The translations under genes were made by a program, and so were the position numbers. The notes beneath the pieces were generated by a model. The model made no database searches and had not been told where the DNA came from. It was given only the letters and a program-made list of their open reading frames with translations. Positions 1 through 64,000 of a stretch of 64,000 bases of DNA are shown piece after piece (the stretch's first letter is position 1; every line of letters starts with the position of its first letter). Source of the stretch: Sediminibacterium sp. (GTDB taxonomy: Bacteria; Bacteroidota; Bacteroidia; Chitinophagales; Chitinophagaceae); assembly GCA_017537025.1 (NCBI GenBank), contig JAFWCB010000005.1, forward strand, positions 434,001-498,000, written 5' to 3'.

Positions 1-102
1 ACCATTTCCGTAATCCCCCACTTATAACCGTAAAGAGATAAATACCCAGAAATACTTTTAGGTAGATATTGATTTTCCCTTTTTCTAATTGACCAGTAGG
101 CA

Positions 103-948
103 CTATTCTATAAAAAGCTTAAAACAATTATAACTAATTTTCCAATCTAAAAAAAAAAATGCCCATCTACCTTTTATAAGATTCCTAAAAAATCTATTAA
201 AGTGATCTCTCAGCAAAATTTTACAAAAATCCTTATATCGCATACTTTTACCACTTCCAAGCGTCATTCTCACTAAATGCTTTCTGCTAATCAAATCCAA
301 GCTATCCTTTTGATGTGAAATTATTGAAACATTTGAATTGTAATAAATATTTGTATCCAAAGCTTTTAACCTAAAGCAAATATCAGCGTCTTCATGAACA
401 AGTTTTAGGTTTTCATTATACCCTTTTACTTGCAGCAAATAATCGCTTTTAAAAAGAACAGCATGTCCTGGTGCAAACTCTGCTCTGCCGCTACTTTTTG
501 GATAGTATTGCTCATGAAATCTTAAACGCCAAAGAGATAAAATTGACTTACTGTTTACAACTAATTTACCGAAAGCGGCACTAATTGGAAATTCATAACA
601 ATCACAAAAACAAGAAAGAAGTAGTTCAAGCCAGTCTCGTTGTAGTTCAATTTCAACATTTATACAGGCGATATACGTTGCAGAACTCAGTTTAATTGCA
701 GTATTTCTTGCTGCAGATATTCCTTTATTGACTGGGAGTGATATAATTTTTATTGATGGATGAGGGATTAGTTTGTCAGGTGAAAAGTTTTTGGAGCCAT
801 CATCAACAATGTAAATTGTATCAAATGGAAAAGATTGTTGTAAACAAGATGCTAAAGTAATATTAATTTGATCATAGCTTTCATTATATGTTGTAATTAC
901 GGCATCAACAGTAATAAATGTTCTATTGAGAATATTATTACCGTGCAT
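103..948 (-). CDS. GT2 family glycosyltransferase
   Basis: Predicted GT-A fold glycosyltransferase that would add one sugar to the surface polysaccharide from the cytoplasmic face. The N-terminus has the GT2 nucleotide-binding pattern (VITTYNE near residue 17, VDDGS near 49), and HEDADICFRL near residue 186 fits the acceptor/catalytic ED motif. At the usual DXD metal site the protein reads NVEIE, as in rhamnosyltransferase-like GT2s that have N-x-D-V, but with Glu for Asp. It starts at ATG and overlaps the upstream methyltransferase by 11 bp, so it belongs to the same operon. A run of 11 T (coding strand; 149-159) lies near the 3' end. Downstream, an open minus-strand frame (about 101 to 2) has no ATG before position 5, so I do not call a gene there. 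The exact sugar is unknown. Confidence 0.85.
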   Translation of the reverse strand: MHGNNILNRTFITVDAVITTYNESYDQINITLASCLQQSFPFDTIYIVDDGSKNFSPDKLIPHPSIKIISLPVNKGISAARNTAIKLSSATYIACINVEIELQRDWLELLLSCFCDCYEFPISAAFGKLVVNSKSILSLWRLRFHEQYYPKSSGRAEFAPGHAVLFKSDYLLQVKGYNENLKLVHEDADICFRLKALDTNIYYNSNVSIISHQKDSLDLISRKHLVRMTLGSGKSMRYKDFCKILLRDHFNRFFRNLIKGRWAFFFLDWKISYNCFKLFIE

Positions 949-1672
949 TTTTTACAAAAAAAGATTTAACCCACTTTAAAAGTAAATAGCAGTAGAATAT
1001 AAAACGAGCCTTACCCGACAAAATTTGTTGTAAGTAATTAACCTGAGAAGCATAATTATCGGGATGAACAATATCAATATAAGCAATTGGAGAATCAGTG
1101 CTTATTTTATTAGACATATAATCATAGGATACGTATACAATCATATTTTGTTTGTACCAATATTTAATTTCAGGATTATTCCAAATTAATGGTCTGATTA
1201 AATCTATAGGTTTAAACCTATGCTTTTCAAATTTAGCGCTCCAATATGATTGCCATTGTTCATTAATATGATATTGCCCGCCTTGCAAAGGAATTGCAGC
1301 TGAAAAAATTATAATATCACTAGCATTTATCAGTGATAAAACCAAATCCTCCGAACTTTCCCTACTTATATGTTCCCCGACTTCTAAACATAGGGCGATA
1401 TCAAATTTTTTATTTATTTTAACTTGCTTATTAAGATCTTGTTGGAGGAATTGCTCTTCTGTTAAATTATTCATTCTCAAGCTACTTGAGTGAATATCTC
1501 CATCCACTCCTAAAACATCTTGGACTCCGAATTTCTTAAATTCTGCTAAAAAGTTGCCGGTGCCACATCCAATATCTATTACTGAGGAAGGAGCAAAGTA
1601 ATTCATTATTATAGGAACAATGATTTGCGGGTCTTTATAATTATGAATTTGTGGATTATAATTATACCTCAT
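938..1672 (-). CDS. class I SAM-dependent methyltransferase
   Basis: Small (244 residues) Rossmann-fold methyltransferase, probably modifying a sugar of the polysaccharide or its terminus. Motif I is clear (VIDIGCGTGNF, residues about 31-41), followed by an acidic residue at the end of strand 2 (GVDGD) and a motif with CLEVGEHI, typical of the Methyltransf_11/23 group. The start is ATG, and the 3' end overlaps the next GT2 gene by 11 bp. Some 198 bp of very AT-rich DNA separate it from the gene upstream in the operon. It is the last of six methyltransferases in the locus. The acceptor cannot be deduced from sequence. Confidence 0.8.
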   Translation of the reverse strand: MRYNYNPQIHNYKDPQIIVPIIMNYFAPSSVIDIGCGTGNFLAEFKKFGVQDVLGVDGDIHSSSLRMNNLTEEQFLQQDLNKQVKINKKFDIALCLEVGEHISRESSEDLVLSLINASDIIIFSAAIPLQGGQYHINEQWQSYWSAKFEKHRFKPIDLIRPLIWNNPEIKYWYKQNMIVYVSYDYMSNKISTDSPIAYIDIVHPDNYASQVNYLQQILSGKARFIFYCYLLLKWVKSFFVKNAR

Positions 1673-1870
1673 TATAATACTTTAATAATATATGTAATAT
1701 TGTAATTGTACTGGCAAATCAACTCAGCGCATTAATTATCAAACAAAAATTATTTCCAGCATTCAATTTACTTATGCGCATCAACAAGTAATAAGTTTTT
1801 AATACAGGTATTTTTTGAAATAATTGTGTACTTAGCATACTTATTACATAACTTAAAATAGGGGAATAAT
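1673..1870. other. AT-rich gap inside the polysaccharide locus
   Basis: This 198-bp spacer is the largest gap between genes of the minus-strand polysaccharide locus. It has no reading frame of note, no clear hairpin followed by a T run and no convincing TAnnTTTG promoter on the minus strand. It may hold a weak internal promoter or be the scar of a lost gene, but nothing in it shows either. Confidence 0.3.
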
Positions 1871-2962
1871 CTAAAAAATAGGATTCTCCTCAATCATTTT
1901 TTTAAATATCAACTCATTATATGAAATATTTTTTTCGATTTTTTGAATACTATTTATAAAATTATTTTCTCCTAATATTGTTATTTGAAATATTCTTGAA
2001 TTCAGCTCAACATTATCTGTATGTTGTTCTAATGGCATGTATTTTGATATTGAAATAACTGGTAACCCATGCGCTAACATAGCAGCAATGGAGCCACTTT
2101 TACTCCAAAAAGGAAGCATGTATGATGTTAAACCATAATCGGCAGATTGTAATAACTTAGAAATAATAGTAGGTGCAACAATTCCATATTCTTTAAAGAT
2201 AACCCCATGGGAGGATAAGTTTTTTTTGATTGACTCCCATTCATTTATATGGCCTCTATATATACCAACATGATTTATTACAACGTATTTTCCCTTGTGT
2301 AAGAATTCTTTTAAGATAAAATGAATAAAAGCTTGTACATCTAAATGAAAAGCAATTGAGCCAAATAGAATAAATGTAACTGTTTGTGAACTTGAAATTT
2401 GATCTTCATGTGCAATATGAATTGGAATATTGCTAAAAACTGGTAATGTTTTAGCGTCAATCTCAACGGATTTTAAAATATTTTTAAATATATCAGTTGA
2501 AACGAAAATGCATTTTATATTGGATAATCGAAATAATTTAATCAATAATTGCTTTTGTATAAGACCAATAATTTTATTTTTTATTGTTTCATTTTTAAAG
2601 TTTCCCATCCATAATTCGTGGGCAATAATAGTAATAGGCTTTTTCAACAACCTAAAGATTTTAAGCAAATAAAGAGGAAACCCTTTTGCTTGATATCCAT
2701 ATGAAACTAAATTAAAATAAATTTCTGTTGGTTGAAGTTGTTGTACGCACTCAATAGTGCGCTTAAGCTTGTAATTGTTATTGAATTTTCGGGGTATACG
2801 AAGAGAAAATTGATCAATTTGAACGTTCTCGATATACGCATCTGATAATGCTATGATAAATACGTCTATTTGTTGGTTCTTAAAAAGTCGCCTAAGCTCA
2901 ATTGCATAGTCACTAACACCGCATAACGATGGTTCTAAATTGGGAGCAATAATTAAGATCAA
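1871..2962 (-). CDS. GT4-like glycosyltransferase (GT-B fold)
   Basis: 363-residue protein that opens with MILIIAPNLEPSLCGVSDYA, the usual N-terminal strand plus glycine-rich loop of GT-B retaining transferases. A second nucleotide-binding half follows (TFILFGSIAFHLD near residue 195, then a segment with AAMLAHGLPVISI near 292). The E-x7-E motif of classical GT4 enzymes is not evident: the corresponding stretch reads FWSKSGSIAAMLAHG. The family call is therefore moderate. The start is TTG and overlaps the TGA of the upstream GT2 gene, a sign of translational coupling. It probably transfers a sugar during repeat-unit assembly in the cytoplasm. Confidence 0.7.
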   Translation of the reverse strand: MILIIAPNLEPSLCGVSDYAIELRRLFKNQQIDVFIIALSDAYIENVQIDQFSLRIPRKFNNNYKLKRTIECVQQLQPTEIYFNLVSYGYQAKGFPLYLLKIFRLLKKPITIIAHELWMGNFKNETIKNKIIGLIQKQLLIKLFRLSNIKCIFVSTDIFKNILKSVEIDAKTLPVFSNIPIHIAHEDQISSSQTVTFILFGSIAFHLDVQAFIHFILKEFLHKGKYVVINHVGIYRGHINEWESIKKNLSSHGVIFKEYGIVAPTIISKLLQSADYGLTSYMLPFWSKSGSIAAMLAHGLPVISISKYMPLEQHTDNVELNSRIFQITILGENNFINSIQKIEKNISYNELIFKKMIEENPIF

Positions 2963-3921
2963 TTTTTAATTTTTCTTAAAATACGAATCAACGGAGCTGG
3001 AAGAAGCCTGTTGAATGCATTGTATTTGATATAAACTGAAATTGGATATTGAGTTCGAATAAAACAATTTACTATGAATGTAAAAATCACATAGAGTGAT
3101 TTCTTGTTTGAAATTTCTGCAAAATGAATGACTCGAATATTGTGTTTAAGAAAATACAGTAGTTGAATTTTTTTATCCGTATGTTCTTTTAGTAAGTAAT
3201 CGAGTATGGCTTTAGATGAAGACAATAAACTATTATTTTTATTAATCCGATGCTCATCTATGCTCCCGTAAACCGAGTAATTGTGTTCGTGAATATGCCA
3301 AGTTGACAACGGTTCACTTATAAAATAGGTATCTCCTTTTGATAAGGCGTTTATGACCAAAAACTCATCTATATACATATTAACTTCGGGAGGAATTGTG
3401 TCTTCTTTAAGAATATTTGCCAAACAAGCAAAAGTAGAACCACCTCCAAACAAGATATTATTTGAAAAAAAAAAATTTAAAGCTTCTGAACCTGAAGTAG
3501 GCTTATTCAAAAGAAATTTTGGCACTTTCTCAATTGTAGATCCTTGATTAGCATATCTAATTAAAGCTGGAGTTGAAACATGTACTACTTGTGGGAACAT
3601 CTTAAATACGTCTACCGTAACTTGAATTTTACCGGGCAAAAAAGTATCATCTGCATCTAAACAGAAAATGATTTTACCAGTAGATATATTAATTCCACTT
3701 ATTGTAGCCGAGGCTTTTCCTTGGTTACTCTGATAAAAATATTTAATTGTTTTCCCAATAATAAACTCTTCCAAAACACCACGTGTATCATCAGTTGAGC
3801 CGTCATCAACAACAATTATTTCAGTTAATTCCTTTGGGTATGTTTGAAGAATAACACTTTGAATAGCAGCAATAATAGTATGCTTATAATTAAAAGTCGG
3901 AATAATTACAGAAACCTGCAT
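2959..3921 (-). CDS. GT2 family glycosyltransferase
   Basis: Typical inverting GT2 transferase of 320 residues: VSVIIPTFNY at the N-terminus, VVDDGSTDDT near residue 40, and a full metal-binding DADD (FCLDADDTF near 90). The tail after residue 270 is hydrophobic and basic (a VIFTFIVNCFI-like stretch), suggesting membrane association. The start is ATG. It overlaps the next gene by 4 bp and follows a methyltransferase by 4 bp, so it is co-transcribed. A run of 11 T on the coding strand (3465-3475), encoding Phe-Phe-Phe, is a possible slippage site. Substrate unknown. Confidence 0.88.
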   Translation of the reverse strand: MQVSVIIPTFNYKHTIIAAIQSVILQTYPKELTEIIVVDDGSTDDTRGVLEEFIIGKTIKYFYQSNQGKASATISGINISTGKIIFCLDADDTFLPGKIQVTVDVFKMFPQVVHVSTPALIRYANQGSTIEKVPKFLLNKPTSGSEALNFFFSNNILFGGGSTFACLANILKEDTIPPEVNMYIDEFLVINALSKGDTYFISEPLSTWHIHEHNYSVYGSIDEHRINKNNSLLSSSKAILDYLLKEHTDKKIQLLYFLKHNIRVIHFAEISNKKSLYVIFTFIVNCFIRTQYPISVYIKYNAFNRLLPAPLIRILRKIKN

Positions 3922-3925
3922 TCGT

Positions 3926-4903
3926 TCAATTCTTCTTGCTAAGAATAATAAAAATAGAATCGCCCTCTTTTCTTTTATTTAAAAGGATGGCATCTCTTTT
4001 AAACTGTTTAATTTCTTTCTCGGAAAAAAGTGAACTATTTCCTTTGTAATAAGAATTTTGATCGTGTAGTGCTATACCCTTGAGGTACTGTTCACTTCCC
4101 GCAAATTGAAAATAAGTAGACTCATAATTAATCTCATCAATTTTAAAATTAGTCTGATCTGCCAAAATTACTAAGCTCTTAATTGAGTATAAGAAAATAT
4201 GCCTTGGCGCATCTAGCTGCACCCAATTAACTCCATACTTATTCCAAGCAAAAGAAGAAACTGTTGGAATCCTAATAATGAGTTTTCCCAACGCTTTAAG
4301 TGAGCGGTAAACTTGTTGTAAATGCTCTATTGGATTACTCAGATGTTCAAATGAATGATTGTACATAATAACATCAAAGTCGCTAACATTTAAATCAAGA
4401 AAATCAATTTTCTTTATAGTTAATCCATTTTCATAAGTAATGTCATTACTAATATACGGGTCAATACCGATAGTTTTAACAAAGCCAGCGTTAAAAAAAA
4501 TATATGGTATAATTCCGGATCCACTGCCAACATCCAAAATCTTATCCTTTTTTTTAAGTTTAACTTTACGAAAATTGTAAAGTTCAATACTAAGATTTGG
4601 ATAAAATAATTGAATTATTCGACCTGTAAAGCCTTTTCCCGTGATTATATAAGAATCACGTATTTTTTTTAAGGTCTGTTTTATCTCACCCTTGAAATGG
4701 ATCTCTGGAGAATATTTTAAACTGTAATAATTTTCAGGGTAATATTTTTCAATATTGAAAGGAATTTTTACGATTTGTAAACATTCGCACTGAACACATT
4801 GAAAATAGTTGAAAGTATCATTCATACCAAGCATCATCTCCTTTACAGTATAAAGCTTTTGCAAATGCTCTGTATTGCATATTTTACATCTTATAGTGGT
4901 CAT
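3926..4903 (-). CDS. SAM methyltransferase with N-terminal Cys4 motif
   Basis: 325-residue protein combining an N-terminal zinc-ribbon-like region (CKIC at 6-9, CVQCEC near 36-41) with a class I methyltransferase core (DVGSGSGIIPYIF around residue 124). This layout is seen in methyltransferases of sugar-nucleotide and polysaccharide loci (Methyltransf_13 plus Methyltransf_23 type, including sugar C-methyltransferases). It lies 4 bp upstream of a GT2 gene. The role is inferred: methylation of a deoxysugar or a glycan residue. Whether it is an O- or a C-methyltransferase cannot be decided here. Confidence 0.75.
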   Translation of the reverse strand: MTTIRCKICNTEHLQKLYTVKEMMLGMNDTFNYFQCVQCECLQIVKIPFNIEKYYPENYYSLKYSPEIHFKGEIKQTLKKIRDSYIITGKGFTGRIIQLFYPNLSIELYNFRKVKLKKKDKILDVGSGSGIIPYIFFNAGFVKTIGIDPYISNDITYENGLTIKKIDFLDLNVSDFDVIMYNHSFEHLSNPIEHLQQVYRSLKALGKLIIRIPTVSSFAWNKYGVNWVQLDAPRHIFLYSIKSLVILADQTNFKIDEINYESTYFQFAGSEQYLKGIALHDQNSYYKGNSSLFSEKEIKQFKRDAILLNKRKEGDSIFIILSKKN

Positions 4904-4966
4904 TTGACAACTACTTTTTTAACTAAAACGATACTCATATATATTATATCTACTAATAGACCAGTG

Positions 4967-5995
4967 TTATTTTATAATATCGTTTAAGAATTTTTCTGCA
5001 ATCTTTTTAGTAGTATTATTTGAAATCCACTTATAAGAATTTTCTAATAAATAACTGTATTCTTCATCAGAAAGTTCAGCAACCTGTAACTTAAGATCTT
5101 CTGTGGATTTATAAAATATACAATTTGATTTATCTAAACCATGTGGCGCACAATCAACTGGCTTTTCTTGATAATTTTTAAAGCATAAAACTGCGCCATT
5201 CGCTGCATATTCATAATGCCTTAAACAATCCCATCCACTTCGTTTTGTCGTTATTCCAAACCTGCTATTTTGAATATCTGCATAGTATTCGCGCTCTTTG
5301 TTGAACTTATATAATTCCTGTCCAATTGGTATTACTTGTAACTCAGGAAAATGACTAACTAATTCTTCGTCAACAATATTTGCGGTAAAGTCTTTAATCT
5401 TATTATTTGGGGTTACTCTGCTAATTTTAGAAGAGGGTATAGAAAAATTAATTTTATAAACATTTTTAGGTAATAATATCCTTTGTATAAAATTGGGTAA
5501 AAAGTACAGCCCTGTTCTATCTTTCAAAGAAGAGCTTAATTCCCTTTTAAAATATTTTATTGATTTAGTATCAGAAAATAAGTATTGAAAAAAAATAAAA
5601 ATACCATTTTTATAAAAATTGTTAAAAGGGTAAAATCTAAAATTATCGGAAGGGTCTATAATAATTATTTTTTCTTTGGGTACACTTCTTATTAACTTTA
5701 AATAGACCTCCCAAGAATTCCAAATATCAGCAACTATATAATAGTCAAAATCAGAAATATTTTTATGCCAAATAAAAAATCTTTCGTGAATATTTTCAGG
5801 ATAATCTTCTAATAAACCATAAAGTGAAAAACCATTTCCTCTGATTTTTGATCTTACTTCATCTGAAAGTGGAGCATACATGCAATCAAATCTTGGAATA
5901 TCTAAACATTTATTCCCAAGCACTTCTCGTAGTCCATGAAAAAGGCCTGCGGAAAGATAATCTGGCGTATTGGAATGGAAGAAAAGAATTTTCAC
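4967..5995 (-). CDS. putative GT-B-like glycosyltransferase
   Basis: 342-residue protein whose family I recognise only loosely. It starts MKILFFHSNTPDYLSAGLFHGLRE, like GT-B transferases. Near residue 250 it has a block with GITTKRSGWDCLRHYEYAANGAVLCF, reminiscent of the C-terminal part of GT1/exostosin-like enzymes in which the donor is bound. The start codon is GTG, and it overlaps the upstream FkbM gene by 4 bp. Operon position among transferases supports a transferase role. It could instead be a non-catalytic or kinase-like polysaccharide protein, so confidence is limited. Confidence 0.5.
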   Translation of the reverse strand: MKILFFHSNTPDYLSAGLFHGLREVLGNKCLDIPRFDCMYAPLSDEVRSKIRGNGFSLYGLLEDYPENIHERFFIWHKNISDFDYYIVADIWNSWEVYLKLIRSVPKEKIIIIDPSDNFRFYPFNNFYKNGIFIFFQYLFSDTKSIKYFKRELSSSLKDRTGLYFLPNFIQRILLPKNVYKINFSIPSSKISRVTPNNKIKDFTANIVDEELVSHFPELQVIPIGQELYKFNKEREYYADIQNSRFGITTKRSGWDCLRHYEYAANGAVLCFKNYQEKPVDCAPHGLDKSNCIFYKSTEDLKLQVAELSDEEYSYLLENSYKWISNNTTKKIAEKFLNDIIK

Positions 5996-6810
5996 TTTAC
6001 TATTAAAGTTTCAATTTTATCGTTCCACTTTTCTGAAATAGCAACAAAATTTGAATACCCAAAGAATTCTCCATAAAAGTTTGGGTCGAAGCTACTAAGA
6101 CCATTTTTTTTAAGAACATAAAACTGATATTCATTTTGAGTTAATAAAAGGTAAGCCGACTTTAGAGTGGCGCCAGCATCAATCCATTCTGCATTATATT
6201 CAAACTGAATAATGCCGATTTTTCTATTTCGTAAAGATTCTTCTGCTCCTTTCAAAACATTAAAATCAAAGCCTTCACAATCAATTTTTAAAAAGTCTAT
6301 ACACGCAAAATCTTGATCTTTTAAAAATTCATCTAATTTAATGACTTCTATTAGAGTTTGTGTATTGTTATTATTGGATGAAGGAACAAATGAAGACATC
6401 TCACCAGCATTGGATTGTTCATTAAAAAAAAGATGAGAGTTTACATGACCTAAGCCCTTGTTTAAAAGTAGCAAGCGTTTATCCTTAGAGAATTTACTAA
6501 ATAATTGATCAAAAGCTTTTTTTCCAGGTTCTATAATGATTATTTTCTGGATATGCTCGTCAGAATAACTGAGCACCATATCTGTCCATTCACCAATATT
6601 TGCACCAACATCGATACATGTAGTTAAAAAAGGGGATAATTTTTTAATGAGCAATGCTTCACCACTATTTTCAAAAATATGATCTTGAATCAATGAGTAG
6701 GCAATAATTTTATTGATTTGATTCTTTATTTTTATTAAAAAAAATACAATTACTCTATTTTTTGCAATAAACCTTTGGACTGTATCAATTATTGATTTTA
6801 ATCTACTCAT
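5992..6810 (-). CDS. FkbM family methyltransferase
   Basis: 272-residue member of the FkbM family, SAM-dependent O-methyltransferases common in polysaccharide loci. CIDVGANIGEWTDM (near residue 64) is the SAM-binding loop. DFLKIDCEGFDFNVLKGAEESL (near 168) is the family hallmark, containing KIDxEG. The start is ATG, with 4-bp overlaps on both sides. One of three FkbM genes in this locus (with 10768-11487 and 19947-20693), implying several methylated positions or successive capping. The acceptor sugar is unknown. Confidence 0.88.
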   Translation of the reverse strand: MSRLKSIIDTVQRFIAKNRVIVFFLIKIKNQINKIIAYSLIQDHIFENSGEALLIKKLSPFLTTCIDVGANIGEWTDMVLSYSDEHIQKIIIIEPGKKAFDQLFSKFSKDKRLLLLNKGLGHVNSHLFFNEQSNAGEMSSFVPSSNNNNTQTLIEVIKLDEFLKDQDFACIDFLKIDCEGFDFNVLKGAEESLRNRKIGIIQFEYNAEWIDAGATLKSAYLLLTQNEYQFYVLKKNGLSSFDPNFYGEFFGYSNFVAISEKWNDKIETLIVK

Positions 6811-7694
6811 GACTTTTGAATAACTATAAAAGTGTGTTCATCGAATGGGAACTCTGTTCCCATGGGAAATTCTGATTTATAGCCGGCATTTGTAGCCCAT
6901 TGTTTAATTTCTTCTTTAGAGGCAATATATACTGCATCAAAATCAGGCCAATGAATTTGATTATTCGTATGTAAACATATTGGTGCCAGATTTATCATAA
7001 ATCTACCAGGATTCATTTTTATTCTTTTTAAGTTGCGATTCAATTTTATTTTACTGTCGTATAAACTGATAAAAAAATCTAGAATCTTACCTTTCTTAAT
7101 CTTTTCTTTCGCACTACGTAACTCGCTCAAACCCAAAATTTGAGAAGGAAACCGTTTTTCACTTGTAAAATCAGGAAAAATAAGTGCTAAATAACCCCCT
7201 TTTTTTACGACTCTCATCATTTCAACAATAGCTCTTTCAGGAAAAACTAAATGTTCAATTACATAGAATGAAAAACAGATATCAAAGGATTCGTCTTCAA
7301 ATGGTAACTCGTAAGCCCCCGATGAAATCCATTTGTCTTTTGGCCATTTTATTGAATTTTCAAGAATTACGTCATCAGAGACTTCGATTCCTGTATAGTC
7401 AATGGACTTATTAATGCCATTTAGATGATGTCTAATTCTACCTTGCCCACAACCTACTTCAAGCACCTTATTGGCATTAATGCTTTCCATCCAATTGAGA
7501 AAACCATAGGTAATAGGACCTGGATCTATACCAAAATCTGTTGTTAGTATCATTTTATCATATGATTCCCTGTGATCGTTTTTAGTATAAAAAAGATTCA
7601 TCTTAAACTGAAGTTCATTTAATTTATCCTGATTACAAGCTTCTATACTAGAAACCCAGTTAAATTTTCGAGTTGCTTTTAAATTTGTATGCAC
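6807..7694 (-). CDS. class I SAM-dependent methyltransferase
   Basis: 295-residue methyltransferase with motif I VLEVGCGQGRIRHHL (near residue 77), a following acidic-containing segment (YTGIEVSDDV) and the post-I segment FCFSFYVIEHL typical of Methyltransf_11. The GTG start at 7694 gives a 35-bp overlap with the upstream GT2 gene. The next in-frame Met is residue 32, which would shorten the protein without touching motif I, so the start is uncertain. It probably methylates the glycan; the substrate is not deducible. Confidence 0.78.
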   Translation of the reverse strand: MHTNLKATRKFNWVSSIEACNQDKLNELQFKMNLFYTKNDHRESYDKMILTTDFGIDPGPITYGFLNWMESINANKVLEVGCGQGRIRHHLNGINKSIDYTGIEVSDDVILENSIKWPKDKWISSGAYELPFEDESFDICFSFYVIEHLVFPERAIVEMMRVVKKGGYLALIFPDFTSEKRFPSQILGLSELRSAKEKIKKGKILDFFISLYDSKIKLNRNLKRIKMNPGRFMINLAPICLHTNNQIHWPDFDAVYIASKEEIKQWATNAGYKSEFPMGTEFPFDEHTFIVIQKS

Positions 7695-8493
7695 TTAGTG
7701 TAATTGAAGGAAATAAAATAAGCAATGTAATCAAATGAATAAAAGAAGTTTTTATAAATTTTTTGCCTATTGCATTTGCTAACGCAATCAGTTGAGATTT
7801 ATAAGCTTCTTTAAAAACTTCTACCCAACTATGCCTTTTTTTATAAAAAAATATCCAACTATTCAACGATCGCGGCAACCTATTTAATTTATCCAGCACT
7901 GAAGCAATTCTTACTGGGTGAACTACTTTGGCATCTGACACAAAAATAATTAGAGATATATCTTTAATTCGGTTGTAAATTTCTTGATCTTCTTGAGCTG
8001 CTATTTTAAAACTATCATCGAACATTCCAATTTGCTCAAAAAAAGATTTTTTGATACAAATATTTGCCGACCAAAAACAGCCTCCAGTTGTGTTTATGGG
8101 GCATTCTGCCATATCTAGTTTTAGTAGTTTCCAATCATCGGGATAAATAGCACCCTCAAACGCACTAATATTTGGATGTGCATTAATCGCAGCCGAGTAT
8201 GCAATCAGTAGGTTAGTATCAGGTTTTACATCATCATCTAAAAAAACAAGCCACTTACCTTTTGCTATACTTGCACCCTTATTTCTATTAGCTGCTGGTC
8301 CATGTTGGGGTCCTTGTATCCAATTAACATATGGATATTTATTATTTATTAGTAATCTTGTACTATTTGTATTACTATCGTCCGATACTATTACTTCATA
8401 GTCCACAGCCAGTTCCTGTAATTGTAATAATGAAAGACAGGTATCTAACAAATCAGTACGGTCGCATGTGGGTATAATAACAGAAAAATACAC
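7660..8493 (-). CDS. GT2 family glycosyltransferase
   Basis: 277-residue GT2 enzyme. It begins YFSVIIPTCDRTDLLD, has VSDDSNT near residue 37, a GPAANRNKGA motif that follows the nucleotide-binding region, and a strong metal site FLDDDV near 90. The late block AAQEDQEIYNRI (near 170) supplies the acidic catalytic pair. The C-terminus ends in a hydrophobic segment (HLITLLILFPSITLSAY) that may anchor it to the membrane. The start is GTG and it sits 1 bp from the upstream GT4 gene. Substrate unknown. Confidence 0.85.
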   Translation of the reverse strand: MYFSVIIPTCDRTDLLDTCLSLLQLQELAVDYEVIVSDDSNTNSTRLLINNKYPYVNWIQGPQHGPAANRNKGASIAKGKWLVFLDDDVKPDTNLLIAYSAAINAHPNISAFEGAIYPDDWKLLKLDMAECPINTTGGCFWSANICIKKSFFEQIGMFDDSFKIAAQEDQEIYNRIKDISLIIFVSDAKVVHPVRIASVLDKLNRLPRSLNSWIFFYKKRHSWVEVFKEAYKSQLIALANAIGKKFIKTSFIHLITLLILFPSITLSAYKFKSNSKI

Positions 8494-8494
8494 T

Positions 8495-9646
8495 TTATAG
8501 TCCTATTAGTTGTATGAGATTTTTAGAAAAAACATCAGATGAAAAGCAATCAGTATATCTATTCTTAAACCATGTTTTATCAGAATCTACACTTTGTTTA
8601 TGGATAATAGCTGATAACTTATTTTGTAAATCATTCTTACTATTCAGTTTATACAAATAGTCTTCTCTACCTATTATTTCGTCAAATGGGCTGTGCTGTG
8701 GCGATAATATAGCCAACCCTTGCGACATTGCCTCTACTTGCACATATCCCCAATCATCACTGATTGAAGCAAAAATAAGCACGTCGCAATTTCTTAAAGC
8801 ACCTATCGCATAATCTCTAGATAAGATTCCTGTAAATATTGCAGGAAAATTATTTTGAAGCACCCATTCCTTAAATTCGTCTGAGCAGGAACCAATTAAT
8901 GTTAAGGTAAACTGATATGGTTTTAATTGTTTTAATATATTTATAACTTTAATAAACCCTTTTCGCTTATCCTCTAGTGATAAAGCCATTAGCGCAAATC
9001 TTATAACATTAGTATCTCTGGGGTTAGTTACATTGTTGTTTGTGATTGAACGTACACATGGATAAATACATCTGGCATTAATTTCTTCTTTTAGCAAAAT
9101 TGCAGACAAGCGATTAGAAACAGACATAACAGTTTGTGCAATTTTGTAACCATGCCAATCAACCTTATGCCAATAAAATGCGTTCAGCATATTACTAAAA
9201 AGCTGTTTAAAGTTTTTAGAAAGTAAAAGGGCTTTTCTCAAATAATCTTGCAGGTAGGGTTGATACGTCCATGCGACTACATGTTGTGGAACTGGAACCA
9301 GTTCGCATAAAATATTGGTTTGATTAAAAATGTAACAAAAAGGGGAAATTTGTAAACTATTTAAATAATGATGGAGCGTTTCTAAAAAATTTGTTTTGGG
9401 CTTTACCCAAGGCATAAAAAACCAAAGTTTATAAAGCTTATCCCTTACTTTAACGGATAATGTACGTTTAGATTGCATCATGGAGATATCAAAATCTACA
9501 GTTTTCACTGGAAAACTATCTGGTAATACAATTTTTTTTGATTTAACAAGTATTACTCGCTCTCCAGCATTATGCAATGCTAAAGCAGTTTCTATACACC
9601 AACTTGCCATACCATTATTATTATATAAATATCCAACAACTATCAT
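8495..9646 (-). CDS. GT4 family glycosyltransferase
   Basis: 383-residue retaining GT-B transferase. The N-terminal half has GYLYNNNGMASWCIETALAL, a loop and helix typical of GT4. The C-terminal half carries ALMALSLEDKRKGFIKVINIL (the phosphate-contacting KR region, near residue 226) and the donor-binding segment SISDDWGYVQVEAMSQG near 300, close to the GT4 E-x7-E pattern. The start is ATG and it overlaps the upstream GT4 gene by 4 bp. The two neighbouring GT4 enzymes probably build consecutive linkages. Confidence 0.83.
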   Translation of the reverse strand: MIVVGYLYNNNGMASWCIETALALHNAGERVILVKSKKIVLPDSFPVKTVDFDISMMQSKRTLSVKVRDKLYKLWFFMPWVKPKTNFLETLHHYLNSLQISPFCYIFNQTNILCELVPVPQHVVAWTYQPYLQDYLRKALLLSKNFKQLFSNMLNAFYWHKVDWHGYKIAQTVMSVSNRLSAILLKEEINARCIYPCVRSITNNNVTNPRDTNVIRFALMALSLEDKRKGFIKVINILKQLKPYQFTLTLIGSCSDEFKEWVLQNNFPAIFTGILSRDYAIGALRNCDVLIFASISDDWGYVQVEAMSQGLAILSPQHSPFDEIIGREDYLYKLNSKNDLQNKLSAIIHKQSVDSDKTWFKNRYTDCFSSDVFSKNLIQLIGL

Positions 9647-10761
9647 TTTGCTAGATTATGCAGCATATTTATATATTTATCGGTTAGAACATCCCAACTA
9701 TATCTGCCGAATGCAAAGTTTATAATTTCTGTTTTACTAAATACAGAAACAGAAACCTGATCTATTGCACTGTTAAGTATACCTGTCTCACGCATGTTCA
9801 CAAAAACTCCAAACTTATCTAAAACTTGTTTGCTTATTTCATAATCGTGCACAATAGGCAATAATCCATAAGATAAGGCTTCTGGTAAAACACGGGGTAA
9901 TCCTTCGTTTAATGATGCCAAAATAAAATAATCAGCAATAGCCAAAAAATTACCAACTTCAGAAACATCAACTTCTTTTATCGAGTATAAGTTTTCCGGT
10001 AAAGAAGATGCACTTTCAAAGATATGTGGCGTTTCATTAGTAGTTTGCCCTAGCAAAATCAAGTAATATTCTTCCTTATTCTCAATTTTTTTAAACTCTT
10101 CAATTACATAATCCATTCGTTTATGACTTGCATTGATTGCCCCAACAGTTATTAATATCTTTTTTTTCTCCGGTATCTTTAGTCTTTGTTTTATTTTTTC
10201 TTTTTCCGCAATTTTTTCTAGATTCTTTTTTACATCAATATTAATCCCATACGGCAATAGCGTTTGGAACGAACTAGGCACATTAGCTAATATTGCGTCG
10301 TAATAATATTTTGGTAATAATTGTTGTACATGATGCATTCTAGTGAAAGGAGGGCTATTAGGTGCACCGTTTGAAAAGAGTAATTTAAATTTATATTTTA
10401 TCCATTTATTAAAATGCCACAAGTAGGTCCCTAATTCAAAATCACTATAATAAATAACCGACGGTTTATACTTTACTATTTTAAAGATTAAATTTAAAAA
10501 AAAAGTGAATTGTTCTATTGTATATGAATCGAGGCCACTAACTTTTGAAATTAAATAAGCTAATTTCCCATTTCGATGGATATTTCTAACTTTTAACTCC
10601 CTATCCTTATTTTCCCCTGCACCTTTTATTAAAAAAATAGTGAACTCACTGTTACACTTAATAGCCTCAAAACATTCCCTAGTAAAAGATTCATACCCTC
10701 TTTTTATTCTACCTAATCCTGTACATACAAAAAAAATAATAGGTTTATTATTCATTAACAT
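9643..10761 (-). CDS. GT4 family glycosyltransferase
   Basis: 372-residue GT-B retaining transferase. PEKKKILITVGAINASHKRMDYVIEEFKK (from about residue 196) is the Glycos_transf_1 start, containing the conserved H-K-R/K region. ASLNEGLPRVLPEALSYGLLPIVHD (near 287) gives the E-x7-E motif, with Glu before GLPRVLPEA. An alternative ATG two codons in is equally good. It lies 6 bp downstream of an FkbM gene. It likely acts in the cytoplasm at the membrane on the growing lipid-linked glycan; donor and acceptor unknown. Confidence 0.85.
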   Translation of the reverse strand: MLMNNKPIIFFVCTGLGRIKRGYESFTRECFEAIKCNSEFTIFLIKGAGENKDRELKVRNIHRNGKLAYLISKVSGLDSYTIEQFTFFLNLIFKIVKYKPSVIYYSDFELGTYLWHFNKWIKYKFKLLFSNGAPNSPPFTRMHHVQQLLPKYYYDAILANVPSSFQTLLPYGINIDVKKNLEKIAEKEKIKQRLKIPEKKKILITVGAINASHKRMDYVIEEFKKIENKEEYYLILLGQTTNETPHIFESASSLPENLYSIKEVDVSEVGNFLAIADYFILASLNEGLPRVLPEALSYGLLPIVHDYEISKQVLDKFGVFVNMRETGILNSAIDQVSVSVFSKTEIINFAFGRYSWDVLTDKYINMLHNLAK

Positions 10762-10767
10762 TTACTG

Positions 10768-11487
10768 CTAAGCACTATAAGCGACAACTTTGTGAAAAGC
10801 ATACCAAAGTTTATCAGACAATGAAAAATGTATTTGGTTTTTATTAAGAAATAAGACTTCAGCATACTTACTAGAGGATGTTATGATACTGTAGAAACCA
10901 ATTTTGTGCATCTTCGTAAGGACTTCTTTTGTATCGTTAAAGAATTTATCACTTAGATATTCATGAAATTCTACACCTATTTGTGGAATAGCTAATAAAG
11001 TATCATTAGGCGTATATTTTAATACATCTATTTCAGCGCCTTCAATATCAATTTTTAAGTACGATATCTTTAGATTGCTATATTTTTTAATTAAAGTTTG
11101 TAAGGATATAGAGGGCACAATATGCTTACTCTTAGTATCCCAAACATTCGCTATTTCAGGATATATACTGCTAGCTTCATCATTATACGAAATAATGAAC
11201 TCCTCACTGCCATCTTTTGCTCCGCAAACTGCATATTCTTTCTTTAGCCAATTATATTCGGGCAATTTCTCAAATAACTGTTTATTTGCTTCCACACAAA
11301 TCGAATATGTATTGAATATCCTATTCATAGCTATACTAAATGCAGCTTTATTAGCACCTAGATCTACAATTACTTTATTATTTTTGATATCCTTTACCCT
11401 TACATAGTGCCCGCCAATATTTTCACAAAATAATTTTTTTGCAGAAATATAAATTAATTTTAATCTTATTTTTTGGAAAAAATTCAA
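10768..11487 (-). CDS. FkbM family methyltransferase
   Basis: 239-residue FkbM-type O-methyltransferase. VIVDLGANKAAFSIAM (near residue 39) is the SAM-binding region; the second glycine of the usual GxNxG is replaced, reading GANKA. ISYLKIDIEGAEIDVLKYTP (near 136) is the diagnostic KIDxEG segment. The start is TTG and overlaps the TGA of the upstream GT2 gene, so it is translationally coupled. Role inferred: methylation of a hydroxyl on the surface glycan. Confidence 0.82.
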   Translation of the reverse strand: MNFFQKIRLKLIYISAKKLFCENIGGHYVRVKDIKNNKVIVDLGANKAAFSIAMNRIFNTYSICVEANKQLFEKLPEYNWLKKEYAVCGAKDGSEEFIISYNDEASSIYPEIANVWDTKSKHIVPSISLQTLIKKYSNLKISYLKIDIEGAEIDVLKYTPNDTLLAIPQIGVEFHEYLSDKFFNDTKEVLTKMHKIGFYSIITSSSKYAEVLFLNKNQIHFSLSDKLWYAFHKVVAYSA

Positions 11488-12389
11488 CTATTTAAGTTTA
11501 AAAGATACTGCTTCAAAATTGACTTATAAGTGATGTCCCAAAAACCAAAATATGGAAACCGTATCCCAACCTTAATTATGTCTAAAAATTTACTCCGAGG
11601 TGCCAGTTTCAGTAATGATTTATAATACCTAATGAGCTCCTTTAGAACAATTTTATCAAAAAAACTTAAATACTTTAGATATCGCTCCGCAATCATGATT
11701 GCTTCGTATTTCATTTTTACATTCGAGGACGAATTACCTGTTTTTGTTATTTCATTTAATCGAAAAAAACATATTGTTTTATTGTAAAATAGCCTTTTCT
11801 CCGTGTAGAGATAAACTCTACAATACCAATCTAAATCCATACAATAATGTAAGCTCTCGTCTAAACATCCAATTGCATCAATAACAGATTTTCGTATAAA
11901 AACCGATTGCGAGGGTATTATATATTTTTCATTATAAAAAAATCTTAAAATATGTTTTAGCTTTTTTTTAAACCCAGAAGGATGTTTGTTTTCTTTAGCC
12001 ACTTCAATACTACGTCCATTATATCCATTACCATATAAAAAGTCATACTTGTCGTACTTTATTTCAGTAAAAAGATATTTAAAAGCATCTTTTAAAAAAC
12101 AATCGTCTGAATTTAAATAGTTGACCCATTCCCCTTTTGCAACCGCAAGACCCTTGTTAATAGCATGAGCTTGTCCATTATCGGCTTCGCTTACCCAATA
12201 CGCAATATGTTCCGAATATTTTTCGATTATACTAACGGAGTTATCAGTACTCCCGCCATCAATGATAATCAATTCGAAATCAGAGAAGTCTTGTTGGATA
12301 ACAGACAAAATCGTTTCTTCTAAATAGTTACCTTGGTTAAAAGAAGGAATAATTATTGATATTAAAGGATTACTATGTTTATATTTCAT
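11484..12389 (-). CDS. GT2 family glycosyltransferase
   Basis: 301-residue GT2 enzyme of the WcaA/WcaE-like subgroup: ISIIIPSFNQGNYLEETI at the N-terminus, IIDGGSTDNS near residue 41, AHAINKGLAVAKGEWVNYLNSDD near 74-96 (the N-S-D-D replaces DXD, as is normal in this subgroup), and a late CMDLDWYCR catalytic segment near 182. The start is ATG and there is a 53-bp spacer from the upstream gene. Likely a hexosyltransferase of repeat-unit assembly. Confidence 0.87.
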   Translation of the reverse strand: MKYKHSNPLISIIIPSFNQGNYLEETILSVIQQDFSDFELIIIDGGSTDNSVSIIEKYSEHIAYWVSEADNGQAHAINKGLAVAKGEWVNYLNSDDCFLKDAFKYLFTEIKYDKYDFLYGNGYNGRSIEVAKENKHPSGFKKKLKHILRFFYNEKYIIPSQSVFIRKSVIDAIGCLDESLHYCMDLDWYCRVYLYTEKRLFYNKTICFFRLNEITKTGNSSSNVKMKYEAIMIAERYLKYLSFFDKIVLKELIRYYKSLLKLAPRSKFLDIIKVGIRFPYFGFWDITYKSILKQYLLNLNS

Positions 12390-12442
12390 ATTGGAAGGAA
12401 TCTATTGCACAAAAAGTAGATTATGCTTAATTACGAAGCCAG

Positions 12443-13417
12443 CTAATTACTTAAAAAAAAGTCAAGTATTGTTTTAAGAATTCTTTTATAAAAACGGTTA
12501 GGTAACTTCCCATAATTATAAAGTATAGAAGAATGTATATACTTATAGAATAAAAATTTACCGCTTGTAGGCAACATAACAAATTTTTGTATAACCGGGT
12601 CATTCCAGATATATAGGTTTTTGAAATATTGTATCCCTTTTTCTTGAACCATATCATTAATGAGCTCGATCCAATAGAATGCTGAAAAATCTTTAATTAG
12701 AGCTATTTCAAATCCATTTTTGTTTTGGCTATAAAGCCATTCGTTTGGTATAGAAGATTTTTTTTTGGATGTGTACCGAAAATGGTTGTATTGTTCATAA
12801 ATATCAAGTATCGATTTATCAGGATTAATTATTCTCTCATAAAATTGATACCAAACATGTTTTACAACTAGTCTTTCGTAAAAAGCATATTGAAAATGAA
12901 GCAACCGAACTTCGTTAAGATATATGGTTTTCTTATTGTTTGAAACGGGTATTCTTGGACTATGAATTATACTACTATTTTTAGGTGATCCGTCGTCTAT
13001 AAACCCGAATATATAGTGTGGAAAATTCTCCCAATAAGAAAGTAAATCAGGAGAAACATTTACCCACTTAATTGCCATTTGTGTACCTGGTGGATTAGAG
13101 AAAAAATTATCCCATTCAGCGCTTTCCAAAAAATTAGCCGATAAAATTTCATCCGCATCTAAAGCCAATATAAAATTGTTAGATCCGAATTTTCGAGCCT
13201 CATCTAAAAGGAGTTGTTGCCTTTCGGATTCATTAAAAGTTACACATTGATTTTTAATAACATGTACTTTAGGATATTTTAATGCAATCGAAACACTATT
13301 ATCTTGCGAGTTTTGATCAGCGATTATTATTATATCTGCCCACAATGAAGCAGCTTTTAAAAAACTGTCTAAAATCCAAGCCTCATTACGAACAGGGGTA
13401 ATACAAATTTTCTTCAA
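12443..13417 (-). CDS. GT2-like glycosyltransferase (WaaE-like N-terminus)
   Basis: 324-residue protein that starts KKICITPVRNEAWILDSFL and has IIADQNSQDNS and the metal site ALDADE (near residue 96). This layout matches GT2 enzymes of the WaaE/KdtX-like group, which lack the DDGS signature. The rest is rich in aromatic residues and has no recognisable domain. The proposed TTG start sits directly before KKICITP; no ATG lies nearby. It is 17 bp downstream of a DUF5672 gene. Donor unknown. Confidence 0.75.
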   Translation of the reverse strand: MKKICITPVRNEAWILDSFLKAASLWADIIIIADQNSQDNSVSIALKYPKVHVIKNQCVTFNESERQQLLLDEARKFGSNNFILALDADEILSANFLESAEWDNFFSNPPGTQMAIKWVNVSPDLLSYWENFPHYIFGFIDDGSPKNSSIIHSPRIPVSNNKKTIYLNEVRLLHFQYAFYERLVVKHVWYQFYERIINPDKSILDIYEQYNHFRYTSKKKSSIPNEWLYSQNKNGFEIALIKDFSAFYWIELINDMVQEKGIQYFKNLYIWNDPVIQKFVMLPTSGKFLFYKYIHSSILYNYGKLPNRFYKRILKTILDFFLSN

Positions 13418-13434
13418 AGGGGAAAATAATTTGC

Positions 13435-14274
13435 TTAATTAAACTCAATGAATTGTGACCAGAACCGAGGATCATATTTATCCCATGCATGACAACCGAA
13501 TGGCAAATTTTTGTTTGTTTTATCGAACAATAAAGATGGGTTACATTCAAAACTAAAATACATTGCAATTTCGGGTGGCGGTACGCTATACCAAATAAAC
13601 TTTGAGCCTGCAAAAACCGACCAAAAAGCATCCTCGTTACCAGAAAAATTATTGAATAAATAAAATGTATTATTTCGAATAGTTAAATCAAGTATGATAG
13701 CCCATAGCTGAGTTAAAAAAGTATAAGGACCGATAATAAGTTTTATCCTTTTTTTAAGAACCGCAATTGGGCTGTCAATATAACTGAAGGAATAAAGAAT
13801 CCGCCTGGCCTTAGAAATATTACGTAGTGAAAATCCACCATTCCCAACACCTGTCATTTTTGCATTTGTTTCTCCATGAATATACCCTTCGAACCATGGT
13901 GCACCGATAAAATCGAATCCCTTATTACACCAATAACTTAATTCATTTTTAAAAACCCAAGCATCCGATTGGTAGATTAAAAGATAAGTATATATTTTAA
14001 AAAAATTATAAAAAAAAGGTTGTAGTAGTAATTTATTATAGCTGTTTATATCAGTAAAATACTTATCAGGAAATCGCTTAATAAGAATATTTCCAAATTT
14101 CTCCTCGTAAAACTTGGTATCCAAATTAAAAGGAGCAATAAAAAAAATAGAATAATCACTTAAAATTTTAATACACTGATTAATTGAGCCTATCTCCTTA
14201 GAAGTTAAGTTAGTTGTATAAATCGGAATTGCGATTACGGCATCGGCTGTATTTACATTTCGGGGCACTATCAA
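13435..14274 (-). CDS. DUF5672 family protein, probable glycosyltransferase
   Basis: 279-residue protein matching DUF5672 by its pattern: AVIAIPIYTTNLTSKE near residue 13, YLLIYQSDAWVF near 96 (the DXD-like QSDAWVF), then FDFIGAPWFEG and GVGNGGFSLRN (near 142), and a late NEDAFWSVF. These are shared with GT-A-like transferases found in polysaccharide loci. The start is uncertain: TTG at 14274 or GTG at 14268. It lies between a double GT2 and a GT2-like gene, which supports a transferase role, but the family's biochemical activity is not established. Confidence 0.72.
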   Translation of the reverse strand: MIVPRNVNTADAVIAIPIYTTNLTSKEIGSINQCIKILSDYSIFFIAPFNLDTKFYEEKFGNILIKRFPDKYFTDINSYNKLLLQPFFYNFFKIYTYLLIYQSDAWVFKNELSYWCNKGFDFIGAPWFEGYIHGETNAKMTGVGNGGFSLRNISKARRILYSFSYIDSPIAVLKKRIKLIIGPYTFLTQLWAIILDLTIRNNTFYLFNNFSGNEDAFWSVFAGSKFIWYSVPPPEIAMYFSFECNPSLLFDKTNKNLPFGCHAWDKYDPRFWSQFIEFN

Positions 14275-14276
14275 TA

Positions 14277-15860
14277 CTAGGCTTTATTCAATTTCCTTTT
14301 TGATTCCGCAGTCCAATGAGTGTAGAAGACAGTATGTGCATGTGTAATATAAAACTGCTCTTCCTCGCTCAAATTTGCTGAATTGAGATACCAAGGCATG
14401 TGTTTTATTTGAAAATTTCCTAAAGTCCGAATTGCTTTTAAGAAGCCAGCCGGACCAAATTTATTTGGCCGGTATAATGCAAATGTTGTGTCTACTGGGG
14501 CTTCAACAACGTTTTTTTCAAGCTTTTTACTATTCTTGATTAAGGTAGACTCCCATTTATATACCTCGTCTTTAAACTCATAGTAATGCGGTAAGTTATC
14601 AAAAATAATTCCTAACCCAACTTTATCAATATGATTATATTTATATAGTAAATATTGCAGCCAACAAAGAAAATCCTCCGGGCAATCATCAGATATTACA
14701 ACATCACTGTCTGTATACACATAATATTGATCTTTGAAATTATTGAAAATAGGTGTATCCCACAAAGCGCAAAAGCCAACATTTTTATCTAAATAATATA
14801 CTTTAAATGAAATCTGCTTATAATATTCAAGTAAGGGTGGGAAAGTAGAATTATTATCGATAATATGAATATTTGTATACCCTCGATCTACCAAAGATTT
14901 TATTAATAGTTTGAGAAAAGAAAGTCGATTTCGATTATTGATAATTATGGGTATAGTCTTAGAAAATACTCGATTATTCTTTTGAAAGGATTTATAAAAT
15001 AAATTTGTGCTTACTGTATTAAAGTAGCTTCTTATGGGGTTACTAATTGAGTTAAGGTATACGCTAATTAAGTTTTTAAGTGTACTAATAACATTTTTAA
15101 TTTTTAAAAAATAAAATAATTTAATTTTTTGGAAATATGATTCAAGTAATTGATTCCGTTCAACTAAAAGCAGAACAAAATTTGGAACTATCTCCTTAAT
15201 CGCTCTTCTCCTTTCAGATTCAACTTTGATACTTTTTGTAAAATTTGCTTTCCTGCCTAGATCGGAAGTTACAGAAATAGGTTGAGCTAAATATTTAAAA
15301 GAAATTTCAGGTTTAAAAAACATGCTAACGAAAAAAGTCCAATCTGAGATCATTTCATACGATTCATCATAAACTCCATATTTTTCAAAGATTCTCTTTG
15401 GAATGATCGTACTTGAAAGTTGTAGATTATTTTTTAAAAGCCATTCTATTGTAACCAGATTAGGGGGATTATAGATGAAGTCTAAATTATTTGTATCCGA
15501 GAAAATTAAGGTCTGCCCATAAAAGATACTATTTTCGTAGATAATATCGTTTTTCAAAAAAATATTCTCGAGAACATTATCATCATAAAAAAAATCTCCA
15601 CTATTCAAAAATAAAAGATACTCTCCTGATGCACGCACAATACCTTTATTCATAGCATTATACTTACTACTATCCGGTTCTGAAGTCCAATAGGCTAATC
15701 GACCTGCATTTTCTTCTAGTAAGGTTTTACTTCCATCGATACTTCCGCCATCGATAATAATATACTCAAAATCATTAAAAGTTTGCGCGAATACACTTTC
15801 AATCGTTTTTTTTAAACGAGCGAAACTATTATAGCTTATGGTAATTATTGAAAGTTTCAA
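14277..15860 (-). CDS. bifunctional protein with two GT2 domains
   Basis: 527-residue fusion of two GT-A domains. Domain 1 (about 1-210) has LSIITISYNS, IIDGGS at 35-40 and FLNSGD at 84-89, as in WcaE-type enzymes. A basic, hydrophobic linker (about 210-300) follows. Domain 2 (about 302-527) has IPIIINNRNRLSFL, IDNNST (334-339) and a second metal site TDSDV (383-387). Two active sites in one chain suggest sequential transfer of two sugars, as in polymerising or dual transferases. The start is TTG directly on KLSIITI. It is 2 bp upstream of the DUF5672 gene. Confidence 0.8.
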   Translation of the reverse strand: MKLSIITISYNSFARLKKTIESVFAQTFNDFEYIIIDGGSIDGSKTLLEENAGRLAYWTSEPDSSKYNAMNKGIVRASGEYLLFLNSGDFFYDDNVLENIFLKNDIIYENSIFYGQTLIFSDTNNLDFIYNPPNLVTIEWLLKNNLQLSSTIIPKRIFEKYGVYDESYEMISDWTFFVSMFFKPEISFKYLAQPISVTSDLGRKANFTKSIKVESERRRAIKEIVPNFVLLLVERNQLLESYFQKIKLFYFLKIKNVISTLKNLISVYLNSISNPIRSYFNTVSTNLFYKSFQKNNRVFSKTIPIIINNRNRLSFLKLLIKSLVDRGYTNIHIIDNNSTFPPLLEYYKQISFKVYYLDKNVGFCALWDTPIFNNFKDQYYVYTDSDVVISDDCPEDFLCWLQYLLYKYNHIDKVGLGIIFDNLPHYYEFKDEVYKWESTLIKNSKKLEKNVVEAPVDTTFALYRPNKFGPAGFLKAIRTLGNFQIKHMPWYLNSANLSEEEQFYITHAHTVFYTHWTAESKRKLNKA

Positions 15861-15924
15861 ACTATAATATTAAGTATACAAATTAGCTCAAACTTAGATT
15901 GAATTTCCCTTATACTTCACAATT

Positions 15925-16968
15925 TTAATGCAAAATTCTAGGGCGGTACCCGATTACTATTTTTATGATATATCTGAGAGTTGGATAGAATCCTACCAAG
16001 TCACTAATATTCCAGAAATTAGATATGATTGAAAAAAAATATTTTCTTTTAATAGACTTTGGACTATTTAAAAAAATGTGCGTTGCCGTTTTTTTTCTAT
16101 CTAAAATATATTGCTTGAAGCGATTATGTTCAAATACTTGTTTCGCCTCATTTTGATGCTGCAGAGATGATAAAATTGCAAGTCGTTTATAATAAAATTT
16201 GAGCACATTCTCTTCAGAGTCTGGCGGATAATTCTCTACGTCTTCTTCTTGTAATTCAGGAATTAAAGATCTAAGTAATGAAAGTACTATTTTATTTGCT
16301 AAATTGGATTGTGATTTTTGTTTTATTATAGAAACTTGATGCTCATGAACCCGATAGGTTAATAAAACTTCCTCCATATTTGCTAGTTTACCAATCAAGC
16401 AAACTCTACTCCATAAGTCGTAGTCCTCGGCGGGTTCCATAGCAGGATTGTACGAGAGTTGATTCTCTCTTAAAAAGCTACTTCTGATAAATACAGTTGG
16501 GTGTGCAATAATACACCCACTTAATAGTCCAATTTTTATTTCCTCATGGCTTTTAGGGTGTCGAATAATCTTGTTAGTATCACTGGTTTTATACCAAGTT
16601 CCGCAGACTGCAACATCTGTGTTTGATTCCATGAATTCAACTTGCCTTTCAAATCTATTTAGTGCACATATATCATCACCATCCATTCTGGCTATATATT
16701 TCCCGGAAGCTAAAGATAATCCAAGGTTTAAACTTTCTGTATAGCCAGTATTTCTTGACTTAGTGATAATAGTAATTCGAGCGTCTTTAAATGTCTTTAT
16801 AATTTCAATACTATCATCTGTTGATGCATCATCGATAATGATTAATTCAAAATTTGTAAATGTTTGATTTAATACACTGTCAATTGCCGCTACAATATAA
16901 TTTTGAACATTATATACGGGCATTAAAACACTTATAACTGGGTGGCTAGAATGATTGTTATTTTGCAC
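15925..16968 (-). CDS. GT2 family glycosyltransferase
   Basis: 347-residue GT2 enzyme with complete signatures: PVISVLMPVYNVQNYI, IIDDASTDDS (near 46), ARMDGDD (near 94) as the metal site and PAEDYDLWSRV (near 180) for catalysis. This is the pattern of the large group of beta-transferases that includes galactosyl- and GlcNAc-transferases. The start is GTG; its first base immediately precedes the stop of the GT11 gene, so the genes abut. The C-terminal basic and hydrophobic stretch probably contacts the membrane. Acceptor unknown. Confidence 0.88.
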   Translation of the reverse strand: MQNNNHSSHPVISVLMPVYNVQNYIVAAIDSVLNQTFTNFELIIIDDASTDDSIEIIKTFKDARITIITKSRNTGYTESLNLGLSLASGKYIARMDGDDICALNRFERQVEFMESNTDVAVCGTWYKTSDTNKIIRHPKSHEEIKIGLLSGCIIAHPTVFIRSSFLRENQLSYNPAMEPAEDYDLWSRVCLIGKLANMEEVLLTYRVHEHQVSIIKQKSQSNLANKIVLSLLRSLIPELQEEDVENYPPDSEENVLKFYYKRLAILSSLQHQNEAKQVFEHNRFKQYILDRKKTATHIFLNSPKSIKRKYFFSIISNFWNISDLVGFYPTLRYIIKIVIGYRPRILH

Positions 16969-17841
16969 TTAAAGTCGTACCCAGGTTTTAGGTATTATCG
17001 ATTCTGATTCTTTATTTTTTTCCGGATCAGCGAACCATTCCCTAGGGGCGATAATAATTTTTTCTTTATTCACATTTAACCAAGCTCCCCACCAACTAAA
17101 TGTACTATTAGCCAAAATATTATGTTTACAGGCACTCATTAAACGGAGGTCTTCGTAATCTTTCTTAGCACTATTATGATCAATATATACATGCTTGTAA
17201 GACAATTTTAAATTTTCTTTTGCCCAATTAATATCATCAGAGAAAATGTAAAATACTGGCTGCTCGCATATTTTTGCTATTGTCTTAATGGCTTCATAAT
17301 AATAATTTAGCTTGGTTGTTCCATGAACTTTATTAACTGATTCTACATTAACATAATTACCTCTACGAATATGAAGGCTAACTGATTGATTGTTTGTTTT
17401 TATCTCTTTTAAAATTTGAAGATTGATAGCAGATGGCTCAATCTTAATCATTAGCTCTTTTCTTAAAAATGACTCAATATTTATAAAATATTTCTCGGAT
17501 TGCCAATAACCAATTAGGTATCTATTATTTCTAATTTGCAAATAGCTACTGTTGAATTCCAAACTTTTCTCGTTAATTACAATTGGTTGTGTTTTAAAAA
17601 TACGTTGCTTTAGTCGCTCACAATATCTATTATTTTTTTTTACCATGTCATGAACCTCAGCTTTAGAAGCTACTACTGCCTCTAATAGAAAAGGGGCAAG
17701 ACTATATTCATGCCACTCATAGGTTTCGAAAAAAGAAATATCTAACTTTAGTTGAGTGTTGTGTTTTAGCGCAAGCATGCGCCCCATTGCATATTGAAAT
17801 AGTTGATTCCCAAGCCCCCCCGTAAGTTGCACAATTATCAT
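16969..17841 (-). CDS. GT11 family transferase (alpha-1,2-fucosyl/colitosyl type)
   Basis: 290-residue inverting transferase of family GT11. The sequence shows GGLGNQLFQYAMGR (8-21), the donor-binding HIRRGNY at 157-163 (HxRRGDY with Asp replaced by Asn), FSDDINW (200-206) and NSTFSWWGAWLN (245-256). The family uses GDP-L-fucose, and at least one E. coli O55-type member is known to use GDP-colitose. The gene directly follows a ColD-like dehydratase and a GDP-fucose-synthase-like reductase, so either donor is plausible. A G7 tract (17815-17821 on the plus strand as C7) encodes the glycine motif and could slip. Start ATG. Confidence 0.9.
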   Translation of the reverse strand: MIIVQLTGGLGNQLFQYAMGRMLALKHNTQLKLDISFFETYEWHEYSLAPFLLEAVVASKAEVHDMVKKNNRYCERLKQRIFKTQPIVINEKSLEFNSSYLQIRNNRYLIGYWQSEKYFINIESFLRKELMIKIEPSAINLQILKEIKTNNQSVSLHIRRGNYVNVESVNKVHGTTKLNYYYEAIKTIAKICEQPVFYIFSDDINWAKENLKLSYKHVYIDHNSAKKDYEDLRLMSACKHNILANSTFSWWGAWLNVNKEKIIIAPREWFADPEKNKESESIIPKTWVRL

Positions 17842-17843
17842 TA

Positions 17844-19019
17844 CTAGTATTTATATAAACAACTACTGATAGTTTCTAAATCGGTTTCCGTAAGCTCGGG
17901 GTAGTTACCACAATAAAAGCTATTCGTATGCAAAAAATTTGTATTAGGCAAATCAAAAAGCTGTTTGACATATTTTTTATAAAAAGGCTGTAATTGGATG
18001 TTACCTGCTATCATAGGTCTTATTTCTATACCGGCACCTGCAAAGCGAGACAGGTAGTGTTCACGCAATGCTGGCGTTTTGCAAACAACTGGAAAGGCAA
18101 AGGTTGATAAACACGTAATATGACTATGTTTTAAAATTACCAGATCTTCGTTTTGTTGCATTATTTTTTCTAAACGTAAATAGTTTTGCTCTCTACATCG
18201 AATATTACTCTCTAAATACTGCATCTGAAACTGCCCTAAAAATCCGGTAATCTCTGTTGGTCTGAGGTTATAACCTAAATCGTAAAAGGTATATTTCGCT
18301 TCAAACTCTGATTGTATATTATATTTTTTTCGCCATTTCACTTGTTGTTTTGCGGTAAGGTTTCTATCCCACCCGTTTGCTCTTACAATCCGAAGCATTT
18401 CAGCAAAATCTTCATCGTCTGTACAAACCATTCCTCCCTCGATAGTACTCATATGATGTGCAACAAAAAAGGAAAAGCTTGCGGCTAATCCATAATTACC
18501 TGCTTTACCAGTTCTCAATTCTGTTCCTAGGGATTCACAGTTATCCTCAATCAGTAGAACACCTTTTTCTTCACAAATAGATCTAATCTTATCAAGATCT
18601 CCAGTAAAACCAAGTACATTAGTTAAAAATAAAGCCCTTAAATCTACCTCGGCCAAGGTTTTTTCCAGATTAGCAGACATTACATTTAAAACACTGTAAT
18701 CACAATCGATAGCTACTGGCACTAAACCCATTTGTATAATAGGCATTGTATTGGTACTCCAAGTTAATGCCGAGAAACCTATCCTATCTCCTTCTTTAAG
18801 CTTACCTAAATTTTTCAAAGCTTGCAACATAGCAAGATTCGCACTACCACCGCTATTAAACAGTATAGCTTCCTTACGGCCTTGATATAAAGAAAATTTC
18901 TTTTCGAACAAAGCACACTCCTTATCCATGCTAAGCCTATTAGCTTTTAATATAAATTCAGCTAAAGCTTTTTTTGTTTCATGCTCATGCAAAAAAGCAT
19001 TTTTCATCAATGGAATCAT
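17844..19019 (-). CDS. ColD-like PLP enzyme: GDP-4-keto-6-deoxymannose 3-dehydratase
   Basis: 391-residue DegT/DnrJ/EryC1/StrS-fold protein, but probably a dehydratase rather than an aminotransferase. The position that holds the PLP-binding Lys in aminotransferases is His188 (SFFVAHHMSTIEGG, 183-196), which matches ColD His188. Other recalled ColD-like segments are IEDNCESLG (157-165), RANGWDRNL, YNLRPTE and GIEIRPMIAGN. ColD removes O3 of GDP-4-keto-6-deoxy-D-mannose using PLP and glutamate. The gene overlaps the fcl-like gene by 4 bp and precedes GT11 by 2 bp. RfbH-type CDP-sugar enzymes also have His, but no Fe-S cysteine pattern is seen here. The start could be ATG at residue 1 or 5. Confidence 0.7.
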   Translation of the reverse strand: MIPLMKNAFLHEHETKKALAEFILKANRLSMDKECALFEKKFSLYQGRKEAILFNSGGSANLAMLQALKNLGKLKEGDRIGFSALTWSTNTMPIIQMGLVPVAIDCDYSVLNVMSANLEKTLAEVDLRALFLTNVLGFTGDLDKIRSICEEKGVLLIEDNCESLGTELRTGKAGNYGLAASFSFFVAHHMSTIEGGMVCTDDEDFAEMLRIVRANGWDRNLTAKQQVKWRKKYNIQSEFEAKYTFYDLGYNLRPTEITGFLGQFQMQYLESNIRCREQNYLRLEKIMQQNEDLVILKHSHITCLSTFAFPVVCKTPALREHYLSRFAGAGIEIRPMIAGNIQLQPFYKKYVKQLFDLPNTNFLHTNSFYCGNYPELTETDLETISSCLYKY

Positions 19020-19954
19020 GCAGTTTTTTTTATATTATTATAAATGTGAATCATTTCCTTTATACCCGCCTCTAAGGAGATAGTAGGCTCAAAGCCTAAC
19101 TCCTTCATTCGGGTTACATCCATACATTTACGCAGCATACCATCAGGTTTAGATGTATCCCATAATATTTCTCCATTAAATCCTGTTTGCAATGCAATCA
19201 TTTCAGCTAATTCTCTAATACTAAGGTCATATCCTGAGCCAATATTGATAAATTGTGGATCATTGTAGTTAAGAATCATATATGTAACTGCCTTTGCAAG
19301 ATCGTCAACGTGCATAAATTCTCTTCGCGCAATTCCAGATCCCCAGAGTGTAATACTATCATCACTATTAGATTTAGCATCGCTGAATCTTTTAACCAGT
19401 GCAGATAATACATGAGAATGTTTTAGATCGAAGCTATCATTGGGCCCATATAAATTACATGGCATTAAACTGATACTTTTAAATCTATATTGTTTATACA
19501 TTGCCTCTAATAGCTTTATTCCTGCAATCTTTGCAATGGCGTACCCCTCGTTGGTAGGTTCCAATTTTCCTGTGAGCAAGTAATCTTCTTTCATGGGCTG
19601 GGGGGATTCCCTAGGGTAAATACAAGAACTACCTAGGAATACAAATTTTTTTATATTGAACTGAAGAGAGGTACTTATAACATTATTTTGTATCTGTAAG
19701 TTATCTATTAAAAAAGTGGCAGGATTATCAATATTCGCCTGTATTCCTCCAACTTTAGCTGCCGCCAAAATAACGATTTCGGGTTGCTCCCTTTCAAAAA
19801 AAGTTTTTACCGCTTGCTGATTTGTTAGGTCGAGTTCATTCCTGCTAGCATATATCAAATTAGTAAATCCACCTTCTTGCAAAACCTTTAGGATAGCAGA
19901 GCCAACCATACCTCTATGACCAGCTATGTATATTTTTGAGTTTTTACTAACCAT
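19016..19954 (-). CDS. GDP-L-fucose (or GDP-L-colitose) synthase
   Basis: 312-residue short-chain dehydrogenase/epimerase closely resembling Fcl/WcaG: GHRGMVG (12-18) binds NADP, GSSCIYP (108-114) holds the catalytic Ser and the epimerase Cys, YAIAK (138-142) gives the Tyr and Lys, and LKHSH (177-181) the epimerase His. It epimerises and reduces a 4-keto-6-deoxy sugar nucleotide. ColC, the colitose synthase, is a homologue with the same motifs, so the neighbouring ColD-like gene makes GDP-colitose a real alternative product. gmd, which makes the precursor, is not in this window. Start ATG. Confidence 0.88.
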   Translation of the reverse strand: MVSKNSKIYIAGHRGMVGSAILKVLQEGGFTNLIYASRNELDLTNQQAVKTFFEREQPEIVILAAAKVGGIQANIDNPATFLIDNLQIQNNVISTSLQFNIKKFVFLGSSCIYPRESPQPMKEDYLLTGKLEPTNEGYAIAKIAGIKLLEAMYKQYRFKSISLMPCNLYGPNDSFDLKHSHVLSALVKRFSDAKSNSDDSITLWGSGIARREFMHVDDLAKAVTYMILNYNDPQFINIGSGYDLSIRELAEMIALQTGFNGEILWDTSKPDGMLRKCMDVTRMKELGFEPTISLEAGIKEMIHIYNNIKKTA

Positions 19955-20693
19955 GAGTCAGATTTTTAAGTTGCCAATTCTCCCAAACAAACTCATATTG
20001 ATAAGTTAGAAAATGGGTTTTTGATAAAGCATCTTGAATTTTATTCATTCTTTCTCTAGCATTTGGAATTACAAAGTCGTGAAACTGTACCTGAATATTA
20101 TTAAATAGTTTGATTTTATCATTATCGATTAATGCTTCTAATAACTCATACTCACCTCCTTCAATATTTATTTTAATTAAATCTACCTTCTCAATATTGT
20201 TCGTATTCATAAACTCGATTACACTCAGAAATTGAACCTCGATTCGATTCTCGTCATTTGTAAATATAGAAGAACTATTATCGAGCAATGAAATGTATTC
20301 CTTCTTGGTTTCAGTTGACAACCCACAGCAATGTGGGGTTATCTTTTTATTCTTCAAAAATTTATCTACAATGATTTGATAAAATTCTGGAATCGGTTCA
20401 AAGATGTGAATATTACAATTATATTTATTAATTATAGAGGATGCAAATTCGCCTTTGTAACCACCGATATCAAAGACTAAGGAATTTTCATCAAGGGGGT
20501 AATTCACTCTAAGTGTTTCGTCGCCTTTATCTTTAAACCAAGGGACGCATCTTAAATACTGGATTTGACTGTTATGTCTTAAACGATTCTTTCGATTTTT
20601 TTTCTCTTGATATGACTTCTTTTCGAAATCATATAATATCAAAGCCCAAATAAATGGTCGAATTTGAAATATTTTAGTTAATAATTCTTTCAC
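19947..20693 (-). CDS. FkbM family methyltransferase
   Basis: 248-residue FkbM-type protein. LVFDIGGYKGEFASSI (near residue 72) replaces the usual DxGAxxG loop, and DLIKINIEGGEYELLEAL (near 152) is the diagnostic motif with Asn for Asp (KINIEG). Because two standard positions differ, it is the most divergent of the three FkbM proteins here; activity is likely but not certain. The start is GTG; the genes on both sides overlap it (1 bp upstream, 8 bp downstream), so it is in the operon. Confidence 0.8.
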   Translation of the reverse strand: MKELLTKIFQIRPFIWALILYDFEKKSYQEKKNRKNRLRHNSQIQYLRCVPWFKDKGDETLRVNYPLDENSLVFDIGGYKGEFASSIINKYNCNIHIFEPIPEFYQIIVDKFLKNKKITPHCCGLSTETKKEYISLLDNSSSIFTNDENRIEVQFLSVIEFMNTNNIEKVDLIKINIEGGEYELLEALIDNDKIKLFNNIQVQFHDFVIPNARERMNKIQDALSKTHFLTYQYEFVWENWQLKNLTHG

Positions 20694-21658
20694 TAGAATT
20701 TAATTTTTCCTAAGAGCCTTTCTAAATAATTTTGTTTAGCTTCATATTTCTCAAGCCCCGAAATTATGTTTATTTTTTTCCTGTCTACAAGATGAGCATT
20801 CTGCTTCAGAAAAGAACATAGCATAGGAAATAGCTGTTGCTCATTCAATAAAACATCTCTATAAATCTTAGAATTATCGATAAAATCATTATAGATTGAA
20901 TCATTGCCAATTATACTTTCAATGATTTCAATAGATTGGTTAAAATTATTTATATCTATTCTAGTGAAAGATTTTTCAGAAATATATTTATGTATGTTTG
21001 GGCATCCATAATAAAATGGGTAGGAATAGGCTAAAATAGGATCAAAAAATTTTTCAGTAACCCAATCATCACAACTATCATTTTCAATAGCAATGTGATA
21101 TTTATAGTCTGCTAATGTGTCCCATTTTTTTTCAAATGGATTTAAGCCTCGTCCGAATAAATCGACTGAGTCACCAAAATATTCTTTTATTTTTTTAGCA
21201 AAGTCAAGTCTTTTCCTATGCCCTTCTGTAAATGCTTTGTCTGAGCTTACGATGGACATCAATTTAGTCTTACGAAAAGGCTTTAATTCAACTAATTCAT
21301 CATAATTTTTTTCTATAAACCAAGGGTTTGCATTTTGATGATGAATTACATTTTTCCCTTGAATTTCTTTCTGAACCGTTATTATCTTTCCAAACTGTTC
21401 TAAAAACTTAGCTGGATATCTCGCACTTGTATTATAACATTCAGCAGGCAGAAAAAAAATATTTTCCTTATTACATTTACACCTTTCTTCTATTAACTTA
21501 TATTCCGAATAAATTACCCAAAAATCACATTCACTTAAATTAGGGTCAATAATAAATTGATAATCGTCCCAAATACCAAAATTCCTAGGTGTTTGTCTAA
21601 ATATTGGCCAATCAAAATTGAATGTTAGCTTTACAGTATACATTACTTTTTTATCCAT
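20693..21658 (-). CDS. GT10 family fucosyltransferase-like protein
   Basis: 321-residue GT-B inverting transferase assigned to GT10 by the segment at 185-220: YKYHIAIENDSCDDWVTEKF followed by DPILAYSYPFYYGCPN, which matches the alpha-1,3/1,4-fucosyltransferase motif (FENS..DYVTEK..., IPVYYG). GT10 enzymes use GDP-L-fucose. The local reductase supplies this or a 3-deoxy analogue, so donor synthesis and use sit together. The ATG lies 16 bp inside the end of the wzt gene. There is no C-terminal heptad repeat as in H. pylori enzymes. Confidence 0.83.
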   Translation of the reverse strand: MDKKVMYTVKLTFNFDWPIFRQTPRNFGIWDDYQFIIDPNLSECDFWVIYSEYKLIEERCKCNKENIFFLPAECYNTSARYPAKFLEQFGKIITVQKEIQGKNVIHHQNANPWFIEKNYDELVELKPFRKTKLMSIVSSDKAFTEGHRKRLDFAKKIKEYFGDSVDLFGRGLNPFEKKWDTLADYKYHIAIENDSCDDWVTEKFFDPILAYSYPFYYGCPNIHKYISEKSFTRIDINNFNQSIEIIESIIGNDSIYNDFIDNSKIYRDVLLNEQQLFPMLCSFLKQNAHLVDRKKINIISGLEKYEAKQNYLERLLGKIKF

Positions 21659-22920
21659 TCAGGATTCATAAAAATAAGTCCAGCGGTTTTAGGCAAATAC
21701 CTACTAGTATAAATTCCTCCATCTAAAATTGTAAATGTTATAGCTTCCTCAATATTATCATACACTTCATGACCTGTAGTATTTGCACAGGTTAATGTTA
21801 CATTATAAATACCAGGAAACAAGCGAATATCTTCTAACTTTAGATTAAAAGTTTCAATATCCATCTCAAATTCAGGCTTAAAATTAGAGTCTCTGCACAT
21901 CATATGAAAAATGGGCATTCCTTCGGAAGATTTTATTTGAACTGCTAATTCAGCATTATTTACAACATGATTATTTTTTATTTGAAAACTAAAATTTAAA
22001 TTCTCGCCGATTGAAAATTCATTTCTAAGTTCACTATTATTATCTTCGATTTTAATCCATAAAAACCTAAAATTCCCATTCCCTGAACGAATCGTTTCAT
22101 TTGTAAAAATGACACTTGCATTAGTAACAGTATTGCTATTTATATAATGGTCTACAACTTTATTAATATCTCCTGTGCTTTCAACAAGCCCGTTTACCAA
22201 TAGAAGACCTTTGGTACAGAGTTTCTGCACTGCCGCCATATTATGACTCACAAATAATACAGTTCTACCCTCATTCATACTCACATCTTTCATTCTACCT
22301 AAGCATTTTTTTTGAAACTCAGCATCACCAACAGCTAATACCTCATCTACAATCAAAATATCTGGCTCTAAATAAGCTGCAACTGCGAAAGCCAAACGAA
22401 CATACATACCGCTACTATATCTTTTCACAGGGGTATCTATGTATCGTTCCACACCACTGAAATCTACAATTTCTTCAAACTTGGACTGTACTTCACGTTT
22501 AGTCATTCCTAAGATAGCACCGTTCAAAAAGATATTTTCCCTACCAGTTAGTTCAGGATGAAAGCCTGTACCAACCTCCAATAAAGAAGCTATTCTTCCT
22601 TTTACTTTAACAGAACCTGTAGTTGGACTTGTGGTTTTAGATAAAATTTTTAACAGGGTAGATTTACCAGCTCCATTCCTACCAATAATTCCCAACACCT
22701 CTCCAGCTTCAACTTCGAAATTAATATCTTTTATTGCCCATACATAATCGCTATTACCTTTAGAAGCTCTATCATTTGTTTCCCCTATTCGCAAATAAGG
22801 ATCTTCTTTACCACGCACGTTGTACCACCATCTTTTAAGGTCGTGACTTAAAGTGCCCGTACCCACATCGCCTAAGCGGTACTGTTTGGATAAATTTTCT
22901 ATTTTAATTACTGTACTCAT
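21643..22920 (-). CDS. wzt: polysaccharide ABC exporter ATPase with Wzt C-terminal domain
   Basis: 425-residue ATPase that powers export of a completed, lipid-linked glycan across the inner membrane with the permease next to it. Walker A is GRNGAGKS (80-87), the signature YSSGM (168-172), Walker B ILIVDE (188-193) and the switch His 226. Residues from about 275 to 425 form a separate beta-rich domain like the Wzt carbohydrate-binding module, which in O-antigen exporters recognises the terminal, often methylated, cap. This fits the many methyltransferases of the locus. It follows wzm by 2 bp. Start ATG. Confidence 0.92.
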   Translation of the reverse strand: MSTVIKIENLSKQYRLGDVGTGTLSHDLKRWWYNVRGKEDPYLRIGETNDRASKGNSDYVWAIKDINFEVEAGEVLGIIGRNGAGKSTLLKILSKTTSPTTGSVKVKGRIASLLEVGTGFHPELTGRENIFLNGAILGMTKREVQSKFEEIVDFSGVERYIDTPVKRYSSGMYVRLAFAVAAYLEPDILIVDEVLAVGDAEFQKKCLGRMKDVSMNEGRTVLFVSHNMAAVQKLCTKGLLLVNGLVESTGDINKVVDHYINSNTVTNASVIFTNETIRSGNGNFRFLWIKIEDNNSELRNEFSIGENLNFSFQIKNNHVVNNAELAVQIKSSEGMPIFHMMCRDSNFKPEFEMDIETFNLKLEDIRLFPGIYNVTLTCANTTGHEVYDNIEEAITFTILDGGIYTSRYLPKTAGLIFMNPEWIKK

Positions 22921-22922
22921 AT

Positions 22923-23792
22923 CTACACTGTATCCATAAAGGATTTTTCCACCCTATTAAATACAACCGTTCCTAATGCTAATAATACAACAGACCATAC
23001 ACTGCTATAAGCCAATGAATACCAAGAAAAAAAACCTGAACCTGTAAATGCGTATCTGAAAGTTTCAATGATAGCTGATAAAGGATTGGCTCTAATTAGC
23101 CAAGCATATTTGAGAGGTAAACTACTCATAGAGTATATAACGGGTGTTGCATACATTAGTAGCTGCACACCAAAGCTTAATAAAAATATCAAGTCTCTAT
23201 ACTTGGTTGTTAATGCGCTAATAAGCATTCCTGAACCCAACCCTATCACTGCCATTAAAAAAACTAAATAGGGAACCAATAGCAAAAAAATATTAGGTTC
23301 AAGTGAATGACTCTGCATCAAATAATAAATCCAAATTATTAAAAACAGAATCATTTGTATACCCAGCCTTACTAGGTTAGATACCACAATACTTAATGGC
23401 ATTATCAGCCGAGGGAAATATACTTTACCAAAAATGGATGCATTATCTCTAAATACCGTAGAGGTTTTATTTAAGCACTCTGCGAAATAATTCCAAAGGG
23501 TAATGCCACACATATAAAAAACCATCATTGGTATACCATTTGTTGAAATACCTGCAATCCTACCAAAAACGAGCATAAAAGTTAAGGTAGTAAGCAATGG
23601 CTGAATGAAAAACCAAATTGGCCCAAGTATAGTTTGCTTATAAGTGGCTATAAAATCTCTCTTTACCAATAAAATTAAGAGATCACGATAAGCCCAAACT
23701 TCTCTCCATTTTATATCTAGTAAACCTTTTGGGGGGGTAATAGTCTCAGTCCATTTCTCATTCGATCCTTGGCTACCGTTTACTTTCTCCAT
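22923..23792 (-). CDS. wzm: polysaccharide ABC exporter permease
   Basis: Integral membrane permease of the ABC-2 type (about 289 residues): a cytoplasmic N-terminus, an interfacial segment (KRDFIATYKQTILGPIWFF) and six likely membrane helices ending FNRVEKSFMDTV. It forms the export channel with Wzt. I take the ATG at 23792; a TTG four codons earlier is also open. The start lies inside the last codons of the wzc-like gene (13-bp overlap). A C7 tract on the coding strand (23731-23737) near the N-terminus could allow frameshifting. Confidence 0.9.
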   Translation of the reverse strand: MEKVNGSQGSNEKWTETITPPKGLLDIKWREVWAYRDLLILLVKRDFIATYKQTILGPIWFFIQPLLTTLTFMLVFGRIAGISTNGIPMMVFYMCGITLWNYFAECLNKTSTVFRDNASIFGKVYFPRLIMPLSIVVSNLVRLGIQMILFLIIWIYYLMQSHSLEPNIFLLLVPYLVFLMAVIGLGSGMLISALTTKYRDLIFLLSFGVQLLMYATPVIYSMSSLPLKYAWLIRANPLSAIIETFRYAFTGSGFFSWYSLAYSSVWSVVLLALGTVVFNRVEKSFMDTV

Positions 23793-26236
23793 ATTCTTTT
23801 CCAAAAACTTTTTTTCGCTTCGTCGAAATAAGGGTTTGCGCCAGAGAAATAGGTGTCTTTTGCTTTACCACTCATATATATTCCATACGACTTACCGTAA
23901 TTACCGTAACCATAATTATATTTATATCCATAGCTATAGCCATATCCATAGTACCCATATCTGCCGCTCAAATTAATATCATTAATAGCCAATACTATAT
24001 TTTTAAATTTTTTATTCTGCCTTAGATCATTTACAAAGTCTAGTTGCTTTTTCAAACTAAATCTTTGCCGCACTATAAAAATAGTTACATCTGAATATTT
24101 GTTTAACGCAAACGCATCACTTACCAAACCAACTGGTGCAGAATCAATCACTATATAATCATACGCATCCTTTAATTTTTCAAATATTAAATCCATTCTT
24201 TCACTAATCATTAGTTCGGATGGATTAGGAGGTAATGGCCCTGTTTTGTATACATGAAGATTCGGAAAAGCATCAATTGCATAAGCTAACTCTGAAAGAT
24301 TGTCAGTCTGGCCAATTAAAAAATTCGTAATTCCCTTATCAAATTCTTCATTTTTAATGACCTTCAAACTTTTTAACTTTCGTAAGTCGAACTCTAATAA
24401 AGCCACTTTTTTTTCTGTTAGCTCCAGAACACCTGCTAAATTTGTACTTACAAAAGACTTACCCTCCCCACTTATCGTTGATGCAATAAGAATGGTTTTT
24501 GCTTTATTATCCTTCGAGAAAGGGGATAAGAATTGTAGGTTACTTCTTAGAATTCGAAATTGCTCAGCTATAATCGAGCGAGACTTATTAACCACTAATT
24601 CTTCTTCTCCATCTAAATGACTTATCTCTCCAACGATTGGAATATTACTACGATTGGAAATATCTGTTCTAGAAATAATTTTATCGTTTAATATATCAAT
24701 TAAATAAAGAAGTGATATTGGGATGAGTAAACCAAATAAAATTGCGAAAGTCTTTATTTGTTGTTCTTTGGGCTCTATAGGTGCTGTAGAAAAACTGGCA
24801 GGGTCAATCGCCGAATAATTCGATTTACTAGAAATGGCAGTTATGGCAGTTTCCTCTCTTCTTTGTAATAAATATAAATATAGTCTTTCCTTTAATTCTT
24901 TTTGCTTTCTCAGTTCTATCTCTCGCATCGTTTTCTCAGGAATTTCCTCCATTTTACCTTCGTATAGATTATTTCGATCACTGAAAATTTTAATCTTCAA
25001 ATTGTAAGCATTTTTAACATTGGCTAGGCTCACTAAAACATTATTGCGTAGGCTCTCGATTTTATTTTCAACTGAAGCCATTAAGATATTATCAGCTAAA
25101 TTCTCAAATTCGATTTTATCTCTTTCAGTAATTGCTTCATTATACTTTGAGATAGAAGTCGCCAATGAGGCATCAGCGATTCCTAAAGGAGAGAATATTT
25201 TTTTGTACTTATTTTTTGTATCTCTTACATAATCTTCTATCAAATTAATAACAGCAGTATCTACAGAAGCTTCTTCTAATTTATTTTCTGTAAGCCCATA
25301 TTTGCCTTGCAGATACAATAATTCGCTACCAATATCTGCAAATCTTGGGTTACTATTCAGATTATTTCTACTGCTATCTATTAACTTCAAGTCATTTGCT
25401 ACGATATGCAATCTATCATCAATAAAGGCTAATGTATTTAGTGATATTTCTTTTTTTAGTTCTACATCTTGTTCTGAAAATTCCGCAGTTAACAGGTCTA
25501 ATACATCTGCTGCTCGAAATGGGTTAGACGAAACTAAAGTAAGTGCCATGATTGTAGTTCTAAGACTTTGGCTTTTTACTGTTAACCCAGCTCGAAGATT
25601 GGAAGCAGCTTCTGTGATCGAAGCCCATTCAACGGTATATACTTCTTCACTTGAGGGCAGTATGTTTTGCTTGCTTCTAAATACAACCTTCCCGGGATAA
25701 ATTGATAACGTATCATTCCATTTAAATTTTTTTAGTGATTCCCCCCGTAGTTGATATAACCCTCCGCTCTTGTTGATTTTTGTCACCTTTACCGACCAAG
25801 AATAACCTGAATCTTTCACGCTTAATACTTGCAAATAAAACGGTGCGGCTTTATATAATTCCATTCGTTTAATAGTCCCCTCATTAAACACACGTACATT
25901 AAAGCCACCCCTTCTTACTACCCTTTCCAATAACCGATTTGATCGCAATAATTCAAGCTCATTATCGATATTTATAGTTCTTACCCCATATAAGCCTTGA
26001 GAAACTAAGTCGGAGCTAGCTGAAACCGCATTATTACCCCCAACAAGTATTTGTGCGTTGGCTATATATACTTTATCTGTGTAGCGCAAATAGATATATG
26101 CCCCACCGACACAAATTACCATACTTAAAATAAACAAAGGGAGATTAACCAGATAACGAAGTAAGGTTTCGCGAATACTAGTTTTTTTCTCACTTATTTG
26201 ATCCGGGAAATCACTATAACCTATATCTTCGTGCAT
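23780..26236 (-). CDS. wzc: Wzc-like polysaccharide co-polymerase / BY-tyrosine kinase
   Basis: 818-residue PCP protein with a fused bacterial tyrosine kinase, setting polysaccharide length and export. An N-terminal helix (about 30-52) and a second before the kinase (FAILFGLLIPISLLYLI) flank a large periplasmic region with Wzz and coiled-coil parts. The kinase has Walker A STISGEGKS, Walker A' LLEFDLRK and Walker B YIVIDSAP. The C-terminus is a Tyr cluster (about 13 Tyr in residues 760-787; 23876-23959), the autophosphorylation tail. It abuts the OPX gene and precedes an ABC exporter, an unusual pairing because kinase-type PCPs usually serve Wzy systems. Start ATG. Confidence 0.93.
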   Translation of the reverse strand: MHEDIGYSDFPDQISEKKTSIRETLLRYLVNLPLFILSMVICVGGAYIYLRYTDKVYIANAQILVGGNNAVSASSDLVSQGLYGVRTINIDNELELLRSNRLLERVVRRGGFNVRVFNEGTIKRMELYKAAPFYLQVLSVKDSGYSWSVKVTKINKSGGLYQLRGESLKKFKWNDTLSIYPGKVVFRSKQNILPSSEEVYTVEWASITEAASNLRAGLTVKSQSLRTTIMALTLVSSNPFRAADVLDLLTAEFSEQDVELKKEISLNTLAFIDDRLHIVANDLKLIDSSRNNLNSNPRFADIGSELLYLQGKYGLTENKLEEASVDTAVINLIEDYVRDTKNKYKKIFSPLGIADASLATSISKYNEAITERDKIEFENLADNILMASVENKIESLRNNVLVSLANVKNAYNLKIKIFSDRNNLYEGKMEEIPEKTMREIELRKQKELKERLYLYLLQRREETAITAISSKSNYSAIDPASFSTAPIEPKEQQIKTFAILFGLLIPISLLYLIDILNDKIISRTDISNRSNIPIVGEISHLDGEEELVVNKSRSIIAEQFRILRSNLQFLSPFSKDNKAKTILIASTISGEGKSFVSTNLAGVLELTEKKVALLEFDLRKLKSLKVIKNEEFDKGITNFLIGQTDNLSELAYAIDAFPNLHVYKTGPLPPNPSELMISERMDLIFEKLKDAYDYIVIDSAPVGLVSDAFALNKYSDVTIFIVRQRFSLKKQLDFVNDLRQNKKFKNIVLAINDINLSGRYGYYGYGYSYGYKYNYGYGNYGKSYGIYMSGKAKDTYFSGANPYFDEAKKSFWKRIWRK
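23876..23959 (-). other. tyrosine-rich autophosphorylation tail of Wzc-like kinase
   Basis: About 28 codons of the kinase C-terminus in which roughly every second residue is Tyr, alternating with Gly, Ser, Asn and Lys. In BY-kinases such a cluster is trans-phosphorylated and controls oligomer assembly. At DNA level it is a low-complexity stretch of TAT/TAC and GGT/GGA codons that could expand or contract by slippage. Confidence 0.8.
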
Positions 26237-27013
26237 CTATTTGTTTAGTGTTGAAATTAGAATCGCTATACCTAAAGCAAAGTTGAAAAAAGACATGACT
26301 AGAAAAGTTGTTGAGAGTCGTTGATTTATATCTGAAGTAGCCCGCTGCCTAAATTTAAAGTCAGCCATTCCCACTACAACTAAATCATTTTGTTGCATTT
26401 GATATACCGGTGAGTTGTAAAAATGAGCGTCCCTAAAGTCTATTTTATGAATAGACCGATTACCGGCAACCTCACGAATAACTAGTATATCATTTCGCTT
26501 ACCATCATCACCAAATCCACCACTTGCAGCAATTACATCCACGATTGTAACTTTTTCTGATGTAAAAGTTTTTGTGCCAGGCGCCCTCACTTCTCCTAAA
26601 ACATTTACAATCATATTTTGTAACTGTATATTTACGCCTATATCCTTTATGTAAGGCGACCATTTCGTTATTAATTGTGCCTTTAATTCTTTAAGGGTTA
26701 ATCCCTCAACTTTCATCAACCCAATTTTGGGTAAATCTATCTGCCCATCCACATTCACTGAATAGGTGCCGTTTGTTTTACCCATACCGCCCAAATTGAG
26801 AATTGTTGCTTGATCCTGATTATTTGTAGCTTGTGTATATGCGCTGATGATAACATTATCGCCGACTTTAAGCCTCAGCCCCTCAAGACTGTATTTCTCA
26901 ATACTACTATCTAATCCTCGCTGAAACAATTGCATCTCATCCCTAAATTTTTTGGTATTCAAGCAGCTTGTAGCGATGACAATTATGCTTAAGTAAATAA
27001 GTATTTTTTTCAT
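26237..27013 (-). CDS. wza: Wza-like polysaccharide export lipoprotein (OPX)
   Basis: 258-residue outer-membrane polysaccharide export protein. The signal peptide ends in a lipobox (ATSC, Cys17). A Poly_export domain (about 48-125, with VNVDGQIDLPKIG and LTLKELKAQL) precedes an SLBB domain (about 130-205: VNVLGEVRAPGT, VIAASGGFG). A hydrophobic C-terminal helix (FLVMSFFNFALGIAILIST) may cross the outer membrane, like the Wza barrel helix. It is the first gene of the locus and its stop directly abuts the kinase start. A candidate promoter lies 64 bp upstream. Start ATG. Confidence 0.92.
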   Translation of the reverse strand: MKKILIYLSIIVIATSCLNTKKFRDEMQLFQRGLDSSIEKYSLEGLRLKVGDNVIISAYTQATNNQDQATILNLGGMGKTNGTYSVNVDGQIDLPKIGLMKVEGLTLKELKAQLITKWSPYIKDIGVNIQLQNMIVNVLGEVRAPGTKTFTSEKVTIVDVIAASGGFGDDGKRNDILVIREVAGNRSIHKIDFRDAHFYNSPVYQMQQNDLVVVGMADFKFRQRATSDINQRLSTTFLVMSFFNFALGIAILISTLNK

Positions 27014-27343
27014 ATCGATTAGGGTAAAGCGCCGCCAGCTCAGTCACAAAGCTGAGAAAGCACATTATAGATATCTCAAATATATACTTTGTTCAGATAC
27101 AAATTAGTTGGATAATGTTGTACACAATTAAATATTCACAGTTTAAACACATTGAGTATCAATTTTTAATGTCGTTTCTACAAAATAAGTGGTAATTATT
27201 ATCAATCTTTTCAATTTGCCCGCTTAAAACATAAGCCCAACAATCCTTTTGGTATATTTGAACGTAATTTTGCAGCAAGTAGTAGCGTTTAGGTATCTTA
27301 TTATCAGCTAGATTGTGTTCGATACTTTAGCCTTATCAAAAAA
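27014..27343. other. divergent intergenic region between OPX gene and T9SS cargo gene
   Basis: This 330-bp stretch separates the minus-strand polysaccharide locus from the plus-strand surface-protein gene, so it must hold both promoters. On the minus strand I see TATATTTG at 27084-27077 with TTTG at 27103-27100. On the plus strand TATATTTG occurs at 27253-27260, 84 bp before the ATG, without a clear TTTG at the right distance. A short hairpin (CTCAG/CTGAG around 27040-27055) lies in the OPX leader. Only a 26-codon frame starting near 27115 is open, and I do not regard it as a gene. Confidence 0.5.
27077..27103 (-). promoter_or_regulatory. candidate Bacteroidota promoter of the polysaccharide locus
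   Basis: On the minus strand TTTG (27103-27100) is followed after 15 bases by TATATTTG (27084-27077), a match to the Bacteroidota -7 element TAnnTTTG. The usual spacing is a little longer (about 17-23), so the assignment is tentative. Transcription would begin about 55-60 bases before the OPX ATG and could drive the whole 27-kb locus. Confidence 0.35.
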
Positions 27344-30300
27344 ATGAAGTTTTTTTCTAAAAATAGCATCAAGTTTTTAACAATCTGTGTATTCGTTATT
27401 TGGGGTAAAGTAGATTGCTTTGCTCAAGTTACCTACTATTCCAAAGCATCCGGCAATGCAAATATTGTTTCTACTTGGGGTACCAATACAGATGGGAGCG
27501 GACCTAGTCCGGCCGACTTTATAAGCGGTGATATTTTTATTGTAAGAAATGGCAGTTCACTTACAACGAGCGGGTCGTGGAATATAGATGATGGAGGTAT
27601 TACTAATGGAGGAGTGTTGAGGATAGCAACAGGCGGATTGCTTACTGCGTCAAATGCCATTACATTTAGCGGGTCGAGTATAACAGGCACCACATTTAGC
27701 ATCCAAAATGGGGGAACCTATCAACATGCACTATCTACCAATATCTCAACCAGCATTTTATCAGCCACAACCCTTGATTTTCAGACCGGCTCTAACTTTG
27801 AAATAAGGGCTACCGGTTCTCATACAAATGCTGCCGGAGCTGTATTTTATAATCTTACCATAAACAATAGTGCCACCGTAACCATCACCAATACTATTGT
27901 ATATGTTGGGGGTGTTCTAACCATAAATTCGGGCTCAACACTGCGTTTTTCTAATACCGGTATTACAAGCGGATTACAAGATGCAACGGGTAGCATGACA
28001 ACATCGGGTACAGGGCTACTGCGAATAGCAAGTACTTCTACCGCGAATTTACCCTCAAGTATTACTTGGAATTTTCAAGTTAATTATGATGGTACAGGAA
28101 CCCAACGTATTCAACCCGGCACCTACAGTACCCTCAATGCAACAGGTGGAAACAGAACAATTAGTAGTGGGTCAACTGTAACTATTAGCGGTACCTTCAC
28201 ACCTGGTGTAGGCACATATACACTTACCGGATCAACCATAGAATACAGTGGCAATGGATCTGCCAATATCCCCAATCTATCTTATAACAACCTTACCATT
28301 AGTGGAACAGGCACAAAAAGCCTTACTACCGATCTTACCGTGAATGGAATTCTGTCCATAACAAATGCATCGGGTTTCTTGGCAATCAATGGCAATACAC
28401 TAACACTGAATGGTACAACAGATTTATCGAATGGTAAGTTAATTGGTTCTTCTACTTCTAAACTTACTATCGGAGGAAGTACCGGAAGCACTACGAATAT
28501 AAACTTTAGCCAGTCTGGCACTGATAATCAACTTCAATCCCTTACGCTCAATAGAACCGGTGGCGGAGGGGCAACACTATTAAGTGAAGTAGATATAATA
28601 AATACGCTTACCCTTACTAACGGTATCTTAGCAACTAATAATAATACGCTCGCTTTAAGATCTACCTCTATTTCAAATACAGCCAGAGTTGCAGCTGTTG
28701 GATCCGGGGCAAGTATTACGTACAGCTCAGTGGGTGGTATTAGATCCGAAAGGTTTCTTTCTCAAGGATTTAGAAGCTTTAAAGATCTTGGTTCTGGTAT
28801 CTACACTTTCAGTAATTATATTTTTGATAATTGGCAAGAGGCCGGTGGGAGTACTAGTGGATTAGGTACCCATATTACGGGTATCGCCAGTTCAACCGGA
28901 GGAGTTGATGCAACAACCGGTTTGGATAAAACGCAACAGGGAAATGTTTCTTTGTACACCTATAATGGCACTACTTTCCCCTCCATCACAAATACAAAAA
29001 CAAACCGTTTGGATCCCTTTAGAGGATATCGTATTCTTATAAGAGGCGACAGGAATGTAGACTTATGGCAGTTACCCACGCCTACAACAATGAATACATC
29101 AACCGTACTGAGAGCAACCGGACAAATGATTTATGGAGATGTTACTTACTCTACCTCGGGCGTTTCCAACGGCGTATATAGTTCATCTTATGCTTTAAAT
29201 AGTGCTAGTTCAACGGGCTTTAGCTTAATAGCAAACCCTTATTGGGCACCTGTTAGCTGGGGCAAAATACTTGATAATGCCGGTACCAGCAATATCCAAA
29301 GTACCTATTGGTATTTTGATCCAACCTTAGGTGTTAATGGAGTGTATGCTACCTGGCTTCGCACGGGTGGAACTGGGTCTGAATCGGGCACAAGTAACGG
29401 GGTTGGTAATACAAATAATTTTATACAACCCGGACAAGCCATTTTTATCCGTAATAATAATAGTACTAGTCCGTCTCTTAAAATTACCGAAAGTAATAAA
29501 GATATTGCCTCTGGTGCAGTTAGTGTATTCAATACCCCTTCTACTGGTTCGCTTAATAAGCTGGGGATCGTATTACAAAGATTTGTTGACGGAAGAGGTC
29601 AAGTTGTATTTGATGGATCTACACTACTTTTCGATGCCAATTATTCAAACAATGTAGTTACCAATGAAGATGCAGGAAAAATTACCAACGGAGGTGAAAA
29701 TTTAGCCATTGTAAATACTTCTAATGGCACTACATTACTAAGTATCGAAAGCCGCAAGCCTGCAGTATCTGCAGATACACTCAATTTACGCTTGTGGCAA
29801 ATGGCTAATAATGAGAATTACACGCTTAACTTGATGGCTAAAGATTTTAATGCCAATGGTAATCTCGCATTCTTAAGTGACCGTTATTCGAAAAAAGAGC
29901 TATTTATCCGGAATGATACCGATACGCTAAAACAAACATTTACAATTAATACCGCTGACTCTTCTTCTTATTTCAATCGATTTGCAGTAATTTTTAAACA
30001 ACCCTATCCGATTGGAAATAATTTCAGTGCTATTGAGCTCAAAGGCTCGCTTACAGCTGGTATCGCCTCACTAAATTGGAATATACCTACGAGTGTTAAT
30101 AACGACCAACTTTTTTATGATCTAGAAAAATCAAATAATGGAGTTGAATTTACCGTTTTAAAAAGAATTTACAAAGATTCTGCTACCAGTCAATATAGTT
30201 ATGTAGATAGTGCTGCTAGCCTTCCTAAAAATTACTACAGAATCAAGGCCTATAAAAACGACGCAGGGTTCGGCAATAGTAATTTAGTACTACTTGAAAA

Positions 30301-30577
30301 TGAAGATAGTATTAAAACAATCTCTTTTTATCCTAATCCTGTTACTAATAATAAGGTTAATATTCAGTTCAATAAACTGAACCCTGCTAATTATCAATTT
30401 ACCCTTTTAGATATGAAGGGAAATATTGTAATGACGAAGCTTATCCAACATATTGGCGCATCTAGTACGCAGCAAATTAGTTTTATTAAACCTTTGAGTC
30501 CGGGTACATATAAAGCAGTATTATTTAATATGGAAACAAAAAAACGTTTTACCGGAACCATATTGGTTGGCAATTAA
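27344..30577 (+). CDS. large secreted surface protein with T9SS type A sorting domain
   Basis: 1077-residue protein with an N-terminal signal peptide (about 1-27, ending CFAQ). A long Thr/Ser/Gly/Asn-rich region (about 30-470) has beta-helix-like short repeats such as LTLNGTTDLSNGKLIG. A mixed domain follows, and the end (about 985-1077) has the T9SS layout: SFYPNPVTNNKVNIQF, LLDMKGNIV, LSPGTYKAVLFN. Such proteins cross the outer membrane by type IX secretion and are bound to the surface glycolipid. It is divergent from the polysaccharide locus, so an adhesin or matrix role fits but is inferred. Start ATG, after AAAAA. Confidence 0.88.
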   Translation: MKFFSKNSIKFLTICVFVIWGKVDCFAQVTYYSKASGNANIVSTWGTNTDGSGPSPADFISGDIFIVRNGSSLTTSGSWNIDDGGITNGGVLRIATGGLLTASNAITFSGSSITGTTFSIQNGGTYQHALSTNISTSILSATTLDFQTGSNFEIRATGSHTNAAGAVFYNLTINNSATVTITNTIVYVGGVLTINSGSTLRFSNTGITSGLQDATGSMTTSGTGLLRIASTSTANLPSSITWNFQVNYDGTGTQRIQPGTYSTLNATGGNRTISSGSTVTISGTFTPGVGTYTLTGSTIEYSGNGSANIPNLSYNNLTISGTGTKSLTTDLTVNGILSITNASGFLAINGNTLTLNGTTDLSNGKLIGSSTSKLTIGGSTGSTTNINFSQSGTDNQLQSLTLNRTGGGGATLLSEVDIINTLTLTNGILATNNNTLALRSTSISNTARVAAVGSGASITYSSVGGIRSERFLSQGFRSFKDLGSGIYTFSNYIFDNWQEAGGSTSGLGTHITGIASSTGGVDATTGLDKTQQGNVSLYTYNGTTFPSITNTKTNRLDPFRGYRILIRGDRNVDLWQLPTPTTMNTSTVLRATGQMIYGDVTYSTSGVSNGVYSSSYALNSASSTGFSLIANPYWAPVSWGKILDNAGTSNIQSTYWYFDPTLGVNGVYATWLRTGGTGSESGTSNGVGNTNNFIQPGQAIFIRNNNSTSPSLKITESNKDIASGAVSVFNTPSTGSLNKLGIVLQRFVDGRGQVVFDGSTLLFDANYSNNVVTNEDAGKITNGGENLAIVNTSNGTTLLSIESRKPAVSADTLNLRLWQMANNENYTLNLMAKDFNANGNLAFLSDRYSKKELFIRNDTDTLKQTFTINTADSSSYFNRFAVIFKQPYPIGNNFSAIELKGSLTAGIASLNWNIPTSVNNDQLFYDLEKSNNGVEFTVLKRIYKDSATSQYSYVDSAASLPKNYYRIKAYKNDAGFGNSNLVLLENEDSIKTISFYPNPVTNNKVNIQFNKLNPANYQFTLLDMKGNIVMTKLIQHIGASSTQQISFIKPLSPGTYKAVLFNMETKKRFTGTILVGN

Positions 30578-30588
30578 TAATTTTTTGA

Positions 30589-30945
30589 ATGAAAAAAATT
30601 CGTATTTATATTTTTATTACCCTTTCCCAATCAATATTTTTTGCCTTGCCAACTAGCGCACAATTTGGAGGTACTACACCTTCTATGCCGGGTTTAGATA
30701 CGGCTATTATGAGAAGAGATACCGTAACAATTTCAGTTGATCCAGATCCAACCAATAATCCTTTTATGCGAAGCAGTGGTACTATTCGATCTAATGACGA
30801 TCCTGGTGGCCCGGGTAGCGGTGGTGGATTTGGTAGCCCACCGCCTGATGCGGTTATACCTATTGATGGTGGAGTGGGATTTTTAATAGCGGGTGGAGCG
30901 CTATTGGCAGCCGGAAGATATCGAAAAAAGAAGCCGAAACTTTAA
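30589..30945 (+). CDS. small PID-CTERM-like exosortase substrate
   Basis: 118-residue protein with a signal peptide (1-24, ending TSAQ), a short Thr/Asp-rich middle, a Gly/Pro-rich linker (GGPGSGGGFGSPPP, about 75-88) and a tripartite C-terminus: PIDGGVGFLI, a hydrophobic stretch, then RYRKKKPKL. This matches the PID-CTERM sorting signal of Bacteroidota, recognised by exosortase-family enzymes. An exosortase-like gene lies tail-to-tail with it, sharing TTAA as overlapping stops. It follows the T9SS gene by 11 bp and may be co-transcribed. Function after sorting unknown. Confidence 0.8.
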   Translation: MKKIRIYIFITLSQSIFFALPTSAQFGGTTPSMPGLDTAIMRRDTVTISVDPDPTNNPFMRSSGTIRSNDDPGGPGSGGGFGSPPPDAVIPIDGGVGFLIAGGALLAAGRYRKKKPKL

Positions 30946-31484
30946 TGTTTGCTTTGCATTTTTCTGTGTACAATTAGCATTAAAAAAACAATGCCATACA
31001 ATACATAATTATATAAATCGTGGTGATTGATGCTACCTGATTTTAGTCCTTTGTGATAGTAGGTTAGAAGTAATAAAACAATACGAGTAATGTTTAAGCA
31101 AGTTATCATAACGATACCTATAAGTATCCATTTTAGCCTAAAGCGTAAAGTATCTCCGGTATACGCAAAAACATAAGATACCCAAAAAGACAATATGCCG
31201 ATTCCTAAACACCAATATACTAGTTGAATACCAACTGTACCATTAATATATAATAAGTACTTGCCTCTTGTTTGCGTATAATATCCTAACCATTCAACTA
31301 CTTGCGAAGCGCTTCCTAATAAAATACGCCTGTATACACTTACATAGTCTACATATTTTAGCCAAGCAATATATCTACCTCCTTCTGTAGATAAGCCTAT
31401 AAATGCATATGTTCCATAATACAACAAAGCGTAAATCGATAGAAATAAAAATAAAAATTTGATATATGCCGGAACCGATCGCAT
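30942..31484 (-). CDS. exosortase/archaeosortase family protein
   Basis: 180-residue membrane protein with about five hydrophobic segments. The three residues expected of an exosortase are present: Cys92 (VYWCLGIGILSFW), Arg134 (LNITRIVLLL) and His154/155 (INHHDLYNY). Exosortases are thought to cleave PEP-CTERM-type tails and pass the protein on to a glycolipid or to the outer surface. The likely substrate is the convergent PID-CTERM protein. It is close in size and layout to the X/Y-type exosortases of Bacteroidota, but I cannot assign the subtype. Start ATG; 48 bp separate it from the divergent acyltransferase gene. Confidence 0.82.
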   Translation of the reverse strand: MRSVPAYIKFLFLFLSIYALLYYGTYAFIGLSTEGGRYIAWLKYVDYVSVYRRILLGSASQVVEWLGYYTQTRGKYLLYINGTVGIQLVYWCLGIGILSFWVSYVFAYTGDTLRFRLKWILIGIVMITCLNITRIVLLLLTYYHKGLKSGSINHHDLYNYVLYGIVFLMLIVHRKMQSKH

Positions 31485-31532
31485 AATTGCAATTTAGTTA
31501 ATGTACATCGATAAAGTCTTATCTTTATAGGT

Positions 31533-32681
31533 ATGAACAACAGGTACTACTCCCTCGATGTATTTCGCGGTGCCACCGTAGCATTGATGATCCTCGTAAA
31601 TAACCCCGGCAATTGGAGCCATAGTTTCGACCCACTCAAACATGCCAAATGGCATGGCTGTACCCCAACAGATTTAGTATTCCCTTTCTTTCTCTTTGCA
31701 GTTGGTAATGCCATGGCTTTTGTGATGCCTCGCTTTGAAAATGCAGGACCTTCCGTATTCTGGAAAAAGATCATAAAAAGAACTTTACTCATTTTCATCA
31801 TTGGCCTAATGCTCAATTGGAGTCCATTCGTAAAATGGACTGATGCGGGTTTGGTTTTTAAATCATGGGAGAATATACGCATCCTGGGCGTTCTACAGCG
31901 GATTGCACTTTGTTATTTTTTCGGATCTGTGATTGTTTATTATGGGAAAACAAAAGGTGCTTTCTATATTTCAGCGTTAATTCTTCTCGCCTACTGGTTT
32001 ATTTGTTATGCACTCAATCCTTCAGACCCCTATAGTTTACAAGGGTGGTTTGGCACCAAACTAGATATTGCCATTTTAGGTGAATCACATGTTTATAGAG
32101 GAGAGGGAGTTCCTTTTGACCCCGAAGGTTTTATGAGTACACCCGCCGCAATTGTTCAAGTTGTGTTCGGGTTTTTAGCAGGACAATACATTCAATTGAA
32201 GGGAAAAAGTTACGAAATGCTTGCTAACTTACTAATAGCCGGTTTGATAATGATTACAACCGCTTATTTCTGGGATATGAGCTTTCCAATCAATAAAAAA
32301 ATTTGGACAAGCTCCTACGCACTTTACACTTCCGGTTTAGCTATCCTCTGTTTGGGTGTATTGATATATATAATCGAATTTAAAGAAACCAAGGGCGCAT
32401 GGAGTAGTTTCTTCGATGTGTTCGGAAAAAATCCTTTATTTATTTTTGTACTAAGCGGATTTTTACCCCGCTTACTCGCCCTTTTTCGTTGGGAAACAGG
32501 TATAGCCCCTAATGGTTCTAAAGAGTATACATCTGCATTACCCTGGTTTTATCATACCATTTGCGAACCGATCAGTAATGATCTTAGGGTTGGATCGTTT
32601 ATGTATGCACTATGTTTAATCATTTTTTATTGGTTAATAGTATACTTATTAGATAAAAAGAAAATCTATATAAAAGTATAG
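31533..32681 (+). CDS. NagX/HGSNAT-like membrane acyltransferase (DUF5009)
   Basis: 382-residue polytopic membrane protein of the COG4299 group related to heparan-alpha-glucosaminide N-acetyltransferase. The start YYSLDVFRGATVALMILVNNPG and the loop AKWHGCTPTDLVFPFFLFAVG are characteristic; the conserved His of WHG is the proposed acetyl acceptor. About ten helices follow. These enzymes move acetyl groups across the membrane onto amino sugars, so it may acetylate a periplasmic or surface glycan. It precedes the transglutaminase-like gene by 11 bp. Start ATG. Confidence 0.85.
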   Translation: MNNRYYSLDVFRGATVALMILVNNPGNWSHSFDPLKHAKWHGCTPTDLVFPFFLFAVGNAMAFVMPRFENAGPSVFWKKIIKRTLLIFIIGLMLNWSPFVKWTDAGLVFKSWENIRILGVLQRIALCYFFGSVIVYYGKTKGAFYISALILLAYWFICYALNPSDPYSLQGWFGTKLDIAILGESHVYRGEGVPFDPEGFMSTPAAIVQVVFGFLAGQYIQLKGKSYEMLANLLIAGLIMITTAYFWDMSFPINKKIWTSSYALYTSGLAILCLGVLIYIIEFKETKGAWSSFFDVFGKNPLFIFVLSGFLPRLLALFRWETGIAPNGSKEYTSALPWFYHTICEPISNDLRVGSFMYALCLIIFYWLIVYLLDKKKIYIKV

Positions 32682-32692
32682 GGAGATAATAA

Positions 32693-33499
32693 ATGAGAAA
32701 AATACTTCGATTTTTTAGAAAGATTTTTTTGAATACAAGCATACTACTATTTTTAAATGGCTTGCTGCTTGGCTTCTCCATCTATTTCAAATTAGAATCT
32801 AATTATGAAGATGAACTTTTTACCAGTTTGGTAGAAAATGTAATTGAAACGGCTAATCCTTCAAAAAATCTTGATTCCTTTTTTATCAGCTCCATGCGTT
32901 TAACGCATACGCTTGAAGTAAACCGACAAAATATTTTTAGGGATAATAAACCCAAGGGGTTAAAAGCTAATTTTTTCAGGCCGGCAGTGGTAGACTTAAT
33001 GACAGGTGACGGTGACTGTGGTAGCTATGCAGTAGTTTTAGCCCGACTTTTAAAGTCGGCAGGCTATAAAGTGCGTATTGCACAAATGCAAGTACATGGC
33101 GTTAATGCCGGACATATGGTAGTAGAGGCAAAAAAAAGAAGCGGATGGATCGTTCTTGATCCAACTGTGAACCAATATTTTAAAAAACCGGATGGAAGCC
33201 TAGCATCTTTTAAAGATGTACAGCAAAACTGGGACTATTATAAAAAGCAAACTCATTCTAATTATGTTCAGAGCTATAAATACGAAGGAGTTAGATATAC
33301 AAATTGGAGCAAAATCCCTTATTTAGGAAACGGTGTAAAATCAATTATTAAAATATTTATTGGGGAGGAAGAAACCAATGAAATTGCTATAAGATCTTAT
33401 CTACTAAGAAAATATCATTTTTTTTATTCGATCACGGCAACCCTCTATGCAATTAGCTCAATACTTCTTATAATAACAGTTTTTAGAAAAAAACGTTAG
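32693..33499 (+). CDS. membrane-anchored transglutaminase-like protein
   Basis: 268-residue protein with an N-terminal helix (about 15-32), a soluble transglutaminase-like core and a C-terminal helix (about 245-263). The catalytic triad can be read as Cys109 (GDGDCGSYA), His141 (NAGHMVVEA) and Asp156 (VLDPTVN). This papain-like fold often acts as a peptidase or amide-transfer enzyme. Its place next to the exosortase unit suggests envelope work, but the substrate is unknown. It overlaps the convergent acetyltransferase gene by 4 bp. The leader has GGAGATAATAA before ATG. Confidence 0.75.
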   Translation: MRKILRFFRKIFLNTSILLFLNGLLLGFSIYFKLESNYEDELFTSLVENVIETANPSKNLDSFFISSMRLTHTLEVNRQNIFRDNKPKGLKANFFRPAVVDLMTGDGDCGSYAVVLARLLKSAGYKVRIAQMQVHGVNAGHMVVEAKKRSGWIVLDPTVNQYFKKPDGSLASFKDVQQNWDYYKKQTHSNYVQSYKYEGVRYTNWSKIPYLGNGVKSIIKIFIGEEETNEIAIRSYLLRKYHFFYSITATLYAISSILLIITVFRKKR

Positions 33500-33957
33500 T
33501 GCAAAGTCCGGATTAATACGGCAGGGTTTCCCGCATAGGTACCCGCAATTAAAATATCTTTTGTAACAACTGCCCCCGCTCCTATAACTGCATTATCACA
33601 AATATTCACGGGTAGTACAGTTGCATTTGATCCGATCGATACATTATTCCCAATAGTTATTTTTTTCCAAAGGGAGGCATTCCCGGCAGGTTTGCCGATT
33701 TTAAAATCGTCATTTACAAAAACTACTCCATGACCAATAAAGCACTCCTTTCCAATCGTTACTCCGGTACAAATAAATGTATGCGATTGAATCCTACAAT
33801 TATCTCCAATTACTACACCACTTTGTATTTCAGTAAATGGACCTATAAAGCAATAATTTCCGATAGTACAATCGTACAGATTAACAGGTTGTACAACCTG
33901 CACCTGATCTCCAAACACCACATTTACTATTCCTATATTTTTTTCAAGGGGTTGCAT
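33496..33957 (-). CDS. hexapeptide-repeat acyltransferase (WlbB/WbpD-like)
   Basis: 153-residue left-handed beta-helix protein with clear hexapeptide repeats ([IV]-G-x4: TIGNYCFIGPFTEI, VIGDNCRI, TIGKECFIGHG, TIGNNVSIGSN, VIGAGAVV). It resembles WlbB/WbpD, which N-acetylate the 3-amino group of UDP-GlcNAc3N-uronic acid. The Gfo/Idh/MocA-type gene next to it, overlapping by 25 bp, resembles WlbA/WbpB of the same pathway. The aminotransferase WlbC is not seen here. Acyl donor presumably acetyl-CoA. Start ATG. Confidence 0.82.
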   Translation of the reverse strand: MQPLEKNIGIVNVVFGDQVQVVQPVNLYDCTIGNYCFIGPFTEIQSGVVIGDNCRIQSHTFICTGVTIGKECFIGHGVVFVNDDFKIGKPAGNASLWKKITIGNNVSIGSNATVLPVNICDNAVIGAGAVVTKDILIAGTYAGNPAVLIRTLH

Positions 33958-34949
33958 ATAATTGCAGAAAGATACATCTTTTCAATCGTTCTAATAGTAG
34001 CTTCTGCTTCCTGTAAAGAGGTATAATAGGGTTCATTCGATTGATATATCTTTAATAAATGCTTGTACACTTCATCATGATAAGCCCCTGAGCCCTTATA
34101 ATTATCATAATTATTTTCTTTTTTTTCCTGTATATCAAGCTCAAACGGGGTTGTATTGATTTCGATTCGATTTAAAAAAGTACCGCCAATTTTGATAAAC
34201 CCTTTTTCTGTAGTAAGCATAAAAGAACCCTCAATATTACTCGGCTCTGTATTTACTGTATAGTTAACCGAACCAATAATTCCGTTAGTATAATTTAAAA
34301 TGAATACTCCCGTATCTTCAACATCTAATTCTTTATCAGACTGCTTACTGATAAAGCCTTTCGCATCCTCACAATCACCAAAAAACCAGGTGAGTATGTC
34401 GATAAAATGGCTAAGTTGTGTATACAAAATACCGCCATCTAGCTGCTTATCCCCATGCCAGCTATTTGTATAATAAGCAGGGGGTCTATTCCAGAAACAA
34501 TTGATTTGAAAACTGTAAATGGTGCCTAATTGCCCTTCTTGCAATAATGTCTTAATTCCCTTAATAGCAGTATTAAACCTGTTCTGCATAATAGGAAACA
34601 CCTGCCTACCGGATTTTACCATGGCCACTACTATCGCATCAATATCCCTTTTAAAAAGTGCAACTGGTTTTTCTACAATCACATCCATTCCTTGCTCCAA
34701 ACATTGGATCGCTTGTGTTGCATGTAATCCATTTGGAGTACAAATTACAGCTATATCTATATCCAGCTTTTCCGCCAGAAAAGCTTGTAAAGAATCAAAG
34801 TTTTTAGCTTGAAATATATTTGAGAACTGTATAGCTCGGTCGGCTATAATATCTACTACCGCTATAAGTTTAGCGTACTGCTGTATTAATAATGCATGCC
34901 TCTCACCAATCCGGCCACAACCAATTAATACGAATCTAAGCTCGCTCAT
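33933..34949 (-). CDS. Gfo/Idh/MocA oxidoreductase (WlbA/WbpB-like)
   Basis: 338-residue NAD-dependent dehydrogenase: GCGRIGERH (10-18) is the Rossmann loop, EKPV (93-96) supplies the catalytic Lys94, and LDGGILYTQLSHFIDIL (170-186) holds the catalytic Asp171 and His181. The segment MQNRFNTAIKGIK and the CFWNRPPAYY motif are close to WlbA, which oxidises the C3 of UDP-N-acetylglucosaminuronate. With the acetyltransferase it suggests synthesis of an amino-uronic-type sugar nucleotide, inferred from context. Its ATG directly abuts the stop of the nucleotidyltransferase gene. Confidence 0.83.
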   Translation of the reverse strand: MSELRFVLIGCGRIGERHALLIQQYAKLIAVVDIIADRAIQFSNIFQAKNFDSLQAFLAEKLDIDIAVICTPNGLHATQAIQCLEQGMDVIVEKPVALFKRDIDAIVVAMVKSGRQVFPIMQNRFNTAIKGIKTLLQEGQLGTIYSFQINCFWNRPPAYYTNSWHGDKQLDGGILYTQLSHFIDILTWFFGDCEDAKGFISKQSDKELDVEDTGVFILNYTNGIIGSVNYTVNTEPSNIEGSFMLTTEKGFIKIGGTFLNRIEINTTPFELDIQEKKENNYDNYKGSGAYHDEVYKHLLKIYQSNEPYYTSLQEAEATIRTIEKMYLSAIICNPLKKI

Positions 34950-35674
34950 TATTGAAACAGTTTTTCTGCCATTGCTACACTTTCAGGCTTACCTACATCT
35001 ATAAATAAAGAACCGGTATGGTCGTAAGCCTGTATATAATTTGTAGAACACAAATCGAGATATACATCAATCATTGAAAATTTTCCTTCGAATCTATTTT
35101 TGTTAAAAATATCGTTACTAATAATATGGATACCACTAAATGATTTTTCTTTAATCTTTTCTTCCGAATTCTCGTTAAGAAACCCTTTCTGATCACCGGT
35201 AATTCTATTTCTCCATCCAACCATCCTATCTCTATCATCAAATAATAAGCAACGTGATGACTCCCGATCACTTACTGCAAGCGTTGCCAGTGGTTTATTT
35301 TTTTTATGTATCGCTATCATACTACTTAAGGGCATATCAGTTAGGATATCGGCATTCATCACTACAAAACTGCCTTCATTTTCTAAATACGATTTTGCTT
35401 TCATTAAACCACCTCCGGTTTCTAATACAGCGTCTGTTTCATCAGAAATAATAATATTAGAGCCCCAACCATTATTGATAGTTATTGCTTCAATAATTTG
35501 ATCCGCAAAATGATGCACATTTACAATGACTTCAAATATGTGGTGATTTTGCAAATACAATACATTCCTTTCCAGTAAAGATTTATCATTCACCATTGCC
35601 AACGCTTTGGGATGATGGTCTGTAAAGGGTTTCAGACGAGTACCTAAACCTGCTGCAAAAATCATAGCGCGCAT
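34949..35674 (-). CDS. MurU-like sugar-1-phosphate nucleotidyltransferase
   Basis: 241-residue NTP-transferase: MRAMIFAAGLGTRLKPF (1-17) is the nucleotide loop, LETGGG (84-89) binds the base/sugar and NADILTD (107-113) the metal. Length and LETGGG favour the MurU/ManC-short type over RmlA. In Pseudomonas MurU makes UDP-MurNAc from the 1-phosphate formed by AmgK. Here the upstream gene is an AmgK-like kinase fused to a RapZ domain, which supports recycling of cell-wall sugars, although GDP- or UDP-hexose synthesis is possible. I prefer the ATG at 35674; a TTG at 35695 would overlap the kinase gene. Confidence 0.82.
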   Translation of the reverse strand: MRAMIFAAGLGTRLKPFTDHHPKALAMVNDKSLLERNVLYLQNHHIFEVIVNVHHFADQIIEAITINNGWGSNIIISDETDAVLETGGGLMKAKSYLENEGSFVVMNADILTDMPLSSMIAIHKKNKPLATLAVSDRESSRCLLFDDRDRMVGWRNRITGDQKGFLNENSEEKIKEKSFSGIHIISNDIFNKNRFEGKFSMIDVYLDLCSTNYIQAYDHTGSLFIDVGKPESVAMAEKLFQ

Positions 35675-35682
35675 AAGCAATA

Positions 35683-37122
35683 TTATTGTACCCAATTACT
35701 ACTATTGGTATGATTAAGTTTCACTTTTACTTTATACTTATTCCTTAAATGCCGCGCTGTTTGCTCAGCCGCGTACACACTTCGATGCTGCCCTCCGGTA
35801 CAACCGAAATTAATCATCAAATTACCAAAACCACGTTGCAAATAATCTTCAACAGTAATATCGATGAGATCCCAAACACTGTTCAAGAATTTCGGCATTT
35901 TAGTTTGTTGCTCTAAAAAATCTTGAACAGGTTTATCTCTTCCCGTTAGTTTTTTGTATTCCTCAAATCTTCCCGGGTTTAATATGCCACGCATGTCAAA
36001 CATAAATCCACCTCCGTTCTCACTAGCATCCTGAGGTATCGCTTTTTTATAACTGAAACTATTGATTTCAATAATAAGTGGCGTTTGCTCATTAGCTTGC
36101 GGCACATGAAACCGATTTCTTATTTCATCGGAAACAACCCATTGCAGCATTCTATCAAACTCAGGTGTAATGATACCTACACGCTTGTGATCGATAAAAA
36201 ATTTAAGATTCTGTAGCGCCAAAGGGATGCTTGCCAAGAAATGTGCCTTCCTTTCAAATAACCCTCTAAACCCATACGCACCTAATACTTGCAATAATCG
36301 AATCAATACATAACCATTATACTGACTAACAAATGTGATCCGATCAATGGGCTTATCGAGTAATGTATCTGCCTGATCCATATAGTACTCGAGTAATTGA
36401 TTTTTCCATTCTTCATTTAATTCGGCTTTTGCCTGCCATAATAAAGAAGCAACATCATATTGTAATGCTCCTTTCATGCCACCTTGAAAGTCGATAAAAT
36501 GCACCTCATCATTCCTTACAATAATATTCCTGCTTTGAAAATCGCGGAACATAAAAAATTTATTCTCTGTTCTGGTTAAATAAGTACTTAAGGCGTCAAA
36601 ATCATCCAGCATCGCCTGTTTATCGTATGGTAATTGCAGGGTATCTAAAAAGTAGTATTTGAAATAGAGTAAATCGCTCAAAATAGCCTGTTTGCCAAAT
36701 TCACGCGCTGTTAAACAATAATCATAATTAAGTCCTTTATCACCTAAAATTTGAACCTTGGCCAATTGTTGCAAACTTTTGCAGAATAGAGCATACGTAT
36801 AATCATTATGCCCTTTTTTTTCAAGTTCGTTTAACAGCGAATTGATACCCAAATCTTCCTGAATATAGATAGTATTATTATCGTTTACACCATAAATAGC
36901 CGGAACGGGTAATCCTGCTTTCTTAAAGTGTTCGCTAAAATAAATAAAGGTTTGGGTTTCTTTTTGATGCAAATTATAAGTAGCGATATAAGAACTATCG
37001 CCGCTATATATCCTGAAATATATCCGATCACTCCCACTTTGAGGGATTTTTTCTATACGGTTGGGCGATTTACCGAATAAAGATTGAAACAATGCACTAA
37101 TATTTGCTATAACGGCTTCCAT
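35683..37122 (-). CDS. AmgK-like phosphotransferase fused to RapZ C-terminal domain
   Basis: 479-residue two-domain protein. Residues 1-330 are an APH-fold kinase related to AmgK: GSDRIYFR loop (30-37), catalytic FRDFQSRN (192-199; Asp194, Asn199) and metal-binding IDFQGG (Asp211). Residues about 345-475 match the RapZ C-terminal half (FDMRGILNP, LTGRDKPVQDFL, GCTGGQHRSVY at 440-450), which in E. coli binds glucosamine-6-phosphate. The RapZ ATPase half is absent. The fusion suggests a sugar kinase controlled by an amino-sugar-phosphate sensor. The MurU-like gene follows after 8 bp. Start ATG. Confidence 0.87.
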   Translation of the reverse strand: MEAVIANISALFQSLFGKSPNRIEKIPQSGSDRIYFRIYSGDSSYIATYNLHQKETQTFIYFSEHFKKAGLPVPAIYGVNDNNTIYIQEDLGINSLLNELEKKGHNDYTYALFCKSLQQLAKVQILGDKGLNYDYCLTAREFGKQAILSDLLYFKYYFLDTLQLPYDKQAMLDDFDALSTYLTRTENKFFMFRDFQSRNIIVRNDEVHFIDFQGGMKGALQYDVASLLWQAKAELNEEWKNQLLEYYMDQADTLLDKPIDRITFVSQYNGYVLIRLLQVLGAYGFRGLFERKAHFLASIPLALQNLKFFIDHKRVGIITPEFDRMLQWVVSDEIRNRFHVPQANEQTPLIIEINSFSYKKAIPQDASENGGGFMFDMRGILNPGRFEEYKKLTGRDKPVQDFLEQQTKMPKFLNSVWDLIDITVEDYLQRGFGNLMINFGCTGGQHRSVYAAEQTARHLRNKYKVKVKLNHTNSSNWVQ

Positions 37123-37183
37123 GTAAAGCTTTTTACGAAAGTAAAGATTTGTAATTGCAAGAAATAGTATTTATTTTCAAATT

Positions 37184-38128
37184 ATGAGGAACCTATTTTC
37201 ATTCCTATTTTTTTGCTCGAGTTTAATGAGTAATGCCCAAACGATTGAAATGTATTATGATCAAAACTGGAAACCTTGTGAACCTTCGCGTGCCTGGTTT
37301 TATGGAACCTTAGAAAAGACCGATTCTGGATGGCTTGCATATGATTTTCATTTAGGTACAAAAAAAGTGCTAATGAAAGGATTATATATAGACAGTAGCA
37401 AGCAAATTAAAAATGGGATATTTCATTGGTATCACACAAACGGAAATTTAAAGAGTTATGGATTATATCAAAATAATCAAAAGGAAGGTATTTGGGTAGA
37501 TTTTCACTCTAATGGAAATATGAGCGATTCTGCAAAATACAGTAATGGTAAAATTACAGGAATAGGTTATAAGTGGTATAGCGATGGGTATTTATCCGAT
37601 TCCATTTCTGTTGATCCAATGGGTAGAGCCGTTTTAGTGAGTTGGTTTCCCAACGGTAATATTGCTTCTGCGGGTAGGCTAAATGAATCAGGAGAGCAAA
37701 ATGGTAAATGGCAATACTATTACAAACAGGGGGGTGTGAGCAGTTCTGAAATATATGATGCAGGAAAACTAGTTGACTACAAACACTATGCACCCGATGG
37801 GTCTATTATGAATGACACAGTAACGACTGAAATACCATGCAGTTTTCCGGGAGGGGGAAGAGGTTGGGCAAGATATATTGAGGGTAGATTGCTGCCTCTT
37901 GCAGAAAGTTTTAACAATAGCGAAAAAGTAGTAGTAACAATTCAGTTTGAAGTAGACGAAGAGGGTAAAGTTAAAAATCCAGAATTAAAAGCTCCCTCTT
38001 TTACAGAGTTTGATAAAATTGCTTTGGATATTATTAAAACATCACCTAAATGGATACCCGCTAAAGCCCATAATAGAAATATACCTAGTATTACTAGTCG
38101 AAGTATAACTTTAATGCGAATTAATTAA
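37184..38128 (+). CDS. YwqK/MORN-repeat protein with TonB C-terminal domain (copy 1)
   Basis: 314-residue secreted protein. A signal peptide (1-18, ending SNAQ) leads to about six MORN-like repeats (patterns such as NGNLKSYGLYQNNQKEGIW and NGKWQYYYKQGG, residues 75-205), as in YwqK-family proteins. A TonB-like C-terminal domain follows (about 222-314: VTIQFEVDEEGKVKN, EFDKIALDIIKTSPKWIPA). No N-terminal ExbD-type anchor is seen, so it is probably periplasmic and not a true energy transducer. The next gene is a paralogue of identical length 12 bp downstream. Function unknown. Confidence 0.8.
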   Translation: MRNLFSFLFFCSSLMSNAQTIEMYYDQNWKPCEPSRAWFYGTLEKTDSGWLAYDFHLGTKKVLMKGLYIDSSKQIKNGIFHWYHTNGNLKSYGLYQNNQKEGIWVDFHSNGNMSDSAKYSNGKITGIGYKWYSDGYLSDSISVDPMGRAVLVSWFPNGNIASAGRLNESGEQNGKWQYYYKQGGVSSSEIYDAGKLVDYKHYAPDGSIMNDTVTTEIPCSFPGGGRGWARYIEGRLLPLAESFNNSEKVVVTIQFEVDEEGKVKNPELKAPSFTEFDKIALDIIKTSPKWIPAKAHNRNIPSITSRSITLMRIN

Positions 38129-38140
38129 AATCTTTTCTTC

Positions 38141-39085
38141 ATGAAATATCCTATAGTAATTATTTTACTTTTCTTCTTTCAATATGGAGATGCACAAACT
38201 ATTGAAAGGTTTTATGATCCTAATTGGAAATACTGCGAACCCGCATATGCAAGATTTTACCGCATACTTAAAAATACCGATTCCGGTTGGCTGGCGAATG
38301 ATTATTATTTAGCCACCAACCGCCTTCAAATGTCGGGGCTATATACGGATACCGCAGGTAAAAATAAAAATGGTTTTTTTAAATATTATCACCCAAACGG
38401 ATATCTAAAAAATAGTGGACAATACATTAATAATCAAAAACATGGACTTTGGGTTTCATATCACTCAAATGGCGCCATGAGTGATTCGGCAATGTATAGA
38501 AATGGGATAGTTGAAAACTATGCATTAAGTTGGGATAGGGAAGGTAGCCTAACAGATTCAATTTTTGTAGGGTCTAATGGACTTTCCGTGCAGGTATCCT
38601 GGTTTTCAAACGGTAATATCGCTATGGCTGGAAGGCTAAATGAAAAGAAAGAAAAATATGGTCGTTGGCAATACTATTTTAAAGAAGGTGGATTAAGTAG
38701 TTCAGAAATTTATGAAAATGATAAATTAATCCGGTTTACTTTTTTTACTAAAGAAGGGAAGCCAATAGAAAACGCCAATTATGAAGACATTCCCGCTACT
38801 TTTCCCGGAGGAAATGAGGCATGGCAAAAGCATCTCTTAAAAAAACTTTATTTTCCCAATTATATACTCAAGAATACAACAAGTGTATCTGTAGTAGTTG
38901 AGTTTGAAATTGACGAGGAAGGCAAAGTACAGAATGCAGAAGTAACTGTTCCTCTTCACCCGGAATTTGATAGAATTGCTTTAGATGCTATTAAGAAATC
39001 ACCGAATTGGATCCCTGCTAAAATACATAATAGAAATGTAGTTTATAGACAAAGGCAATTAGTAAATTTTAATCAACAAGAATAG
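38141..39085 (+). CDS. YwqK/MORN-repeat protein with TonB C-terminal domain (copy 2)
   Basis: 314 residues, the same length and domain order as the gene before it: signal peptide (ending GDAQ), MORN-like repeats (NGFFKYYHPNGYLKNSGQY, HGLWVSYHSNGAMSD) and a TonB-type C-terminus (VVVEFEIDEEGKVQN, EFDRIALDAIKKSPNWIPA). By eye roughly half the residues are shared, showing an old tandem duplication. Divergence is greatest in the middle repeats. It ends 3 bp before the stop of the convergent radical SAM gene. Function unknown. Confidence 0.8.
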   Translation: MKYPIVIILLFFFQYGDAQTIERFYDPNWKYCEPAYARFYRILKNTDSGWLANDYYLATNRLQMSGLYTDTAGKNKNGFFKYYHPNGYLKNSGQYINNQKHGLWVSYHSNGAMSDSAMYRNGIVENYALSWDREGSLTDSIFVGSNGLSVQVSWFSNGNIAMAGRLNEKKEKYGRWQYYFKEGGLSSSEIYENDKLIRFTFFTKEGKPIENANYEDIPATFPGGNEAWQKHLLKKLYFPNYILKNTTSVSVVVEFEIDEEGKVQNAEVTVPLHPEFDRIALDAIKKSPNWIPAKIHNRNVVYRQRQLVNFNQQE

Positions 39086-39088
39086 TAA

Positions 39089-40156
39089 TTAAAATAATCT
39101 TCCCTGCTCTCCTGGTCGTTTAAAGCCTGAGCTATCAAGCTCCCATCGTTCTGCATTTAGTCCATATATTTTATTGTATTTAATAAATTGTTGTCTTACT
39201 AAATCACTGATCGGCCCCTCCCCCCTCATGCGTACTCCCCATCGGCTATCGTTTACTTTACCACCATGTCCGTTCTCAATTAAATGCCAAACCTTATCTG
39301 CCCTATCCGGAAAATTTTTATACAACCAATCATGAAAAATTAATTTGATTGCTCCATTCAACCGAATAAAAGTATAGGCGCTAAATACAGCCCCGTTGTT
39401 ACTTGCTGCCTCCATGATGCGTTGCATCTCATGTTCATTCAGTCCGGGAATCATTGGACCCAACATAACTCCCATTCTTACACCAACATCACTTAATTCT
39501 TTGATAACCCGTAATCGCTGTTTGGCTGTTGTTGTTCGAGGTTCCATAGTTCTACGTAAATCTTCATTAAAGGAAGTAATACTTACCAATACACTTACTA
39601 ATTTTTTCTTAGCCATTTCTTGTAATAAATTTTTGTCGCGTAGTATTCCTGCATTTTTTGTGATCATACCTACGGGCTGATTAAATTCATTACACACTTC
39701 TAATAACTGTTTTGTTAACTGATATTTTTTTTCAGCGGGCTGATAACAATCCGTATTGCCACTCAAACTAATCGGTACGGGTTCCCAGTTTTTATGCATT
39801 AGAAATTTACGCAATAGTTCTGGTGCGTTTTTCTTTACAATAATTTTTCGCTCAAAATCGAGCCCTGCACTGTATCCCCAATACTCATGCACATTACGCG
39901 CATAACAATAAATACAGCCATGCTCACAACCTTGGTAGGGATTCATACTATACATCATTCCTACATCCGGACTCTCTACTTTATTCACAATAGATTTTGC
40001 ATGATCTTCCAAATACACGGTAGCTTCATTGGGTTCCGTCCAATCATCAATAGCTTCTATATGCTCACGCACACGTTGATTCTTTAAAAATCTATTCTTA
40101 GGATTGAATTGGGCTCCTCTGCCTTTGAGATATATTTCTTCTTCTTCATTTGTCAT
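39089..40156 (-). CDS. PA0069-family radical SAM protein
   Basis: 355-residue radical SAM enzyme with the cluster motif C77-x3-C81-x2-C84 (NPYQGCEHGCIYCYARNVHEYW) and the following GLDFERKIIVK typical of the PA0069/Rv2578c family, which is related to spore photoproduct lyase. The reaction is not known. Similarity to photoproduct lyase and placement in a divergon with umuDC suggest nucleic-acid repair or modification, as inference. It overlaps the end of the 2H-like gene upstream by 4 bp (ATGA type), so it is in that operon. Start ATG. Confidence 0.87.
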   Translation of the reverse strand: MTNEEEEIYLKGRGAQFNPKNRFLKNQRVREHIEAIDDWTEPNEATVYLEDHAKSIVNKVESPDVGMMYSMNPYQGCEHGCIYCYARNVHEYWGYSAGLDFERKIIVKKNAPELLRKFLMHKNWEPVPISLSGNTDCYQPAEKKYQLTKQLLEVCNEFNQPVGMITKNAGILRDKNLLQEMAKKKLVSVLVSITSFNEDLRRTMEPRTTTAKQRLRVIKELSDVGVRMGVMLGPMIPGLNEHEMQRIMEAASNNGAVFSAYTFIRLNGAIKLIFHDWLYKNFPDRADKVWHLIENGHGGKVNDSRWGVRMRGEGPISDLVRQQFIKYNKIYGLNAERWELDSSGFKRPGEQGRLF

Positions 40157-40743
40157 ATAAATAAATGGCCTTGAATAGCAGGCGCAACTTTTTGATGTAA
40201 GAATGAGATTTTTTTAACTAATCGGTACTGATGTTCAGATACTCGCTTACGTAATAATTTTATTTCTGTTGCCACAAAGCGGCCACTAAATGGCGTATTA
40301 CTCATCTCCAGCCAACCTTTTTCAAATTGCCAAGGAAGCAACTTATTAGCTAATACAATATAAGGGTCAGTAATAAAATGCGGTTTATGATCCTTATTGG
40401 GTGTTAGCAAGCCGCGAATAGTAGCAATAGCTTTCACTATTAGGATCAATTCGTTTTTAGTGGCGATATTAAAAAAGATAGTATGGGTTGGAAAAGAGCC
40501 AAAGCCATTTATATCAATAGTGATATGATTGAACGATTGAATAATTCTAATTAGTGGCGCCATCATTCTTGTCTCCATCATTTCATATTGTTGAAATTGC
40601 ACTAAACTAATATTCGCATATGGCTTTACATGTGCCGCTGCTTCATAGTTTTCAGCGAATTGAGTATAGTGCACTAACATTTTTTCTTTCAGCGCTGCCG
40701 AAAGCTCTATCACCAGCAAGTATTGATTCAATGAATATTCCAT
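40153..40743 (-). CDS. degenerate 2H-phosphoesterase-like protein B
   Basis: 196-residue protein with the layout of the 2'-5' RNA ligase/2H fold: YLLVIELSAALKEKM at the start, KPYANISLVQF (about 40-50) where PHISLVQF is expected, and TDPYIVLANKL (near 134-144) where D-PHITLA-KL is expected. Both catalytic histidines of the paired HxT motifs are thus replaced (Asn, Tyr), so it is probably a non-catalytic binder of nucleic acid or nucleotides. It is a paralogue of the gene 2 bp upstream. The gene order within the divergon implies a shared role. Start ATG. Confidence 0.6.
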   Translation of the reverse strand: MEYSLNQYLLVIELSAALKEKMLVHYTQFAENYEAAAHVKPYANISLVQFQQYEMMETRMMAPLIRIIQSFNHITIDINGFGSFPTHTIFFNIATKNELILIVKAIATIRGLLTPNKDHKPHFITDPYIVLANKLLPWQFEKGWLEMSNTPFSGRFVATEIKLLRKRVSEHQYRLVKKISFLHQKVAPAIQGHLFI

Positions 40744-40745
40744 AA

Positions 40746-41282
40746 TCAGGGATATAATGCAAATACATTTACTTGTTTATAAGCATCTCTTGCATGCTGG
40801 CGCTTCATTAATACGATTGATTGTACTTGGTATTGCCCTTCATAATTGATGGCTGCACCGGCCAATTGCAAATGATAAGCAGGATCGGCAACGGCACTCA
40901 GCACAGCAGTATGCAGCTTTAATTGAAATTGCATTTCGCCACAACCATAGCTGCTGAGATACTGACTAATCACGCGCATATTATTAGCCATACGCTGGAA
41001 AACAGATCGGTCGGCAATACGCAGGTATAAACCCTGTTCATTCCGTTGCTGCGCTATCTGCATCGTAAACTGAGGCTGTGTGCTCAATATCCGATGCATC
41101 CATCGAATAATCGTGGCTTCCATAGCCTCTTTTGCTTCGAAAGAAGCCAGTTCAATAGGCCCCGGCCGTGGGCGTGTAATAGTGTTTTTACCCAATTGAG
41201 GGTAAATCAATAATAGATACTCACTGCAATTAGCCGTTTGCTTTGTTGATTGATGTTGGGTTGTTAAAGATCCTGCCTGCAT
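40746..41282 (-). CDS. degenerate 2H-phosphoesterase-like protein A
   Basis: About 178 residues. It aligns along its length with the next gene: EYLLLIYPQL with QYLLVIELSA, GPIELASFEAKEAMEATIIRW with ANISLVQFQQYEMMETRMM, LHTAVLSA with PYIVLANK, and the C-terminal LMKRQHARDAYKQV with LLRKRVSEHQYRLV. The first HxT motif is lost and the second keeps His but not Thr. No other domain is recognised. I use the ATG at 41282; a TTG two codons earlier is also open. It is divergent from umuD across 72 bp. Confidence 0.55.
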   Translation of the reverse strand: MQAGSLTTQHQSTKQTANCSEYLLLIYPQLGKNTITRPRPGPIELASFEAKEAMEATIIRWMHRILSTQPQFTMQIAQQRNEQGLYLRIADRSVFQRMANNMRVISQYLSSYGCGEMQFQLKLHTAVLSAVADPAYHLQLAGAAINYEGQYQVQSIVLMKRQHARDAYKQVNVFALYP

Positions 41283-41320
41283 AAACAAAATTATTATTTG
41301 TGAAATAATTTAGCATAAAT

Positions 41321-41339
41321 TTACTAAATATTTTAGTAA
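41321..41339. promoter_or_regulatory. perfect palindrome, candidate operator of umuDC divergon
   Basis: TTACTAAA-TAT-TTTAGTAA: 8-bp perfect arms with a 3-bp centre, 15 bp before the umuD ATG and 38 bp before the start of the divergent operon. A plus-strand promoter-like pair (TTTG 41297-41300, TAAATTTA 41316-41323) overlaps its left arm, so a bound repressor would block umuDC and could also affect the other operon. The candidate regulator is a LexA-like or HTH protein elsewhere in the genome; none is encoded here. Confidence 0.5.
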
Positions 41340-41354
41340 GTAAAAATTATTTTT

Positions 41355-41795
41355 ATGGAAGGGGAAATCAGACATGGAGCTGCCTATAAGGGCTCTAAAC
41401 AGTACTCGCAATGGGAGGTACCCACCGCCAATGCCACCGGTTTTGGAGCCGCGGCCGATGATTATATGGAACGCGGTATCGATCTTAACGAGCAATTAAT
41501 CTACAACAAACCCGCTACTTTCTTTTTTAGAATGAATAGCGATGCCATGCAAGGCGCCGGTATCTTTAGCGGTGATATACTCATTGTAGATCGTAGTATA
41601 AAGCCGGTAAGCGGGAAAATTATCATTGCCATACTGGATGGTGAACTACTGGTTCGGCGGCTACAGAAGAATATTAATTCAGCAGTACTCATGGCCGAAA
41701 ATAAAAAGTTTGCAGATATCCCTTTATCTGCCTTTGATGATCGCGCCAATGTATGGGGTGTGGTTACTTATGCTATTCACTCACTATCTTCTTAA
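41355..41795 (+). CDS. umuD: UmuD homologue lacking the Ser/Lys dyad
   Basis: 146-residue S24-fold protein aligning without gaps to E. coli UmuD over about 75 residues: GFGAAADDYMERGIDLNEQLI, NSDAMQGAGIFSGDILIVDRS and DGELLVRRLQ. The nucleophile Ser60 (D-S-M) is Ala64 (D-A-M) and the general base Lys97 (V-K-K-L) is Arg101 (V-R-R-L). The scissile Cys-Gly is Thr28-Gly29. Self-cleavage by the known mechanism should be impossible. It lacks a DNA-binding domain. umuC starts one base after its stop, so the two proteins are made together. Start ATG, 15 bp after a palindrome. Confidence 0.9.
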   Translation: MEGEIRHGAAYKGSKQYSQWEVPTANATGFGAAADDYMERGIDLNEQLIYNKPATFFFRMNSDAMQGAGIFSGDILIVDRSIKPVSGKIIIAILDGELLVRRLQKNINSAVLMAENKKFADIPLSAFDDRANVWGVVTYAIHSLSS

Positions 41796-41796
41796 T

Positions 41797-43077
41797 ATGC
41801 GTGCTATTGTAGATTGTAATAGTTTCTATTGCTCCTGCGAGCGTTTATTCCAACCTGCATTGGCTAATAAACCAGTAGTAGTATTGAGTAATAACGATGG
41901 CTGTATCATATCGCGAAGCGATGAAGCAAAAGCATTGGGAGTTGAAATGGCAGGCCCTTATTTTAAAGCAAAACCATTGATCGAAAAATATGGGGTAACT
42001 ACTTTTTCTTCTAATTATAATCTCTATGGCGATTTAAGTTGGCGCGTAATGGAAAGCTTACGTATGGTATTACCACCGGGTGCGGTAGAAGTATATTCTG
42101 TAGATGAATGTTTTTTAGATCTCAAACATGTACCTGTTGCCGAACTACAATCCTTTACTTTATATCTCAAAGAAATTGTAGAACAATGGACGGGTATAAA
42201 GGTATCAATAGGTGTAGCACCCACCAAAGTGCTTTCGAAAGTAGCCAACCGATTAGCTAAAAAACATAAACAACTTACTAACTGTATACTTGTACTCGAT
42301 ACTCCACGTAAAATAGAACAGGCTTTACAGAAAACACCTATTGAAGATATATGGGGAGTGGGCTATCAATACGCCACTAAACTACGTAGGCTGGAAATTA
42401 ATACGGCTTTTGATTTGAGTAAGAAAACAATTGAATGGGCGCACCGAAATCTGGGGGGCGTAGTGGGTATACGATTAATTCGTGAATTATGTGGGGAAGA
42501 AAGTATGGTTATGAATGAAGAAAGAATACAAAAAAAAATGATCGCTACCACCCGTATGTTCGGCTCCCCCGTAACAGATATTAAAGCCATTAAAGAGGCG
42601 GTAGCTACCTATACAGCAAGGGCTGCAGAGAAATTGCGGCGCCAGCATGGCGCCGCAACAATGATCAGCGTTTTTGTAGTTCCAAAAGAACAATCACATA
42701 ATACTCATTTTAAACATGGTCCCACTATCAGCGATCAATTATTACTACCCGTTGCCACTTCCATAACCAATGAACTTATTAAACCTGCTATGCAGTTAGT
42801 AGACAAATTATTTGAACCAGGGCGTATCTATAAAAAAGCAGGTGTTATGCTTAGCCATATCGTACCGGATAATGCTATCCAAAGCACATTATTCGATCCA
42901 CCGGCTACAGCCAAAAATCGAATGCTTATGAGCACTATCGATAATGTAAATTTTGCTATGCGTGATGATATGCTAAAATTCGCCTCCTCCGGAACTACGC
43001 GTAACTGGAAAATGCGTCAGGAGCTGCGCAGCCCCCGTTACACTTCTCGCTGGGAGGAAATATGTACTGTGAAATAA
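41797..43077 (+). CDS. umuC: UmuC-type Y-family DNA polymerase
   Basis: 426-residue translesion polymerase. Metal-binding residues are intact: Asp6 (VDCNSFYCSCE) and Asp103/Glu104 (YSVDECFLDL). GVAPTKVLSKVANRLAKK marks the palm, and the little-finger region and C-terminal DUF4113-like part end near 426. The open frame extends 57 codons further upstream, inside umuD, but ATG-Arg-Ala-Ile at 41797 matches the family start. Together with UmuD' it would form Pol V; here its partner seems unable to be processed. It ends one base before the stop of the convergent DUF72 gene. Confidence 0.93.
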   Translation: MRAIVDCNSFYCSCERLFQPALANKPVVVLSNNDGCIISRSDEAKALGVEMAGPYFKAKPLIEKYGVTTFSSNYNLYGDLSWRVMESLRMVLPPGAVEVYSVDECFLDLKHVPVAELQSFTLYLKEIVEQWTGIKVSIGVAPTKVLSKVANRLAKKHKQLTNCILVLDTPRKIEQALQKTPIEDIWGVGYQYATKLRRLEINTAFDLSKKTIEWAHRNLGGVVGIRLIRELCGEESMVMNEERIQKKMIATTRMFGSPVTDIKAIKEAVATYTARAAEKLRRQHGAATMISVFVVPKEQSHNTHFKHGPTISDQLLLPVATSITNELIKPAMQLVDKLFEPGRIYKKAGVMLSHIVPDNAIQSTLFDPPATAKNRMLMSTIDNVNFAMRDDMLKFASSGTTRNWKMRQELRSPRYTSRWEEICTVK

Positions 43078-44001
43078 TTAAACAGAAAATAAATTTCCTT
43101 GTTTACCTGTATCGCCAATAAAGACAGGCTTCTGCAAATTCAATCCCGTAGCAGCGTTTAGCTTATCTACCATATACACGGTTAACTCAGGAGAAAATGT
43201 TTCATCGTGCATATGCATAAAAAAATATAACGCTTCTATACCCCTGTCTATCCAATATTGCATCCGCGCTATCCATGCATCAACCCGCGTATAGTCTGTA
43301 GGATGTAAACTATTCCCTACATAGCGAATAAATGTTTTAGGCACCGTTAGATACATATGCGCACAATCGCGTCTACCGCTGGTATCAGTAATTACAATAC
43401 CCATATTATTCACTTTGAGAAAGGTCATCATCTCATCACGTATATTTTCTTTAGCGAACCAATCGGGGTGGCGAACCTCTAGAAAAAATTGTAGGTCGGT
43501 TGGCAGCTTTGCTAAAAAAGAAAATAATTCATCTTTTCTTTTGGTAGAAAAACTATCACTTACCTGCACAAATATGGGTCCGAGATTATCCCCAAAGGCA
43601 ACAATACCCCGGAAATATTCATCCAACGCGAACTGCTTATTGCCCAATGCACCTCTATGCGTAATGCCCTTATACATTTTCGGACAAAACTTAAAATCTT
43701 TATCCTTAGCAGTAGCAGCCCATTTCGCAATCCCTGCGGCTCCGTAAATTTTATAATGCGTTGCATTCAACTCAATACTATTATAATGCTGCACATAATG
43801 CTGTAAAAAATCTTTCTCCTTTGTTTTAGGCGGGTAAATTTTCCCTACCCATTCCGTTCTTCCCCATTTGGCACATCCTAGATATATTTTTGGGCTGGCC
43901 ACTTTAACTCCCGATAAAACAGATGTATTAAATACAGGATCATCCGGTAAATCAAAATGAATTTGATCAAGGGTTTCTATGGGTACTCTTCCAAATTCCA
44001 T
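43078..44001 (-). CDS. DUF72 (YecE-like) family protein
   Basis: 307-residue TIM-barrel-like protein of DUF72: IYLGCAKWGRTEWVGKIYPPKTKEKDFL at residues 37-64, YNSIELNATHYKIY, FCPKMYKGITHRG, FLEVRHPDWF and YFFMHMHDE near the C-terminus. The molecular activity of the family is not established. DUF72 genes often neighbour DNA-metabolism genes; here it converges on umuC with no gap. It starts at ATG, 45 bp after the end of the DUF748 gene, and could share its transcript. Confidence 0.85.
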   Translation of the reverse strand: MEFGRVPIETLDQIHFDLPDDPVFNTSVLSGVKVASPKIYLGCAKWGRTEWVGKIYPPKTKEKDFLQHYVQHYNSIELNATHYKIYGAAGIAKWAATAKDKDFKFCPKMYKGITHRGALGNKQFALDEYFRGIVAFGDNLGPIFVQVSDSFSTKRKDELFSFLAKLPTDLQFFLEVRHPDWFAKENIRDEMMTFLKVNNMGIVITDTSGRRDCAHMYLTVPKTFIRYVGNSLHPTDYTRVDAWIARMQYWIDRGIEALYFFMHMHDETFSPELTVYMVDKLNAATGLNLQKPVFIGDTGKQGNLFSV

Positions 44002-44046
44002 ATACTCATTTATTATTTAACGGAGATTCGTTTCTCGCATTTACAC

Positions 44047-46290
44047 TTACTCTTTAACAGCAATATTTATAACATACTTAGGCGGCGAACTCTTTTGTAA
44101 CTGATCTAACTCTTTTGTATTTATAATATACAAACTTGAATCAGTCATTTTTTTCTGATCCACTAAATAGCTTCTTACTGCTGCATTTCTTTGTTGCATC
44201 TGTTGTTGCACTAACAGTTGTAATTTTTCTTTACCTATCAACTCTACACATTTTTCTTCCGTTGATTGAATAGTTGAATTTGTTTTTAAAGCAGTATTAA
44301 TATATTTTATAAAAAGAGAATCATTATTAGTAATACTATCTGTTCTTAATTTAACCTGTACAGACGGAAAATTATCGGGTATGTCCAAATACTTTCTTTT
44401 CATATGATATACCGCTACCGCTTCCATATCATCTTGTAAATTGGTAACCTGAACTAACTCAACTTTTAGATCGGGCTTGTCTGCCGCTACTTTTGCCAAC
44501 CTATCTAAGATCGTTTGTTGATTTGGCTGTATCGTTGTTTGTGCATATTCAAAATGCATCTCTTTAAAATCTTCTTCCTTACCTCCAAACATATTAGCCA
44601 GTAACCTAAAAGGAGCAGTAGCTGCTTTAATAATTATATTCTTGAGTACTTGCCAAACAACCTTTCCCCATTTAAATTTCGGATCATCTAAACTACCTTT
44701 AACGGGTATATCTAAATGTATATTCCCTTTTACATCTCTCAACAAAGAAACAGCCAGCTTAACAGGCAAGTTCATAGCTGTACTATTTTTAATCTTAGAT
44801 CCGGCTTTTATCTGCTGTATATCTAACACATTTTTACTGTCTAATTTTCCACCCAATACAGTAGTTCTGTTTACGTATGAAATGGTACCATTTAAGAAAG
44901 GAGTTGCTACATAATATTTTGAGTATGGGTTAAAATCAGTAATCAGCAAGTCCCTTATAGACGCATCAATATCAATATCCTTATATCGCTTTGGATCAAC
45001 TTTCAAAGTGCCCTTTAACTTCCCCGATGTATTTAAACGGGCATTTACACTAAATAATAAAAACGGGTTATTACTATTGATACGATCACTTTCCAAACGC
45101 ATATCATCGAGCACATACCTAAACTTATCGCCATGCGTAAAATCGGTAAATATGCATTGTCCACGTGTAATGAGTAGTTTATTTACTTTATAATTATTTA
45201 CATCATATTCCCTTACAATTTCCTGAACATATCCACTCATCATCAAAAAAATATTCGCATACACTTTCGAAGAAGTATCGCCCGATGCTGTAAGTGGAGT
45301 GGTCATTATACGTTCATAGTTGAACCCTTTATCATACATACTCAATCGAAAGAAAGGATGATCCATAGTGATATACGCAAAGTTGAACATATTCTTTCGC
45401 GTATTAACGGTATCTATTTTAATTTCTGTTGCATCAATAGCGGTAAGTAGCTCGTTCGTATTATCAACAATGGTGAATTGTTTCGCTAGTATATTTCCTG
45501 AAGCAGCAATATCAGTAGGATGATTGAAGTTGCCGCTGATATGCATATTGGCATCTACCAATCCATCAAGAGATTTTACTTTTAAATAATCCTTCAGGTA
45601 AGGATATAACATACTAATATTTAGCTTCGTAATAGCTGTTCGAAGTTGATACGCATAACTGTTGGCGTTCAACTTTAATTGAGCCTTACAATCGCCACCG
45701 CTAGCTAATGAAAAATCAGATAGAAGATTATATATGGAATCATTCCAGGCAACTAGTGGTAATTGTAAATTACCTCTTATAATCTCAATTCTAGTAAGTG
45801 GCTTTGTGTTTGTATACGCTATTTTGGCATCGCTAACAGTAATATTGCGAACCCAATATTGTACGGGTTTTGCTTGTACTTTTTTTTGTGTTGTATCAGC
45901 TGTCAAAAATCTTTTTATCAGGTCATCATAATTAAACTGATCTCCTTTTTGAATGATACGAACAAAGGGTTTATTTACTGAAACAGATGTAATATCATAT
46001 TTACCACCCCATAATTTATATACCGTAATATTCAAGTCTAACTGATCAATTTTACAAAAAATAGTTTTGCTCTTCGCTTCATAAACAGTAAATCCTTTGG
46101 CAGTAATAGACCCATTAAAAATATTGATAGCAAATTTATCTATTCGGATAACCCTACCCGTATACTCTTCACTATGTTTTTCAATCAAGTATTTGGTAAT
46201 AGGGGATATAAAAACAATCAGCAGTATAAGTAAGGCTACCACAACTCCTGAAATAATCAATGCTATTTTAATTCCTCGCTTCATACTCAT
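44047..46290 (-). CDS. DUF748/AsmA-like envelope protein
   Basis: About 747 residues: an N-terminal membrane anchor (about 8-30, IALIISGVVVALLILLIVFI), then a long periplasmic beta-rich repeat region of the AsmA/DUF748 type (ITAKGFTVYEAKSKTIF, LRLESDRINSNNPFLLFSVNARL, MNLPVKLAVSLLRDVKGNIHLDIPVKGSLDDPKF). The block before residue 560 (VAVSLLRD..GNIxLDIPVxGSLDDPxF) is diagnostic for DUF748. Related AsmA-like proteins form lipid-transport bridges. The frame opens at a GTG 6 bp upstream; I prefer the ATG at 46290 (46284 also possible). Confidence 0.83.
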   Translation of the reverse strand: MSMKRGIKIALIISGVVVALLILLIVFISPITKYLIEKHSEEYTGRVIRIDKFAINIFNGSITAKGFTVYEAKSKTIFCKIDQLDLNITVYKLWGGKYDITSVSVNKPFVRIIQKGDQFNYDDLIKRFLTADTTQKKVQAKPVQYWVRNITVSDAKIAYTNTKPLTRIEIIRGNLQLPLVAWNDSIYNLLSDFSLASGGDCKAQLKLNANSYAYQLRTAITKLNISMLYPYLKDYLKVKSLDGLVDANMHISGNFNHPTDIAASGNILAKQFTIVDNTNELLTAIDATEIKIDTVNTRKNMFNFAYITMDHPFFRLSMYDKGFNYERIMTTPLTASGDTSSKVYANIFLMMSGYVQEIVREYDVNNYKVNKLLITRGQCIFTDFTHGDKFRYVLDDMRLESDRINSNNPFLLFSVNARLNTSGKLKGTLKVDPKRYKDIDIDASIRDLLITDFNPYSKYYVATPFLNGTISYVNRTTVLGGKLDSKNVLDIQQIKAGSKIKNSTAMNLPVKLAVSLLRDVKGNIHLDIPVKGSLDDPKFKWGKVVWQVLKNIIIKAATAPFRLLANMFGGKEEDFKEMHFEYAQTTIQPNQQTILDRLAKVAADKPDLKVELVQVTNLQDDMEAVAVYHMKRKYLDIPDNFPSVQVKLRTDSITNNDSLFIKYINTALKTNSTIQSTEEKCVELIGKEKLQLLVQQQMQQRNAAVRSYLVDQKKMTDSSLYIINTKELDQLQKSSPPKYVINIAVKE

Positions 46291-46399
46291 TATCACATTA
46301 AAATTAAGAAAATGCTTAATCTGTTCCTATTCTAATCTAATTTCAAAAAATAACCCGAAAAATCATTTGCTAACCCTAATTTTGCACAATTCTTTAAAA

Positions 46400-47593
46400 A
46401 TGAACCCTACACTTCCCTCCAACGAATCTATTCCCTCAAAAAAGAAAAAAATCATTGTATTAGGTAGCGGCCCTAACCGCATCGGACAAGGGATTGAGTT
46501 CGATTATTGCTGTGTGCACGGTCTATTAGCTATTAAAGAATGTGGTTACGAAGCCATCATGGTTAACTGTAATCCGGAAACTGTTTCTACCGATTTCGAT
46601 ATGGCCGACAAGCTTTATTTCGAGCCCGTTTTTTGGGAACATCTCTGGGAAATCATAGAATTAGAGCAACCAGAGGGTGTTATTGTACAGCTAGGCGGAC
46701 AAACAGCCCTCAAACTAGCTAAGCGTTTGCATGAGAAAGGAATAAAAATCATAGGTACTTCTTTCGATAACATGGATATTGCCGAAGATAGAGGTCGTTT
46801 TAGCGATCTTTTAAAGGAACTAAATATCCCCTACCCCGAATATGGAACCGCCTATACAGCCGAAGAAGCTATTGAAGTGGCTAATAAAGTGGGTTATCCC
46901 GTTTTAGTTAGACCTAGTTACGTATTGGGCGGACAAAGAATGCGGATTGTTATTAACGACGATGAGGTTGAAAAAGCTGTCATTAGCTTACTAAAACATA
47001 TCCCTGGTAATAAAATTCTGATCGATCATTTTCTCGATCGTTGTCAAGAAGCTGAGGTAGATGCCATTTTTGATGGTGAGAATTTCCATATCATGGGTAT
47101 CATGGAACATATAGAACCAGCCGGTATTCATAGTGGAGATAGTAATGCGGTATTACCCGCTTTTAACCTCACTCCTTTGGTTGTTGAAACGATGGAATAT
47201 TATTCCGAAAAAATTGCCCGTGCATTAAATATAAAAGGCCTCATTAATATTCAGTTTGCTATTAAAGATGGCAAAGTATACGTTATTGAAGCTAATCCAC
47301 GCGCATCAAGAACCACTCCCTTCATCGCTAAAGCTTATCAAATACCTTATTTGAATATCGCCACAAAAATTATGCTGGGTGCCGCAAAACTTACTGAGTT
47401 TACGATGGAGAAAAAACTCGAAGGTTATGCCATTAAAGAACCCGTTTTTAGCTTCGATAAATTTCCCGGCGTTAATAAAGAATTAGGTCCGGAAATGAAG
47501 AGTACCGGTGAGGCCATCAGATTTATCAAAGATCTAAGAGATCCTTATTTCCGCACTTTGTATAAAGAGCGGAGTATGAACTTAAGTAAATAA
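46400..47593 (+). CDS. carB: half-size carbamoyl-phosphate synthase large subunit (C-terminal ATP-grasp half)
   Basis: 397-residue protein corresponding only to the second synthetase half of CarB: IIVLGSGPNRIGQGIEFDYCCVHG, NCNPETVSTDFDMADKLYFEP, VIVQLGGQTALKLA, VGYPVLVRPSYVLGGQRM, HIEPAGIHSGDSNAVLPA and NPRASRTTPFIAKA. It ends after KSTGE-AIRFIKDL, lacking the C-terminal MGS allosteric domain as well as the first ATP-grasp half. It would phosphorylate carbamate only if paired with a separate N-terminal subunit. The frame runs about 100 codons upstream, but ATG at 46400 precedes the family start. A terminator follows. Confidence 0.87.
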   Translation: MNPTLPSNESIPSKKKKIIVLGSGPNRIGQGIEFDYCCVHGLLAIKECGYEAIMVNCNPETVSTDFDMADKLYFEPVFWEHLWEIIELEQPEGVIVQLGGQTALKLAKRLHEKGIKIIGTSFDNMDIAEDRGRFSDLLKELNIPYPEYGTAYTAEEAIEVANKVGYPVLVRPSYVLGGQRMRIVINDDEVEKAVISLLKHIPGNKILIDHFLDRCQEAEVDAIFDGENFHIMGIMEHIEPAGIHSGDSNAVLPAFNLTPLVVETMEYYSEKIARALNIKGLINIQFAIKDGKVYVIEANPRASRTTPFIAKAYQIPYLNIATKIMLGAAKLTEFTMEKKLEGYAIKEPVFSFDKFPGVNKELGPEMKSTGEAIRFIKDLRDPYFRTLYKERSMNLSK

Positions 47594-47613
47594 CGTATTT
47601 ATACCCGATTTTC

Positions 47614-47643
47614 AAAGCCATGATTTTAATCGTGGCTTTTTTT
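47614..47643 (+). terminator. Rho-independent terminator after carB half gene
   Basis: AAGCCATGAT (47615-47624), loop TTTA, ATCGTGGCTT (47629-47638): a 10-bp stem with one G-T wobble, extended by an A-T pair, followed by a run of T to 47643. It lies 21 bp after the carB stop and just before the comEC start. Confidence 0.85.
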
Positions 47644-47656
47644 GTATGTTTTTCTC

Positions 47657-49198
47657 ATGCAAAGAATTATTCGCGAAAAATCGTGGTATGAATATCCACT
47701 CATAAAAACGGCTTTCTTTTTTATAGGAGGATTATTAATTGGCAAATACATACCGGTATTTTCGGCAACTATTATACAATGGCTTTTAGCTTTTAGCTTA
47801 CTCCTTTTCACCTTACTCCGTTTTGCAAACTATAAAATGGCATATCGATTACAAATTTTTACAGGCGTATTATTAGTTACTACTATTCTATGCTTAGGTA
47901 TAATGTGCATGCAATTTCGTTTAGCCCAGGTGCCAACATCCAATGCCATCAGCAAGCAGAGTATCGTTTTGGTAAAAATAGAAGAATCTTTACAAAAACA
48001 TCAAAAATCAGTTTCTGCTCTTGCCCGTATTTTACAATGGAAATCTGGAAATATCATAGAAAAAAGAGAAGGGCTTATTCGTATTTACTTCCCACGTACG
48101 CTTACAGAAAATATCATTACACCAAACAATTGGATTGTAATATATAAAACACCTCAACTTATTTCATCTAAAACAAATAGTGCTTTTGATTATAAACATT
48201 ATGCCATTATACAGGGTATCTACTATCAGCTATATGTTCAGGAAAAAGATTTCGTATTGGTAAGAAAAGAGAAAGTTCCATTACTCTCCCAGACACTCTT
48301 TATATCAAAGAGAAATATTATTCAGCTACTAGATCGGTATATTCAAGGAAAGCAGGAAGCAGGTATAGCTCAGGCTTTACTCATAGGCTATAAGAAAAAT
48401 ATAGATAAATCACTACTCGATGCTTATAGTAAAACCGGTATTATACATATTATAGCTATCAGTGGTATGCATTTAGGTATGATTTATTTATTACTCTTGA
48501 AGCTATTATATCCATTTCGCAATAAAAATAATTATCCCGTTATGGAATTTATCATTGTAGTACTGATTATATGGCTTTTCACTTTACTAACCGGTGCTGC
48601 TCCGAGTATTGTTCGTGCCGCAATTATATTTTGCTGCATGAGCATGGGTAAGTTATTGAAGAGAAAATACAATAGTTTAAATGCTTTAGCCTTCGCTGCG
48701 CTTTGTATCCTTTTCTATAACCCACTACTTATAGAAGATATCGGTTTTCAGCTTTCTTTTGCGGCAGTTATCAGTATTATTTGTTTTTATATTCCTATCA
48801 AAAATCTATTATATATAAATAACAAAATACTGCTTCTGTGCTGGGAATCAGTAGCCATAACTATAGCGGCTCAGATACTTACCTTTCCGCTATTACTTTA
48901 TCATTTCCATCAATTCCCGATTATTTTTTTATGTACAAACTTCATAGCTATCCCTATTTCAGGAGTAGTATTATATCTGGAAATATTATTATTAGTGGTT
49001 AGTCCGATCCCGCTGATTGCGAACTTATTCGGAAAGTGTATTTATTTACTTCTCGCCTGGCTTAATAATTGGGTAGCAGCTATGGCCGGGTTACCCTTTA
49101 TTAGTATTAATAATATTTCTATTACCATCCCCCAAACATTAGCTATTTATATACTTATTATTATTTTAAGCAGTTTAAAAAGAGAAAAATATGTATAA
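47657..49198 (+). CDS. comEC: ComEC/Rec2 family DNA-uptake channel, short form
   Basis: About 513-residue polytopic membrane protein. The N-terminal part (FIGGLLIGKYIPVFS, then a soluble DUF4131-type region to about residue 200) precedes the Competence domain with the signature IIHIIAISGMHLGMIYLLLLK (near 268) and a further set of helices. The C-terminal metallo-beta-lactamase nuclease domain of longer ComEC proteins is absent. It would carry single-stranded DNA across the inner membrane during transformation. I choose ATG at 47657; a TTG five codons upstream falls inside the terminator tail. Confidence 0.87.
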   Translation: MQRIIREKSWYEYPLIKTAFFFIGGLLIGKYIPVFSATIIQWLLAFSLLLFTLLRFANYKMAYRLQIFTGVLLVTTILCLGIMCMQFRLAQVPTSNAISKQSIVLVKIEESLQKHQKSVSALARILQWKSGNIIEKREGLIRIYFPRTLTENIITPNNWIVIYKTPQLISSKTNSAFDYKHYAIIQGIYYQLYVQEKDFVLVRKEKVPLLSQTLFISKRNIIQLLDRYIQGKQEAGIAQALLIGYKKNIDKSLLDAYSKTGIIHIIAISGMHLGMIYLLLLKLLYPFRNKNNYPVMEFIIVVLIIWLFTLLTGAAPSIVRAAIIFCCMSMGKLLKRKYNSLNALAFAALCILFYNPLLIEDIGFQLSFAAVISIICFYIPIKNLLYINNKILLLCWESVAITIAAQILTFPLLLYHFHQFPIIFLCTNFIAIPISGVVLYLEILLLVVSPIPLIANLFGKCIYLLLAWLNNWVAAMAGLPFISINNISITIPQTLAIYILIIILSSLKREKYV

Positions 49199-49227
49199 GA
49201 AACAAAGAGCACTTACTTTTGCGCATC

Positions 49228-50718
49228 ATGCAAAAGAAAATACAATCGGCCCTTATTTCTGTCTTCTATAAAGATGGTTTAGCCCCCATTGCCCAAGAAT
49301 TACACCGCTTGGGTATCACCATTTACTCAACCGGTGGCACACAACAGTTTTTAGAATCATTAGCCATTCCTTGTGTGCCGGTAGAAAGTTTAACCGGTTA
49401 TCCCTCTATTCTGGGAGGAAGAGTAAAAACACTACATCCGGTGGTTTTTGGCGGTATTTTAGGTAGAAGATATGAGGAACAGGATATAGCAGAAATGAAA
49501 CAATATGAGATACCTGAAATAGATCTTGTAATAGTAGACCTTTATCCATTCGAAGAAACACTGCGTAACACTACCGAAGAAAAAGCAATCATTGAGAAAA
49601 TTGATATCGGCGGCCCTAGTATGATTCGTGCAGCTGCAAAAAATTTCAGGGATATTACGGTTATTGCCGCTAAAGGTAGTTATGAGAATCTATTAAACCT
49701 TCTTCAAACCCAGGCAGGTGTTACCAGTATAGAACAGCGTAAAGCCTTTGCTGCCAAGGCTTTTGAAGTGGTTATGAATTACGATATTGCTATCAGTAAT
49801 TACTTTAATCCTATTCATCAGCAAGTATTGCGTTATGGTGAAAATCCACATCAAAAAGCCATATTCAGCGGTAATCTTGGTGAACTGTTTACACAATTAA
49901 ATGGTAAGGAATTATCTTATAATAATTTGGTAGATGTTGATGCTGCCGTACAATTAATCCAAGATTTTACGAATTATGATAAAGCCGTATTTGGCATTAT
50001 TAAACATACCAATGTTTGCGGTATCGCTGCCAGAAATACACTCAAAGATAGCTGGGATGCGGCTTTAGCCGGCGATCCGGAAAGTGCTTTTGGAGGTGTA
50101 TTGGTTACAAATACACGGCTAGACGAAGCTACTGCCAATGCCATTAATGAAATATTTTTTGAAGTATTAATAGCCCCCAATTACACCGAAGAAGCGCTAA
50201 CCATTTTAAAAACAAAGAAGAATAGAATTTTGCTTCAGTCCTTACAAGTACCTATTAATAATAGCATGAAAAAGTCGGTATTAAATGGTTGGTTAGAGCA
50301 AGATACCGATACCACTAACTATCTGAAATGGGAGGAAACAGGTGGACGTACCTGTACCGATAAGGAAAAAGAAGATCTTGTATTCGCTAATATTGTTTGT
50401 AAGCATTTAAAAAGTAATGCTATTGCTTTGGTAAAAAATTTGCAGCTAGTAGGTAAGGGTTGCGGACAAACAAGCCGCATAGATGCACTCCGTCACGCAC
50501 TAGAAAAAGCCAAACAATTTAATTTTGAATTGAATAATGCCGTATTAGCATCAGATGCTTTTTTCCCTTTTAATGATTGTATTCAGATTGCGCATACAGC
50601 CGGTATCAAAGCTTTTATACAACCGGGTGGATCCGTAAGAGATAAAGATAGTATTGCTTATGCCGTTGAAAACGGATTAGCCATGGTGCTTACCGGTACC
50701 CGGCATTTTAAACATTAA
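49228..50718 (+). CDS. purH: bifunctional AICAR transformylase/IMP cyclohydrolase
   Basis: 496-residue PurH catalysing the last two steps of purine synthesis (AICAR to FAICAR to IMP) in the cytoplasm. The N-terminal MGS-like cyclohydrolase shows STGGTQQFL, GGRVKTLHP and GGPSMIRAAAKN. The transformylase shows RYGENPHQKA, YNNLVDVDAA, IKHTNVCGIA, DPESAFGG and a C-terminal QPGGSVRDKDSI..ENGLAMVLTGTRHFKH. The segment KNLQLVGKGCGQTSRIDA differs slightly from the usual KNGQTVGIGAGQ-SR. ATG at 49228 gives MQKKIQSALIS; the frame opens three codons earlier. The stop overlaps the next start (TAATG). Confidence 0.93.
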   Translation: MQKKIQSALISVFYKDGLAPIAQELHRLGITIYSTGGTQQFLESLAIPCVPVESLTGYPSILGGRVKTLHPVVFGGILGRRYEEQDIAEMKQYEIPEIDLVIVDLYPFEETLRNTTEEKAIIEKIDIGGPSMIRAAAKNFRDITVIAAKGSYENLLNLLQTQAGVTSIEQRKAFAAKAFEVVMNYDIAISNYFNPIHQQVLRYGENPHQKAIFSGNLGELFTQLNGKELSYNNLVDVDAAVQLIQDFTNYDKAVFGIIKHTNVCGIAARNTLKDSWDAALAGDPESAFGGVLVTNTRLDEATANAINEIFFEVLIAPNYTEEALTILKTKKNRILLQSLQVPINNSMKKSVLNGWLEQDTDTTNYLKWEETGGRTCTDKEKEDLVFANIVCKHLKSNAIALVKNLQLVGKGCGQTSRIDALRHALEKAKQFNFELNNAVLASDAFFPFNDCIQIAHTAGIKAFIQPGGSVRDKDSIAYAVENGLAMVLTGTRHFKH

Positions 50719-51638
50719 TGAATATTAGTACAAAACATAAAGCTTATTTCGCGCTATTTATTACCAGTACAGTTTGGGGTACTAGTTGGATAGCCAGTAA
50801 AATAGCCGTAAAGTACACCCCGGCCTTAGAAGTATCTGCTATCAGGCAAGGAATAGCAGGATTTAGTTTTGTTCTCTTCTTTTTAATAAAGGGTGAAAAA
50901 TTGCCAACCCGCAAGCAGTTTATCTGGTTAGCAGGCATGAGTGTTCTGCTTTTTGTATTGGCTAATGGCTTTGCTACCATTGGTTTACAATATATATCGA
51001 GCGGTTTAGGGGCGCTCATTTCCGCTTTATACCCTTTGAGTGTAGTAATAATTGAACGTATCTTCTATAAAAATACAAGAATCACTACGCAAACATTTGT
51101 TGGCATTTTCTTAGGGTTGGCCGGTATTGGGTTAGTATTTTTTGAAAACGCATTTCATAACAACACGGAAGGGTATATCATTGGTATCATTTTTTCAGTA
51201 ATTGCCATGCTCGGCTGGGCTATTGGCACTATTTATATTGCGAGAACAAAAATGCAAATAAATCCCTACTATGCTACCGGCTGGGAAATGATTTGTGGCT
51301 CATGTATTCTTTTCGTTATGAGTGTAGCTAATGGTAAATTCATACCTATTAATACGATACCTTATCAAACTTGGCTATCCATTGGTTATCTTGTTTCCAT
51401 GGGCTCCGTTATTACATTTGTTGCCTTTATCTATACGATGAAGCACCTACAACCATCTATCGCCGCATTATATGCTTATATCAATCCTATTGTTGCCATA
51501 CTTATTGGATCAGTATTAGTAAACGACCCACTTACAATCAATATTATTCTTGGTTCTATCATTACCTTGATAGGCGTATTTATAGTAAACCAAAGTCTCA
51601 AAAAGCAACGCGATCTAGCAAGTAAAATTACTGATTAG
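50718..51638 (+). CDS. EamA/DMT family transporter
   Basis: 306-residue membrane protein with ten predicted helices in two EamA halves: FALFITSTVWGTSWIASKIAV at the start (the SxxWG motif), YISSGLGALISALYPLSVVIIERIF, a second half with AMLGWAIGTIYIARTK and PSIAALYAYINPIVAILIGSVL. It would export a small metabolite; the substrate is unknown. Coupled to purH by TAATG. The 3' end overlaps the convergent deacetylase gene by 24 bp. The start ATG begins MNISTKHKAYFAL. Confidence 0.88.
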   Translation: MNISTKHKAYFALFITSTVWGTSWIASKIAVKYTPALEVSAIRQGIAGFSFVLFFLIKGEKLPTRKQFIWLAGMSVLLFVLANGFATIGLQYISSGLGALISALYPLSVVIIERIFYKNTRITTQTFVGIFLGLAGIGLVFFENAFHNNTEGYIIGIIFSVIAMLGWAIGTIYIARTKMQINPYYATGWEMICGSCILFVMSVANGKFIPINTIPYQTWLSIGYLVSMGSVITFVAFIYTMKHLQPSIAALYAYINPIVAILIGSVLVNDPLTINIILGSIITLIGVFIVNQSLKKQRDLASKITD

Positions 51639-52922
51639 AAAATCGGCATAAGCTAATTTCCAATCAATAAACGACAGCTGATTAGTAAGAAAATTGTTAT
51701 GATGTATCATGATACATTCACCACCATATTCTTTTATCGTATCTATATACTGTTGCATCACTTTAGCTGCCTCAGCAACATGCATAGATAAATGAAAAAT
51801 TGCCGTACTGTCCATATAACAAAATGGATGAACTATTAATGTAGTTGGCACATCTTTTTCTAGGTCGTACCAGTTATAAGGGAAAGAACAGGATGCCCTA
51901 AATCCATGTACATTAGCATAACCCATGGAATAATCGTCGGTGATTCCTGCAGCAATCAAGCTTCTATAAGTATCCGGGAATTGAAGAAAAATATAGTGCT
52001 GTCTTGACCTTGTAATATCAACTTCGGAATTCAATTGTAAGCTAGCTATCTCGCCTCCCAGCAATGATTTTGCTTTATTAGATTGTATGGATGGATGAAT
52101 ACCAACTATATATTTTTCACTATGCTCTTTGACTAATTTTTTTAAAGCTAAATTTTTGGGGGAGATATTCTTGTCTGCTCCATTATTCCTATTTGCTACC
52201 AAAAAAAAGTATATCGGTTTTAAATCTAAACTATCGTGTAATAGATCTAACCAATTGTATACGTCATACGGATCAGCTTTTTGAGAAGTTAAAACCGCTA
52301 TTCTTTCCTCTACAGCGGCAATATTACCATTTATAAAATCTTTAAAAAATCCTCCGGCATTAGTAATAACTCCCCTATGTAAATAACTATACGCGATATC
52401 GATGTCGTAGGTAGGTATAAAAGAAAATTTCGGTAGTTGAAAATTAACGGGTAGATGCCCTTTATCTTTTAATTTTTTCAGCCAGCATTGAATTAAAGGC
52501 AGATGCAAAAATTCGCACTTATAAGCAAGCGCATTTTCATGTTTGAATCTACCGTATTCATCTTTTTGTGATTGGGGGTTGTACTCTTCATACCTTGTTA
52601 TCAAATAAAAAGCGGCAGCGAAAAAATCGAATGTAAAACCCTCCTGAGTTTCAAAAAAAGCAGGCAACCCCTCCCACTGTATACATTCAATAGCAGGTTG
52701 CTTAGTCCCTGTTTGCCCCAGTAATCCATGCGGTTTAATCCAAAGATTGGCTGCTATATTAGGAGTATCCGTATATGCAATACGAAAACCATCGTAGGCA
52801 TTAAAAACTGTTTGATCCGTAACTACTACCGCCTGTTTAAAAAAAATAGTTTCAACAATATAAGAAAGGCGATTAGTAATGCTATCCGCCAAAATCATTA
52901 GCACAGGGTGTGCTATTTTCAT
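51615..52922 (-). CDS. polysaccharide deacetylase-family protein (DUF7033 type)
   Basis: 435-residue protein with an N-terminal beta-rich domain (about 1-160, DUF7033-like) and a deacetylase-like barrel: FSFIPTYDIDIAYSYLHRG (near 176, Asp pair of motif 1), DPYDVYNWL, YFFLVANRNNGADKNI, YIVGIHPSIQSN (motif 2 His), DYSMGYANVHGFRASC (motif 3-like Arg) and ECIMIHHNNF at the end. Such Bacteroidota proteins probably deacetylate an envelope glycan, which is inference. It overlaps the LutB-like gene by 4 bp. Start ATG. Confidence 0.78.
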   Translation of the reverse strand: MKIAHPVLMILADSITNRLSYIVETIFFKQAVVVTDQTVFNAYDGFRIAYTDTPNIAANLWIKPHGLLGQTGTKQPAIECIQWEGLPAFFETQEGFTFDFFAAAFYLITRYEEYNPQSQKDEYGRFKHENALAYKCEFLHLPLIQCWLKKLKDKGHLPVNFQLPKFSFIPTYDIDIAYSYLHRGVITNAGGFFKDFINGNIAAVEERIAVLTSQKADPYDVYNWLDLLHDSLDLKPIYFFLVANRNNGADKNISPKNLALKKLVKEHSEKYIVGIHPSIQSNKAKSLLGGEIASLQLNSEVDITRSRQHYIFLQFPDTYRSLIAAGITDDYSMGYANVHGFRASCSFPYNWYDLEKDVPTTLIVHPFCYMDSTAIFHLSMHVAEAAKVMQQYIDTIKEYGGECIMIHHNNFLTNQLSFIDWKLAYADFLISNFTC

Positions 52923-54292
52923 TTATTTCGCTCCTTCCACATTTGATTAAATGTTTTGGAAGAAAAATGAAGTTCGTCTCTGTGTACCGTCCACCCCTTA
53001 AAAATTTTATTGACTACCCAGCTTTTCATTTTACCATTTCCTGCATTCATCAGCATTCTACTCAAACTAGCTGCTTTCCAAGCTTTCCAAGCAACACGTT
53101 CAGCTATATTGCTTTCACCCGTAACAACAGCTTCTCTCCTATTCTCCAGTAATAACTCATGTAAATTGATCCTAACCGGACAAACCTCCGTGCAATTACC
53201 ACAGAGAGAAGAAGCATAACTAAGGTGTTTATACTCATCTAATCCTTGTAAATGAGGTGTAATTACTTTTCCAATAGGACCACTATATGTGGTTTCATAA
53301 GCATGACCACCAATATTTTTATAAACCGGACAAGCATTCAGGCAGGCTCCGCAGCGTATACAATAAAGGGCTTCACGTGCCTTTTTATTTGCGAGTAAAT
53401 TGGTTCTGCCATTATCCAATAAAATAACGATCATTTCTTCAGGCCCATCTTTTTCTCCGGCCTGTTTGGGTCCAGCAACTATGGTATTATATACTGTTAC
53501 TTTTTGTCCGGTTCCGAAAGTAGAAAGCAATGGCCAAAATACAGGTAAATCGTGAATGGATGGAATTACTTTCTCTATTCCAACTACTACAATATGTGTT
53601 TTTGGCCAAGCACAACTCAAGCGAGCATTACCCTCGTTTTCTGTTAAGGCAATGGCACCTATATCAGGTAAGATAAAATTAGCCCCAGTAACACCAACCT
53701 CTGCTTGAACATATTTTTCTCTTAGTTTTTTTCGTGCAACCAAAGTGAGCTCTTCCGGCGTTAAGCCTGGTGGCGTTCCTAACTTTTCTGCAAATAGCTT
53801 AGCAACATCCTCTTTGCTTTTATGCATAGCCGGTGTTACAATATGATACGGCGATTCACCATCTAGCTGTTGAATATATTCACCTAAATCTGTTTCTACA
53901 CTTTCTATTCCTTTCGACTCGAGATAATCATTTAAGTGTATCTCTTCGGTAACCATACTCTTACTCTTCACCAATGTTTTGCAGTTACGCTCTTTACATA
54001 TATTGCCAATATATTCTTGCGCTTCTTTAGCATCCGATGCCCACAGTACTTTAGCCCCCCGCTCAGTAATTTTTTTTTCAAAATCTTCCAGATAGGTATC
54101 TAAGTTCTCAATTGCCTCCCATTTACGATTCTTAGCCCATTCCCGCGTTTGCATGATATTGGCAAACTGCTTTTTACCAACAGGTACTACCGCATTGTAT
54201 TTACCAATATTAAAATTGATTTTACGTCGATGATCTAAATCGGCGGCCTTGATGGTACTCTTTGCAATAAAGGAAGCGGCAGTATTACTCAT
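52919..54292 (-). CDS. lutB: LutB-like lactate utilisation iron-sulfur protein
   Basis: 457-residue protein: an N-terminal LUD domain (about 65-290, with KTLVKSKSMVTEEIHLNDYLE, ANFILPDIGAIALTENEGNARLS and HIVVVGIEKVIPSIHDL) followed by two 4Fe-4S motifs (CIRCGACLNACPVY and CGNCTEVCPV) and a C-terminal DUF3390-like part. In Bacillus the LutABC complex oxidises L-lactate. LutA and LutC are not adjacent here; the upstream gene encodes a DUF3109 cysteine-rich protein. Start ATG, 1 bp after the DUF3109 stop. Confidence 0.87.
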   Translation of the reverse strand: MSNTAASFIAKSTIKAADLDHRRKINFNIGKYNAVVPVGKKQFANIMQTREWAKNRKWEAIENLDTYLEDFEKKITERGAKVLWASDAKEAQEYIGNICKERNCKTLVKSKSMVTEEIHLNDYLESKGIESVETDLGEYIQQLDGESPYHIVTPAMHKSKEDVAKLFAEKLGTPPGLTPEELTLVARKKLREKYVQAEVGVTGANFILPDIGAIALTENEGNARLSCAWPKTHIVVVGIEKVIPSIHDLPVFWPLLSTFGTGQKVTVYNTIVAGPKQAGEKDGPEEMIVILLDNGRTNLLANKKAREALYCIRCGACLNACPVYKNIGGHAYETTYSGPIGKVITPHLQGLDEYKHLSYASSLCGNCTEVCPVRINLHELLLENRREAVVTGESNIAERVAWKAWKAASLSRMLMNAGNGKMKSWVVNKIFKGWTVHRDELHFSSKTFNQMWKERNK

Positions 54293-54293
54293 T

Positions 54294-54878
54294 TTAATTA
54301 TCGTTCAGTTTTTGTGCGGCAGTTTCCAGTGCCGCATAAAATTCTTCTCCGTATTTTCTAATCAACGCATCTTTCAAGAAAACATATACCGGAACTTTCA
54401 ATTTCTCTCCTAAACTACATGCTGCTTTACATAGATCTTCTCTGGGTTCGTAGTTTACATATTCCACATCGGGATCTCGTTTACTTCTTTTTGTTTTGAT
54501 AGGAAATAGATGGCAACTCAACGGTTTCTTCCAATCAAGTTTACCATCATTATAGGCCTCTTCAATACCACATTTTATAACCCCCTTCTTATCCTTATAT
54601 CCATAAGCGCAGATGGCGCCATCAATAGTTGGTGTAACCCAACCAAATTCCTTATCATAGATATACTTGCCTACACGTTCCACTTCTTTAATACCTTCCG
54701 GCGTCATATAAGGCTTGATCTGTTCATAGTATTGATTGAGTTTTTCTAATTCCCACTTTTCCATGGGAGCTCCTGCATCACCATCTTCACAGCATCCTCC
54801 CTTACATTTACTAAGGTCACAAACAAATTGCTCCTGAACCACTTCATCGCTTATCAAAACCTGATCAATAACTATCAT
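54294..54878 (-). CDS. DUF3109 cysteine-rich protein
   Basis: 194-residue protein of DUF3109: CDLSKCKGGCCEDGDAGAPME near the start, YGWVTPTIDGAICAYG in the middle (here FGWVTPTIDGAICAYGYKDKKGVIKCGIE), KPLSCHLFPIK and LCKAACSLGEKLKVPVYVFLKDALIRKYGEEFY. The eight-cysteine pattern resembles YkgJ/CxxCxxCC-type metal proteins, so an iron-sulfur or zinc site is likely. It is coupled to the lutB-like gene, which may need help with cluster assembly (inference). Start ATG. Confidence 0.83.
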   Translation of the reverse strand: MIVIDQVLISDEVVQEQFVCDLSKCKGGCCEDGDAGAPMEKWELEKLNQYYEQIKPYMTPEGIKEVERVGKYIYDKEFGWVTPTIDGAICAYGYKDKKGVIKCGIEEAYNDGKLDWKKPLSCHLFPIKTKRSKRDPDVEYVNYEPREDLCKAACSLGEKLKVPVYVFLKDALIRKYGEEFYAALETAAQKLNDN

Positions 54879-54912
54879 GATACGAAATTAAAAAATAATA
54901 ACAAACATGCGA

Positions 54913-55530
54913 TCAGTTCTTCCATTTAAAACTATTGATCAAATGCTTCACATCAGCGATCAAAAATTTATTGACGATACCCAAGGAATCGGCATTAGGG
55001 GTAGCATCAAAATATAATGCACCTCGTAAAAAATGATGACTAGAGTCGGTTAAAAAAAACTGATTTGCTGTAGCAACATCTCCACCAACCGTAAAGAAAA
55101 TACCCGATACGGTATTTTTGGGATGCATTAATGAATCGCTTATAGAATAGGCTTTAACCGTATGTTTACCGGTTAGCGTAAAAGCATGTTTTATAAGCGT
55201 ATCAAAATTATTCTTTTTCAAATCTTTATAGCTAATATAAATGCGTCCATTAAACTGGGGGAAATTAATATTGATCCACCATGGATTCTCATTTGTTTCT
55301 CCAAAAAAAATACTGTCTTTCGCTACAGAAGCATACACCGGATACTCAAAAGCATAGGGATAACCCGGTTGATCGAAGATTTGATATTTTTTTTCGGGAA
55401 AAGAAATAGCGTAATAACCCGTTGGTTTAGGGGTGAAAGGGCTATTGCAGGAAGATAGACAATAGCCGATAGACAATAGACCGTAGACAATAGACCTTAC
55501 ACTACTCACTATCCACTTCACACTATTCAC
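54913..55530 (-). CDS. gldD: gliding motility lipoprotein GldD
   Basis: 205-residue lipoprotein. After a signal peptide the lipobox LSSC places the lipidated Cys at 28. The mature part has YAISFPEKKYQIFDQPGYPYAFEYPVYA, PWWININFPQFNGRIYISYK and a late HFLRGALYF, matching GldD. GldD is needed for gliding in Flavobacterium. The start is GTG, overlapping the gldE stop (GTGA), with a strong AGGAGG 4 bases upstream. Residues 2-27 are encoded by short tandem repeats (55454-55531), an odd origin for a signal peptide. Confidence 0.88.
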   Translation of the reverse strand: MNSVKWIVSSVRSIVYGLLSIGYCLSSCNSPFTPKPTGYYAISFPEKKYQIFDQPGYPYAFEYPVYASVAKDSIFFGETNENPWWININFPQFNGRIYISYKDLKKNNFDTLIKHAFTLTGKHTVKAYSISDSLMHPKNTVSGIFFTVGGDVATANQFFLTDSSHHFLRGALYFDATPNADSLGIVNKFLIADVKHLINSFKWKN

Positions 55531-55531
55531 T
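55454..55531 (-). repeat. short tandem repeats encoding the GldD signal peptide
   Basis: Two repeat blocks on the plus strand. The first is three 14-15-bp copies: GATAGACAATAGCC (55454-55467), GATAGACAATAGACC (55468-55482), GTAGACAATAGACC (55483-55496). The second is an imperfect CACTATtCACT/CACTATCCACTT series (about 55501-55531). Read on the minus strand they give in-frame Ser/Ile/Val/Tyr/Gly/Leu codons. Such motifs look like intergenic low-complexity repeats captured into the gene. Confidence 0.75.
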
Positions 55532-56867
55532 CTCCCTCCTGCTTTATGGTGATCTTAATTTTTTGAATTCTATTTTTTTCAACCTCTAAAACAGTAAAAT
55601 CAAATCCTTGCCATGCCACCACCCTGCCTGCCTGTGGAATCTCGCCGGCAATTTCTAAAACCAATCCTGCTAATGAATCACTTTCTCCGCGGGCATTATC
55701 AAATGTATCTACCAATAACCCCATAATTTTACATACGTCATTGATCATCATTTTACCTTCGAAAATAAAATTGTAATCATCCACCTTTTTATAGTTAGTC
55801 TCTTCGTCATCAAACTCATCTTTGATTTCGCCAATTACTTCTTCCAAAATATCTTCTAATGTAACGATACCGCTAGTGCCTCCGAATTCATCTACTACTA
55901 CGGCAAAATGTATTCGCTTTTGTTGAAATTCAGATAATAAATCCTCTATCAATTTCTGTTCATGTACAAAATAAGGCGCTCTCAATAAGCTTTGCCAATT
56001 AAAGTCGGGCGGTTCATTTAAGAAGGGGAGAAGATCTTTTGTATGAATCATGCCAACTACCGTATCAATCTCATCTTTATATACCGGTAAGCGGCTATAA
56101 TTCAACTCTCGTACGCGTAGTAGCAGATTTTCAAAGCTAGTATCATCACTAATAGCATGCACATCTATTCTTGTTTTCATCACTTGCTTAACGGTGATAT
56201 TACCAAACTTAATAATGCCTTTTAAAATATTTTTTTCATTTTCAGAGGCCGTATTATCGGTAGTAAGATCAATCGCATGATCAAGCTCTTCCAGAGAATA
56301 ACTATTTCCCATTTTATCGGATAATTTTCTTTCAATTACATCCGAATATTTTACTAGCCATTTAGCTAAGCCCGATGTAGTATAGGTTATTGCTTGTACA
56401 ATACCGCCAAAATCTTTAGCGAAGCGAATATTATTTTGTGTAGCTAGCACCTTAGGCATTACTTCGCCAAACAATACTAATACGAAGGAAACGGCTATTA
56501 CTTTAATTACAAATTCAAGCCAAACGGCATTAAACTGTTCGAAGTTGAACAAGTCGTCGATTAATAAATTCGAAATAATAATAATCGAAATATTGATAAA
56601 ACTATTGGCTATTAATAAAGAGGCCAGTAATGTTTTGGGCTCTTCCAATAAATCAACAATACGTTGAAAAGGCGCTTGTTGTTTTGCCCGGAGTATATTA
56701 ATGTCTTTGTAAGTCAAAGAAAATAAAGCTACTTCCGATCCAGATAAAACGAAGGAAAAGAAAAGCAATAAACAAAGAATCAATACAAGAACAGTAGCTC
56801 CCTGTGCCTGTATGGCCGAGAGTATGGGTGCCGTTAAAAGAAAATGAAGTACCGAGTGATAATCCAA
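55527..56867 (-). CDS. gldE: gliding motility-associated protein GldE (CNNM/CorC family)
   Basis: 446-residue membrane protein: a DUF21/CNNM domain (about 25-200) with LSGSEVALFSLTYKD and helices, a CBS pair (about 220-345: VKQVMKTRIDVHAI, LPVYKDEIDTVVGMIHTKDLLPFL, VVDEFGGTSGIVTLEDILEEVIGEI) and a CorC/HlyC C-terminal domain (about 360-440). GldE, with gldD next to it, is the known pair of the Bacteroidota cluster mutY-ssb-gldE-gldD. CNNM relatives move divalent cations; GldE's precise role is unclear. The start is TTG, as no ATG lies near. Confidence 0.9.
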   Translation of the reverse strand: MDYHSVLHFLLTAPILSAIQAQGATVLVLILCLLLFFSFVLSGSEVALFSLTYKDINILRAKQQAPFQRIVDLLEEPKTLLASLLIANSFINISIIIISNLLIDDLFNFEQFNAVWLEFVIKVIAVSFVLVLFGEVMPKVLATQNNIRFAKDFGGIVQAITYTTSGLAKWLVKYSDVIERKLSDKMGNSYSLEELDHAIDLTTDNTASENEKNILKGIIKFGNITVKQVMKTRIDVHAISDDTSFENLLLRVRELNYSRLPVYKDEIDTVVGMIHTKDLLPFLNEPPDFNWQSLLRAPYFVHEQKLIEDLLSEFQQKRIHFAVVVDEFGGTSGIVTLEDILEEVIGEIKDEFDDEETNYKKVDDYNFIFEGKMMINDVCKIMGLLVDTFDNARGESDSLAGLVLEIAGEIPQAGRVVAWQGFDFTVLEVEKNRIQKIKITIKQEGE

Positions 56868-56906
56868 AATAGGGTTATTTGTTTAAACAAAAATATTGAT
56901 TTAGCA

Positions 56907-57335
56907 TCAAAAAGGAAGGGGTTCCCCTGAATCCGCTATAGGAGGGGTATCATCCCTAAATCCTTCCATATGATCCCCTATACCGTGTAAACCGGTTCCA
57001 TCGGCTCGCTTATCCAGCATAATTAAATTGTCGCCTACTATTTCTGTGGCAAATTTTTTATTACCCTCTTTATCTTCCCAGCTTCTGGTTCTCAATCTTC
57101 CCTCTACATATATTAAACTTCCCTTATGCAAGTATTTTTGGGAGAGTTCTGCTAAGCCGCGCCATAATACTACGGTATGCCATTCTGTTTGAGAAACGAG
57201 TTTCCCTGTTCTGTCTTTATACGTTTCCGTAGTTGCCAGAGGAAATTTAGCAACAGCAATATTACCTTCTAATTGTTGAACATCGGGGTCTTTACCGAGG
57301 TTGCCGATTAACATAACCCTATTAACGCCACGCAT
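56907..57335 (-). CDS. ssb: single-stranded DNA-binding protein
   Basis: 142-residue SSB: MRGVNRVMLIGNLGKDPDVQ begins the OB fold, followed by TEWHTVVLWRGLAELSQKYLHKGSLIYVEGRLRTRSWED. The C-terminal tip EPLPF corresponds to the acidic DDIPF-type peptide that recruits repair partners. It coats single-stranded DNA in replication and repair. It lies 9 bp after mutY and 39 bp before gldE. Start ATG. Confidence 0.95.
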   Translation of the reverse strand: MRGVNRVMLIGNLGKDPDVQQLEGNIAVAKFPLATTETYKDRTGKLVSQTEWHTVVLWRGLAELSQKYLHKGSLIYVEGRLRTRSWEDKEGNKKFATEIVGDNLIMLDKRADGTGLHGIGDHMEGFRDDTPPIADSGEPLPF

Positions 57336-57344
57336 AATGAAAGT

Positions 57345-58445
57345 TTATGTATTTCTTAAAGTTAGTTTTTTTTCGGCTAAGAAAGAAGTAATAAATCGCG
57401 GGAATGCCAGTTTATCGATTTTTTTAGCAGAATGCCAACAATCGGCGGGTAAGCTTTGGGGTATTTCGTCGATATGGGCTTCTATGAAAACACCATGAAT
57501 TAATTGATGTGTAAGTTGCTGTTTTCGCTCAGCAGAAATAAATTTTATTACCGGTTTTTTTATAGCACATTCTTTTTCTAGCCATGTCGTGGCTTTTTTC
57601 TTGGTCCATGTAATGGACTGTTTCGACTCAAACAAATAAAATTCATGCAAGTGATGCCAAATATCTTTTCCCTGCCGTTGCTGGATAAATATTTTGTTCC
57701 CGCTATAAAGTATAAAATAATAAAACCACCTTTTTGTTATCGCTACTTTTTTCTTTTTGAGTGGTAGCTCATTTACTTTTTGCTGCTGAAAGGCAGCACA
57801 TCCTTTTTGCAGAGGGCAGCCCAAGCAGTTGGGGGATAAGGGTTTGCAAACCGTAGCCCCAAAGTCCATAATCGCCTGGTTGTAGATATGTGGAGCATCC
57901 CGATCCAATAAAATCTCTGCTGATGCCTGGAAAAATTTTTTCCCTTCCGTACTATCAGCTGCCAATCTAATACCGAAATATCGGGCAATAACCCGAATCA
58001 CATTACCATCCAAAACAGCATGTGGCAACTGATATGCAAACGAAGCGATGGCTGCTGCCGTATAAGGCCCAACACCTTTTAAGGACAATATATCTTTATA
58101 ACTTTTGGGAAACACGCCAGCTTTCTCAAAGCTGATAAACCGGGCAGTGGCTAATAAATTTCGGCATCTGCTATAGTACCCTAAACCCTCCCATAATTTA
58201 AAAACAGCCTCATCATTAGCAAGTGCCAAATCATGTATGGTAGGATATTTTTTTATAAAGCGCTCGTAGTATGCGAGTCCTTGTTCAACCCTTGTTTGTT
58301 GCAAGATCACCTCACTTAACCAAATTTTATAGGGTTCTTTTTCTCCTTTCCATGGCATTTGACGCTTATTTTCCTTTTTATTCCAAGCCAAAAGACCCGC
58401 TTGAAATGGAGTAATTTGATTTTTATGAAGTGACGAATATGCCAT
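57345..58445 (-). CDS. mutY: A/G-specific adenine glycosylase
   Basis: About 366-residue HhH-GPD glycosylase that removes adenine mispaired with 8-oxoguanine. Catalytic Glu is in SEVILQQTRVEQG (near 43), LSLKGVGPYTAAAIASFAY is the helix-hairpin-helix, with catalytic Asp in AVLDGNVIRV. The iron-sulfur loop is C-x6-C-x2-C-x5-C (CKPLSPNCLGCPLQKGC). A C-terminal NUDIX-like domain follows. I prefer ATG at 58445; a TTG seven codons upstream is also open. It begins the gldE/gldD cluster. Confidence 0.93.
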   Translation of the reverse strand: MAYSSLHKNQITPFQAGLLAWNKKENKRQMPWKGEKEPYKIWLSEVILQQTRVEQGLAYYERFIKKYPTIHDLALANDEAVFKLWEGLGYYSRCRNLLATARFISFEKAGVFPKSYKDILSLKGVGPYTAAAIASFAYQLPHAVLDGNVIRVIARYFGIRLAADSTEGKKFFQASAEILLDRDAPHIYNQAIMDFGATVCKPLSPNCLGCPLQKGCAAFQQQKVNELPLKKKKVAITKRWFYYFILYSGNKIFIQQRQGKDIWHHLHEFYLFESKQSITWTKKKATTWLEKECAIKKPVIKFISAERKQQLTHQLIHGVFIEAHIDEIPQSLPADCWHSAKKIDKLAFPRFITSFLAEKKLTLRNT

Positions 58446-58599
58446 GGCGTATAAATATATAATCAAATTTACAATCGTAACTTATTGACTCATTAGGCGA
58501 AACAGGCAAAAAAAAGGATAAATTCCTGCCAACTTTCTTGGGTATTTCATAGTTTTTACTTTACTTTAAGATGTAATATGTTTCTACAAAAAAATTAAG

Positions 58600-58884
58600 A
58601 TGAGGAAATCTGATCTCATAAATAACATTTCTGATAAAACAGGCATTCCAAAAGTAGATGTTTTGGTTACGCTTGAAACCATGTTTAAAGAGGTTAAAGA
58701 TAGTCTCTCACAGGGTCAAAACATTTATATACGCGGCTTTGGTAGCTTTATTACAAAAAAGCGCGCTGCTAAGATTGGTAGAAATATTAAGAAAAATGTA
58801 GCCGTAGAAATTCCGGAGCATTATATTCCAGCATTCAAGCCTGCTAAAGAATTTATAGGCGAAGTGAAAAGCAAGCGCAAGTAA
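58600..58884 (+). CDS. HU family DNA-binding protein
   Basis: 94-residue nucleoid protein: RKSDLINNISDKTGIPKVDVLVTLETM forms the helical body, GQNIYIRGFGSFITKKRAAKIGRNIKK the DNA-binding beta arm, and PAFKPAKEFIGEVK the end. Dimers bend DNA. It is divergent from mutY over about 154 bp and followed after about 30 bp by the TPR gene, which may be co-transcribed. Start ATG after an A-rich leader. Confidence 0.93.
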   Translation: MRKSDLINNISDKTGIPKVDVLVTLETMFKEVKDSLSQGQNIYIRGFGSFITKKRAAKIGRNIKKNVAVEIPEHYIPAFKPAKEFIGEVKSKRK

Positions 58885-58913
58885 AGTTACCTTTGCGCCA
58901 AATCAGGCACTTC

Positions 58914-59777
58914 GTGAAAAAACAAGCATATATACTTATTGGGGCTGCTATTATTTCGGTAATCGGTTTATATACGATGGGCTCTACCGTTCCCCCTGCC
59001 AAACTTAAAAAAGCTACCATTTCTGCCGACGAACATGCGGATCATGAGCATAAATCTGGAAATATTGATTTCAAAGATATCCTTACAGCGGCTAAACGCG
59101 GTATTACCAATGATCAAAATGCCAGATTAAACGCATTAGAAAATGCCGTAATACGAGGGGACGTGAAAGATCAACAACTCCATATTTATCATCAATTAGC
59201 TCGATTTTGGCTCGATTCAGCCCAAGTTTTTGAACCTTACGCTTATTATACAGGAGAAGCAGCAAAGTTGGAAAATTCTGAAAAAAGCCTCACCTTTGCC
59301 GCCCGCTTGTTTGCAGAGCGACTTATGGTGGTAGATGAGCCTGCCATGCAAAGTTGGTTGGCAAGCAACGGAAAAGTTCTTTTTGAAAAGGCATTACAGC
59401 TTAACCCGAACAACGATTCTAACAGAATTGGTTTGGGTGCTTGTTATATTTTCGGAAATATCAGCAATAATCCCATGGAAGGAATTTTGCCTATTCGGGC
59501 TATTGTTGATAAGGATCCCGGTAATATTTATGCCCAGATGATTTTAGGTTTAGGGGGTAAGAAAAGTGGACAATACGACAAAGCCATTGAAAGATTTATG
59601 GCAGTATTGCGCAAAGAACCCGCTAATATCGAAGCTATTTTTCATGTAGCTGAGTGCTATGATTTAAAAGGCGATAAGGATAATGCTATCCAGTATTATG
59701 AAAATGCGAAGAAACTCGTAGCCATACCGGAAGCAAAAAAAGAACTGGAAAAACGGATTGAAGAATTGAAAAAATAA
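58914..59777 (+). CDS. tetratricopeptide-repeat protein with membrane anchor
   Basis: About 287 residues: a signal anchor (KKQAYILIGAAIISVIGLY), a His/Asp-rich stretch (SADEHADHEHKSG), then helical repeats, with clear TPR units near the C-terminus (AQMILGLGGKKSGQYDKAIERFMAVLRKEP, AIFHVAECYDLKGDKDNAIQYYENAKKL). Such proteins organise complexes; partner unknown. I choose the GTG at 58914 rather than a TTG seven codons upstream because MKKQAYIL makes a normal signal anchor. Confidence 0.8.
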   Translation: MKKQAYILIGAAIISVIGLYTMGSTVPPAKLKKATISADEHADHEHKSGNIDFKDILTAAKRGITNDQNARLNALENAVIRGDVKDQQLHIYHQLARFWLDSAQVFEPYAYYTGEAAKLENSEKSLTFAARLFAERLMVVDEPAMQSWLASNGKVLFEKALQLNPNNDSNRIGLGACYIFGNISNNPMEGILPIRAIVDKDPGNIYAQMILGLGGKKSGQYDKAIERFMAVLRKEPANIEAIFHVAECYDLKGDKDNAIQYYENAKKLVAIPEAKKELEKRIEELKK

Positions 59778-59806
59778 TTATTGTTTAACTATTTAAATGT
59801 TTGAAA

Positions 59807-59902
59807 ATGCCTTGTGGTAAAAAGAGAAAGCGTCATAAGATCGCAACACACAAAAGAAAAAAACGATTAAGAAAAAATCGTCATAAGAAAAAGAATAAAT
59901 AG
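59807..59902 (+). CDS. 31-residue basic AURKAIP1/COX24 (mS38-like) ribosome-associated protein
   Basis: Short frame ATG CCT TGT GGT AAA ... TAG giving a 31-residue peptide that begins MPCGKKRKRHKIATHKRKKR and continues LRKNRHKKKNK. More than half the residues are Lys/Arg. The pattern KRKRHKIATHKRKKRLRKNR is that of the small Bacteroidota AURKAIP1/COX24-domain proteins, related to mitoribosomal mS38 and to bS22-like peptides that sit in the small ribosomal subunit. It lies 29 bp after the TPR gene and ends before an inverted repeat. Confidence 0.8.
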   Translation: MPCGKKRKRHKIATHKRKKRLRKNRHKKKNK

Positions 59903-59919
59903 TTCTTATACCTTATAGA

Positions 59920-59952
59920 ATAAATGCATTGTACGAAGTGCAATGCATTTAT
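59920..59952 (+). terminator. perfect inverted repeat after COX24-like gene, probable terminator
   Basis: ATAAATGCATTG (59920-59931) and CAATGCATTTAT (59941-59952) form a perfect 12-bp stem with a 9-base loop, 18 bp after the stop. The tail (CATTTATCC) has no strong T run, so it may end transcription weakly, protect the 3' end of the transcript, or both. Confidence 0.6.
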
Positions 59953-60047
59953 CATTTATCCTGTTTACTATTGCTGTATTCCTTATTGCAACTTTACAAC
60001 TCCTTCCCCTCCTCTCAGCAATTCGGTAAAAGTAATCAGGTGCTATT

Positions 60048-60059
60048 CCGCCATGGCGG
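60048..60059. promoter_or_regulatory. GC-rich 12-bp palindrome in the RNase G leader
   Basis: CCGCCATGGCGG is a perfect palindrome 27 bp before the GTG start of rng in otherwise AT-rich DNA. As RNA it can only form a tight hairpin if it opens a loop; as DNA it could bind a dimeric regulator. RNase E is known to act on its own leader in E. coli, so a leader element is conceivable, but this is speculation. Confidence 0.3.
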
Positions 60060-60086
60060 TAATAGTGTATTATTAAAGTTGCTATT

Positions 60087-61637
60087 GTGAACAAAGAATT
60101 GATCATAAATGCCGCTCCAACCGGAGTGGAAATTGCTTTGCTAGAAGACAAAAAATTGGTTGAGCTGCATAATGAAAGCGCCGACGTCAATTTTGCTGTA
60201 GGCGATTTATATTTAGGCAAAGTAAAGAAATTGATACCGGGCTTAAATGCCGCTTTCGTAGATGTTGGTTTTGAGAAAGATGCTTTTTTGCATTATACCG
60301 ACCTGAGTCCCTATGCCCGCTCTATTATTAAATTCACGCAAATGGCGATGAATGACAAGGAGACTGGCGGTTTTGATTTTGCGAACTTTCAAACAGAACC
60401 GGAGATAATTAAAACCGGCAAAATCAATGAGGTGCTAAATGGGAAACCTAATGTATTGGTACAAATCCTTAAAGAACCTATTGCTGCGAAAGGACCCCGA
60501 TTGAGCTGTGAAATATCATTACCGGGGCGCTTTGTAGTTGTTACTCCATTTAATGAGATTGTTGCTGTTTCAAAAAAAATACATTCAGCAGAAGAAAGAA
60601 AAAGACTTCAAAAAATTGTGGAAGCGATACGCCCAAAGAATTTTGGTATTATTGTTCGCACTGCCGCAGAAGGAAAAAGTACGGCTGAATTGCATCAGGA
60701 TCTATTGGCTATTATTGAGAACTGGAATAGCATACATAAAAATTTAAAGGGAGCAACCGCACCGGTTCGAATATTGAGTGAAGAAAATAAAACTACCAGT
60801 ATTCTCCGAGATTTGTTAAGTGCCGACTTTAATAAAGTAGTTGTAAACGATCGCAACTTATTTACCGTTACACAAAGCTATATTCAACGTATTGCTCCGG
60901 ATAAAATGGATATTGTATCCTTTTATCAAAACGGATTACCGATTTTTGATCAGTATGGTATCACGAAGCAGGTTAAATCTGCTTTTGGTAAAACAGTTAA
61001 CTTACCAAGCGGTGCTTATTTAATTATTGAGCATACAGAAGCTTTACATGTAATTGATGTAAATAGTGGATATAAAAGCGTAAGCAATAATCAAGAAGAG
61101 AATGCCCTCGAAACGAATTTAGAAGCCGCAGAAGAAATTGCTCGCCAGCTACGCTTACGCGATATTGGGGGCATCATTGTGGTTGATTTTATAGACATGA
61201 AGCTCCCCGATAATAAGCGGAAAGTGCAGGAAGCTATGGAGAACTTTATGAAAACAGATAGAGCCCGTCATTCTGTTTTACCTATTTCAAAATTCGGATT
61301 ATTGCAAATAACACGCCAGCGTATGCGTCCTGAAGTAAGCATTAATACTTCAGAATCATGCCCTGTTTGCAACGGCACAGGTAAAATTTCCTCAACGCTG
61401 TTATTAGAGGATGAAATAGAAAAGCGTTTATTATACTTAACAACACATGCACACAAGAACCTTACCCTAATGGTGCACCCTATCGTTTACTCTCACCTTA
61501 CTAAAGGGCTTTTCAGTTCTATTGTAAAGCGATGGAAAAAGAGATTCAAAACAAAGATTACGGTAAAGCAAAATACAAATTATCATTTGATAGAATTCCG
61601 ATTCTTCAATGATCATGATGAAGAGATCAAGCTGTAG
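60087..61637 (+). CDS. rng: ribonuclease E/G family endoribonuclease
   Basis: 516-residue RNase G-type enzyme: an N-terminal S1 region (VGDLYLGKVKKLIPGLNAAFVDVGFEKDAFLH), catalytic Asp in ALHVIDVNSGYKSV and VVDFIDMK, and the Zn-link cysteines CPVCNGTG (near 428). It matures rRNA and starts mRNA decay. The long C-terminal scaffold of RNase E is missing, as usual for RNase G. The start is GTG (MNKELIINAAPTGVEIAL). It ends at a strong terminator. Confidence 0.93.
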   Translation: MNKELIINAAPTGVEIALLEDKKLVELHNESADVNFAVGDLYLGKVKKLIPGLNAAFVDVGFEKDAFLHYTDLSPYARSIIKFTQMAMNDKETGGFDFANFQTEPEIIKTGKINEVLNGKPNVLVQILKEPIAAKGPRLSCEISLPGRFVVVTPFNEIVAVSKKIHSAEERKRLQKIVEAIRPKNFGIIVRTAAEGKSTAELHQDLLAIIENWNSIHKNLKGATAPVRILSEENKTTSILRDLLSADFNKVVVNDRNLFTVTQSYIQRIAPDKMDIVSFYQNGLPIFDQYGITKQVKSAFGKTVNLPSGAYLIIEHTEALHVIDVNSGYKSVSNNQEENALETNLEAAEEIARQLRLRDIGGIIVVDFIDMKLPDNKRKVQEAMENFMKTDRARHSVLPISKFGLLQITRQRMRPEVSINTSESCPVCNGTGKISSTLLLEDEIEKRLLYLTTHAHKNLTLMVHPIVYSHLTKGLFSSIVKRWKKRFKTKITVKQNTNYHLIEFRFFNDHDEEIKL

Positions 61638-61663
61638 ATAAGTATTTTCTTGATCTATACTAT

Positions 61664-61701
61664 AAATAAAAAACTTCCTGTTTGCAGGAAGTTTTTTATT
61701 T
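61664..61701. terminator. bidirectional terminator between rng and the DUF4397 gene
   Basis: AAATAAAAAACTTCCTG (61664-61680), loop TTTG, CAGGAAGTTTTTTATTT (61685-61701) form a perfect 17-bp palindrome. Its core is an 8-bp GC-containing stem flanked by A and T runs, so it works as a terminator on both strands for the convergent rng and DUF4397 genes. Confidence 0.9.
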
Positions 61702-61718
61702 ACGCGATTTTAAATTAT

Positions 61719-62456
61719 TTAATAATGTCTAAGAACCATTGCACTTAAGGGTTGCGACGCTGCTGTACCAATAGCTGCAATAGTCACAATACGACCAGCA
61801 GTAAAATTAGAACCTGCGCTAACAGCTAATAGTACAGTCTGAGTACCTGCCTGCTTAATCTTGATAGTATATCCAGAGGAAGCACCCGGTATTGGTGTAA
61901 ATGGTGCAAGAGAGGTAGCATTTGGAGATGCCCCAATATAACTTTTACCTGTTAGGGTTACACTATCAGCGGTACCCTTTGTAAAAGTTACATCTACAGT
62001 CGGACCACCCGGAGCTAAGTGTAGGAATCGTACATGTGTATTGGTTCCAGTAGGAAGGGTTAGATCATCAGGAATCAAAACAAATTTAGGAGAAGGTAAT
62101 ACATCATACACTGCAAATGTGTACGGCTTATTGGCATCAAATTGATTTGTGGCATCTACCAAGTTAGTTTTTCCGGAGTCAGGAGAAATTTTAATATTCC
62201 TCGAACCAGTTGTAATTGGAATATAAGTACCCCCATTTCCACTCCCACCTCCTGCAGATGTGGTACCGTATGTTAATCTACGACTTCCGTTCGATAAAAT
62301 TCCGTCAACTAAAATATCAACAGTTGGCCCTCCGGGCGAGGCATATAATACTGCAAAAGAAGCACTGGCGTCTGTGTTCAAAGTAATAGCATCTTTGTTG
62401 CAGGCGCTTAAACTTACTGCAATAAACGCTATAAAATAATATACTATTTTTTTCAT
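61719..62456 (-). CDS. DUF4397 lipoprotein of a SusCD operon
   Basis: 245-residue lipoprotein: signal peptide with lipobox LSAC (Cys19), then two DUF4397 units. Each contains an ASPGGPTVDI-type segment (FAVLYASPGGPTVDILVDG and LHLAPGGPTVDVTFTKG) and a Gly/Thr-rich turn. It lies 23 bp after the SusD gene, the position often held by SusE/SusF-like substrate-binding lipoproteins. It probably sits on the outer membrane and helps capture the substrate, by position. Start ATG. Confidence 0.82.
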   Translation of the reverse strand: MKKIVYYFIAFIAVSLSACNKDAITLNTDASASFAVLYASPGGPTVDILVDGILSNGSRRLTYGTTSAGGGSGNGGTYIPITTGSRNIKISPDSGKTNLVDATNQFDANKPYTFAVYDVLPSPKFVLIPDDLTLPTGTNTHVRFLHLAPGGPTVDVTFTKGTADSVTLTGKSYIGASPNATSLAPFTPIPGASSGYTIKIKQAGTQTVLLAVSAGSNFTAGRIVTIAAIGTAASQPLSAMVLRHY

Positions 62457-62479
62457 TTTAATTTTTTTGAAATGATGAA

Positions 62480-63940
62480 TTAGTACCCTGCATTTTGAGC
62501 CATATTAGGATTTGCATCACGCTCGCCCTGAGGTATTGGCCATACCCACTCCCTTCTACCGGCAGCTAATAATGACTGTGTAGTTGGAGAAGAAATAGCC
62601 CCTCTATCGATCAATCTGGTAGTACGCTTCAAATCAAACCAACGATGCCCTTCCATAAACAATTCTTTTCTTCTTTCCAGCTGTATAGCAGCTAGTAAAG
62701 CAGCACCCGTTTCAGCTCCTGCTACAAAACCGTTAATACGAGCTGCCCGTAAGGCATTCAAATCATTCAGGGCTAATAACTCTTGTGAAGAATTAGCTCT
62801 AGCTTCAGCACGTATCAGGTACATTTCTCCGGTTCTGAAGGCTTTCCAGTCTACCACACCATCTAATGCAGTTCCTTTGCCGAGATACTTGGTTACTACT
62901 AATCTTGAGTTAGCTCTTACCAAACTAGTTGTTGAGAAACCTCTTGTTACGGATGTAGAGAAGCGAATATCATTGGCTTCGTCGATCTGACTAAATAAAG
63001 CAGGATTTCCCTCAAATTGAGAACGGTTTGTTCCGGTGGTAGGGCTGTACACATCACCCGCCAAACGGCTTAGAAATTCGCCGGTAGAGAAGAACACGGC
63101 AAATGCTACTTCTGCCTGACTTTGATCACGCCAAATTGAAGGATACACGGCACGGCTTGCTAATGGTAAAGCATTGATTACAACAGTAGAAGCTGAAATG
63201 GCGGTTGGCCAATCTTTCGCATATAAAGCAATTCTTGCTTGTATAGCATTTAGAGCGGTTAAATCAATTTTATACTTGGTTGTGCCATTAATAGGTACAT
63301 CAATATTTGATAACAGAGTTTTTGCTGTTGCAATGTCTGCATAGATTGCATCATATACTTGCGCAACTGTTAATCTAGAAGGCTTTGAAGAAACAGGAGA
63401 CGCTTCTAATACAGACGCAGTGATATAAGGTATGCCGGGAGAAGTACTACTTCTATCCAAATTATCGGCAAAATATTTCAACAGATCAAAATGAGCCATC
63501 GCACGTAAAGCGATCATCTGACCTTTGATTCTGTTCACACGTGTTTGGTTAGCAGTGGTAGCAAACTTGTCGATGTTATTGATAATAACATTAGCATTAT
63601 TAATAACAGTAAATCCTGCTAACCATGTTTCTGCCACGGTACCATTTTGTGGGGTATATAACCAGTCGGTTACCTCCAAAAAATTCACCAGCGATTCTCC
63701 AGTTTGAACAAGATTATCGGTATTCATATCCGGTATCACCGATTGGTTTCTACCATAATATCCAACCGCACGGAGTGAGTTATACGCTGCGCTTAGAGAA
63801 TTTTCAAAATCATCTAAGCTCTTGAACGCATTTTCGAGCGTTAGCGAATGGGTAGGCGTTTTCTCAACTGCCTTTTCACAACTTGCCACAGTTAAAATAA
63901 CTGAAGCCGCTACTATGTATTTAAATAATGTCTTTTTCAT
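62480..63940 (-). CDS. RagB/SusD family nutrient uptake outer membrane protein
   Basis: 486-residue SusD-like lipoprotein (lipobox VASC, Cys21). The N-terminal SusD domain has LENAFKSLDDFENSLSAAYNSLR and RIKGQMIALRAMAHFDLLKYFADNLD. The C-terminal SusD_RagB part ends with LERRKELFMEGHRWFDLKRT and WPIPQGERDANPNMAQNAGY, which is the usual family end. It forms the lid of a SusC TonB-dependent transporter whose 3' end lies 18 bp upstream. Substrate unknown, likely a glycan or peptide. Start ATG. Confidence 0.95.
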   Translation of the reverse strand: MKKTLFKYIVAASVILTVASCEKAVEKTPTHSLTLENAFKSLDDFENSLSAAYNSLRAVGYYGRNQSVIPDMNTDNLVQTGESLVNFLEVTDWLYTPQNGTVAETWLAGFTVINNANVIINNIDKFATTANQTRVNRIKGQMIALRAMAHFDLLKYFADNLDRSSTSPGIPYITASVLEASPVSSKPSRLTVAQVYDAIYADIATAKTLLSNIDVPINGTTKYKIDLTALNAIQARIALYAKDWPTAISASTVVINALPLASRAVYPSIWRDQSQAEVAFAVFFSTGEFLSRLAGDVYSPTTGTNRSQFEGNPALFSQIDEANDIRFSTSVTRGFSTTSLVRANSRLVVTKYLGKGTALDGVVDWKAFRTGEMYLIRAEARANSSQELLALNDLNALRAARINGFVAGAETGAALLAAIQLERRKELFMEGHRWFDLKRTTRLIDRGAISSPTTQSLLAAGRREWVWPIPQGERDANPNMAQNAGY

Positions 63941-63958
63941 TTTCTTTTTTTTAAATGT

Positions 63959-64000
63959 TTAGAAGCCAACAGTTATACCTGCGGTCAAAGTTCTTAATGC
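63959..64000 (-). CDS. SusC/RagA TonB-dependent transporter, C-terminal end (partial)
   Basis: Only the final 13 codons are in the window: ALRTLTAGITVGF followed by TAA. The ending R-T-[LF]-T-A-G-[IL]-x-x-x-F is the last beta strand of SusC-family barrels, ending in Phe as barrels do. It is directly upstream of the SusD gene in the same orientation. The gene continues beyond position 64000. Confidence 0.85.
   Translation of the reverse strand, partial: ALRTLTAGITVGF

Follow-up and report, generated by a model that had tools for sequence, protein, structure and literature searches.

In E. coli, the N-terminal arm of UmuD is removed by self-cleavage to switch on error-prone Pol V, and this cleavage is regarded as a late-acting switch for mutagenesis by Pol V. 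How, then, would a UmuD work in which both catalytic residues have been replaced? The question is raised by a umuD-like gene of Sediminibacterium sp. (Chitinophagaceae), found in a 64,000-nucleotide stretch of DNA (contig JAFWCB010000005.1, positions 434,001 to 498,000), referred to here as the window. The features of the locus, in window coordinates, are as follows:

39089..40156, minus strand, gene of a PA0069-family radical SAM protein (NF033668, 475.5 bits, cut-off 360)
40153..40743, minus strand, second divergent gene, whose product resembles the 2'-5' RNA ligase superfamily (PF13563 at 24.8 bits, short of the cut-off of 27)
40746..41288, minus strand, first divergent gene, 180 amino acids from TTG as listed, with an ATG two codons further on (no Pfam or NCBIfam match)
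41324..41336, plus strand, CTAAATATTTTAG, matching the CTAA-N5-TTAG SOS motif, between umuD and the divergent gene
41355..41795, plus strand, umuD-like gene, 146 amino acids, lacking the catalytic dyad (A64, R101) and carrying T28-G29-F-G-A-A at the old cut site
41355..41438, plus strand, N-terminal arm, codons 1-28, kept and conserved in the dyad-less clade
41544..41546, plus strand, GCC, encoding Ala64 in place of catalytic Ser60
41655..41657, plus strand, CGG, encoding Arg101 in place of catalytic Lys97
41797..43077, plus strand, umuC, 426 amino acids, with D6, D103 and E104 present and DUF4113 at residues 377-425

A UmuD without the Ser-Lys dyad

The 146-residue product of reading frame 41355-41795 (+) passes the cut-offs of NCBIfam NF007621 (translesion error-prone DNA polymerase V autoproteolytic subunit; 129.1 bits, cut-off 110) and of Pfam Peptidase_S24 (77.3 bits, cut-off 23.3). 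It remains under those of TIGR00498 (54.4 bits, cut-off 110.95) and of the HumD model NF051876 (76.7 bits, cut-off 120). A LexA-type N-terminal DNA-binding domain was not found in it, Pfam giving S24 alone. Its phmmer alignment with the E. coli UmuD and UmuD' chains is gap-free between the cleavage region and a point past Lys97, as the preliminary description of this locus had reported, with GDSM of E. coli changed to SDAM and TVKKLQ to LVRRLQ. The central claim of that description, replacement of Ser60 by Ala64 (gcc) and of Lys97 by Arg101 (cgg), is confirmed by the codons and the alignment. The Ser-Lys dyad of an active S24 peptidase is absent, and by the S24 mechanism self-processing to UmuD' would not be expected, in agreement with the earlier proposal. 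The cleavage point had previously been placed at Thr28-Gly29; what had gone unnoticed is that the cut site itself has changed. All three requirements of RecA-stimulated self-cleavage (the serine, the lysine and the Ala/Cys-Gly bond) are replaced.

A sequencing error or a strain oddity was considered and rejected. A 98-99% identical protein with the same Ala/Arg pair is present in two other assemblies (L034, L035), and across 94 distinct proteins every one of the four Ala and six Arg codons is used for the two residues. Since relatives carry the same pair, encoded by varied codons, an error is excluded in practice.

The window protein thus resembles E. coli UmuD in its NF007621 family, gap-free alignment, adjacent umuC and SOS-type operator, and differs from it in lacking the Ser/Lys dyad and the Ala/Cys-Gly-Phe-Pro-Ser-Pro cut site and in having a conserved arm. 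The same two positions are non-catalytic in the E. coli laboratory mutants S60A and K97A. However, these mutations impair Pol V function, whereas in the window protein the replacement is the natural state and the cut site and arm are altered as well. The S24 domain and the operator are also shared with the Bacteroidetes S24-family SOS regulators, which differ from the window protein in having a DNA-binding domain and in retaining both Ala-Gly and Ser-Lys (parts covered of PMC8565304). The name "autoproteolytic subunit", which the window protein earns through NF007621, would be misleading for the dyad-less clade.

Distribution and history of the loss

The group of the window protein was defined by more than 50% core identity to it and comprised 128 loci, three of which (L001, L004, L214) are the window itself and some of which may repeat one species from two collections. 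The dyad was absent from 128/128, position 97 being Arg in all and position 60 being Ala in 122 and Ser in 6. An earlier alignment of 111 rows (L001 and L004 being the window) contained 107 Ala/Arg and 4 Ser/Arg proteins, with Lys in none. Two culturable environmental species, Sediminibacterium salmoneum (L039) and Foetidibacter luteolus (L053), are Ala/Arg in this alignment. The D103 and E104 carboxylates of UmuC were present in 27/27 partners, and the clade-wide loss linked to an intact UmuC that the preliminary description had envisaged was found. The loss of the dyad is not a local mutation of the window gene.

The wider survey included a scan of named genomes, which gave 206 relatives, many of them Sediminibacterium and other Chitinophagaceae (the best 80 of the 206 were used), and a homologue search of 394 genomes of the family, which gave a match in 239. 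Of these matches, 196 were strong (E of 1e-39 or better) and 43 weak; positions 60 and 97 were read in genomes with a fetched locus, and the state of most of the 196 strong-match genomes is inferred. The 43 weak-match genomes yielded 28 loci (L115-L142), with 19 Ser/Lys, 5 Ala/Arg, 2 Cys/Arg, 1 Ser/Arg and 1 unreadable protein, L140 being read as Cys/Arg in one alignment and unaligned in another. Canonical Ser/Lys UmuD thus also occurs within Chitinophagaceae, and genome G087, of the genus of the window, has both an Ala/Arg and a Ser/Lys UmuD (L114, L173). A phylum sample of 281 rows (280 reading frames, LexA-like proteins included, and E. coli) contained 132 Ala/Arg, 124 Ser/Lys and 8 Ser/Arg rows, the remainder being other or unreadable; the phylum samples were chosen to contain both forms, and these counts are not frequencies. 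A mobile origin was rejected, all plasmid and phage matches among those listed (at least 5000 records in one search and 69 in another) being less than 60% identical.

The cut site has changed as well as the dyad. Ala-Gly-Phe-Pro-Ser-Pro has become mostly Thr-Gly-Phe-Gly-Ala-Ala in the group of the window, the residue before Gly in 94 distinct proteins being Thr in 83, Asn in 7 and Ser in 4. In the Chitinophagaceae group Phe-Pro-Ser-Pro is replaced by Phe-Gly-Ala-Ala (Gly in 87/92, both Ala in 92/92). Among 138 representatives, a set without E. coli and with five LexA-like proteins, Ala precedes Gly in 77/81 Ser/Lys proteins versus 1/57 others, the other 56 having Thr (43), another residue (9) or an unreadable position (4). 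The counts 77/81 and 1/57 are not phylogenetically independent, and the starred branches gave 4 independent pairs, too few for a test, with 3 in the same direction and 1 without difference (p 0.25).

In a UmuD tree of 139 representatives and 113 columns, the dyad-less Chitinophagaceae proteins formed one group of 38 (SH-aLRT 100), and no Ser/Lys row fell inside it. This tree omits unreadable rows (L117, L140, L154, L201, L247), those in which the core had under 85 residues, LexA-like rows except five, and any row that exceeded 82% identity to a retained one sharing its dyad state. The Ser/Arg rows present in the trees fell within the dyad-less clade. In a bootstrapped UmuC tree of 61 rows, the partners of the dyad-less Chitinophagaceae UmuDs were one clade (99/94), which L222 and L219, dyad-less rows belonging to other families of the order, join (100/92 and 96/86); the partners of dyad-less UmuDs from a further family of Bacteroidota, coded f23, were another (100/99). 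The tree separates these two clades, with a backbone between them that is not starred. A test on a quick tree did not reject Chitinophagaceae and f23 as one clade, the joint tree being 19.3 log units better (p 0.72). Isolated dyad-less rows such as L133 and L184 sit within starred Ser/Lys groups, which argues for more than one loss, and the starred branches of the bootstrapped UmuC tree require no fewer than 3 changes between Ser/Lys and other states.

The f23 group (L174-L178, L191, L223, L224, L232) has mostly Glu-Thr-Gly at the cut site and carries no CTAA-N5-TTAG box upstream. L178, its sole protein read through the cut region, keeps Pro-Ser-Pro, unlike the Chitinophagaceae group.

The conserved N-terminal arm and the processing of UmuD

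The arm was compared as the 27 residues preceding the cut-site Gly. Five of its positions (Y-18, G-16, K-14, Q-10 and A-2) were invariant in 94/94 distinct proteins of the dyad-less group. Arm identity in this group was 0.57, 0.59 and 0.64 where core identity was about 0.60, 0.65 and 0.70, versus 0.31, 0.35 and 0.41 in Ser/Lys proteins, with 0.19 for shuffled arms. The pN/pS ratios of the arm in two identity bands were 0.25 and 0.08 in the dyad-less group versus 0.39 and 0.25 in Ser/Lys proteins, while those of the core were similar in the two classes (0.05-0.13); these ratios are rough, synonymous differences being near saturation. It is mainly because the arm, removed in E. coli, has become a conserved element that full-length UmuD is taken here as the working form. 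The conservation could instead reflect a degron or another partner.

The preliminary description had offered three alternatives: use of full-length UmuD, a constitutively active start and cleavage in trans by another protease. The first fits best. A constitutively active start, giving a ready-made UmuD', fits badly, as the arm is encoded and conserved. In its specific form, translation from an internal codon such as Met38 would directly give a UmuD'-like protein. Met is found at this position in 81/92 distinct proteins of the dyad-less group, but it is lacking in the other 11 and occurs in 18/91 Ser/Lys proteins too. A start there would, moreover, cut off part of the arm of UmuD', and the upstream arm is under purifying selection. 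We regard an internal start as very improbable.

UmuD' would still arise if another S24 protein cleaved UmuD in trans or a housekeeping protease trimmed it. An active partner can cut E. coli UmuD S60A in trans (parts covered of PMC5342242), and the coexistence of Ala/Arg and Ser/Lys UmuDs in G087 also speaks for this route. In the genome of the window (94.7% complete), however, the window protein is the only UmuD among three S24 proteins, the other two having helix-turn-helix matches, one of them under Pfam cut-offs. The usual target, Ala/Cys-Gly-Phe-Pro-Ser-Pro, has been lost, and conservation of the arm is higher, not lower. Processing in trans is consequently disfavoured and seems improbable to us.

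Of the other S24 genes of this genome, a LexA-like one is flanked by a SAVED-domain gene on one side and a YhcG/DUF1016 nuclease gene on the other; this locus (L002:276-3357) looks like a defence-type one. L003 encodes a protein with HTH and S24 domains, has two CTAA-N5-TTAG boxes just upstream, and is a candidate SOS repressor of the genome.

The SOS operator, UmuC and the working form of UmuD

CTAA-N5-TTAG is the SOS motif published for this bacterial family (parts covered of PMC8565304). It was present upstream of 93/93 genes of the dyad-less group, compared with 12/90 Ser/Lys genes and 0/9 f23 genes; at 70 of the 93 its distance to the codon equivalent to the start of the window gene is 17-23 bases. 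Stretches taken at random from these loci contained it in 34/465 (dyad-less group, where some stretches include the SOS box itself), 5/450 (Ser/Lys) and 0/45 (f23) cases. From the operator sequence we infer that umuD of the dyad-less group is SOS-induced. The motif also occurs at window positions 18931 and 25429, inside long reading frames, probably by chance.

That UmuD is a decaying relic without function is suggested by the lost catalytic residues and by relatives with odd N-termini or beyond alignment (L116, L117, L118, L124, L136). Against this, the core is as constrained as in Ser/Lys proteins, and the SOS box and the umuC neighbourhood are retained. We give a relic hardly any credence.

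The box also lies next to the divergent genes, the first of which (40746..41288) we take, by eye, to be LigT-like. Among 61 dyad-less loci with 2.3 kb on both sides, at least one LigT-like gene was found at 60, a radical SAM gene at 40 and a DUF72 gene at 27; separate counts for the two LigT-like genes are rough, as each query may also hit the other gene. At 95 Ser/Lys loci no such neighbour except umuC was found, none of these loci spanning 2.3 kb on both sides, which makes the comparison of outer genes unfair. In much of the clade, then, the genes divergent from the dyad-less umuD are two LigT-like ones and a radical SAM one of the PA0069 family (39089-41288 in the window), and together with the SOS box they possibly form a damage-inducible module.

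The adjoining UmuC, called intact in the preliminary description, is so: it has IMS, IMS_C and DUF4113 domains and all three carboxylates, and its gene starts one base past the umuD stop codon. In the dyad-less clade D6 was also present in 26/27 proteins, the remaining row being cut short. We consider it probable that UmuD works at full length, as the subunit of a Pol V-type enzyme that is regulated through transcription and not through cleavage. According to this model, a UmuD subfamily has permanently given up self-processing. The umuD and umuC genes sit behind the SOS operator of the family and would be induced through it, and UmuD, judging by its residues, would remain full length. The 28-residue arm, no longer a removable cap, would have a permanent function in the mature protein; its conservation suggests that it most likely docks, be it to UmuC, to its own dimer or to a partner in the replisome. 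Pol V would then be gated by transcription, and presumably by RecA-ATP, and would be spared the delay that cleavage imposes in E. coli.

The E. coli mutants bear on this model. Non-cleavable S60A UmuD reduces Pol V mutagenesis (parts covered of PMC3901139), and with UmuD K97A, UmuC is kept at the membrane and mutagenesis by Pol V is inhibited (parts covered of PMC4552617). An active full-length complex would therefore need compensating changes; either the clade has altered the UmuC interface or it has exchanged mutagenesis for a checkpoint role. Twenty-one UmuC positions differ consistently from the partners of Ser/Lys proteins, 5 of them in DUF4113 versus about 2.4 expected by length, a weak indication of compensating changes; the sites in this domain are too few to build on.

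The checkpoint role has been considered in its own right. An uncleavable UmuD might keep UmuC permanently in a UmuD2C-like state that slows replication and prevents mutagenesis, without translesion synthesis. In E. coli this role is independent of the polymerase activity of UmuC. The conserved carboxylates of the clade, which may be constrained for another reason, suggest an active polymerase rather than a checkpoint complex alone. Full-length UmuD2C does act in checkpoint control in E. coli (parts covered of PMC4045847), and S60A lowers UV mutagenesis there, but S60A cells are also more UV-sensitive than the wild type (parts covered of PMC3901139). A permanent checkpoint complex is, in our view, unlikely.

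Function of a full-length, uncleaved UmuD would have partial parallels. HumD and other UmuD'-like phage proteins function without self-cleavage, as proposed here for the window UmuD; HumD is without the N-terminal arm, which the window protein keeps. The small subunit of Bacillus subtilis YqjX/YolD is not known to be cleaved either. Its N-terminal arm has been modelled inside the polymerase (parts covered of PMC12926913), and it could illustrate how a permanent UmuD arm works; the likeness is one of mode of working only, the protein family being different (parts covered of PMC6511836).

More tentatively, at slightly less than even odds, we propose a naturally cleavage-independent Pol V, in which the switch (dyad, cut site and Pro-Ser-Pro) was dismantled as a unit, the cap became a fixed, conserved element of the subunit, the damage-inducible neighbourhood is shared with LigT-like and PA0069-type radical SAM genes, and similar losses occurred more than once in Bacteroidota. 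No description of a UmuD naturally lacking the dyad was found among the titles and abstract beginnings listed from the open-access literature. The parts covered of PMC8565304 examine the dyad in regulators and contain nothing on that of UmuD, and those of PMC6511836 and PMC12926913 make no mention of a dyad-less UmuD. If the proposal is true, a large natural clade without self-cleavage would show that the Pol V switch is dispensable, and it would provide a ready-made non-cleavable Pol V for study and a direct test of the role of the N-terminal arm.

The arrangement of the two genes was examined at 130 Ala/Arg loci. The umuC gene lies downstream on the same strand at 108 and on the other strand at 6, and at 16 none was present within the stretch examined; the 22 loci without a same-strand downstream umuC count against full-length UmuD as a Pol V subunit. 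It was found at 111 of the 122 group loci counted (a count that omits the window entries L001, L004 and L214, L207 as a repeat of L016, and L205 and L206) and at all 61 relatives covered for 2.3 kb on each side. In 3 of these the arrangement is altered and umuC lies beyond the LigT-like genes. At L045, umuD and umuC are separated by about 450 bases including a small reading frame, whose product presumably resembles a DUF559-type nuclease.
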